From: Mesoaciditoga sp.
GTDB taxonomy: Bacteria > Thermotogota > Thermotogae > Mesoaciditogales > Mesoaciditogaceae
Length of the DNA stretch: 34,068 bases
Assembly (NCBI GenBank): GCA_015489955.1
Contig: WFYR01000117.1
Location: forward strand, 1 to 34,068
Reading direction: 5' to 3'
Made by a program: the position numbers and the translations under genes
In this document: positions 1-34,068 of the stretch, one piece after another
How positions within the stretch are numbered: the first letter of the stretch is position 1
Layout: the number at the start of each line of letters is the position of its first letter
The notes under the pieces: model-generated
The model's input: only the letters and a program-made list of their open reading frames with translations
The model's database searches: none
What the model was told of the DNA's origin: nothing

Positions 1-13
1 AATTGGAAGTGCC

Positions 14-496
14 ATGGAATTCGTACCGTCTCAAGAAAGAATATGGGAAGAGATGGGATATTTGGACACGATGAAATTCTTCGGAAAATTCGTTGGAAAG
101 CGCTATTACATATATCCCTCTTCAAAAAATATCTTAATTGATGCCATGCTGAAAATGAATAGAAAAGAAATTGAAAAGCTGGCGAATATCATTGGCGTGA
201 ATGTAGAAGTCAACAGCGTGGATTTTGCGGTTTATGAAAAGATCTTGCCAGAACTTTTAAATTACTTTCCTTCTTCTTCTTTTGAAGAATTGAACCTTTC
301 CGTCCTTGAATACGCCGCTTCTTTTTTAAACATTCCACGTTTAAAGGCGTACACGCAATATTCGCTTTGCCAGGCTATAACAAAAGCTAAAATTCCCAAG
401 CGTCCATTTTGGAAATCTTGGAAGAAAAAAGATTTGAAAATCGTTGAATTCGTTAAGGAAATATGTGAAAATGTAGAAAGCGAAAATAAAGGTTAA
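14..496 (+). CDS. Unrecognised protein, possibly 5'-truncated
   Basis: I do not recognise this family. The product from the first ATG is 160 residues, soluble-looking, with no signal peptide or membrane segment. It is rich in aromatic residues at the N-terminus (WEEMGYLDTMKFFGKF) and has a basic, tryptophan-containing patch near residues 130-140 (KRPFWKSWKKK). The frame stays open upstream of position 14 to the window edge, reading Ile-Gly-Ser-Ala before the Met, so the gene may start outside the window. A weak purine run (GGAAG at 5-9) could instead serve the ATG at 14. It ends just upstream of the pilin promoter, so it closes the previous transcription unit. The coding call rests on the long open frame and E/K-rich composition like its neighbours; no function is proposed. 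Confidence 0.7.
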   Translation: MEFVPSQERIWEEMGYLDTMKFFGKFVGKRYYIYPSSKNILIDAMLKMNRKEIEKLANIIGVNVEVNSVDFAVYEKILPELLNYFPSSSFEELNLSVLEYAASFLNIPRLKAYTQYSLCQAITKAKIPKRPFWKSWKKKDLKIVEFVKEICENVESENKG

Positions 497-502
497 AGTT
501 TG

Positions 503-532
503 TTGACCGTCGAGACGATAATATGTTAGAAT
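503..532 (+). promoter_or_regulatory. Promoter of the pilin-like gene
   Basis: TTGACC (503-508) and TAGAAT (527-532) are separated by 18 bases, and a TG at 524-525 forms an extended -10. Each hexamer matches the sigma-A consensus at five of six positions. The predicted start near 539 leaves a leader of about 40 bases before the ATG at 580. Confidence 0.75.
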
Positions 533-579
533 GAGGAAGTTTCTTACAATCAAAAGGAAAACTTACGGAGGTGAACTTA

Positions 580-1059
580 ATGAGAAAGAGGAAAGAAGGT
601 TTTACGTTGGTTGAGCTTCTCATCGTTATGGCTGTTATAGCCGCTTTGATGGGAGCTTTGGTACCTGTGGCATTGAATGCCATAAAACACGCAAATGCAA
701 CAAGAATAGCAGAAAATTTGAGGTCCATTGAAAGTGCCGTTCAGAATTACGCTTACAGTGAACACAAACTTCCATCATTGAGTACGCTGGTAAATGGAAA
801 TTACCTCACTGGAAAAATAGATACAAGTGAGTACGGGATTTATTATTATGATGCAAGTAACACTAAGTGGGATCAGACAAATAATACTTCAATCAGCGGA
901 GTCGCTACTATAGCAGTGGTGTACAGCGGAAGTGCCGCTAACCCTGATCAGGTATACAATGCTTGGCAAGAAGCAACCGCTGTGACTAATTTTGCAAACG
1001 ATAGTGGTCTTCCATCAGCTGGCGTAGGAGTTACCACAACTATAGCCAAATACTGGTGA
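580..1059 (+). CDS. Type IV pilin-like / pseudopilin protein
   Basis: This is a 159-residue prepilin. A short basic leader (MRKRKEG) is followed by the canonical cleavage and methylation motif, G then FTLVE, with Glu at +5. A hydrophobic helix of about 20 residues follows (LLIVMAVIAALMGALVPVAL). After prepilin peptidase processing the helix would pack into a pilus or a type II secretion pseudopilus. The C-terminal part is rich in Ala, Ser, Thr and Asn, as expected of an exposed pilin globular domain. The ATG at 580 is chosen because GGAGGTGA at 567-574 sits five bases upstream. An in-frame GTG at 571 lies inside that ribosome binding site and is rejected. Its own promoter lies upstream and a hairpin terminator downstream, so it looks monocistronic. 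No pilus assembly genes lie nearby. Confidence 0.9.
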   Translation: MRKRKEGFTLVELLIVMAVIAALMGALVPVALNAIKHANATRIAENLRSIESAVQNYAYSEHKLPSLSTLVNGNYLTGKIDTSEYGIYYYDASNTKWDQTNNTSISGVATIAVVYSGSAANPDQVYNAWQEATAVTNFANDSGLPSAGVGVTTTIAKYW

Positions 1060-1084
1060 TAATCAATTAAATATTTAATAATTG

Positions 1085-1109
1085 AAGCCCACTTCACGTG
1101 GGCTTTTTT
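1085..1109 (+). terminator. Intrinsic terminator after the pilin gene
   Basis: AAGCCCAC (1085-1092) pairs perfectly with GTGGGCTT (1098-1105) around a 5-base loop, and a run of six T follows at 1104-1109. It lies 26 bases after the pilin stop and isolates that gene from degV. Confidence 0.9.
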
Positions 1110-1120
1110 GTTGCCATTCT

Positions 1121-1150
1121 TAGCCAAAAACGCTTTTTTTAGTGTATAAT
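1121..1150 (+). promoter_or_regulatory. Probable promoter of the DegV gene
   Basis: A perfect TATAAT lies at 1145-1150. A weak -35-like TAGCCA (1121-1126) is 18 bases upstream. The element sits between the pilin terminator and the DegV start at 1182, which supports the call. The -35 assignment is uncertain. Confidence 0.6.
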
Positions 1151-1181
1151 ATTTTAAAATTGTTGAAAGGAATGTTGAGGC

Positions 1182-2042
1182 ATGATAGGAATCATATGTG
1201 ATTCTGGAACAGATCTTCCGGATGAAATTTTAGAAGACAAACGTGTGAAAATGGTCCCGCTGAAAGTTATATTAGGCGACAAGATATACAAAGATAGATT
1301 TGAAATAAATGAAGAAAAGGTTTTAGAATTCATGAAACAAGGTTTTCCAAAAAGCTCTTTGCCAAATGCGGATGAAGTTAAGAACGCCCTCATGGAAATG
1401 GTAAAAGATGGGTACAACGAAATAATAGGCGTGAACATCTCAAGTGGATTAAGCGGCACGCATAACGTTTTTAAGATGGCCGCCTCTGATTTCGTAAAGG
1501 AGTTTCCTGACATCAAAATTGAAATTGTAGATTCTTTGAACATATCAATGGGAGCGGGATTTTTGGTTTACAAAGCTTTGCAGTTGATAGACAGTGGTGC
1601 AAGTTTTGAAGAAGTGGTGAATGGCGTAAAAGACTCCATAAAGAAATCAAAACTCTTTTACACAATTCCAACCCTCAAATTTTTAAAAGCAGGCGGAAGG
1701 ATAGGAAGAGTTGGCGCGACGATGGGAGAGATATTGAGCCTGAAGCCGGTTATCTCCGTGGATAAAAATGGAAAGTACTACACTGTGACAAAAGCTCGTG
1801 GCATGAAGAGGGCAGTCGATAAAATGCTAATGGATTTAAGAGATTTCGCAAGGAACAAAAAGGTTATGGCGTTGTCCATTTATCATTCTGGAAAGAGTTC
1901 TCAAACGTTTGAATTGATCGATTACATTCAGCAAGATTTAAAGTCTTTGAACGCTGAAGTGGTTTTTAAAAAGAGCACCACACCTGTGCTTTTGGTCCAT
2001 GTTGGGGATGGGCTGATAGGCGCTGGTGTTTTAACGGAATAG
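1182..2042 (+). CDS. DegV family fatty-acid-binding protein (FakB-like)
   Basis: The 286-residue product has the DegV fold signature. It opens with MIGIICDSGTDLP, carries the SSGLSGT fatty-acid-binding motif near residues 88-94, and has a KFLKAGGRIGR segment in the C-terminal half. Characterised members (FakB) bind a fatty acid and present it to the FakA kinase, so exogenous or recycled acyl chains enter phospholipid synthesis. No fakA-like gene is in this window, so the partner is unknown. The length is normal for the family. The start at 1182 has AAAGGA about 12 bases upstream. The gene ends convergently with the downstream cyclase gene, and the two coding regions overlap by 12 bases. The family assignment is strong; the ligand is inferred. 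Confidence 0.9.
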   Translation: MIGIICDSGTDLPDEILEDKRVKMVPLKVILGDKIYKDRFEINEEKVLEFMKQGFPKSSLPNADEVKNALMEMVKDGYNEIIGVNISSGLSGTHNVFKMAASDFVKEFPDIKIEIVDSLNISMGAGFLVYKALQLIDSGASFEEVVNGVKDSIKKSKLFYTIPTLKFLKAGGRIGRVGATMGEILSLKPVISVDKNGKYYTVTKARGMKRAVDKMLMDLRDFARNKKVMALSIYHSGKSSQTFELIDYIQQDLKSLNAEVVFKKSTTPVLLVHVGDGLIGAGVLTE

Positions 2043-3818
2043 ATTGAAATTCTTTGATTTCATCCTTTTCTTCTCTTCGTACATCTTCATATCCGCGATG
2101 GCTATAAGTTCATCCTGAGTGCTTCTAAAATCGTATTGCGTGCAACCGTGGCTTAAAATCACGCTGTAAGGCTTTTGGCCGCTTTCGTTAAGCCCTTGAA
2201 AGTCGATTTTAACTTTTTGCCACATCTTTTCGGAATTTTCCAGAGTGCAAGAGGGGAATATCAAAAGAAATTCGTCTCCGCCTATTCTGCACAATACGTC
2301 TGATTTTCGTATGTTTTTAAGCATCAGCTTAACGGAAGTTTTTATCAATTCGTCACCGCAAGCGTGGCCGAATTTATCGTTAACGTGTTTCAGATCGTTT
2401 ACGTCTACAAAGCATATCGAGAGTGGCTGACCGCTTCTTTGTGAAGATTTCATCTTTTCATTTAGTATTGCCAGGCCAGTTCTTCTGTTGTATACTCTCG
2501 TCAATTCGTCGTATGTGGCGTACTTTTTGAGTTTTTCTTCTATTTCTTTTCGTTCATTCACGTTTTCAAGAATGCCAAAGATCGTTAATGGATTTTGATT
2601 TTCATCGCTTTTTATCACCTTTCCACGAGCCGCGATCCATTGCCATTTTCCTTCACGTGAAAGCATTCGATATTCAACATCGAATTGGGAGTTACTGTCT
2701 TTTACGTACTTTTTTAACGATTCAAAGACATTTTCAAAATCGTTGGGATGCACCAATTTTCGAAATGCTTCGATGGAATCTTCGAAATCGCCAAATTCGT
2801 AACCAAGTTGGGTAAAAATCTCTTTGGAAATTTTCAATTTTTTTTCAGCCACGTCGTACTCAAAAACTGAAACTCTTGATGATTCAAGCGCGAGTGCGTA
2901 GCGTTTCATGATTTCATCTCTGCTTTGCTGTAGCCTTTTCAATTCATCCACGTCTAAAGCTGACACTACAAGCATTGGTTCACCAAATAAATCCACTTTT
3001 TTCGAGCGGAGATCCACCCATTTTTCCCTTCCGCTCTTTGTTACGATCTTGACGGCGTATTCCTTTACGGCTCTGGCACCTTTAAGCCTTTTTAATCCTC
3101 TTTCCTTTACCATTTCTACAAAATCGGGATGTATAAGTTCCCAAAAACTCATTTTGAAAAGTTCATCCTGTGTGTACTCACTCATTTCACACGCCATTCT
3201 GTTCACATACGAAAACTTCAAAGACGAATCTATTAAAACTATTCCAACTGGCGAAAAGTCGCTCAACGTTTTGAACTTTGTTCTGCTTCTGTTTAATTCC
3301 TCTTCCAGGACTTTTATCTTAAAAGCGTTCGCGGCCAAATTCTTGAACAGCCTTACAATTTCCCATGATCGCCTGGTGAAGTGTTTTTCGCTTTCCTTTA
3401 AGATGTCTATCCCTATTCCCGCCACGTTTTTATTTCCCACTTTCAAATCGAAGACCAACGATTCTTTTAGAGGCTTAATGGCGCCGGCGAATTTTTTTCT
3501 CGTTTCATATGAATGCAAATCCAGAGTGTTTTTCACCAACAACACTTCGTTTTTTGGAAGGATGAAATCGTCTTCGTCAAATTCTAATTTCTTTAACGCT
3601 TCTAAATCGTGGCACACGGCATCAACAAATTTTACCTTTTTATTTTCGTATATAAAAGCGCTTCCGCAATCCGCTTCGTGAATTATTTTCATCAGTTCCC
3701 TTAACATCTGTGACAAAAAATCGCTCGCATCGCTTTCAAATGGGTTAAGCGTGGAGATGAATTCTATCAGATCTTGCATTTCCGATGGAAATTTTTTCAT
3801 GTGATAATCATTTTCCAT
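2031..3818 (-). CDS. Diguanylate cyclase with GAF, two PAS and GGDEF domains
   Basis: This 595-residue signalling protein should make cyclic di-GMP from GTP. The order is an N-terminal GAF-like domain (about 25-170), a short coiled segment, PAS (about 180-295), a second PAS with PAC (about 305-425), and GGDEF (about 430-590). The active-site motif GGDEF is intact at 513-517. An inhibitory RxxD (R504-D507) sits five residues before it, so product feedback is likely. There are no membrane segments, so it is cytoplasmic. The start at 3818 has AGGAG (3829-3825 on the minus strand) six bases upstream. It is divergently oriented to the HD-GYP gene, whose N-terminus and second GAF domain resemble this protein's N-terminus. 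The sensed signal is unknown. Confidence 0.92.
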   Translation of the reverse strand: MENDYHMKKFPSEMQDLIEFISTLNPFESDASDFLSQMLRELMKIIHEADCGSAFIYENKKVKFVDAVCHDLEALKKLEFDEDDFILPKNEVLLVKNTLDLHSYETRKKFAGAIKPLKESLVFDLKVGNKNVAGIGIDILKESEKHFTRRSWEIVRLFKNLAANAFKIKVLEEELNRSRTKFKTLSDFSPVGIVLIDSSLKFSYVNRMACEMSEYTQDELFKMSFWELIHPDFVEMVKERGLKRLKGARAVKEYAVKIVTKSGREKWVDLRSKKVDLFGEPMLVVSALDVDELKRLQQSRDEIMKRYALALESSRVSVFEYDVAEKKLKISKEIFTQLGYEFGDFEDSIEAFRKLVHPNDFENVFESLKKYVKDSNSQFDVEYRMLSREGKWQWIAARGKVIKSDENQNPLTIFGILENVNERKEIEEKLKKYATYDELTRVYNRRTGLAILNEKMKSSQRSGQPLSICFVDVNDLKHVNDKFGHACGDELIKTSVKLMLKNIRKSDVLCRIGGDEFLLIFPSCTLENSEKMWQKVKIDFQGLNESGQKPYSVILSHGCTQYDFRSTQDELIAIADMKMYEEKKRMKSKNFNLFR

Positions 3819-3850
3819 TATATGCTCCTTTCACATAAAATGTTTATACA

Positions 3851-3859
3851 ATTATAACA
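3851..3859 (-). promoter_or_regulatory. Extended -10 promoter for the GAF-PAS-GGDEF gene
   Basis: On the minus strand TGTTATAAT (3859 down to 3851) is a perfect extended -10, TG-n-TATAAT. No good -35 is visible at 16-18 bases. It sits 33 bases upstream of the start codon. Confidence 0.65.
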
Positions 3860-3891
3860 TAATAGCCTTTAACACATCGTCGTTGAATTAA

Positions 3892-3920
3892 TTGATTTGC
3901 TGTGATATCATAGCTATGAA
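3892..3920 (+). promoter_or_regulatory. Promoter of the HD-GYP gene
   Basis: TTGATT (3892-3897) and TATGAA (3915-3920) are separated by 17 bases. The start codon at 3959 follows with a good AAGGAG at 3948-3953. The promoter is back to back with that of the cyclase gene, so the two opposing enzymes could share a regulator bound between 3860 and 3892. Confidence 0.6.
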
Positions 3921-3958
3921 TTAAAAGCAAATTCGAAAACGAAAGATAAGGAGAAAGC

Positions 3959-5935
3959 ATGTTAGAAGATTTTCCACAGGACATGAAACTAATGGTGGAT
4001 TTCGTGTCTAAAGTGAATCCCTTTGAAGACGATGAAGAATTTTTTGAAGGGATTTTAAAAGTCACCGCTGAGATGGTTAAAAAAGCGGAATATGGTGTTT
4101 TGTTTCAAATCAAGGAAGATTCCGCCTTTGTAAAGGCTTCGTTTGGTTACGACAAAAACGTGAAAAAAATATCTTTTGCCTCCTTTTTGTCACTGCTAAA
4201 TTCGCCCTGTGAAACGGAAAATGAAGAATGGAAAAGAGCGGTTCTTGAGACAACCGGAGTTAATTTAAAAGAATCGCTTTCGTGCCTTTTGTTTTCAGAG
4301 AAAAACGAAAAATTCATAGTTGAGTTGGGCACTTCTAAGGAAGATGGCTTTTCGCAAGGCGATTTAAAGAAGATGAGATTGTTCTCCCATCTGACACACA
4401 ACATTTTAAGGGTAAGAGGGATGGGAAAGTCTCTTGACAATGAAAGGGAAATTTACAAATCCATATTGGAAAAGAGCCACGATTCAATCATAATTTTTGA
4501 CAACGGAAAGTTGCTCTTTGTTAACGAAGAAGTCAGCCACCTAACCGGATATTCTAAGGAAGAACTTTTGACTATGAACGCCTGGGATGTAGTTCATCCA
4601 AAAGATCTTCCGCGCCTTATGAAGTACCATGAAAGAAGAAAAAAAGGCGATGAATCTCCAAAAGAGTACACGGCCGTGATCGTAAGAAAAGATGGGAAGG
4701 AAAGATTGTGCCATTTCAACACTAAAACCATTTATTTAAGCGGTGAGCCCGTTATGCTGGCGTCGTTAAGGGATATTACCGAAGAAGAAAGTGCAAAAGA
4801 AAAGCTGGAAGCGGCGAATTTGGAGCTGAAAAAAGCTTACAAAAGGATGGAAGACTTAAACCTTCGTTTTCAAAATATAAGCGCTTTGTTGGCGAAGATG
4901 GGAATTTCTGAAATGAGCGAAAACGAATTTCTCAACCAGGTTTTGAAAAGCACGCTTCAAGTTGTGCCCGTCGCAAAGTACGGCTCGCTTTCTCTTATAG
5001 AAGGTGATGAATGGCGCTTTGTGGCGACTGTGGGCCATGATCTACAAAAATTGAAAAATCTTCACTTAAAGCGTGAATATATTCTTTCTGGTAACGACAA
5101 AGTTGTGGACAACATACTTGAATTTGATGAAAGAGTAATTCCGCCTTCGTTACTTGAAAAGTTTAAAGATGCCGTTCTACCGATTAAACAAACGATAATG
5201 GTTCCTTTAGATCTTTCCGGAAATAAAGAAGGTTTTCTATGTGTGGATATTCCCAGAGATAGTGAGGAGCGTTTTTCAACAGAGGATGTGAAAGCGGTCG
5301 AAAGTTTTTCAAAGATAGCGTCAGCTTTTTACATATTGAGAAAGTATTCCAGGGCGCAGGAAGAGATGAAGAACAAGATCATAATGATGTTGACAAAAAT
5401 TCTTGAAAAGTACGATCCTTACACCGAAGGCCATTCTGAGAGAGTTGCGAACTGTTCGGTTCGAATGGCAAAGAGGCTTGGATTTAGCGAAGATGAATTG
5501 AAAAAGATCTGGCAAGAGTCTATACTTCACGATGTGGGAAAGCTTTTTGTGCCATTAGAAATTTTGAACAAAGAAGAAAAACTCACTCTGGAAGAATTTG
5601 AAGAGATAAAAAAGCATCCACTCATAGGTGCGGAGATCATTAAGGAAGGCGCGCAGCTTCATGATATAGCGTTGATCGTAAAGTGCCACCATGAAAGGTG
5701 GGACGGCAAAGGTTATCCGCAAGGGATAGCGGGTGAAGAGATTCCGATAAATTCGAGGATAATGGCGATATGTGACGCTTACGATGCCATGACAAGTGAT
5801 AGGGCATATCGGCGCGCGAAGAAGAAAGAAGATGCCATCGAGGAAATAAGAAAAAATGCGGGAAAGCAATTTGATCCCAACTTGGTTGGAGAATTTCTTA
5901 AGATGATTAAAGATGTGGAAAACTTTGAGCATTGA
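3959..5935 (+). CDS. GAF-PAS-GAF-HD-GYP phosphodiesterase
   Basis: This 658-residue cytoplasmic protein should hydrolyse cyclic di-GMP. It has an N-terminal divergent GAF-like region (about 20-150), PAS with PAC (about 165-280), a coiled coil (about 280-305), a second GAF (about 315-465) and a C-terminal HD-GYP domain (about 470-655). The catalytic HD pair is H524-D525, in ILHDVGK. The HD-GYP signature HHERWDGKGYP is complete at 577-587, so the enzyme should be active. The N-terminal segment (LMVDFVSKVNPFEDD) matches that of the divergent cyclase (LIEFISTLNPFESD). The second GAF also resembles the cyclase GAF. The REC-GGDEF gene starts 12 bases downstream, so these two are probably co-transcribed. 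The PAS and GAF ligands are not predictable. Confidence 0.93.
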   Translation: MLEDFPQDMKLMVDFVSKVNPFEDDEEFFEGILKVTAEMVKKAEYGVLFQIKEDSAFVKASFGYDKNVKKISFASFLSLLNSPCETENEEWKRAVLETTGVNLKESLSCLLFSEKNEKFIVELGTSKEDGFSQGDLKKMRLFSHLTHNILRVRGMGKSLDNEREIYKSILEKSHDSIIIFDNGKLLFVNEEVSHLTGYSKEELLTMNAWDVVHPKDLPRLMKYHERRKKGDESPKEYTAVIVRKDGKERLCHFNTKTIYLSGEPVMLASLRDITEEESAKEKLEAANLELKKAYKRMEDLNLRFQNISALLAKMGISEMSENEFLNQVLKSTLQVVPVAKYGSLSLIEGDEWRFVATVGHDLQKLKNLHLKREYILSGNDKVVDNILEFDERVIPPSLLEKFKDAVLPIKQTIMVPLDLSGNKEGFLCVDIPRDSEERFSTEDVKAVESFSKIASAFYILRKYSRAQEEMKNKIIMMLTKILEKYDPYTEGHSERVANCSVRMAKRLGFSEDELKKIWQESILHDVGKLFVPLEILNKEEKLTLEEFEEIKKHPLIGAEIIKEGAQLHDIALIVKCHHERWDGKGYPQGIAGEEIPINSRIMAICDAYDAMTSDRAYRRAKKKEDAIEEIRKNAGKQFDPNLVGEFLKMIKDVENFEH

Positions 5936-5947
5936 ATAACAGGGGGA

Positions 5948-7306
5948 ATGGCGTTGAAGATCGTGGTTGCCGATGACAGCAAGATGTGGCGTACCATTTT
6001 GAAGGATTTTTTATCAAAGAATGGCCACGACGTGGTAACCGTTGAAGATGGGTTACAAGCTTATTCTAAGATATACGAAATAAGCGCCGACGCCCTCATT
6101 TCCGATGTTGTGATGCCAGGACTTAACGGCTACCAGCTTTGCAGAATTTTGAAAAAAGATCCCAACCTTAAAGATATGCCAATTATTCTTTTAACAGGTT
6201 CCACCGATACTGTGGACAGATTCTGGAGTATGTACTCGGGGACGGACGCATACATAGAGAAAAGCTCTCGCAACGCGCTTGAAAACGTCGAAAAGATGTT
6301 GGAAAAATTCAATTGGGAAAACAAGATCGCACCAAGAAACGGAAAGGAAATGTTCGCAACGCTTTTGGACGAATTGTTAACAGAAACAACTTTGAGAGCG
6401 GAAACGAGAGAGCTTTCAAATCACGTTGAAGACATGGATTATACAGTTCAAAAGATAAGAAATTTGCTTAAGAGCATATTCAACGTTGAATCCATCGCCA
6501 TACTCATAATAAGCATGAGCGAGATGTTGCTTTACTCTTCTTCTAAGGAGCCTAAGTATATGGAAAAGGCTTTACTTTCAGAGATGAAGAGGCCCTATTT
6601 TCCGCCATCCCACACTTACAAAACTCTAGCTGGAAAAGAAGATTTTTCCAATTTACAAAGAATTTGCAACGTTATCTCTTACGATGGAAGGGAAGAAGGG
6701 GTGGTAGCGCTTTGGAGAGAAAAAGAATTTTCTTTAAGGGAAAAAGCGTTGCTTTCCATAATATGCGAAGAACTTGGCGGGATATTCAAAATAGGCATTC
6801 AAATGAACGATTATCGTAAAGACGCCTATTACGATGATTTAACAGGCATTGCGAATTTCAGGGCGATTGAGGAGCATCTTGAAAAATTGTGGAAGGCTGG
6901 CAAAGATTTTGAACTTTCAATAATAGACATCGATCATTTCAAAAAAGTTAACGATACCTACGGTCATGAAGTTGGAAACGAGGTTTTAGCAGGTCTTGGG
7001 AAGATGCTGAAAGAATTCAGCGAGAAAAATGATACCTTCGTTGGAAGATTTGGCGGAGAAGAGTTTCTATTGATATCTGAAAAAGTCCACTTTCTTACCG
7101 ATGCGCTGGAAGAGTTTAGGCAAAAGGTAAAAGAAACCCATTTTTCTAAAAGCGTTCCAGAACTCACAATTACCGTGAGCGCCGGAGTCGCAATGAGAGA
7201 CGATTTGAAAAGCTTCACCGAAACCATAGAGTATGCCGATAAATGGCTTTACGAAGCTAAGAAAGGCGGGAGAAACATGGTGAGAAGCTATGAGAGTTTC
7301 GGATAA
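5948..7306 (+). CDS. Response regulator with REC, GAF-like linker and GGDEF
   Basis: This 452-residue protein begins with a receiver domain. It has the acidic pair D9-D10, phosphoacceptor D53 (ISDVVMPG), a Thr near residue 83 (LLTGST) and K105. A GAF-like middle region follows (about 165-290), then a GGDEF domain with GGEEF at 369-373. It should be a diguanylate cyclase controlled by phosphorylation. Unlike the cyclase at 2031-3818, the position of the inhibitory RxxD holds KNDT, so classic product inhibition is probably absent. No histidine kinase gene is in the window, so its phosphodonor lies elsewhere. A GGGGGA run serves the ATG at 5948. The last 17 bases overlap the start of the RND transporter gene, which implies translational coupling. 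Confidence 0.93.
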   Translation: MALKIVVADDSKMWRTILKDFLSKNGHDVVTVEDGLQAYSKIYEISADALISDVVMPGLNGYQLCRILKKDPNLKDMPIILLTGSTDTVDRFWSMYSGTDAYIEKSSRNALENVEKMLEKFNWENKIAPRNGKEMFATLLDELLTETTLRAETRELSNHVEDMDYTVQKIRNLLKSIFNVESIAILIISMSEMLLYSSSKEPKYMEKALLSEMKRPYFPPSHTYKTLAGKEDFSNLQRICNVISYDGREEGVVALWREKEFSLREKALLSIICEELGGIFKIGIQMNDYRKDAYYDDLTGIANFRAIEEHLEKLWKAGKDFELSIIDIDHFKKVNDTYGHEVGNEVLAGLGKMLKEFSEKNDTFVGRFGGEEFLLISEKVHFLTDALEEFRQKVKETHFSKSVPELTITVSAGVAMRDDLKSFTETIEYADKWLYEAKKGGRNMVRSYESFG

Positions 7307-9404
7307 AACCGTTTCCATAATCGTTTTTATCATATTCGGAATAGCCAGCCTTGTTTTGTTTGCGTTTCTTTCAAAGATAAAGATGCAGGGAAATGAAGCC
7401 TTTGTTCCTAAAAACGATCCGTACCTTGTGGCAATGAAAAAAATGGAAAAAGATTTTGGTGATTCAGATGAGATAATGATCATAGTAAAAACGAATGGTT
7501 TATTCAAAAAAAGTAACTCTTTGGCGTTGTACAAGGTGATAGAAAAGATAAGAAAATTAGAAGCGGTGAAAAGTGTCCAATCTGTCTTTGACGCCGCCAA
7601 TGTAAAGTTCACCCTGTTTGGAGGGTTAAGGTACACATCATATTTTAAAAATGGGCTCCCCACTTCAAACGCGAAAGAGCTTCTCAATTCCAAACTCTAC
7701 GTTGGAAACCTCATAGATTCCCACGCAAAGGTAACTTCCATAATCGTTTATCTTAAAAACAACGCTAAAAACGTGGTTAACGCTTTGGAAAACATTTTGA
7801 AGAACTCTCTTCCCAAAAGCATGAGATACTACATTACGGGCAATGAAGTGGTGAATTCTTTTATGAATTCGTCAATCTTGATTTTGGCCATTTTTTATCC
7901 ACCGTTTCTTTTTGGCCTTATGTGGCTATTGTACTTTTTAAGAATAGGAAACCTGGTTGGTGCCGCCATTCCGCCTCTTCTTTCAGCCATAGCCGCCATG
8001 TGGACATATGGACTTGCCGGCATGCTTAATATTCCCCTTAATATGATAAACGCCACAGTTGGGATATTCATAATAGTTGTAAGCTCATCGTATGGGTTGC
8101 ACTTTTTAGACAGGTACATGTTTAACCGGTCGAATTTTGAGCATCATGAAGCCGTTTTGAAAACATTGAGAGAAGAAAGCATACCGATAATCATGTCTGC
8201 TTTAACGACCATTGTCGGCTTCATTTCTTTTGTTTTCACAGGTATAGGAGCTTTCAAGACGTTTGGAATTTTGGTTTCGATTGGAATAGGTGTCAGCGCC
8301 ATTTTTGCCATCATTTTGATACCTGCCATTGCGGAGTTTTTTGATATTCATAAAAAGAATATAAGAACTCTCAAGTTCAAAACTTCTTTTTCTCACAGAT
8401 TTAACAAATACGCCATCATTGCAACGCTCGTATTCGTCGGATTGTCTCCACTTTTTATGAGATGGATAAATGTGAATTCGGATGAGTTCGGGTATTTCAA
8501 ATCTAATTCGGAGGTGAACGCTTCCGCACGTGCCGCCAAAGAATACTTTGGATGGGTACTTCCCTTTTACGTGATGGTTGAAAAAGATCGGGCGTTTACT
8601 CAAGAAGATTCATACAATTTGGAAAAATTCATAAGTGATATCGAAAAAATTCCCGGCGTTTCAGGAGTTAACTCTGCCGTTGACATTTCAAAATCATTTA
8701 ACGTTCCTTTTCCGATTCTTCAAACGCTTTCAAAAAATCCAGAGTACGCTGTGTACTTTTCAGAGTGGTTTCATGGTAACACCACACGTTTGCTGGTCAA
8801 AACGCCTTTGACAGATACGAACAGCGCTCAAAGGATAGCGAAGGCAATAAAAAAATTGGGAAAGCGTTTTCCACAATACAAAGTGGAAATAACTTCTCTT
8901 TCCCTTATTTATTCTGTTATGAACGATTCCATAATGCAAAACCAGATTTACACCATAGTTATGGCTTTCATATTCATATTGATACTTCTTATCATAACTT
9001 TTAGAAGTTTTATACCTCCGTTGATCGCTTCCGTTCCGATCGTTTTAACTGTTGTGTTTAATTTCACGATCATGGGAATTTCGGGTATAAATTTGGAAGT
9101 TTCGACGGCGATAATATCCAGCGTGCTCATGGGTTTGATAATAGATTATTCCATTCACACCATAAGTCGTTACCGGATGATAAAAAATGTTGAAGAGGTT
9201 ATAGATGAAGTGGGACCAGTTATACTTGTAAGCGCTTTTGGCTTGATGGCAGGCTTTGCAACTTTACTCTTTGCGCCATTGCGCCTTTACATGCAACTTG
9301 GCTTTTTACTCTTAGTTGGAATAGCGGTGGGCGCGTTTTTGACCATTGTTTTCGTTGGGGAACTTTTAAGAGTTTATGACAAACGAAAAAAACGCAATAA
9401 TTAA
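7290..9404 (+). CDS. RND/MMPL family exporter
   Basis: This 704-residue inner-membrane protein has the duplicated RND layout. A first membrane helix (about 8-28) precedes a large extracytoplasmic loop (about 29-190), then five helices. The second half repeats this, with a helix near 370-390, a second loop, and five helices to the end. The second repeat carries a membrane Asp in GLIIDYSIHTISRY, the usual position for proton coupling. The first repeat has SSSYGLHFLDRY, without Asp at the same place. The protein belongs to the 'predicted exporters of the RND superfamily' group, often linked to lipid or hopanoid export. The substrate here is unknown. The start overlaps the REC-GGDEF gene by 17 bases, so export and c-di-GMP signalling may be linked. 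No adaptor or outer-membrane partner gene is seen. Confidence 0.88.
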   Translation: MRVSDKTVSIIVFIIFGIASLVLFAFLSKIKMQGNEAFVPKNDPYLVAMKKMEKDFGDSDEIMIIVKTNGLFKKSNSLALYKVIEKIRKLEAVKSVQSVFDAANVKFTLFGGLRYTSYFKNGLPTSNAKELLNSKLYVGNLIDSHAKVTSIIVYLKNNAKNVVNALENILKNSLPKSMRYYITGNEVVNSFMNSSILILAIFYPPFLFGLMWLLYFLRIGNLVGAAIPPLLSAIAAMWTYGLAGMLNIPLNMINATVGIFIIVVSSSYGLHFLDRYMFNRSNFEHHEAVLKTLREESIPIIMSALTTIVGFISFVFTGIGAFKTFGILVSIGIGVSAIFAIILIPAIAEFFDIHKKNIRTLKFKTSFSHRFNKYAIIATLVFVGLSPLFMRWINVNSDEFGYFKSNSEVNASARAAKEYFGWVLPFYVMVEKDRAFTQEDSYNLEKFISDIEKIPGVSGVNSAVDISKSFNVPFPILQTLSKNPEYAVYFSEWFHGNTTRLLVKTPLTDTNSAQRIAKAIKKLGKRFPQYKVEITSLSLIYSVMNDSIMQNQIYTIVMAFIFILILLIITFRSFIPPLIASVPIVLTVVFNFTIMGISGINLEVSTAIISSVLMGLIIDYSIHTISRYRMIKNVEEVIDEVGPVILVSAFGLMAGFATLLFAPLRLYMQLGFLLLVGIAVGAFLTIVFVGELLRVYDKRKKRNN

Positions 9405-9453
9405 GCTTGACATTGGATAAGCACAAAAATTACTGTAACGATAACCTTCGTTG

Positions 9454-9462
9454 TGATAAAAT
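9454..9462 (+). promoter_or_regulatory. Extended -10 promoter of the threonine operon
   Basis: TGATAAAAT (9454-9462) is an extended -10 lying 61 bases before the tdh start. No strong -35 is present. A small odd palindrome, TTACTGTAA (9430-9438), covers the -35 zone and could be an operator half. The upstream TTGACA (9407-9412) lacks a matching -10 at 16-18 bases. Confidence 0.5.
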
Positions 9463-9523
9463 ACATTTGGCAGAGAAAATACAGACAAAAAGCATCTTTA
9501 AAAAGTAAAGGAGATGTGCGAAA

Positions 9524-10480
9524 ATGAAAAGAATTTTGGTTGTTGGTGCAGGAGGACAGATAGGTTCAGAGCTCACGACGGAATTGCGCAAAAGATATGG
9601 AACGGAAAATGTCGTGGCAAGTGATAAGAGAAGACCAAGTGAAGAAATTGCTGAGACAGGACCATTTGAGTTGCTTGATTGCACAGACAGAGACGCGGTA
9701 AAGCGTGTGGTTCAGCGCTACAAAGTTGATACGATATACCATTTAGCGGCTTTGCTTTCTGCTGTTGGAGAAAAGAATCCTTTACTTGCGTGGAACGTGA
9801 ACATGGGCTGTCTTCTAAATGTGCTGGAAGTAGCCAAAGAGAATAATTGCGCTGTGTTCTTTCCAAGCTCAATAGGAGCTTTTGGGCCAAATACTCCCAA
9901 AGACAACACACCGCAGGATACCATCCAGCGTCCAAACACGATCTACGGAATAACAAAAGTTGCCGGTGAATTGTTGTGTGATTACTATCACCAGAAGTTT
10001 GGAGTCGATACGCGTGGAGTGCGCTTTCCTGGCCTCATCTCTTACGTAGCTTTACCCGGTGGTGGCACCACGGATTACGCCGTGGAAATATATTACGAAG
10101 CTTTGAAGCACGGAAAGTATACCTGTTATTTAAAGCCGGATACGCGTATGGACATGATGTACATGCCCGATGCCATAAAGGCCGCCATAGATATCATGGA
10201 AGCCGATGGAAGAAAACTAATTCACCGAAACGCTTTTAACATAACGGCGATGAGCTTTTCTCCAGTGGAAATAGCACAGGAGATAAAAAAACACATTCCA
10301 GATTTCGTCATAGAGTACGATATAGATCCAGTGCGTCAAGCCATTGCGGATTCTTGGCCCAATCGGATAGATGACAGCGCGGCGCGTACCGAATGGGGCT
10401 GGGAACCAGAGTATGATCTTGAATCTATGACGACGGATATGATTGAGAAATTATCGAGTAAGTTGTCAATTAAATTGTGA
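9524..10480 (+). CDS. tdh: L-threonine 3-dehydrogenase, NAD-dependent epimerase type
   Basis: This enzyme oxidises L-threonine to 2-amino-3-ketobutyrate with NAD+. The 318-residue product is an extended short-chain dehydrogenase. It has a Rossmann glycine motif GAGGQIG at 8-14, active-site Ser115/116 (FFPSSIGAFGP), and the catalytic YxxxK as Y141-GIT-K145. It resembles the UDP-glucose-4-epimerase-like threonine dehydrogenases, not the zinc alcohol-dehydrogenase type found in E. coli. The decisive context is the next gene, a 2-amino-3-ketobutyrate CoA ligase starting 12 bases after the stop. The start has AAAGGAG at 9507-9513. A nucleotide-sugar epimerase role is possible from sequence alone but unlikely beside kbl. 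Confidence 0.9.
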   Translation: MKRILVVGAGGQIGSELTTELRKRYGTENVVASDKRRPSEEIAETGPFELLDCTDRDAVKRVVQRYKVDTIYHLAALLSAVGEKNPLLAWNVNMGCLLNVLEVAKENNCAVFFPSSIGAFGPNTPKDNTPQDTIQRPNTIYGITKVAGELLCDYYHQKFGVDTRGVRFPGLISYVALPGGGTTDYAVEIYYEALKHGKYTCYLKPDTRMDMMYMPDAIKAAIDIMEADGRKLIHRNAFNITAMSFSPVEIAQEIKKHIPDFVIEYDIDPVRQAIADSWPNRIDDSAARTEWGWEPEYDLESMTTDMIEKLSSKLSIKL

Positions 10481-10492
10481 GGAGGGGTGAAG

Positions 10493-11725
10493 ATGCCTTT
10501 AGCGAAAGTTAAAAAAGCATTGCAAAATCATTTGAAGGAACTTGAAGAAAAGGGAACACTGAAGGGTGAGGAAGCGGTTATCACCGGCATAAAGCCGGCG
10601 GAAGGCAAAAAAGGAGTAAGGTATTTCATAGAAGGATACGGGGATAAAGAATTCCTCAGGATGAACGCCAATAATTACCTTGGAATGGCTTTGAATAAGG
10701 AAGTTATAAAAGCCGAAGAGGAGACGACTGAAAAATTTGGAGCTGGGCCGGGCGCGGTGCGTTTCATAAGTGGAACTTATTCCCCACACAAAATGCTTGA
10801 AAAAAAGCTTGCAGAATTTCATAAAAGAGAAGATTGTATGATTTTCAGCGCCGCTTACGCTACTGTGATGGGAATAATTCCACCACTTACAACGAAAGAA
10901 ACGATAATTATAAGCGACGAATTGAATCATAATTGTATCATCAACGCGATCAGACTTGCGAAGCCAAAAGACAAAAAAGTTTACAAGCATAACGATATGA
11001 ATGAACTTGAAGAGTTAATCCAACAATCCGTGGGGAATGCGAAACGCTTGATCGTGGTAACTGATGGCATATTCAGCATGCGCGGTGAATGGGCACCTCT
11101 CAACAAGATAGCCGATCTTGCCGAGAAGTACAACGATAAATTCGAAGAAGGCGTGATAACCGTTGTTGACGATTCGCACGGTGTTGGTGCGATTGGGAAA
11201 ACTGGCAGGGGCACGACGGAATTTTTAAATGAGAACCGTATTGATGTTTTAGTCGCGACTCTTGGAAAAGCGTTAGGCGTGAACGGCGGTTACGTGGTAA
11301 GCGATAAAACAGTTATAGATTACCTGCGTGAGAGTGCACCGCTGTACATATACTCAAATCCAATTACCCCTGGTGAGGCGGCGGCTTCGTTGAAAGCCGT
11401 TGAAATATTGGACAGCGAAAAAGGGCAAGCGCTGATGAACCACCTTCACGATATGACAAAGCGCTTTGAAGATGGTCTTGTCAATTTGGGCTATGAAGTG
11501 ATTAAGGGAGAGCATCCAGTTGTTCCTCTTATGATACGGGATACCAAAAAAACGAAGGATCTTGTCAATTTTCTCATGGAAAATGGAATTCTCGCCACGG
11601 GCCTTGCTTTTCCGGTCGTTCCAAGGGGAGATGAAGAGATCCGCTTCCAAATTTGCGCGGATCACACGGAGTACGACATTGACTATGCTTTGGAAGTTTT
11701 AAAAAAGTATAGAGACACACATTGA
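10493..11725 (+). CDS. kbl: Glycine C-acetyltransferase (2-amino-3-ketobutyrate CoA ligase)
   Basis: This enzyme cleaves 2-amino-3-ketobutyrate with CoA into glycine and acetyl-CoA, completing threonine breakdown. It is a 410-residue alpha-oxoamine synthase family PLP enzyme. The PLP-binding DDSHGVG stretch has D226 and H229, and the Schiff-base lysine is K259 in VATLGKALG. The family also contains 8-amino-7-oxononanoate synthase. The tdh neighbour and the absence of other biotin genes favour Kbl. The ATG at 10493 is chosen because GGAGG at 10481-10485 is seven bases upstream. An in-frame GTG at 10487 sits too close to it. A strong terminator follows at 11743, which closes the two-gene operon. 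Confidence 0.92.
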   Translation: MPLAKVKKALQNHLKELEEKGTLKGEEAVITGIKPAEGKKGVRYFIEGYGDKEFLRMNANNYLGMALNKEVIKAEEETTEKFGAGPGAVRFISGTYSPHKMLEKKLAEFHKREDCMIFSAAYATVMGIIPPLTTKETIIISDELNHNCIINAIRLAKPKDKKVYKHNDMNELEELIQQSVGNAKRLIVVTDGIFSMRGEWAPLNKIADLAEKYNDKFEEGVITVVDDSHGVGAIGKTGRGTTEFLNENRIDVLVATLGKALGVNGGYVVSDKTVIDYLRESAPLYIYSNPITPGEAAASLKAVEILDSEKGQALMNHLHDMTKRFEDGLVNLGYEVIKGEHPVVPLMIRDTKKTKDLVNFLMENGILATGLAFPVVPRGDEEIRFQICADHTEYDIDYALEVLKKYRDTH

Positions 11726-11742
11726 TAAAATGAAATAATATT

Positions 11743-11768
11743 GCCCCTCCAAAAATGGAGGGGCTTTT
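11743..11768 (+). terminator. Intrinsic terminator after kbl
   Basis: GCCCCTCC (11743-11750) and GGAGGGGC (11757-11764) form a perfect 8-bp GC-rich stem with a 6-base loop, followed by TTTT. It could also block read-through on the opposite strand, although no T run follows in that direction. Confidence 0.9.
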
Positions 11769-11803
11769 GCTTTATCTTAAAAAGTTTAACTTTGTTTTGT
11801 TCG

Positions 11804-12337
11804 TTACAACGTTTCTTTATTGAAAGCGGGGATTCTTTTCATTATAGGTAATGTCAACAATGGATATATGAAGAGCATTATCGGATATCCTATCATCCTT
11901 GGAGGCATCAAAACGGCGTATGGAACCTTGAAAAGGGTGTGTATAAAATATGGCACCATTATCATGTCCGTTATAAACTGTCCCGTCCCTATTGCCACAA
12001 AAAGGGAGAGAAAGTTGAGTTTTCTTCTAAATGCATATTTGTACATGATAGCTGGAATCCATCCAGTTAACGCGGACGTAAGCGTAAATTGAGGCATGTA
12101 CGCGCCCATTGGGCTCACAAAGTAACCTACAAGGTCGGCTAACGCTCCAACGATGAGACCATCTAAAGGCTCAAAGATAAATCCAGCCAAAAATATTGGT
12201 AGCGCCCCTATTCCTATTCTTACCCCTTCCACTCCAAAAAACGCTATCCTCACGGATAAAAATCTTTCCAGAATGACACTTAACGCTATGAAAGCGGAGT
12301 TGATGGTTAGCCTTTTCACGTTTACGCTTTTTTGCAT
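11804..12337 (-). CDS. folT: ECF transporter S component, folate type
   Basis: This 177-residue integral membrane protein has about six hydrophobic helices and the S-component layout. The FolT-like segments are visible: LSVILERFLSVR near the N-terminus, then RIGIGALPIFLAGFIF, then LIVGALADLVGYFVSP and GAYMPQFTLTSALTG. These match the folate-specific S subunits that I recall, which dock onto a shared EcfA-EcfA'-EcfT energising module. No ECF ATPase or T component is in the window, so it is a solitary, group II S component. The start has AGGAGG (12350-12345) seven bases upstream. An in-frame ATG four bases earlier does not exist in this phase. Its own promoter and an attenuator-like leader lie between it and the aminotransferase gene. 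Substrate assignment is by family resemblance only. Confidence 0.85.
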   Translation of the reverse strand: MQKSVNVKRLTINSAFIALSVILERFLSVRIAFFGVEGVRIGIGALPIFLAGFIFEPLDGLIVGALADLVGYFVSPMGAYMPQFTLTSALTGWIPAIMYKYAFRRKLNFLSLFVAIGTGQFITDMIMVPYFIHTLFKVPYAVLMPPRMIGYPIMLFIYPLLTLPIMKRIPAFNKETL

Positions 12338-12360
12338 TCATTTCCCTCCTATCTGCTTAA

Positions 12361-12396
12361 AATAAAAAGGAAACGGAATTTTTGAATTCCGTTTCC
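12361..12396 (-). terminator. Leader terminator upstream of folT
   Basis: Read on the minus strand, GGAAACGGAATT (12396-12385) pairs perfectly with AATTCCGTTTCC (12380-12369) around a 4-base loop. TTTTTATT follows at 12368-12361. It lies between the folT promoter and the folT start. It can therefore act as an attenuator for folT as well as terminating read-through from the aminotransferase gene. Confidence 0.88.
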
Positions 12397-12453
12397 CATA
12401 TTTTACGGGCTGGAAACGTTGAAACAACGCCCTTTTATCTACTTGTCGGCGAT
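12397..12453 (-). promoter_or_regulatory. Candidate riboswitch or attenuator leader of folT
   Basis: This leader RNA is about 55 bases long and precedes the terminator. It contains a small hairpin, CGTTG-TTT-CAACG, enclosed by GGGC and GCCC. Directly after the hairpin lies CGTTTCC (12418-12412), identical to the 3' arm end of the terminator. It can pair over seven bases with GGAAACG in the terminator's 5' arm (12396-12390), giving mutually exclusive folds. The 5' part (AGTAGAT, then GCGTT six bases on) faintly recalls the tetrahydrofolate riboswitch as I remember it, but the conserved 3' half is not found. The ligand is therefore open. Confidence 0.5.
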
Positions 12454-12483
12454 ATTATAGTACATTTAGAAGATTTATTTCAA
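12454..12483 (-). promoter_or_regulatory. Promoter of folT
   Basis: On the minus strand TTGAAA (12483-12478) and TATAAT (12459-12454) are separated by 18 bases. The -35 overlaps the last codons of the aminotransferase gene. Transcription would start near 12447 and give a leader of about 110 bases containing the attenuator. Confidence 0.75.
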
Positions 12484-13626
12484 GTATTCTGTAAGCCTTC
12501 TTACCCCTTCTTTTATCATCTCTTGAGATGTCGCGAAAGAAAGGCGAACGAATCCTTTCATATCAAATGCGTCGGCTGGTATCATGGCCACTCCTGCTTT
12601 TTCCATTAGTTCCATGCAAAGATCTTCTGTGCTCTTGTGATCGTTTAAAAATTCATTCACGTTGATCATGACGTAAAAGGCACCTTTGGGTTTGAAAAAA
12701 TCAAAATTCGCCTTTTCAAGCAAATCACTTATCAGATCACGCCGCTTACGGTATTCATCCATCATGTACTGTGTATCGACACTTAAGGCTTTAAGCGCGG
12801 CTTTTTGGGCTATTGAATTTATGTTAGAAGTTGTGTGGGACTGTATTTTTGAAATTTCTTTCGATATTTCCAATGGTGCCGCCGAGTAACCTACCCTCCA
12901 GCCTGTCATGGCATGGCTTTTTGAAAATCCGTTTATCGTTATGGTTCTCTCTCTCATTCCATCCAGCGAAGCTATGGAAATGTGGGGAAGGTCGTACACC
13001 ATTTTTTCGTAAACTTCGTCGGCTATTACGTATAGATCATGTTTTATAGCCACTTCCGCAAGCATTTCAATAGTTTTTAGATCGTAAACCGCGCCGGTAG
13101 GGTTATTTGGAGAGTTGAAAAGAATCGCTTTTGTCTTATCATTTACGGCGTTTTCGATATCTTCTTTTTTTGGAAGATAATCGTTTTCAGGAAACGTTTT
13201 TACTTTTACGGGACGAGCTTTCCACAGTTTTACTTGAGGAAAATAGGTGATCCACGCCGGTGTTATGATGATAACCTCGTCATCTGGGTTTAGTATGGCG
13301 CCTAGCGCGTTGAAAAGCGCTTGTTTTCCTCCATTTGAAACCACGATTTCGTCCGGTGAATAAGATAGACCGTTGTCTTTTCTTAATTTTTCACAGATAC
13401 CTTCTCTTAATTCAAATATACCACTCGATTTTGTGTACTTCGTGAAGTCTTCGTTTATAGCTTTTATCGCTGCTTCTTTTACCTCTTGGGGAGTGTTGAA
13501 GTCAGGCTCTCCAGCTGTGAAAAGCACCAGATCTTTTCCTTCTCTTTTTAGTTCTTTGGCTTTTGAATCTATTCGCAATGTTAGTGATGCTTCGATCTCT
13601 TCCACGCTTTTAGAAGTGGCTTTCAT
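12475..13626 (-). CDS. Class I aspartate-type aminotransferase
   Basis: This 383-residue PLP enzyme of fold type I probably moves amino groups between aspartate (or another amino acid) and 2-oxoglutarate. Visible motifs are GEPDFNTP near residue 40, NNPTG at 174-178, DEVYE at 203-207, the PLP lysine K236 in NGFSKSHAMTGWRVGY, and the substrate carboxylate Arg in FVRLSF near the C-terminus. This is the subgroup I-gamma aspartate aminotransferase pattern common in thermophiles. Aromatic or other specificities cannot be excluded. AGGAG (13640-13636) is nine bases before the start. The gene begins 27 bases after the exported-protein gene and probably shares its transcript. Confidence 0.88.
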   Translation of the reverse strand: MKATSKSVEEIEASLTLRIDSKAKELKREGKDLVLFTAGEPDFNTPQEVKEAAIKAINEDFTKYTKSSGIFELREGICEKLRKDNGLSYSPDEIVVSNGGKQALFNALGAILNPDDEVIIITPAWITYFPQVKLWKARPVKVKTFPENDYLPKKEDIENAVNDKTKAILFNSPNNPTGAVYDLKTIEMLAEVAIKHDLYVIADEVYEKMVYDLPHISIASLDGMRERTITINGFSKSHAMTGWRVGYSAAPLEISKEISKIQSHTTSNINSIAQKAALKALSVDTQYMMDEYRKRRDLISDLLEKANFDFFKPKGAFYVMINVNEFLNDHKSTEDLCMELMEKAGVAMIPADAFDMKGFVRLSFATSQEMIKEGVRRLTEYLK

Positions 13627-13653
13627 ATTTGTTTTCTCCTTTCAATAACTCTT

Positions 13654-15048
13654 TTACTTTATCATCAATTGCCAATTCAAATTGGCATCTTTATCGAATT
13701 TCATCTGTAAAAACGCGCCTGAAGTTAAAGGATATTGCAAAAGGGATTTTACGATCTTTCCAACGTCTATGTATGCCACTAAGAACGCTTTGTTCCACGT
13801 TGAATTGGCGAAAAATGAATAATTTCCCATCTCTTTTGCCTTGTTCGGAGAATCGATAAATGTTTCAGCCTTTTGAGGTTCCATGTCAGTTACGACTATT
13901 TTGTTCGGATAGAATATGGTGAAGGTATGAGTGGTTTTTGTCCCTTCAACGGTGTCATCTCGCGTGACAGTATGACCTTTCCACGTGAATGTGGCCGAAG
14001 CATCCTTTGAGAATTCCGGTATGTATTCCGATAGATCTTTTGCCAGATAAATCGTCGCGGCGAAATTCGTATCTTCAGATGATAGGCTTGCGTCTAAGAA
14101 CGCTTTTCCATTAAGATGTTGCGTGATTTTTCTTCCTTCGTCTGTTGAGATCGCATGATCTTCTAAATTGAAGTCCTGTGCGTACTTTTTTATTAAATCG
14201 TAAAAGCCAACTGGATCGGCGATGTCTACAGCTGCCCATAGATCTCCAGTTGCCGGCATGTCTTCCAGAGAGCGAGCATTTGGATTGAAGGATATCAGTT
14301 TATCTCTCAATTTCGCATCGTTGTATTTGAAATTCGATGTTCCCTTTAAAATCAATGCGTTGTTTTCCACCATGGCATATCCATATCCATCGGTGGGAAT
14401 CATTTCTAAATTTTTGCCGGACACGCTGTTTTTCATGTAAAATTCAAACCATATGTTGGATGGTATCTTTTGAGAAAAGGTAAATGAAGGGTATTTCCCC
14501 TCGTACGTTTTTACAGATTGAGATATCAAATCCGGATCGTTTGAGAGAAGGGTGTATCCATTGTGCTGCATTACGTAGAGTGTAATTCCGTTCGTTTCGA
14601 ATGTGTTCATAGTGTAATTGTCCACGTTTTTCTTACCGATATTTCCACCAACAAGCGCTGATAAAAGGTTCAACAGTACTTTTGACTTTCCTTTTAAAAC
14701 TATTTCAACGCTTGGCTGATTGCTTTTAGCCTCTTTTAAATTGAGTTCTTTGACATTTGCATTTCCAAAGATGACGAAATCATTTTTGGTAAATTGCCAC
14801 ACTTGAGATGATTTTGCTCCGATTGACACGGCAGTTTGGCTTACGGATGATTGAATTAAATTTTCGATTCCCAGATCGTTAAGCAAAAATGAGAAGACAT
14901 TCACTTTTTTCAAAGCGTCGTAATTTTGAGAATTGTTTGTGAAGTTAACAACAAAATTGGCGCTTTGGGGAACGAAATTCATTATTCCTCCGGCAAGAGC
15001 CAATGAAGACAGCGCGATGATGAGGAACAGAACGTATACCTTCTTCAT
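13654..15048 (-). CDS. Exported protein of unknown function
   Basis: The 464-residue product starts with a clear Sec signal peptide. It has a KK start, a hydrophobic core to about residue 18, and a likely cleavage after ALA at 19. The mature part has no further membrane helix. It is rich in Asn, Ser, Lys and aromatic residues, with alternating hydrophobic patterns that suggest beta structure. It loosely resembles large secreted or periplasmic proteins of the DUF3352 kind, but I cannot assign a family with confidence. It lies 14 bases after the ferritin-like gene and before the aminotransferase gene on the same strand, so it belongs to the oxidoreductase operon by position. AAAGGAG is placed about 11 bases before the ATG. 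Confidence 0.8.
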   Translation of the reverse strand: MKKVYVLFLIIALSSLALAGGIMNFVPQSANFVVNFTNNSQNYDALKKVNVFSFLLNDLGIENLIQSSVSQTAVSIGAKSSQVWQFTKNDFVIFGNANVKELNLKEAKSNQPSVEIVLKGKSKVLLNLLSALVGGNIGKKNVDNYTMNTFETNGITLYVMQHNGYTLLSNDPDLISQSVKTYEGKYPSFTFSQKIPSNIWFEFYMKNSVSGKNLEMIPTDGYGYAMVENNALILKGTSNFKYNDAKLRDKLISFNPNARSLEDMPATGDLWAAVDIADPVGFYDLIKKYAQDFNLEDHAISTDEGRKITQHLNGKAFLDASLSSEDTNFAATIYLAKDLSEYIPEFSKDASATFTWKGHTVTRDDTVEGTKTTHTFTIFYPNKIVVTDMEPQKAETFIDSPNKAKEMGNYSFFANSTWNKAFLVAYIDVGKIVKSLLQYPLTSGAFLQMKFDKDANLNWQLMIK

Positions 15049-15062
15049 GATAGACCACTCCT

Positions 15063-15533
15063 TTACTCTTTTAAAAGAGAAAGTTTTCTGACGTGCGAAA
15101 CTTCCTCGCGTATTATTTTGGAAAGTATTTCCTTAGACTTTTTTTCTCTAACCATGTCGTACAGCTCTTCGTAAAAGATAACCGTTTCTTTTTCAATTGA
15201 AATTGCGAAGTCAAGCAATTGATTTAAAGTCATGTTTTCGGATTTTTTCTTCATTTCCTCAAGGCTTGGGAATATTTTATTTTCAACTATGCTCCTTATG
15301 TACTTTGAAGCCTCTTCCCAGAATGATGGATCGGTTTCCTCAACCAATCCTTTTGAAAGTTCTTTAAAGGTTTCGGCGTGCTCTCTTTCCTGGCCTGCCA
15401 GATACGAAAACAGTTCTTTTTTTCTATCGTCTTCAAGCTTTTCAGAAAGAAATGTGTAAAATTTTTCTCCATCTTCTTCTATCTTCAAAGCCATTTCAAG
15501 AAGTTCATCAGCAGAATAAAGGTAATCCTTCAT
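15063..15533 (-). CDS. Ferritin-like diiron protein (rubrerythrin domain only)
   Basis: The 156-residue four-helix protein has two repeats of the diiron motif. The first is E20 with E49-R-E-H52, in EEDGEKFY and QEREHAETF. The second is EKETVIFYEEL with EEVSHVRK near the C-terminus. The rubredoxin-like C-terminal domain of classical rubrerythrin is missing, so an external rubredoxin or direct reductase would be needed. The likely role is peroxide or oxygen detoxification, or iron handling, in an anaerobe. The ATG at 15533 is chosen because GGAGGAGG lies seven bases upstream. A TTG at 15539 is too close to it. The gene begins two bases after the stop of the NAD(P)/FAD oxidoreductase, a natural electron donor. 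Confidence 0.85.
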   Translation of the reverse strand: MKDYLYSADELLEMALKIEEDGEKFYTFLSEKLEDDRKKELFSYLAGQEREHAETFKELSKGLVEETDPSFWEEASKYIRSIVENKIFPSLEEMKKKSENMTLNQLLDFAISIEKETVIFYEELYDMVREKKSKEILSKIIREEVSHVRKLSLLKE

Positions 15534-15535
15534 TT

Positions 15536-16738
15536 TCAATCCTCCTCCAAATTCACGTATTTTGAAATTTCAGAAGTTGGACTTTGCCCCTCCTGCACAA
15601 TTTTTTTGAAATTTGATGCCTCTTTTTTTGAAACGCCAACAGTTATAGCGCCCACGAATTTTCCATTTTCAACAACGATTTTTTTGTATAGACCACGTTT
15701 ACTATCGCCTTGAGAGGAAAAGCGCACTTTTCCACTATCTGGATCTATTTTTCCAATTGAAAGGAGTTCTATTCCAGCCACTTTAAGCGTATTTGACATT
15801 ACGCTACCGCTGTATTTTGCATTTTCGGATGAGAGAACTTTTGCCAATATCTTCGCTTGTTCAACGGCTGGTTCAACCGTTCCGTACACTACTTTTCCAT
15901 GTTGTGCAACGTCTCCGATAGCGTAAACGTTTTTTGCGCTTGTTCGCAATTTTTCGTCAACCACAATACCTTTTTCAACTTGTATGCCGGCTTCTTTTGC
16001 CACTTCCACATTTGGCCTAACTCCAGTTGAAAAGATAACCACATCCGCTTCCACGGAACTTTTATCCGAGAATTCAACGCCTTCAACTTCATCTTTGCCA
16101 ATGATTTTCGATGTTGCCTTTCCTAAAAGAATACGTATTTGGTATTTCGATTCGAGGCTTTCTTTCAACACGAAAGCGCCCGCTTTGTCAAGCTGGCGAG
16201 GCAAGAGGTATGGAAAGAATTCGACTATTGAGATGTTTTTTTCTCCAGCTCTATTTAAAGCTGCTGCCATTTCTATTCCGAGCACTCCACCACCTATTAT
16301 CACGAATTTTTTCGATTTTCCGTAATGGGATTTTATCTTTTCCACGTCATCGTAAGTTCTCAGGACGTGAACGTTTTTCAAATTGTTGCCTTTTATGGGA
16401 AGTAAAAATGGTTTGGATCCATTTGCGAAGATAAACACGTCGTATTTTAATCTACTTCCCTTAGAAGTTTCGACAATTTGGTTTTTCGCATCGAGTTTTA
16501 TTATCTTTTCTGAAAGATGTAATTTCGCGTTGCGTTTTTTGTACCACTCCTCGTTGTAAGGGGTGATTTCATCGATGGTTGCTTCGTTTGCAAGTATTTC
16601 TATCAGTCTGGGTCGCCAGTAAAAAGGCCTTACTTCTTCGCTGAATATGTCAAATTCAACGTCATCTAAAGTTTTTTTTATTTCTTTCAAAAAAGTTACC
16701 GAGCTCACGCCATTTCCGGCAATGATAGTGTGCATCAT
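15536..16738 (-). CDS. NADH:rubredoxin reductase-like FAD oxidoreductase
   Basis: The 400-residue pyridine nucleotide-disulfide oxidoreductase family protein has an FAD-binding N-terminal motif (TIIAGNGVSSV). In it the usual third Gly is Ser. A canonical NAD-binding motif (VIIGGGVLGIEMA) lies near residue 145, and a second FAD contact (NVYAIGDVAQ) near residue 270. There is no redox-active Cys pair, which points to the rubredoxin or ferredoxin reductase and NirB N-terminal group and not to disulfide reductases. It probably passes electrons from NADH to rubredoxin and on to oxygen-scavenging proteins. The diiron gene directly downstream supports this. Two adjacent Met codons start the frame, with AAGGTGG a few bases before. 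Its promoter carries an unusual perfect dyad. Confidence 0.87.
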   Translation of the reverse strand: MMHTIIAGNGVSSVTFLKEIKKTLDDVEFDIFSEEVRPFYWRPRLIEILANEATIDEITPYNEEWYKKRNAKLHLSEKIIKLDAKNQIVETSKGSRLKYDVFIFANGSKPFLLPIKGNNLKNVHVLRTYDDVEKIKSHYGKSKKFVIIGGGVLGIEMAAALNRAGEKNISIVEFFPYLLPRQLDKAGAFVLKESLESKYQIRILLGKATSKIIGKDEVEGVEFSDKSSVEADVVIFSTGVRPNVEVAKEAGIQVEKGIVVDEKLRTSAKNVYAIGDVAQHGKVVYGTVEPAVEQAKILAKVLSSENAKYSGSVMSNTLKVAGIELLSIGKIDPDSGKVRFSSQGDSKRGLYKKIVVENGKFVGAITVGVSKKEASNFKKIVQEGQSPTSEISKYVNLEED

Positions 16739-16755
16739 TCCACCTTCTTTTTTTC

Positions 16756-16787
16756 TAACCTTTTTCTATTTTACCATTAAAAGGTTA
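16756..16787. promoter_or_regulatory. Perfect dyad over the oxidoreductase promoter; candidate operator
   Basis: TAACCTTTT (16756-16764) and AAAAGGTTA (16779-16787) are exact inverted repeats separated by 14 bases. The minus-strand extended -10, TGGTAAAAT (16776 down to 16768), sits between the two arms. A dimeric repressor bound here would cover the promoter of the oxidoreductase/diiron operon. The plus-strand promoter at 16813 is 26 bases away and might be affected too. Confidence 0.6.
16768..16776 (-). promoter_or_regulatory. Extended -10 promoter of the oxidoreductase operon
   Basis: On the minus strand TGGTAAAAT matches TG-n-TATAAT with one change. No clear -35 is visible. It lies about 30 bases upstream of the ATG at 16738 and inside the 9-14-9 inverted repeat. 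Confidence 0.6.
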
Positions 16788-16812
16788 CGTAAAAGAAGTT
16801 TAATCTTTCTTG

Positions 16813-16821
16813 TGTTATAAT
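16813..16821 (+). promoter_or_regulatory. Extended -10 promoter of the DUF4416-rimO-recA operon
   Basis: TGTTATAAT (16813-16821) is a perfect extended -10 with no evident -35. Transcription should start near 16828, only a few bases before the ATG at 16832. The first transcript would then be practically leaderless. Confidence 0.7.
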
Positions 16822-16831
16822 CGCTCGGGTG

Positions 16832-17374
16832 ATGGAATTGGGAAATATCAAGCTCCCAGAATTGGTGAATTTGGTGTGCGTCGTATTCGGAAGCAAATTA
16901 CAATATAGATTGAAAGATGTCTTGGAAGTGCTAAAACCCGAGTTTGGGGAAGCTGATTACGTTTCAAAACCATTGGATTTTTCCTCTTTCACGTCGTATT
17001 ACAACGAAGAAATGGGAGAAGAATTAAAAGCGTACATAATCAGCTTTGAGCCGTTAATTCATCCCTCTGAACTCGCGGATGCCAAGACTTTTACCAATAG
17101 CGTGGAGAAAAAGTTGTCAAGGAATGGTAAGCGTACCGTTAACATAGACGCTGGGTACATTCATCACAGTCAATTTGTTCTTGCTTCCACAAAACAGTGG
17201 GGTAATCGTGTGTATTTGAAAAAAGGAATATACGCTGAAGTTACCCTGCTCTTCCTTAAGGGCCACTTTCACTTCTGGGAGATGACGTATCCTAACTACA
17301 GAACTGATGAATACAGACTTGAACTCGAGAAAATACGAGGACTATACATGAAGAAAAAGAGGAACTTGGTGTGA
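16832..17374 (+). CDS. DUF4416 family protein
   Basis: This 180-residue protein of unknown function matches the DUF4416 pattern that I recall. It has a hydrophobic start (LVNLVCVVFGSK), a PLDFSSFTSYYNEEMG segment, SFEPLIHPSELADAKTFTN, then VNIDAGYIHHSQFVLASTK, and IYAEVTLLFLKGHF followed by MTYPNYRTDEY. The conserved Asp, Tyr and His residues suggest a catalytic or ligand-binding role, but none is established. No Shine-Dalgarno is visible before the ATG at 16832 or the in-frame GTG at 16829, and the promoter is only about 10 bases away. The stop overlaps the rimO start by four bases. DUF4416 genes are often found with rimO and pgsA, which hints at translation- or membrane-linked work. Confidence 0.85.
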   Translation: MELGNIKLPELVNLVCVVFGSKLQYRLKDVLEVLKPEFGEADYVSKPLDFSSFTSYYNEEMGEELKAYIISFEPLIHPSELADAKTFTNSVEKKLSRNGKRTVNIDAGYIHHSQFVLASTKQWGNRVYLKKGIYAEVTLLFLKGHFHFWEMTYPNYRTDEYRLELEKIRGLYMKKKRNLV

Positions 17375-18642
17375 AAGTATTCATGAGCGTTTTAGGCTGC
17401 CCTAAAAATGAGGCGGATTCTTCGGTTGTGGCGGCAATTTTGAAAAAAAGAGGACACACTGTAGTTAACACACCAGAGCGGGCGGATGCTATGGTGGTCA
17501 ACACGTGTGGCTTTATAGAGGAAGCAAAAGAAGAATCCATAAATGAAATTTTCGATCTGTTGAAATATGGAAAAAAAGTTATAGTACATGGCTGCCTTGT
17601 TCAAAGGTATTTCAGGGATTTGCGCCGCGAAATACCGGAAGTCTCCAGTTTTTTGGGAGTTGTAGAGCCTCAAAAAGTTGTGGAAGCCGTTGAAAAGTCA
17701 GGAGACTATCTCTCAACTCCAAATCCGGTTTACAATTTTTCAGTCAGGAATCTGGACGACAAACCTTACGCTTATTTGAAAGTGGGAGACGGATGTAACA
17801 GGAAGTGTGCCTTCTGTGCCATTCCTTCTTTTAAAGGGCCCCTTAAAAATAGGAAGGTTGAAGATATCCTCAAAGAAGCGGAATTTTTAATCTCCAATGG
17901 AAAAAAAGAAATAGTGCTCGTCTCTCAGGATTTAACGCAGTATGAAGATGAAGATAAAGACCTCGTAGATCTTTTAAGTGCCTTAGATAAAATAAAAGGA
18001 GATTTTTGGATAAGGCTGCTTTACCTTTATCCTGATGGAGTAAGCGAAAAACTCGTTAAATTTGTTAAAAATTCGGAGCATGCCCTTCATTATTTCGACG
18101 TTCCAATTCAGCATGCCTCCGAAAAGATCTTGAAAGCGATGAATAGAAATCCAGATGTTCAAGCTCTAAGAGAAAAGTTCAAACTCATCAGAAAAACCAT
18201 AGATGATGTAACTTTAAGGACGACGGCAATGGTTGGTTTCCCGACTGAAGATGATGATGATTTCAAAAGACTAATGGATTTTGTGCAAGAAATTGAATTT
18301 GACAGGTTGGGAACTTTTATGTATTCAGATGAGGAAGGCACGCTTGCTTACGCTCTTAAACCAAAAGTTTCCTTCGATGTGATGAAACAAAGGTATGATG
18401 AACTTATGGATTACCAGAGGGATGCGAGTTTGGAAAGAAATGCTAAGTACGTTGGGAAGAAGTTCAAAGTTCTCGTGGAAGGAATTCAAGAAGGAATGTA
18501 CTACGGCAGAACGTACATGGACGCGCCTGAAATAGATGGTTACGTTCATTTTTCTTCCAATCGTGAACTTAAGGTTGGAGAATTTGTTGAAGTTAAGATC
18601 ACCGATTTTGAATTTTACGATTTGGAAGGTGTGTGCGTGTGA
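17371..18642 (+). CDS. rimO: Ribosomal protein S12 methylthiotransferase RimO
   Basis: This radical-SAM enzyme adds a methylthio group to an Asp of ribosomal protein S12. The 423-residue product has the three methylthiotransferase domains. The N-terminal UPF0004 domain carries cluster cysteines C10, C46 and C75. The radical SAM domain has C142-x3-C146-x2-C149 (CNRKCAFC). A C-terminal TRAM domain runs from about 355. The opening GCPKNEADS is the RimO form of this motif, which separates it from MiaB and MtaB (the latter is also in the window). The start is GTG at 17371, overlapping the previous stop, with GAGG eight bases upstream. The pgsA start overlaps its stop. Confidence 0.95.
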   Translation: MKVFMSVLGCPKNEADSSVVAAILKKRGHTVVNTPERADAMVVNTCGFIEEAKEESINEIFDLLKYGKKVIVHGCLVQRYFRDLRREIPEVSSFLGVVEPQKVVEAVEKSGDYLSTPNPVYNFSVRNLDDKPYAYLKVGDGCNRKCAFCAIPSFKGPLKNRKVEDILKEAEFLISNGKKEIVLVSQDLTQYEDEDKDLVDLLSALDKIKGDFWIRLLYLYPDGVSEKLVKFVKNSEHALHYFDVPIQHASEKILKAMNRNPDVQALREKFKLIRKTIDDVTLRTTAMVGFPTEDDDDFKRLMDFVQEIEFDRLGTFMYSDEEGTLAYALKPKVSFDVMKQRYDELMDYQRDASLERNAKYVGKKFKVLVEGIQEGMYYGRTYMDAPEIDGYVHFSSNRELKVGEFVEVKITDFEFYDLEGVCV

Positions 18643-19178
18643 AAATAACACTGGCAACGAAAATAACATTTGTACGAGTTTTACTCGTGGTTCCATTTAT
18701 GTACGCTGCGCTTGGAAGCAACAAATCTTTAGCAATCGCGGCGTTGTTGATCTTCGTAATAGCATCTTTCACTGATTTCTTGGATGGAAAGTTGGCGCGT
18801 GCCATGAACGAAGTTTCAACTCTTGGAAAGTTTGTGGACCAACTTGCTGACAAGGTACTGGTAGACGCGGCGTTCCTAGTTTTTTTACAGAAGGGTGAAA
18901 TTGGAAGTTGGTTTGTAATAACTGTCATATCGAGGGATATAGCGGTTAGTGGCTTAAGAATGATGGCGGCAGCGAATTCAAAAGTTATAGCGGCGAATTG
19001 GTGGGGAAAATTGAAGACAACTTCGCAGATGACATTTATAATTGTCATGCTTTTGTACGAAATCGTACCGTTTTACGGCGAATGGATAAATGTTTTGTTG
19101 ATGTGGATAACATTTGCTTTTACAGTGTGGTCCGGCATTTATTACTTCATTCAAAATGCGGGGGTTTTTGAAGAATGA
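18639..19178 (+). CDS. pgsA: CDP-diacylglycerol-glycerol-3-phosphate 3-phosphatidyltransferase
   Basis: This membrane enzyme joins CDP-diacylglycerol to glycerol-3-phosphate, giving phosphatidylglycerol phosphate. The product has several hydrophobic helices. The CDP-alcohol phosphatidyltransferase signature is complete: DFLDGKLAR, eight residues, G, three residues, D, three residues, D (the final part reads GKFVDQLAD). Magnesium and the CDP moiety bind these Asp residues. GTG at 18639 is chosen because AAGGTG at 18626-18631 is seven bases upstream and the start overlaps the rimO stop as GTGA. A GTG at 18633 is also in frame but too close to the ribosome binding site. The thpR start overlaps its stop as ATGA. 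The glycerol-3-phosphate substrate is also the signal of the GlpP-type protein at the end of the operon. Confidence 0.92.
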   Translation: MKITLATKITFVRVLLVVPFMYAALGSNKSLAIAALLIFVIASFTDFLDGKLARAMNEVSTLGKFVDQLADKVLVDAAFLVFLQKGEIGSWFVITVISRDIAVSGLRMMAAANSKVIAANWWGKLKTTSQMTFIIVMLLYEIVPFYGEWINVLLMWITFAFTVWSGIYYFIQNAGVFEE

Positions 19179-19729
19179 GAACCTTTATGGCCATCAAGGC
19201 TCCTGAAGAAGTGTCAAAGGAAATTTTGAAAGTTCAAAAAGTGTTGAAAGACGAAGGTTTCTATGGAAGCTGGCCTTCTAATTCTAACATTCACATGACA
19301 CTTTTCTTTTTTGGAGATATTTCATCTGAAAAAGTTGGAAAGATTTCGAAGATCATGGACGAAGTTTCAAAAAACGTGGTCCCTTTTCAACTAAAAGTGG
19401 ATAAAGCTGGTTTTTTCCCTTCTCGCGGTCTTCCGAGAGTTGTGTGGCTTGGATGCAGTGAAGAAGAAGAGATTAAAAGATTGTATGAGAAAATGAGAAA
19501 TCCTTTGAAAAAGGCGGGATTTAACTTTGAAAGCCGCTTTACACCACACATTACGGTTGGTAGAATAAAAGGTGTACCTAAGATGTGGAAGGAAAAGATA
19601 TCTGAAATCACATTCAAAGAAGTGAACTTTAGATGCGATGCGGTGGAATTATACCATTCCAAACTAACGCCGCGGGGAGCTATTTACACGCTCGTTCATC
19701 GAAGTGAGCTGGGAGGTTTTAAGGAATGA
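19175..19729 (+). CDS. thpR: RNA 2',3'-cyclic phosphodiesterase
   Basis: The 184-residue 2H phosphoesterase has both HxTx motifs, H40-M-T-L and H125-I-T-V. These form the active site that opens 2',3'-cyclic phosphates on RNA ends. LigT/ThpR proteins of this length act on tRNA-type substrates in vitro. The gene lies between pgsA and recA with 4-base ATGA overlaps on both sides, so translation is coupled. This neighbourhood is frequent in Thermotogota and Firmicutes as I remember it. Its biological substrate is not known. Confidence 0.92.
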
Positions 19730-20799
19730 AAGAAGAAAAAAATATGAACAAAGAAAAAGCTTTAGAAAGTGCTATAAAGCAGATCGAAAAGGATTTTGGA
19801 AAAGGTTCCATAATGATCCTCGGCGAGGATCAAATCGTAAAGAATGTTGAAGTAATACCATCCGGTTCTTTAGCGTTAGACATAGCTTTGGGAGTTGGTG
19901 GATATCCACGCGGAAGAGTTGTGGAAATCTATGGCCCTGAGTCCAGCGGAAAAACCACTTTAACTTTGCATGCTTTAGCCGAAGCGCAAAAGCTAGGTGG
20001 AGTTGTGGCCTTCATAGATGCCGAACACGCTTTAGACATAGTTTACGCCAAGAATTTGGGCGTTGACGTCAATCACATGCTTATTTCCCAACCTGATAGT
20101 GGCGAGCAAGCGCTTGAGATAGTGGATACACTTGTAAGATCAAACGCGGTGGATATGATAGTGGTCGACTCTGTTGCGGCGCTGGTTCCAAGAGCCGAAA
20201 TAGAAGGCGCGATGGGGGATGCGCAGATGGGACTCCAAGCGAGACTTATGTCCCAGGCTTTGAGAAAGATTACCGGTAGTGTTAGCAAATCAAAGACCAT
20301 CGTTATTTTCACAAATCAGATCAGAATGAAAATAGGAGTTATGTTTGGGAGTCCAGAAACTACTACCGGCGGAAATGCTTTGAAATTTTACGCTACGATA
20401 AGGCTTGACATTCGAAGAAGGTCTCCAATAAAGGAGGGAGATAAGATAATAGGAAACGAAACTCAAGTCAAAGTTATCAAAAACAAGGTTGCTCCTCCAT
20501 TTAGGGAGGCAAAGTTCGACATTATTTACGGTAAAGGTGTGGTGAGGGAAAACGAATTGCTTGAAATTGGAATCGAAGATGAGATCGTTTCCAAAAGAGG
20601 ATCTTGGTTGAGTTACATTCAAGAAGATGGCGAAGAGATAAGCCTTGGTCAGGGAAAGCTCAAGGCAATCCAGTATTTGCAGGAAAATTTAGAGCTCGCT
20701 TCTGAAATGGAAAGAAGAATACGTAAAGCGCACGGCCTTTTAAAAGATGAAGATATTGTGAAAGAAAAAGAAGAGAATGAAACAGAAGAAAACGGATGA
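19726..20799 (+). CDS. recA: Recombinase RecA
   Basis: RecA forms filaments on single-stranded DNA, catalyses strand exchange, and triggers self-cleavage of LexA-type repressors. The 357-residue protein is full length. Walker A is GPESSGKT (70-77), with K76. The MAW-type region is present ([17 protein letters not shown]), as are the L1 region ([12 protein letters not shown]) and the L2 region ([26 protein letters not shown]). The C-terminal tail is acidic, as usual. No intein is present. The start at 19726 overlaps the thpR stop; GGGAGG lies about nine bases upstream. A second in-frame ATG at 19744 lacks a clear ribosome binding site. No LexA-like box is seen near the operon promoter at 16813. 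Confidence 0.97.
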
Positions 20800-21370
20800 G
20801 CCTGGAAGGGCAAGGAATTACGCTTTAAGGCTATTAAAAGTGAGGCTTCGCTCGAAGCGGGAGCTTTTTGGCAGATTAAAACAGAAGGGGTATTCACCCA
20901 ACGTTATAGAAGAAGTCATTCATGAGCTTGAAAGCGCGAAATTGATTGATGATAAGAGATTTGCAACGTTTTTTGCGTCGGATCAACTCGAGTTTCGCGT
21001 TAAGGGACCAAAATACATCAGATATAAGCTGATGATGCTTGGAGTTGATGGTGACATTATCGAAGAAGCGTTAAGAGATACCTTTGAAAATGCAGATCTT
21101 TCAGGAATTTTTCGTCGTTTTGTGAGAAATCATAGCTTTAAAAGTGAAAAAGAGGTTTCTGAGTTATTGATAAGAAGAGGTTTCGATCCGCAAACGGTGC
21201 ATCAGATCTTACTTGAGATCTACGAAGAACGGAGGTGTGAAGATGAATCAGGAAATTATGATCATTCTGATATTCGTTCCCATAGTGATTTTAGCAATAG
21301 TGCTGGGATATCACTTGGGAAAGATAAAGGAACTCAAAGAACAGAAAAGGGCGAGAGAAAGCGCAAATGA
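20777..21370 (+). CDS. recX: RecA regulator RecX
   Basis: RecX binds RecA filaments and limits their activity. The 197-residue product has three helical repeats of the RecX fold. It opens with [27 protein letters not shown], and contains [16 protein letters not shown] and [17 protein letters not shown]. The start overlaps the recA 3' end by 23 bases, with only a weak purine run upstream, so translation is probably coupled. The recognisable RecX part ends near residue 153 (IYEERR). The remaining 44 or so residues are polar, low in hydrophobics, and encoded by bases that also encode the RNase Y N-terminus in another frame. That tail has no resemblance to RecX and may be an accident of stop-codon loss. 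Confidence 0.92.
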
Positions 21371-22787
21371 TATTCTAAAAAACGCCGAGCAAGAAGCTCA
21401 GAAGATGAAGAAAGAAATGGTTCTTGAAGCAAAACAAGAGATCTCTTCTATGCGAAGCGATTTCAACAGAGAGGTTCAAAAGCAGAGAAATGAATTGAAA
21501 CAATTTGAAGAGAGGCTAAACAAACGTGAAGAGGCCTTCAACAAAAAAGAAGAAGCTTTTTCCAAAAAAGAAGAGAGATTGGAAGAGATAAGAGAAAATC
21601 TATCGAAAAGGGAAAAAGAAATAGAGGAAACTTTGAAAGAAGAAAAGGAAAAATTGCATGAAATAGCAGGCCTTAATCCAAATGAAGCAAAAGAAATAGT
21701 GTTGAAAAGCACGCAAGAGGAAATGGAAAAAACGCTTGCAAAGATGTACACTCAGCTTAAGGAAAAGTACGAAGACGAAGCGGAAGAAAATGCAAAATGG
21801 GTTATGGCAACTGCCATTCAACGTTACGCCAGCGATTACATAAACGAAGTTGCCGTTTCATCCGTTGAATTGCCGAACGACGATATGAAAGGTAGGATCA
21901 TAGGAAGAGAGGGAAGAAACATAAGGGCCTTTGAAAATTTAACGGGTGTGGATCTCATAATAGATGACACTCCAGAAACGGTTGTGCTTTCTTCTTTTAA
22001 TCCATTGAGAAGAGAAGTTGCCCGTCTTACACTGGAAAAATTGATAGCGGATGGAAGAATTCATCCGGCGATGATAGAGGAAATGTATGAAAAGTCAAAA
22101 CGAGAAATAGAAAAATTGGTGCGCGATGAAGGAAAGAACGCCATTTTGAAAGTTGGAATTTCAAGCATGCATTCAGAGCTGCTGAAACTGCTTGGCAGGT
22201 TGAAGTTTAGAACAAGTTTTGGTCAGAACGTCTTACATCATTCAATTGAAGTGGCGCAAATAGCCGCCATGATGGCCGAGGAACTCGGTTTGGATGTTGA
22301 AAAGGTTAAACGCGGAGCCCTCTTGCACGATATTGGTAAGGCGGTTGATCACGAAGTCCAAGGAACGCATGCCATAATTGGAGGAGAATTGGCCAGACGT
22401 TACCATGAAAAGGAAATGGTTGTGAATATGATTCAAGCCCATCATGAAGAGGTACCGTTTGAAAGTCCAGAAGCTGTCTTGGTGGCCGCCGCCGACGCGA
22501 TAAGCGCGGCGAGACCCGGAGCCCGGAGGGAAAGTTTGGACATATACATGAAGAGGCTTCAGAAACTAGAGGAGATAGCCACAAATCACAAGTACGTAAC
22601 GAAAGCTTACGCAATTCAGGCAGGGCGTGAAATTAGGGTCATAGTTGAGCCTGACAAAGTAGACGATGAGTTGGCCGATAAGATGTCTTTTGATATAGCG
22701 CGTGAGATAGAAAAAACGATGGAATATCCGGGCCAATTGAAAGTTGTTGTTATAAGAGAAAAAAGAAGCATAGAGTACGCCAAATGA
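21243..22787 (+). CDS. rny: Ribonuclease Y
   Basis: This endoribonuclease initiates mRNA decay at the membrane. The 514-residue protein has an N-terminal membrane helix ([19 protein letters not shown]), a long Glu/Lys coiled coil (about 25-150), and a KH domain with IIGREGRNIR at 219-228. The HD domain follows, with HH at 332-333 and HD at 362-363 (LLHDIGK). All key elements are intact and the length is typical. The ATG at 21243 has GGAGG at 21231-21235, seven bases upstream. An in-frame ATG at 21213 lies within recX and lacks a ribosome binding site. It overlaps the end of recX by 128 bases and is itself overlapped by the glpP start (ATGA). Confidence 0.96.
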   Translation: MNQEIMIILIFVPIVILAIVLGYHLGKIKELKEQKRARESANDILKNAEQEAQKMKKEMVLEAKQEISSMRSDFNREVQKQRNELKQFEERLNKREEAFNKKEEAFSKKEERLEEIRENLSKREKEIEETLKEEKEKLHEIAGLNPNEAKEIVLKSTQEEMEKTLAKMYTQLKEKYEDEAEENAKWVMATAIQRYASDYINEVAVSSVELPNDDMKGRIIGREGRNIRAFENLTGVDLIIDDTPETVVLSSFNPLRREVARLTLEKLIADGRIHPAMIEEMYEKSKREIEKLVRDEGKNAILKVGISSMHSELLKLLGRLKFRTSFGQNVLHHSIEVAQIAAMMAEELGLDVEKVKRGALLHDIGKAVDHEVQGTHAIIGGELARRYHEKEMVVNMIQAHHEEVPFESPEAVLVAAADAISAARPGARRESLDIYMKRLQKLEEIATNHKYVTKAYAIQAGREIRVIVEPDKVDDELADKMSFDIAREIEKTMEYPGQLKVVVIREKRSIEYAK

Positions 22788-23329
22788 GAAACAAAGAGAT
22801 AATAGCAGCTGTTTGGCAAGATACTTACCTTGAAGATATTCCTCAAGAATGTGAAACGGTTTTTCTCTTAGGCGCAACGATCTCCAATGTTGGAGATCGA
22901 GTGCGCCTTTTTAAATCCAAAGAAGTTTGGGTGGATATAGATTTTGTTGAAGGGCTTGAAAAGAATAAGACTGGTGTGAAATTTTTAAAAGACGCGGGAG
23001 CCGATGGGGTTATAACTACAAAGCTTTCCCTTCTTAAAGAGTGCGAAAAAATCGGTATGCCTGTTATTTTGAGATTTTTTGCTCTTGACTCTCACGCCGT
23101 TAGAAATATTCTTCACCATCTTAGATATGTTAGCAAAGTGGAAGTTTTGCCGGCAGATGTTCTTCCAAAGCTCATAGACACTTTTAAAAATATAAACCCC
23201 GGCATTTTTGTGATAGCTGCTGGTTTGATATCCTCAGCAGAAGAGGTGAGAATGCTTTTTAAAAACGGTGTTGACGCTGTGTCAATTGGAGGAGAAATAA
23301 AAAAAGTCTGGAGAGAATATCATAATTGA
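22784..23329 (+). CDS. glpP: GlpP-type glycerol-3-phosphate-responsive antiterminator
   Basis: GlpP proteins bind glycerol-3-phosphate and then act on leader RNAs to prevent termination upstream of glycerol genes. The 181-residue product follows the family pattern: ATISNVGDRVRLFKSKEVWVDIDFVEGL, then GADGVITTK, then RFFALDSHAV, KVEVLPADVLPK, and IAAGLISSAEEV near the C-terminus. The fold is a TIM-barrel-like single domain, cytoplasmic. The start overlaps the rny stop by four bases. No glycerol kinase or dehydrogenase gene is in this window, so the target leader lies elsewhere or is its own transcript. A strong terminator-like hairpin followed by T5 lies inside this coding sequence at 22871-22912. 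Confidence 0.88.
   Translation: MRNKEIIAAVWQDTYLEDIPQECETVFLLGATISNVGDRVRLFKSKEVWVDIDFVEGLEKNKTGVKFLKDAGADGVITTKLSLLKECEKIGMPVILRFFALDSHAVRNILHHLRYVSKVEVLPADVLPKLIDTFKNINPGIFVIAAGLISSAEEVRMLFKNGVDAVSIGGEIKKVWREYHN
22871..22912 (+). terminator. Terminator-like hairpin inside the glpP coding region
   Basis: GGCGCA (22871-22876), one unpaired A, then CGATCTCCAA (22878-22887) mirror TTGGAGATCG (22890-22899), AG, and TGCGCC (22902-22907). TTTTT follows at 22908-22912. The result is roughly 15 bp of stem with one small internal loop and a tight terminal loop. It lies 88 bases after the start codon and covers the conserved ATISNVGDRVRL residues. Whether it terminates transcription is not known. Confidence 0.6.
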
Positions 23330-23422
23330 ATCTTAATGAACTCTTCAAAACGAGTATAAACTAAAGAAAAACCTTCTCTGTATACTTAATTAACAAGTAA
23401 ACGCCGAAGGGAAGGTGTTTGG

Positions 23423-23575
23423 ATGGATAAGTTTAAGAGAGTAGTAGACAATCCAAGGGTGATCTCTCAATTTGAACTTTTGAAGATGATGAGAAAGAAT
23501 AAAAAAGAGGCAAACGTAGAACTTGTCCGCCGTTCTCTGGAAGGCTATGAGACTCCACAAAATGCCAAAAAATGA
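23423..23575 (+). CDS. Small 50-residue protein of unknown function
   Basis: This short gene starts with ATG at 23423, preceded by AAGGTG at 23412-23417, and ends with TGA at 23573-23575. The product reads MDKFKRVVDNPRVISQFEL, continues with a basic helix (LKMMRKNKKEANVELVRRSL), and ends in GYETPQNAKK. It is soluble, basic and probably helical. I do not recognise a family. Support comes from the good ribosome binding site, the composition, and a 14-base overlap with the ABC ATPase start at 23562, which implies translational coupling. Without it, 93 bases of intergenic sequence would grow to over 230 in an otherwise tightly packed region. Confidence 0.7.
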   Translation: MDKFKRVVDNPRVISQFELLKMMRKNKKEANVELVRRSLEGYETPQNAKK

Positions 23576-24293
23576 AATGGAAACACTTCTGGAATTCAGA
23601 AATTTCTCTTTGAAAATAGGTGAAAAAAAATTCGTTGAAAATTTCTCTTTAAAAGTGGAAAAAGGCAACGTTATTTTGATATATGGACCTCGAGATGCCG
23701 GAAAATCTGCGGTGCTGAGAAGCATGGTCCATTTGAATGAAGAACTTTTTGAATCTATAGAGAGCAAAGGAGATATCTATTTTAGAGGTAAGAATGTTGT
23801 TGAACTTAAAAGAAAAGCATTGAGAAAGAAAATAGCCTACATAGACACTTCCTTCATAGAAAGTCTTTCTTCTTTAAGCGTGAACCAGGTTATAAAATTG
23901 GTGAAGGGTAACGGTGTTGATCTTTATCACGATGAGATGATAGATCTCTTGAAAAAATTGGAAATATTGGATCTTTTGAAAAAAGGGATACATACCAAAG
24001 TTGGAGAACTTCATGGAAACGAAAGAGTTCTCTTTTTGCTTTTTGTTGCACTTTTAAGAGACCCTGAAATAGTGGCTTTGGACTGTATAATAGATCATCT
24101 GGACGATGAAGCGGCTTTGAAAGTTCAGAAGGTTGTGTTATCATTAAAAGAAAAGTACACTCTTATACTTGCTACAAGAAGGTTGCCTAATTTTCTTTCC
24201 ATTGCGGATAAAGTTGTGGTTTTAAAAAGCGGTAAGATAAAATTTGTAGGTACAAAAAGAGAGATGATGCTTACCTTCAGCGAGGAGGTATGA
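23562..24293 (+). CDS. Degenerate ABC-type ATPase without usual catalytic motifs
   Basis: The 243-residue product has the overall ABC nucleotide-binding fold. Walker A is intact as GPRDAGKS at 42-49 (K48). The other motifs have decayed. The Q-loop region reads IAYIDTS with no Gln. The signature reads GELHGNE where LSGGQ is expected (148-154). Walker B keeps D174, but the catalytic Glu is Cys (ALDC). The switch His is Arg in LATRRL. The closest resemblance is to import-type ATPases such as PstB. Nucleotide may still bind, but hydrolysis as in a transporter looks unlikely, and no membrane partner is encoded nearby. The ATG at 23562 overlaps the small upstream gene; 23577 is an alternative start. 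The kinase gene follows after one base. A regulatory or sensing role is inference. Confidence 0.8.
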   Translation: MPKNEMETLLEFRNFSLKIGEKKFVENFSLKVEKGNVILIYGPRDAGKSAVLRSMVHLNEELFESIESKGDIYFRGKNVVELKRKALRKKIAYIDTSFIESLSSLSVNQVIKLVKGNGVDLYHDEMIDLLKKLEILDLLKKGIHTKVGELHGNERVLFLLFVALLRDPEIVALDCIIDHLDDEAALKVQKVVLSLKEKYTLILATRRLPNFLSIADKVVVLKSGKIKFVGTKREMMLTFSEEV

Positions 24294-24294
24294 A

Positions 24295-25254
24295 ATGGGT
24301 ATTTTAACCGTTACCCTTAATCCTGCTCTTGATCGCTTAATAGAAATCGACAATTTCAAAGTTGGTACCATGCATAGAATATTTGATGAAGATAAAACCA
24401 AGGTGTCTCCGGGTGGTAAAGGGATAAACGTTTCTTTGTATTTAGAGCAACTTGGGGTACCTTCAACCGCATTGGCGATCCTTGGCGGATTGACAGGGAG
24501 AATGCTTCAAGTTAGATTGAGAAGGGAATGCAATCAAACCATTTCTACGAGCTTTTTGTACGTAAACGATGAGACAAGGGAAAACTTCACAATCGTTGAT
24601 AGAAAAAGTAACACCATAACAACCGTGAATTTACCAGGTCCGTTCGTAGATGAAAAACATTTCAAATTGTTTATGAAAAAATACAAAGCTCTCCTTTCTA
24701 ACACCACAATTTGTGAAATAGGTGGCACCATTCCCGCAGGTATGCCGTTAGATGTGTATAAAGATATGGTAAGAATGGCAAAGGAAGCGGGTGCATTGAC
24801 TGTGGTTAATGCGCACGGTGAACCGCTCAAATACGCCATTGAAAGTGTGCCAGATATAGTCAAACCAGATATAAGGGGAACAAAAAAAGTTTTAAACAGA
24901 GAACTTAAAACGATTGGAGATTACGTTCAATCGGCGAAGGAATTGTTATCTATGGGTGTGAAAATGGTTATATACTCTTTTGAAATGAAAAATGATATCG
25001 TTGCAACCTCTGATTGGACTTATCTTTTCAAGATGAGAGGTGAAATAAAGAGTGTAAATTTAATGGGCACAGGGGACGCTTACATTGCCGGCTTGATTTA
25101 CGCTATCAATGCGGGTAAAGATTATTTTGAAAGCGCCAGATACGCCATGGCTGCTGCCATAGCCGATGAAATGACAGAAAGCAAGGATGTCGGGGGAATT
25201 GAAGAAGTGGAAAAAATGATGAGCCTCATAGAAATGGAGCGTGTTTCTCAATGA
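24295..25254 (+). CDS. PfkB-family hexose phosphate kinase (1-phosphofructokinase type)
   Basis: This 319-residue ribokinase-superfamily enzyme probably phosphorylates a sugar phosphate such as fructose-1-phosphate or tagatose-6-phosphate. The start ILTVTLNPALDR is typical of the FruK/LacC subgroup. The first PfkB signature is SPGGKGINVSLYLEQLG (about 39-55). The second contains the catalytic Asp in LMGTGDAYIAGL, with GTGD in place of the commoner GAGD. The gene starts one base after the ABC-like gene and overlaps the CBS gene by four bases (ATGA). No PTS or other sugar transporter gene is present here, so the physiological substrate is open. Confidence 0.88.
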   Translation: MGILTVTLNPALDRLIEIDNFKVGTMHRIFDEDKTKVSPGGKGINVSLYLEQLGVPSTALAILGGLTGRMLQVRLRRECNQTISTSFLYVNDETRENFTIVDRKSNTITTVNLPGPFVDEKHFKLFMKKYKALLSNTTICEIGGTIPAGMPLDVYKDMVRMAKEAGALTVVNAHGEPLKYAIESVPDIVKPDIRGTKKVLNRELKTIGDYVQSAKELLSMGVKMVIYSFEMKNDIVATSDWTYLFKMRGEIKSVNLMGTGDAYIAGLIYAINAGKDYFESARYAMAAAIADEMTESKDVGGIEEVEKMMSLIEMERVSQ

Positions 25255-25688
25255 AAGTTGAGGATTTCATGGAAAGGGACGTAACAGCCGTTTTTGCCGA
25301 TGAAACGGTGGAAGAATTCATACACGCTTGCGTAAGACAGTTCAGAAGTGGTTTGCCAGTTGTGGATGATGAAATGCGTGTTTTGGGAATAATAACTGAA
25401 AGGGACATCATACACGAAATAGTGCCTTCTTACATGGAGATGCTTCATTCCACATCTTTTATTCCGGATACGAACATCACAAAAAAAAGGCTTGAAGAGA
25501 TAAAAGACAAGCCAATAGCGGAATACATGCAAAAAGAGCTTGATGTTTTGAAAACCTCTGATACGCTTTTAAGCGCTGCGACATTGGTGTTAAAGCACGG
25601 ATATAGATTTTTGCCGGTGATCGATGAAGAAGAACATCTTGCGGGCATTGTAACACGTTCTGTTATACTGGAGGCTCTTCTTTCTTGA
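25251..25688 (+). CDS. CBS-domain pair protein
   Basis: The 145-residue product consists of two CBS domains (about 1-65 and 85-145). Each has the usual sequence: MERDVTAVFADETVEEFI with GLPVVDDEMRVLGIITERD, and LDVLKTSDTLLSAATLV with FLPVIDEEEHLAGIVTRS. Such Bateman modules bind adenine nucleotides or SAM and report energy state. It has no attached catalytic domain, so it should act on a partner. Tight overlap with the PfkB kinase upstream (ATGA) and mtaB downstream (TTGA) suggests the kinase or the ABC-like protein as candidates; that is inference. Confidence 0.9.
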   Translation: MKVEDFMERDVTAVFADETVEEFIHACVRQFRSGLPVVDDEMRVLGIITERDIIHEIVPSYMEMLHSTSFIPDTNITKKRLEEIKDKPIAEYMQKELDVLKTSDTLLSAATLVLKHGYRFLPVIDEEEHLAGIVTRSVILEALLS

Positions 25689-26917
25689 AATACTACGTTT
25701 ACACTTTAGGATGCAAATTCAATCAATATGAAAGTGCCAAGATAGCGGCTGAATTTCAAAAAATGGGATATACGGGTGGAACCGCAAATGAAGCGGATGT
25801 TGTGGTAATAAACAGCTGCGCCGTGACTAAAGAAGCGGCGAGAAAATCGCTTCAAATGGCTCGGCATTTCAAGAGAATAAATGAAAAAGCCAAGATAATT
25901 TTTACCGGTTGTGCCGTGTACGACAAAAGAGATATAAAAGATTTTGATCTTGTAATTGGAAATGGCGAAAAGATAAAGATAAATGATTTCGTAGATAAAA
26001 AAGGAACCTTTGTAGATTTTTCTTACCATCTGAAAGATGACTTGAATTACACCGTTGAAAAAATACCGAACCATACGCGCGCCTTTTTAAGCGTTGAAAA
26101 TGGGTGCAATTGGTCATGCGCGTACTGTGCTATACCGCATTTTAGGGGAACTCGCATTCGTTCTAAGCAATTGGATGTGGTTGTAAAAGAAGCGACGAAA
26201 ATGGTGGAAAATGGTGTAAAAGAAATAGTCGTTACAGGCATAAACATAGCGTTATACAACGATGGCGGAAATGATCTTTACACTCTTTTAAATGCTTTAA
26301 TCGGTATAGATGGGGATTTCAGGATAAGAATAGGATCAATAGATCCCGTGAGCCTTTTAAAATTGGTCAAAATTTTTGAAAATCCGAAACTTTGCCCTCA
26401 CGCGCATCTATCCGTTCAAAGCGGTTCTGATGAAGTCCTGAAAAGAATGAAAAGACGTTACACTTCTCGTGATGTGATAGAGTGCGTTAATACATTGAGG
26501 AAGATAAATCCTTTTTTTGCTTTTTCTGTCGATGTGATTGCCGGTTTTCCACAGGAGAGCGAGAAGGAATTTGGTGAAACTTACGAACTTTTAAAAGAGC
26601 TTGAGGTTTCGCGTATCCACGCATTTCCATTTTCAAGACGTTCTCACACGCTTGCAGATTCCATGGAAGGGCAGGTAAGTACGCTTGTAAAAAAAGAACG
26701 AACGAATAGGCTCAGAGAACTTGGGAAAATGTTGGAAAATAGTTTCGCTGAAAAGACAAAAACGATTGAAAAAACCGTGTTAATTGAAAAAGTGGAAGAT
26801 GGCGTGGCGGAAGGGTTAGACGAATACTATGTGAGGCGCTTTTTCAAATACGAGGGCAAAGAAGGCATTTTTGTCAAAATGGGCGGGAAGGTGGTAAGCG
26901 ATGAAAGTCTACATTAA
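25685..26917 (+). CDS. mtaB: tRNA t6A37 methylthiotransferase MtaB
   Basis: This radical-SAM enzyme converts t6A at tRNA position 37 to ms2t6A. The 410-residue product has the N-terminal UPF0004 cysteines (C10 in TLGCKFNQYES, C45, C76) and the radical SAM triad C141-x3-C145-x2-C148 (CNWSCAYC). A TRAM-like tail is also present. The TLGCKxNQYES start and the GSIDP segment fit MtaB, not MiaB or RimO. The start is TTG at 25685, supported by GGAGG at 25671-25675 nine bases upstream and by the family N-terminus beginning there. The TTG overlaps the stop of the CBS gene. The next gene overlaps its end by 17 bases. Confidence 0.93.
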   Translation: MKYYVYTLGCKFNQYESAKIAAEFQKMGYTGGTANEADVVVINSCAVTKEAARKSLQMARHFKRINEKAKIIFTGCAVYDKRDIKDFDLVIGNGEKIKINDFVDKKGTFVDFSYHLKDDLNYTVEKIPNHTRAFLSVENGCNWSCAYCAIPHFRGTRIRSKQLDVVVKEATKMVENGVKEIVVTGINIALYNDGGNDLYTLLNALIGIDGDFRIRIGSIDPVSLLKLVKIFENPKLCPHAHLSVQSGSDEVLKRMKRRYTSRDVIECVNTLRKINPFFAFSVDVIAGFPQESEKEFGETYELLKELEVSRIHAFPFSRRSHTLADSMEGQVSTLVKKERTNRLRELGKMLENSFAEKTKTIEKTVLIEKVEDGVAEGLDEYYVRRFFKYEGKEGIFVKMGGKVVSDESLH

Positions 26918-27725
26918 CGGTGAATGGAAAGAAGATGCCGTCGTAAGTGTTTACGACAGGGGATTTATGTACGGTGAGGGAATTTACGAGAGTTTGAGAA
27001 CTTACAATGGAAGATTATTCGCACCTCGTCAGCATTATGAAAGGTTGAAACGTTCCGCCCAGCTTATGGGGTTGCCTTGCAAATTGAACTACGATGAACT
27101 GATTTCAATAATCCAAGATGGAATAAAAAATTTGGATAAGGATGTTACAATTCGGGTAATGGTAACGACCGGCAATGGAAAAGAGCCCAACCTTTTGATA
27201 TACATCATGGAATTGCAGGCTCCTCATTCGGATCTGTACATTTACGGCGTCGACGTGGGAATATCTCGTTTACGAAAGATTCCTTCTATTTGCTTACCTT
27301 CCACCCTTAAAACCACTTCTCACGCTTATTTAAGCCTTGCAAGAAGGGAAAAGGGAGAGTTTTACGAAATAATATTTTTAAATTATCAAGGATTCGTCGC
27401 TGAAGGGACGATGAGCAACGTTTTTTTGGTTGAAAATGGAACGCTGGTAACTCCTTCTTTGGAGTCTGACATATTAGACGGTATAACCAGAAGGGTTGTC
27501 ATAGATCTTGCCAGGTCTTTGGGAATTTCAGTTGAAGAAAGATTTGTAAATGTAGATGAGCTTTTCAACTGTTCCGAGCTTTTCCTTACAAGAACCAGCG
27601 CGGGAATAATACCCGTTAGGAGGATAGAAAGCAGAACGATTTTTGAAAATGAGCCTTCGGGCTTGACCATACTTCTATCCGATAATTTCAAGGATTACAT
27701 TTTCAATGAAGAAAAATACTGGTGA
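26901..27725 (+). CDS. Class IV PLP aminotransferase
   Basis: This 274-residue fold-type IV PLP enzyme belongs to the group holding branched-chain aminotransferase, D-amino acid aminotransferase and aminodeoxychorismate lyase. The catalytic Lys is K137 in PSTLKTTSH. The cofactor-binding EGTMSNVFLV and the ILDGITRRVV stretch are present, as is the N-terminal YDRGFMYGEGIYES. It is shorter than most IlvE proteins and close to the D-amino acid or lyase size, so the substrate cannot be fixed. The FolT-type gene elsewhere in the window does not bear on this. The start at 26901 has GGAAGGTGG upstream and lies inside the end of mtaB. Confidence 0.87.
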   Translation: MKVYINGEWKEDAVVSVYDRGFMYGEGIYESLRTYNGRLFAPRQHYERLKRSAQLMGLPCKLNYDELISIIQDGIKNLDKDVTIRVMVTTGNGKEPNLLIYIMELQAPHSDLYIYGVDVGISRLRKIPSICLPSTLKTTSHAYLSLARREKGEFYEIIFLNYQGFVAEGTMSNVFLVENGTLVTPSLESDILDGITRRVVIDLARSLGISVEERFVNVDELFNCSELFLTRTSAGIIPVRRIESRTIFENEPSGLTILLSDNFKDYIFNEEKYW

Positions 27726-27753
27726 TTTTTAAGATGAATTCGGGTGATGACAA

Positions 27754-28626
27754 TTGAAAAGTATGACAGGATATTCTAAAATTCTAAATAGCGTTGATGG
27801 AATAACTTATTCTTTGGAGATTAAAGGTGTAAACCATAAATATCTGAATGTTTCTTTTTCAATTCCCTCGCTTTTTTCATCATTTGAAGTTAAATCTCTT
27901 CCGATAATACGTGAGTACGTAAAAAGAGGAAGTATTTCTGTGAAAGCGGATATTCGTGGAGAATTTGAATCAGATCTTGTAAAACCAGATCTGGCATTGG
28001 CGAAAGCTTACTACAAAGCCATGAACCTGGTTAAAGAGGAGCTTGGCATTTCTACTGGTGAAATAAACGTTGGAGACATTTTAAACATAAGAGAGCTTTT
28101 CAAGATGGAATTGGATGAAAAAAAAGAAGAAGATATCTGGGCCGGTTTTGAAAAAAGTTTGAGACAGGCTTTAGAGGAATACAATTCAAGTCGTGAAATT
28201 GAGGGAAAAAAGTTGTATGAATATCTTTTTGAGTATGTAAATGAGATGGAAAATTTGGTAAAATCTATGCAAAAGTACGAAGAAGAAAACAGGCGAAGGT
28301 ATGAAGAGCTCATTCGTGAAAGATTAGAAAAATTTCCAGACGTGAAAATAGACGAAGAAAGGTTGGAACAGGAAGTTGTGATAATGATACAAAGGGCGGA
28401 TATAGGTGAAGAACTTTCACGGCTTCAAGCGCACATTCTAAGGGCAAAAGATTTGATGAAAAGCGAAGATTCCATTGGAAGTGAGCTTGATTTTGTATTT
28501 CAAGAGTTTGGAAGAGAAATGAACACTCTTTCAAATAAATCTAAAATTCCAGAAGTTTTGAACTTGGTGGTTAATGGAAAAACCTTGATAAAAAAGCTTA
28601 GAGAGCAAGCTCAAAACGTGGAATAA
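27754..28626 (+). CDS. YicC family endoribonuclease-like protein
   Basis: The 290-residue product begins MKSMTGYSK, the hallmark of YicC/YloC. It has the N-terminal YicC-like domain (about 1-150) and a C-terminal DUF1718-type helical domain. The latter contains EEVVIMIQRADIGEELSRLQAH-like residues and ends in DFVFQEFGREMNTLSNKS. Characterised members are RNA endonucleases that act on small RNAs. The probable start is TTG at 27754, with GGTGAT about five bases upstream; ATG at 27763 is the alternative. The gene stands ahead of remA, gmk, rpoZ and coaBC, a common order in Firmicutes and Thermotogota. Confidence 0.92.
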   Translation: MKSMTGYSKILNSVDGITYSLEIKGVNHKYLNVSFSIPSLFSSFEVKSLPIIREYVKRGSISVKADIRGEFESDLVKPDLALAKAYYKAMNLVKEELGISTGEINVGDILNIRELFKMELDEKKEEDIWAGFEKSLRQALEEYNSSREIEGKKLYEYLFEYVNEMENLVKSMQKYEEENRRRYEELIRERLEKFPDVKIDEERLEQEVVIMIQRADIGEELSRLQAHILRAKDLMKSEDSIGSELDFVFQEFGREMNTLSNKSKIPEVLNLVVNGKTLIKKLREQAQNVE

Positions 28627-28647
28627 GCCAAAAGTGGAGGGGTAGGC

Positions 28648-28947
28648 ATGTATGGACTTATAAACATAGGTTTTGGAAATGTGGTTATAGGAGATAGAGT
28701 TATAGTAATTGTTAATCCAGAATCGGCTCCTCTTAAAAGATTAAAAGATGGTGCCAAAGATGACAGAAAGCTTATAGATGCCACTTACGGAAGAAAGACG
28801 CGCTCTATTCTCATAACGGATAGTAATCATGTTATTTTGAGTGCCATTCAGCCGGAAACTATAGCTCAACGCTTTCAAGAGTCGTTTATACAAATGGAAG
28901 AAGCTTTAAGAACCATGGAATCAAAGATCAAAAAAAATAGGAATTGA
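28648..28947 (+). CDS. remA: RemA-like DUF370 regulator
   Basis: The 99-residue protein matches the RemA/DUF370 family, opening [19 protein letters not shown] and containing [30 protein letters not shown]. In Bacillus subtilis RemA is an oligomeric DNA-binding activator of matrix genes and osmoprotection. Here it might connect with the pilin and c-di-GMP genes, but no evidence for that is visible. The C-terminal 20 or so residues ([16 protein letters not shown]) extend past the usual family end. GGAGGGG precedes the ATG by about six bases. Confidence 0.92.
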
Positions 28948-28952
28948 GAAAG

Positions 28953-29585
28953 ATGGAAGGAATACTGTTCGTAATGAGCGGCCCGTCAGGAGCGGGAAAG
29001 ACGACGATAGTAAAAGGTGCTTTGAAAGATTTAGAAGATGTGGAATTCTCCGTTTCTTATACCACACGTCCCCGCCGCGTGGGAGAATTGGATGGGAAAG
29101 ATTATTTCTTCGTCAGTAAAGAAGAATTTGAGTTATTGAAAAAGAATGGAGAATTTCTGGAATGGCAGGAGGTTCATGGTAACCTCTACGGTACCTCTAA
29201 AAGGTACGTTAGATCGAAAATGAAAAGTGGAGTAAACGTATTATTGGATATAGATGTTAAAGGTGCAATGAATGTAAAAAGACAGATAAAGGAAGCCGTT
29301 TACATTTTTGTGGCGCCTCCATCTTTTAAGGATCTCAAGGAAAGGTTGATAAACCGCCACACGGAAGAGAAAGGCGATCTTGAAAAAAGAATAGAAGATG
29401 CAAAATACGAGCTTTCCATGATTTCGAAATTTGACTATCTTATAGTTAATCACGATGTTGCACAATCTGTAAAGCAACTTGAGTCAATAATAATCGCTGA
29501 ACAGATAAAAGTTTCGCGTAGAAAAGAATTTGTTGGAAAGTACAAGTTTTACAAGCACTTATCTGGAAAGGAGGAGAGTAAATGA
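28953..29585 (+). CDS. gmk: Guanylate kinase
   Basis: This enzyme phosphorylates GMP to GDP with ATP. The 210-residue product has the P-loop MSGPSGAGKTT at its start. GMP-binding residues lie in SVSYTTRPRRVGE and GKDYFFVSKEEF, and the lid region is RLINRHTE. The ATG at 28953 is preferred because AGGA at 28939-28942 is about 10 bases upstream. A TTG at 28944 overlaps the remA stop and has almost no spacing. The gene overlaps rpoZ by four bases (ATGA). GTP from this route also feeds the c-di-GMP enzymes. Confidence 0.95.
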   Translation: MEGILFVMSGPSGAGKTTIVKGALKDLEDVEFSVSYTTRPRRVGELDGKDYFFVSKEEFELLKKNGEFLEWQEVHGNLYGTSKRYVRSKMKSGVNVLLDIDVKGAMNVKRQIKEAVYIFVAPPSFKDLKERLINRHTEEKGDLEKRIEDAKYELSMISKFDYLIVNHDVAQSVKQLESIIIAEQIKVSRRKEFVGKYKFYKHLSGKEESK

Positions 29586-29815
29586 AAGAAAAAGTGTACG
29601 AAACTCTCATGAATAAGTATGGAAACAAGTACGCTGTTACGATGGCGGTGGCAAAAAGAGCGGAAGATTTAAATGAGCTTTCTAGACCTCTGGTTAAGAC
29701 AAACGAAACAAATTTAGTTTCAATAGCTTTGGAGGAAATGGCCGAAGGTTATGTTGAAATAAAGAACTTTGAGATGTTAAAAGCATTAGTAGCCGATGTG
29801 AAAAAGGCGGAATAA
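29582..29815 (+). CDS. rpoZ: RNA polymerase omega subunit
   Basis: The 77-residue protein matches omega: KYGNKYAVTMAVAKRAEDL near the N-terminus, NLVSIALEEMAEGYVEI in the middle, and a short acidic/basic tail. It supports assembly of the beta-prime subunit. The start overlaps the gmk stop (ATGA) and the stop overlaps the coaBC start (TAATG), so translation of the three is coupled. Confidence 0.92.
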   Translation: MKEKVYETLMNKYGNKYAVTMAVAKRAEDLNELSRPLVKTNETNLVSIALEEMAEGYVEIKNFEMLKALVADVKKAE

Positions 29816-31005
29816 TGGCGAAAATATTATTTGGCGTTAGTGGCGGCATAGCAGCTTACAAATCGTTAGAAGTGGTGAGTGCTCTCCGAAAAAGAGGCGA
29901 AGAGCTGAAAATAGTTATGACTGAGGAGGCCACGAAGTTCGTTGCCCCCTTAACTTTTTCCGTTGTTGGAAAGTGCCCTGTTTACGTCGAGCCCTTTCAA
30001 AGTATTGAAGGAAGCGTGATTCATACAACTATTTCACAATGGGCGGAGATTATGGTAATAGCCCCGTTAACGGCTAATACCGCTGCAAAAATGGCTTGTG
30101 GTATTGCCGACAATTTGCTTACGATGAGTGCCCTCGCCTTTAATGGTTTGAAGATCGCTTCTCCATCTATGAATGTAAGAATGTATGAAAATCCAATTAC
30201 ACTTGAAAATATCGAAAAGTTGAAAAAAAATGGATGGCATATTGTTGAACCAGAAAGTGGCCATTTGGCGGATGGGGAATACGGTAAGGGGAGATATCCA
30301 AAAGCAGAGCTTTTAATTTTTGAAATAGATAGAATGCTAACTCCTCATGATTATGAAAAAAAGAAAGTGTTGATAACCGCTGGCCCAACACGTGAAGCAA
30401 TTGATCCGGTTCGTTACGTGACAAATCGCTCTTCTGGAAAGATGGGGTATGAGTTGGCAAGGGCTGCATACTTGAGAGGCGCTGATGTGAAATTGATTTC
30501 AGGTCCTGTAAATATTGATGCTCCATATGGTGTTGAAGTTTTGAATGTGGAAAGCGCGGAAGATATGAAGCGAGCTGTATTGAAAAACGCGAAATGGGCA
30601 GATATTGTGATAATGGCAGCGGCGGTCGCTGATTACAGACCCGCTCATATTTCCACAAGCAAGATAAAAAAAACTTCAGATGAGTTGAACATTAAACTCG
30701 TAAAGACAGACGATATTTTAAAAGAACTTTCCAAAATTCGGCTTTCAAGTCAATTTATCGTTGGTTTTGCGGCTGAAACCGATGATTTACTGCGGAACGC
30801 GCAAAAGAAATTGAAAGAAAAGAATTTGGACATGATAATCGCTAACGATGTTTCAAGAAAAGACATCGGTTTTGATTCGAATTACAACGAAGTGAAAATT
30901 TTGTGCAAAGATGGGGAAATTATTTCTTTACAACGAAATGAAAAACGTTTGATAGCCCACAATATTTTGGACACCATAAAATCACAGAGCTTTAAAGAAT
31001 TTTAA
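29815..31005 (+). CDS. coaBC: Bifunctional phosphopantothenoylcysteine decarboxylase/synthetase
   Basis: This coenzyme A pathway protein makes 4'-phosphopantetheine from phosphopantothenate, Cys and CTP. The 396-residue product has an FMN-dependent CoaC domain (about 1-180) and a CoaB synthetase domain (about 185-396, KKVLITAGPTREAIDPVRYVTNRSSGKMG). The decarboxylase His is H70 in GSVIHTTISQWAE, and APLTANTAAKMACGIADNLL is intact. The usual active-site Cys motif, ACGxxGxGR in the E. coli enzyme, reads ADGEYGKGR here. Asp replaces the Cys that reduces the enethiol intermediate. That substitution may alter the last step or be compensated elsewhere. The gene follows rpoZ with a one-base overlap. 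Confidence 0.94.
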   Translation: MAKILFGVSGGIAAYKSLEVVSALRKRGEELKIVMTEEATKFVAPLTFSVVGKCPVYVEPFQSIEGSVIHTTISQWAEIMVIAPLTANTAAKMACGIADNLLTMSALAFNGLKIASPSMNVRMYENPITLENIEKLKKNGWHIVEPESGHLADGEYGKGRYPKAELLIFEIDRMLTPHDYEKKKVLITAGPTREAIDPVRYVTNRSSGKMGYELARAAYLRGADVKLISGPVNIDAPYGVEVLNVESAEDMKRAVLKNAKWADIVIMAAAVADYRPAHISTSKIKKTSDELNIKLVKTDDILKELSKIRLSSQFIVGFAAETDDLLRNAQKKLKEKNLDMIIANDVSRKDIGFDSNYNEVKILCKDGEIISLQRNEKRLIAHNILDTIKSQSFKEF

Positions 31006-31025
31006 ATCTTTTTACTCGACAAATA

Positions 31026-31034
31026 TGGTATGAT
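31026..31034 (+). promoter_or_regulatory. Extended -10 promoter of the disulfide oxidoreductase gene
   Basis: TGGTATGAT (31026-31034) is an extended -10 with no clear -35. A small inverted repeat, TACCC (31045-31049) with GGGTA (31055-31059), lies just after the predicted start site and could be an operator or a leader hairpin. The start codon is at 31086. Confidence 0.55.
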
Positions 31035-31085
31035 TTTAATAACGTACCCGGTAGGGGTAGGTGTATTTTTATGGAGGTGAAACGT

Positions 31086-31757
31086 ATGGCAGCTCTTCTT
31101 TCTGAAGAAGATAGGAAGTACCTTGTAGATTTGTTTAACAAAGAGTTGGAATCTGAAGTAAAAATTTTATTTTTCAAGAGTGATAACAAAGATGAATGCC
31201 AATATTGCGATATAACACAGCAAATGCTCGATGAATTAGCCGAAACAAGCGAGAAGATAAACATAGAAACTCACGATTTTAACGGTGAAGGAGAACTCGT
31301 TGAAAAATATAAAGTAGAAATGATCCCAGCTATTTTGATGCTTGACAAAGATGGAAACGATATGAGAATAAGATTCTATGGTGTTCCTTCTGGATATGAA
31401 TTTTCGACTTTAATAGAAGATGTTATAGCGGTTTCAAAAGGAGGAGAAGTTGATCTTTCCGAAAAAACGCTTGAAATGCTTAAAGAAGTTGACAGACCTT
31501 TAAAACTTCAGGTATTCGTTACACCAACTTGTCCTTATTGCCCTAGAGCAGTTGCCATGGCACAAAAGCTTGCGATGAAATCACCTTACATACAAGGTGA
31601 AATGGTGGAGGCAAATGAATTCCCTGAACTTTCAATGCGCTACAACGTTTCGTCAGTTCCTCATATCATAATTAACGAAGGTGCCGGAGAATTTGTAGGC
31701 GCTTTACCTGAAGACGCATTTGTAGAACAAGTTATGAGTGTGTTAAAAGGAGCGTGA
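31086..31757 (+). CDS. Protein disulfide oxidoreductase with two thioredoxin folds
   Basis: The 223-residue product is a two-domain glutaredoxin-like protein of the thermophile PDO type. The first fold carries C38-Q-Y-C41 and the second C149-P-Y-C152. A cis-proline segment follows each (EMIPAIL and SSVPHII). PDOs form, reduce and isomerise disulfides in the cytoplasm of thermophiles, and are recycled by thioredoxin reductase, which is the next gene. The ATG at 31086 is chosen because GGAGG at 31073-31077 is eight bases upstream. An in-frame ATG at 31071 lies within this ribosome binding site. There is no signal peptide. Confidence 0.92.
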   Translation: MAALLSEEDRKYLVDLFNKELESEVKILFFKSDNKDECQYCDITQQMLDELAETSEKINIETHDFNGEGELVEKYKVEMIPAILMLDKDGNDMRIRFYGVPSGYEFSTLIEDVIAVSKGGEVDLSEKTLEMLKEVDRPLKLQVFVTPTCPYCPRAVAMAQKLAMKSPYIQGEMVEANEFPELSMRYNVSSVPHIIINEGAGEFVGALPEDAFVEQVMSVLKGA

Positions 31758-31762
31758 TTTGA

Positions 31763-32716
31763 ATGCCGATGTTCAATCTTTCTGGGTTGTCTAACGAACC
31801 AAAGGAAAAAAATTACGACGTGATCGTAGTGGGAGCCGGACCAGGGGGATTGACGGCATCTATTTACGCGCGTCGTGCTGGATTGAAAACGTTAGTTTTT
31901 GAAAGGGCAACAGAAGGCGGACAGATAACTTTAACTAATATGGTAGAAGATTATCCGGGTTTTTCTTCAATAAGTGGCGAGGGACTGGCAGAGAAGTTTG
32001 TAGACCATGCAAGAGAATTCGGAGTTAAATTTGCAAATGAAGAAGTTATGGAAATGTCTTTAGATGGCGATTTGAAGAAGATAAAAACAGATATGGGAAA
32101 TGAATATACGGCAAAGGTAATTGTGATGGCAACGGGAAGCAATCCGCGAAAACTTGGTGTTCCCGGAGAAGAAGAATTTGCCAATAGAGGTGTCTCTTAT
32201 TGTGCGGTTTGTGATGGTTCATTTTTCAAAGATAAAGAAGTTGTAGTTGTAGGTGGAGGGGATAGCGCGGTAGAAGAGGGAATTTACCTTTCCAAAATCG
32301 CATCTAAGGTTCGCATAATTCACCGTCGTGATAAATTGAGAGCTCAAAAGATCGTTCAAGAAAGGGCTTTTAAAATTCCAAATATGGAATTCATCTGGGA
32401 TACAGTCGTAACAGAAATTGGTGGAAAAGACGCGGTAGAATACGTTACGTTGAAGAACGTGAAAAGTGGTGAAACTTCCAAGTTGGAAACATCTGGAGTT
32501 TTCATATACGTTGGTCTTGTTCCTAACTCTGAACTTGTTAAAGATTTAGTAGATGTCGATCAAAGTGGTTTCATCTTGACAGATGAGCATATGGAAACCA
32601 ATGCGAAAGGCGTTTATGCCGTTGGTGACGTAAGAAAAACCGTTTTAAGACAGGTTGTGACGGCTGCTGCAGACGGAGCAATAGCGGGTGTAGATCTCAC
32701 AAAGTATTTCGATTGA
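31763..32716 (+). CDS. trxB: Thioredoxin reductase
   Basis: This FAD enzyme passes electrons from NAD(P)H to a thioredoxin-like partner, most likely the PDO encoded five bases upstream. The 317-residue product has the FAD motif VVGAGPGGLTASIYARRAG, the redox Cys pair C147-A-V-C150 followed by Asp, the nucleotide motif VVGGGDSAVEEGIYLS, and the C-terminal YAVGDVRKTVLRQVVTAAADGA. The central AV in the CxxC is a mild variant of the usual AT. AAAGGAG lies about 11 bases before the ATG at 31763. A terminator follows. Confidence 0.95.
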   Translation: MPMFNLSGLSNEPKEKNYDVIVVGAGPGGLTASIYARRAGLKTLVFERATEGGQITLTNMVEDYPGFSSISGEGLAEKFVDHAREFGVKFANEEVMEMSLDGDLKKIKTDMGNEYTAKVIVMATGSNPRKLGVPGEEEFANRGVSYCAVCDGSFFKDKEVVVVGGGDSAVEEGIYLSKIASKVRIIHRRDKLRAQKIVQERAFKIPNMEFIWDTVVTEIGGKDAVEYVTLKNVKSGETSKLETSGVFIYVGLVPNSELVKDLVDVDQSGFILTDEHMETNAKGVYAVGDVRKTVLRQVVTAAADGAIAGVDLTKYFD

Positions 32717-32740
32717 CACACGATCATACAGAAAATTCAA

Positions 32741-32766
32741 AAGAGAGGCGATTGCCTCTCTTTTTT
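32741..32766 (+). terminator. Intrinsic terminator after trxB
   Basis: AAGAGAGGC (32741-32749) and GCCTCTCTT (32754-32762) form a perfect 9-bp stem with a 4-base GATT loop. A run of six T starts at 32761. It ends the PDO-trxB operon. Confidence 0.92.
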
Positions 32767-32856
32767 GTGATTTTGAAAAGTTGGTTGATCTTTTGATTTG
32801 TGATGCACGAAAAAATATTTATCGAAACACTTACCATCACGGATTCACTCTTTTAT

Positions 32857-32964
32857 CCATCTTACGACTCAAAAAACGAGGCACGCTCAGACACTCATCC
32901 GTGGGTGCTTCGCTTTCTCAACACATCCGTGTGTTTCTCAACCTCGTTTTATGACTCCGGATGG
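32857..32964. repeat. Nested inverted repeat enclosing twin UCCG-loop hairpins
   Basis: The outer arms are AAAACGAGG (32873-32881) and CCTCGTTTT (32942-32950), perfect over nine bases. They extend imperfectly to CCATC (32857-32861) with GATGG (32960-32964). Inside are two hairpins with the same TCCG loop: CACTCA-TCCG-TGGGTG (32892-32907, one G-T wobble) and AACACA-TCCG-TGTGTT (32920-32935). Each hairpin is associated with TTTCTCAAC (32914-32922 and 32934-32942), a 20-base period. The result resembles a branched structured RNA or a cruciform-forming extragenic element. Confidence 0.65.
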
Positions 32965-33035
32965 AGAGTTCTTAAGTGATGGCACGTGTTTCAAGGAAGT
33001 TTTTTGCTTAAGATAAAATAAGAAGTGTCTGCAGA

Positions 33036-33155
33036 GCTATTTTTGTATAAAAATCTGTCCCCCGTGTATGGGAGAAATGGCGGTGAAGCTATTTTTTATA
33101 CAGTCTGCCTCCACTTGTGGGGGAAGTGGCGGCGAAGCCGACGTAGGGGGTTTCT
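33036..33155 (+). repeat. Two imperfect tandem GC-rich palindromic units
   Basis: Unit 1 (33036-33087) and unit 2 (33088-33136) both begin GCTATTTTT, pass through TCTG and a C-rich then G-rich stretch, and end in GGCGGTGAA or GGCGGCGAA. A partial continuation (GCCGACGTAGGGGG) follows. Unit 2 can fold as CCTCCAC with GTGGGGG, and as GGC-GAA-GCC. It stands out as GC-rich against the AT-rich surroundings. It recalls REP-like extragenic palindromes seen in other phyla, but I cannot identify the family. Confidence 0.6.
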
Positions 33156-33301
33156 CCATTTGTGACGAGAATTGATGTACGATATTTATCCTCTATTTAC
33201 CACTTTTTCTCACTTGTTACTACTTACGACTCATTATTTACTCATAGAGACGAAGCGCGTTAAGAATTAAAAGCTCCAAAAATACATTAAGGAATGGATT
33301 T

Positions 33302-34068
33302 TTACATATTTTCTTTATTATCGGAAACCATCTTTTTGAATTTCAAATAACTCATGAAATTTTTGGGGAGCGTTTTGAAGAGCCTTGAAAAAAGAAAATA
33401 CGCGCCAAGGCCTACTAACGTTGCCAATATGTATCTTTCACTTTTGTGAATGTAAATCATAAAGGGGTACATCAAGCCGGTCATCAAAGCGGAAGCAAAA
33501 ACAACGCGCAAAAAATACCAAATATCGAAAAACCATATTTTTAGTTTTCTTCTCAAGGAAATCAATATGGCAATGGTGAAATAGAAGGAAACAAGTGATG
33601 TTGAAAGGGCTAATCCAGTTTGCTTTAGAGGATGAATGAAGAGAAAATTCAAAAGGATGTTAAACCCTATTCCCGCAATTCCGTAATACATAGGAGTCTT
33701 TGTATCTTTAAAAGCGTAGTAAATTCTCACCAACACGCCGTTGTATGAGGTTGTGAAGAGCGATATTCCGGCCGCTATAAGAGGGGGATAAGTCAAAAGC
33801 GTTGATTGATAAGTGAAATTACCACGTTGAAATACGATTCCTATAATTCCCTTGGCAAGGGGAAAAAGCGCAAACGACACGGGAATCAGGAAAAAAGACA
33901 GCATTTTCATCGTTTTTTTCACGGTTAAAGTAAGGGATTTCATATCTTCATTGGCTGCGTATGAAGAAATTGAAGGGTAACTCGCCTGCATGACAGGCGT
34001 TCCTAAAATTCCAGTTGCCGCTCCGCTTATTCTTCTTGCAAACATCAAAGCGCTTATGGCACCAATGT
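33302..34068 (-). CDS. murJ: Lipid II flippase MurJ, 3' part
   Basis: This is the C-terminal part of an integral membrane protein, open to the right window edge, so the start is outside. In-frame codons continue through the last bases of the window as Ile-Gly-Ala-Ile-Ser-Ala-Leu before MFARRISGAA. The visible roughly 255 residues carry about eight hydrophobic segments. They show MurJ-type features: GILGTPVMQASYPSISSYAAN, then IPVSFALFPLAKGIIGIVFQRGNF, then NGVLVRIYYAFKDTKTPMYYG, and GLALSTSLVSFYFTI. MurJ flips the peptidoglycan precursor lipid II across the membrane. An O-antigen flippase of the same MOP superfamily is the alternative. No terminator was found after its stop. Confidence 0.88.
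   Translation of the reverse strand, partial: IGAISALMFARRISGAATGILGTPVMQASYPSISSYAANEDMKSLTLTVKKTMKMLSFFLIPVSFALFPLAKGIIGIVFQRGNFTYQSTLLTYPPLIAAGISLFTTSYNGVLVRIYYAFKDTKTPMYYGIAGIGFNILLNFLFIHPLKQTGLALSTSLVSFYFTIAILISLRRKLKIWFFDIWYFLRVVFASALMTGLMYPFMIYIHKSERYILATLVGLGAYFLFSRLFKTLPKNFMSYLKFKKMVSDNKENM

Follow-up and report, generated by a model that had tools for sequence, protein, structure and literature searches.

Two gene pairs that lie side by side in one operon of the Thermotogota are each inherited as a unit, and are inherited independently of each other. One pair consists of a small helical protein and an ABC-fold protein whose ATPase motifs have been replaced throughout the family; the other consists of a PfkB-type kinase and a CBS-pair protein. 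Both were read from a 34,068-nucleotide stretch of Mesoaciditoga sp. DNA (contig WFYR01000117.1), hereafter the window, whose genome is G000 in the comparison set and whose family has Mesoaciditoga and Athalassotoga as its closest named kin. All distribution and linkage counts refer to 103 Thermotogota genomes. Judging from sequence comparison, we place the probability at about 0.55 that these are two functional pairs sharing an operon, namely an ATP-binding, non-hydrolysing ABC protein with its small partner, and a CBS-regulated kinase.

Gene layout and inheritance of the two pairs

All genes of the locus lie on the + strand, in the order recA, recX, rny, a glpP-like gene, small, abc, pfkB, cbs, mtaB, a pabC-like aminotransferase gene, yicC, a remA-like gene and gmk, where recA, recX, rny, pabC, yicC and gmk are names that we presume from the sequence and general knowledge. 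The small gene (23423..23575, +) encodes 50 residues and follows a Shine-Dalgarno-like GGAAGGTG at 23410..23417 (+), which was read from the sequence and also stands upstream of the small gene in four other loci (L031, L032, L034 and L035). The abc gene (23562..24293, +) encodes 243 residues from its first ATG and overlaps small by 14 bases; use of the alternative in-frame ATG at 23577 would leave a 1-base gap instead. Exactly one base (24294) separates abc from pfkB (24295..25254, +; 319 residues), and an exact ATGA overlap (25251-25254) joins pfkB to cbs (25251..25688, +; 145 residues). The four genes and the junctions described in the first-pass annotation are therefore real, with the 14-base overlap dependent on ATG 23562. 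For all four genes, dN lies far below dS.

The packing extends beyond cbs. The mtaB gene (25685..26917, +; TIGR01579, 387 bits) overlaps cbs by four bases (TTGA, 25685-25688), and the pabC-like gene (26901..27725, +) overlaps mtaB by 17 bases (26901-26917). Synteny identifies both as conserved operon neighbours, with mtaB outside both pairs. Because the chain of overlaps runs on into mtaB and pabC, which had gone unremarked in the first-pass annotation, the four genes do not mark a natural boundary. The mtaB/pabC overlap is retained in most loci and reaches up to 65 bases.

Among relatives, the small/abc junction varies between a gap of 10 bases and an overlap of 59. The largest overlaps with the assigned ABC start (50-59 bases, more than in the window) belong to family f2 (L043, L046 and L057), where the true ABC start may lie further downstream. 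Upstream of small, the GlpP-like gene (22784-23329; G3P_antiterm, Pfam 127.5 bits) overlaps rny by 4 bases; within the window's family, genera g1, g3 and g4 carry it next to rny, and in the other loci inspected it does not adjoin the module. No Rfam RNA element reached gathering score in the window, and scans for promoters and terminators found no more than in shuffles. PADLOC returned only weak ABC-type matches, and a defence system was discarded as a candidate.

Inspection of the 103 genomes reveals tight association within each pair. An ABC ortholog is detected by profile in 89 genomes and by position in one more, G020, giving 90/103, and the small gene is present in 89/103. Small directly precedes abc in 87 of 89 genomes, and in the remaining two a contig break, close to abc or to small, places them on different contigs. 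The single ABC gene lacking a small neighbour, in G078, starts at the very edge of its contig. PfkB occurs in 92/103 genomes and the CBS protein in the identical 92, with pfkB directly preceding cbs in all of them (92/92). Allowing for G020 and G078, the association within each pair is perfect.

No such association links one pair to the other. The presence of abc is not associated with the presence of pfkB-cbs (Fisher p = 0.14 over the 103 genomes, in a test that assumes independent genomes, an assumption that does not hold here); ten genomes carry pfkB-cbs only and eight carry abc only. Of the 82 genomes with both pairs, 64 have abc ahead of pfkB. Seventeen of the 18 exceptions belong to family f7, which its named members identify as Petrotogaceae, where the pairs are widely spaced or carried on separate contigs; in the last exception, G062, two contigs are involved. 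PfkB and CBS are jointly absent from the Athalassotoga group (G002, G005, G007 and G009) and from Petrotogaceae g16/g18, among them G025, whose genome is a single contig. Counted conservatively, pfkB-cbs has been lost jointly on two or more separate occasions, in the Athalassotoga group and in f7 g16 and g18. Small-abc is absent, again separately, from two or more lineages, namely part of f11 and, if these are taken as one group, f3, f5 and f8. In the Athalassotoga group small-abc stands directly in front of mtaB, and in f7 the run pfkB-cbs-mtaB-pabC stays together without small-abc.

The first-pass annotation had read the four genes as one coupled module encoding a nucleotide-sensing complex that controls sugar phosphorylation. 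As a module, the proposal holds within each pair and fails between them, and the separation of genes in relatives, raised there as a possible objection, occurs between pairs and does not occur within them. A single complex, in which the ABC and CBS proteins sense nucleotides and control the kinase, would account for the adjacency and tight packing of the pairs in 64/82 genomes, but every one of the 17 Petrotogaceae holding both has them unlinked, and 18 genomes keep one pair only, such that we consider this arrangement quite improbable. At the other extreme, the proteins may form no complexes at all and be co-transcribed housekeeping neighbours of mtaB-pabC, their co-occurrence reflecting shared operon history only. 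The packing through mtaB and pabC agrees with this, as does the persistence of mtaB when either pair is missing. It is nevertheless unlikely, given that both members of each pair are lost jointly while mtaB stays and that small and abc are still together after leaving the operon in Petrotogaceae. For the two-pair reading itself, conserved adjacency can reflect translational coupling instead of a complex.

The ABC protein and its likely small partner

The ABC protein matches Pfam ABC_tran, and its AlphaFold2 model presents a complete nucleotide-binding domain (NBD) fold (pLDDT 89.8) that superimposes on E. coli PstB, among the nearest solved structures, with a TM score of 0.83. Motifs were called from an alignment of 41 orthologs (32-82% identity), with eight ABC paralogs from Thermotogota, seven PstB-like and one other, as the canonical reference. 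Walker A (GPRDAGKS, residues 42-49; 23685..23708, +) is retained with invariant columns at G42, R44, K48 and S49, of which Arg44 is an added invariant residue, and the Walker B Asp (D174) is likewise invariant. In contrast, the Q-loop FQKP of the canonical PstB-like paralogs is missing, its aligned site reading YIDTSF (residues 93-98; 23838..23855, +). The LSGGQ signature aligns with LHGNE (residues 150-154; 24009..24023, +) in the window, and most relatives have nothing recognisable as a signature. Within the Walker B/D-loop segment (DCIIDHLDD, residues 174-182; 24081..24107, +), the catalytic Glu position holds Cys175 in the window and Cys, Ser or Asn across orthologs. The D-loop Asp181 is kept and invariant, D178 and H179 are new invariant residues and D182 is nearly invariant, giving the family consensus D-[CSN]-x-x-D-H-x-D-D. 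An invariant Arg206 (24177..24179, +) occupies the switch His position. Alignment with PstB-like paralogs thus bears out the motif losses and retentions listed in the first-pass annotation.

The same replacement motifs are common to the 41 aligned orthologs, and orthologs occur phylum-wide; the motifs represent a fixed state of the family and not decay. The absence of four ATPase motifs from the window sequence might have pointed to one degraded gene in G000, with relatives retaining all motifs, but the same replacements in 41 aligned orthologs, and the spread of orthologs through the phylum under purifying selection, have already refuted that explanation. A pattern scan of 84,980 species, considered with the ABC alignment, yielded no convincing ortholog outside Thermotogota, its three matches beyond the phylum being weak general ABC matches; as the scan requires one of two conserved peptides, distant relatives beyond the phylum could escape it.

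Several more divergent homologs were encountered. In the G020 homolog L107 (G020:C97, about 80672-81373 of the contig), Walker A reads GASTHAEREAF, without its Lys, and the Walker B Asp is gone too, yet this reduced ABC gene still sits between small and pfkB. That small is kept beside an ABC protein without Walker A and B hints that ATP binding is not essential in every lineage, which counts against the two-pair reading as it stands. The divergent homologs of G014, G024 and G061 retain Walker A and the Walker B Asp. Five genomes of f7 g19 (G029, G033, G041, G045 and G049) encode a second ABC protein that scores up to 112 bits against the ABC profile. The sole one aligned, L118 of G033, is a canonical PstB-like sequence, which fits a PstB origin of the degenerate family.

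The best NCBIfam match of the ABC protein is PstB (TIGR00972), with which it shares the NBD fold and a similar LRSxxxxN after Walker A. It differs in scoring 90.3 bits against a cut-off of 343.2, in the four lost motifs, and in having no PstA or PstC alongside. Degenerate NBDs are known in heterodimeric exporters, and the protein could conceivably be a transporter subunit, or form a heterodimer, as its degenerate half, with a canonical NBD that is encoded elsewhere together with a permease that is likewise unlinked. The full predicted NBD fold, the retained D-loop Asp and the presence of TM287/288 among structural matches of the model favour such a role. The signature and the Q-loop, the site that contacts coupling helices, are missing, however; no conserved membrane gene adjoins abc in the neighbourhoods compared, in line, for that neighbourhood, with the earlier statement that no membrane partner is encoded, and the constant partner is a 50-residue soluble protein. 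We therefore judge a transporter role very improbable.

The nearest working comparison is found in ABC modules on a soluble enzyme complex. PhnK/PhnL is described as a dual ABC ATPase that remodels C-P lyase (PMC9947105); the likeness lies in ABC modules acting without a permease, and the differences are that the window protein has lost its catalytic motifs and has no C-P lyase genes nearby. A literature search for pseudo-ATPase ABC proteins found nothing.

The small protein ranges from 47 to 62 residues among aligned orthologs. One Gln is invariant and one Ser nearly so, and the conserved core centres on SQ-[FYI]-[ED]-[LF]-[LI]-[KR] (SQxELLK in short form). Three helices are predicted (residues 2-9, 16-24 and 28-38), with high confidence over the core. 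Comparison of the window gene with L031 gives 24 synonymous and 6 non-synonymous changes, and such strong purifying selection shows that the protein is real. Searches of 41 members against Pfam and NCBIfam returned only scattered weak matches and no credible family; the best of these was HTH_16 (0.0012), matched by 3/41 members. There was no significant match among PDB sequences and none in Foldseek. Resemblance to sigma-factor region 2.1 or to HTH_16 by pattern was considered and left as unsupported.

Under the two-pair reading, the PstB-derived fold of the first pair would use Walker A and the Walker B Asp to bind ATP, and would not carry out the usual ATP hydrolysis, lacking a catalytic Glu and signature and carrying Arg for the switch His. 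Its cytosolic role could be that of a scaffold, either ATP-dependent or structural, or of a soluble sensor. The small helical protein would be its dedicated partner and may fill the groove that receives the coupling helix of a permease. The adaptor role suggested for it in the first-pass annotation survives in this narrower form: co-occurrence and adjacency make it a likely partner of the ABC protein, and lend no support to a four-protein complex.

The PfkB kinase and its CBS neighbour

The kinase is hexose-phosphate kinase-like. It passes the 1-PFK/hexose kinase subfamily model TIGR03168 (222.6 bits against a cut-off of 216.4) and fails the 1-phosphofructokinase equivalog TIGR03828 (213.4 against 292 bits). 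Its nearest solved structure is 2ajr, whose gene we take to be TM0828; a literature search for TM0828 returned no relevant paper, and the gene pairs were sought under no other name. PFK-A is present in 103/103 genomes, which rules out PfkB as the sole phosphofructokinase.

Like the subfamily and 2ajr, the protein shares the acceptor-side and GXGD motifs: NPALD, PGGKG and GXGD are kept, and D13, G40-K42 and the catalytic base position Asp261 of GXGD (25075..25077, +) are invariant in 27 orthologs. NPALD reads NPSLD in Petrotogaceae and takes a variant form in G077. It departs from the subfamily in its constant CBS neighbour and in its metal site, a change that the first-pass annotation had also missed. 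NXXE is the magnesium motif of the ribokinase family, and RXGRGD marks its pyrophosphate (PPi)-dependent members (PMC5931981). Here NXXE is replaced by DIRG (residues 192-195; 24868..24879, +), with D192 and R194 invariant in the 27 orthologs. The change from NXXE to DxR, with loss of the Glu, extends to all PfkB orthologs examined, those of f7 included; a canonical PfkB paralog, L116 of G034, retains NXXE (KPNIYE). TM0415, a ribokinase-family protein of Thermotoga, likewise has Asp for the NXXE Asn, and differs in keeping the Glu and having RXGRGD, whereas the protein here lacks the Glu and has the small GXGD residue of the ATP type (PMC5931981). PPi dependence was rejected, there being no RXGRGD: the window reads NLMGTGD, and relatives carry a small residue within GXGD.

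Loss of the NXXE Glu in every ortholog examined, together with PFK-A in every genome, raises the prospect that PfkB-CBS is a non-catalytic sensor, with a kinase lacking its metal site serving as a sugar-phosphate-binding regulator alongside the CBS protein. Against this, Asp261, GXGD and the acceptor motifs are invariant, and a DxR that never varies points to a substitute site and not to decay. We hold a purely sensory role to be unlikely, on a par with the absence of complexes.

The CBS protein matches Pfam CBS (PF00571) with an E value of 4.8e-25 over two stretches, corresponding to two CBS motifs, and its orthologs share a conserved PSYFSLLQSASFIPD-type stretch between them. CBS1 retains an [ST]-E-x-D stretch, which presumably fits an adenosine-nucleotide site. 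Because a c-di-AMP synthase family is found in 100/103 genomes, c-di-AMP is, like AMP and ATP, a candidate ligand. The nearest working model is by analogy DarB/CbpB, a small stand-alone CBS-pair protein that controls its target enzyme in trans (PMC7900238, PMC8822347). CbpB (NF041630) is the top NCBIfam match of the CBS protein at 64.5 bits, below the cut-off of 125, which counts against the two-pair reading. The CBS protein differs also in its PSYFSLLQSASFIPD-type stretch, and c-di-AMP binding is putative. Within the two-pair reading, the second pair would comprise a PfkB hexose-phosphate kinase with acceptor-side motifs, catalytic Asp and an altered metal/donor motif, regulated in trans by a CBS protein that may sense an adenine nucleotide (AMP/ATP or c-di-AMP). 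Kinase control by the CBS protein, one element of the first-pass proposal, thereby gains support as a plausible pairing.

Significance of the two pairs

These results define two phylum-wide Thermotogota gene pairs. The first centres on an ABC fold whose lost ATPase motifs are replaced by a conserved new set, the second on a kinase whose metal site is altered and which always has a CBS neighbour. More tentatively, at slightly short of even odds, small-ABC may represent a phylum-specific, permease-free ABC system with a non-hydrolysing NBD (marked by Asp-His-Asp-Asp and Arg) and a permanent helical microprotein partner, and PfkB-CBS an independent enzyme and regulator with DxR in place of NXXE. 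Both pairs are small and occur in cultured Thermotogota, and 2ajr already provides a kinase structure, such that ATP binding without hydrolysis, control by a microprotein and control by a CBS protein are each directly testable.
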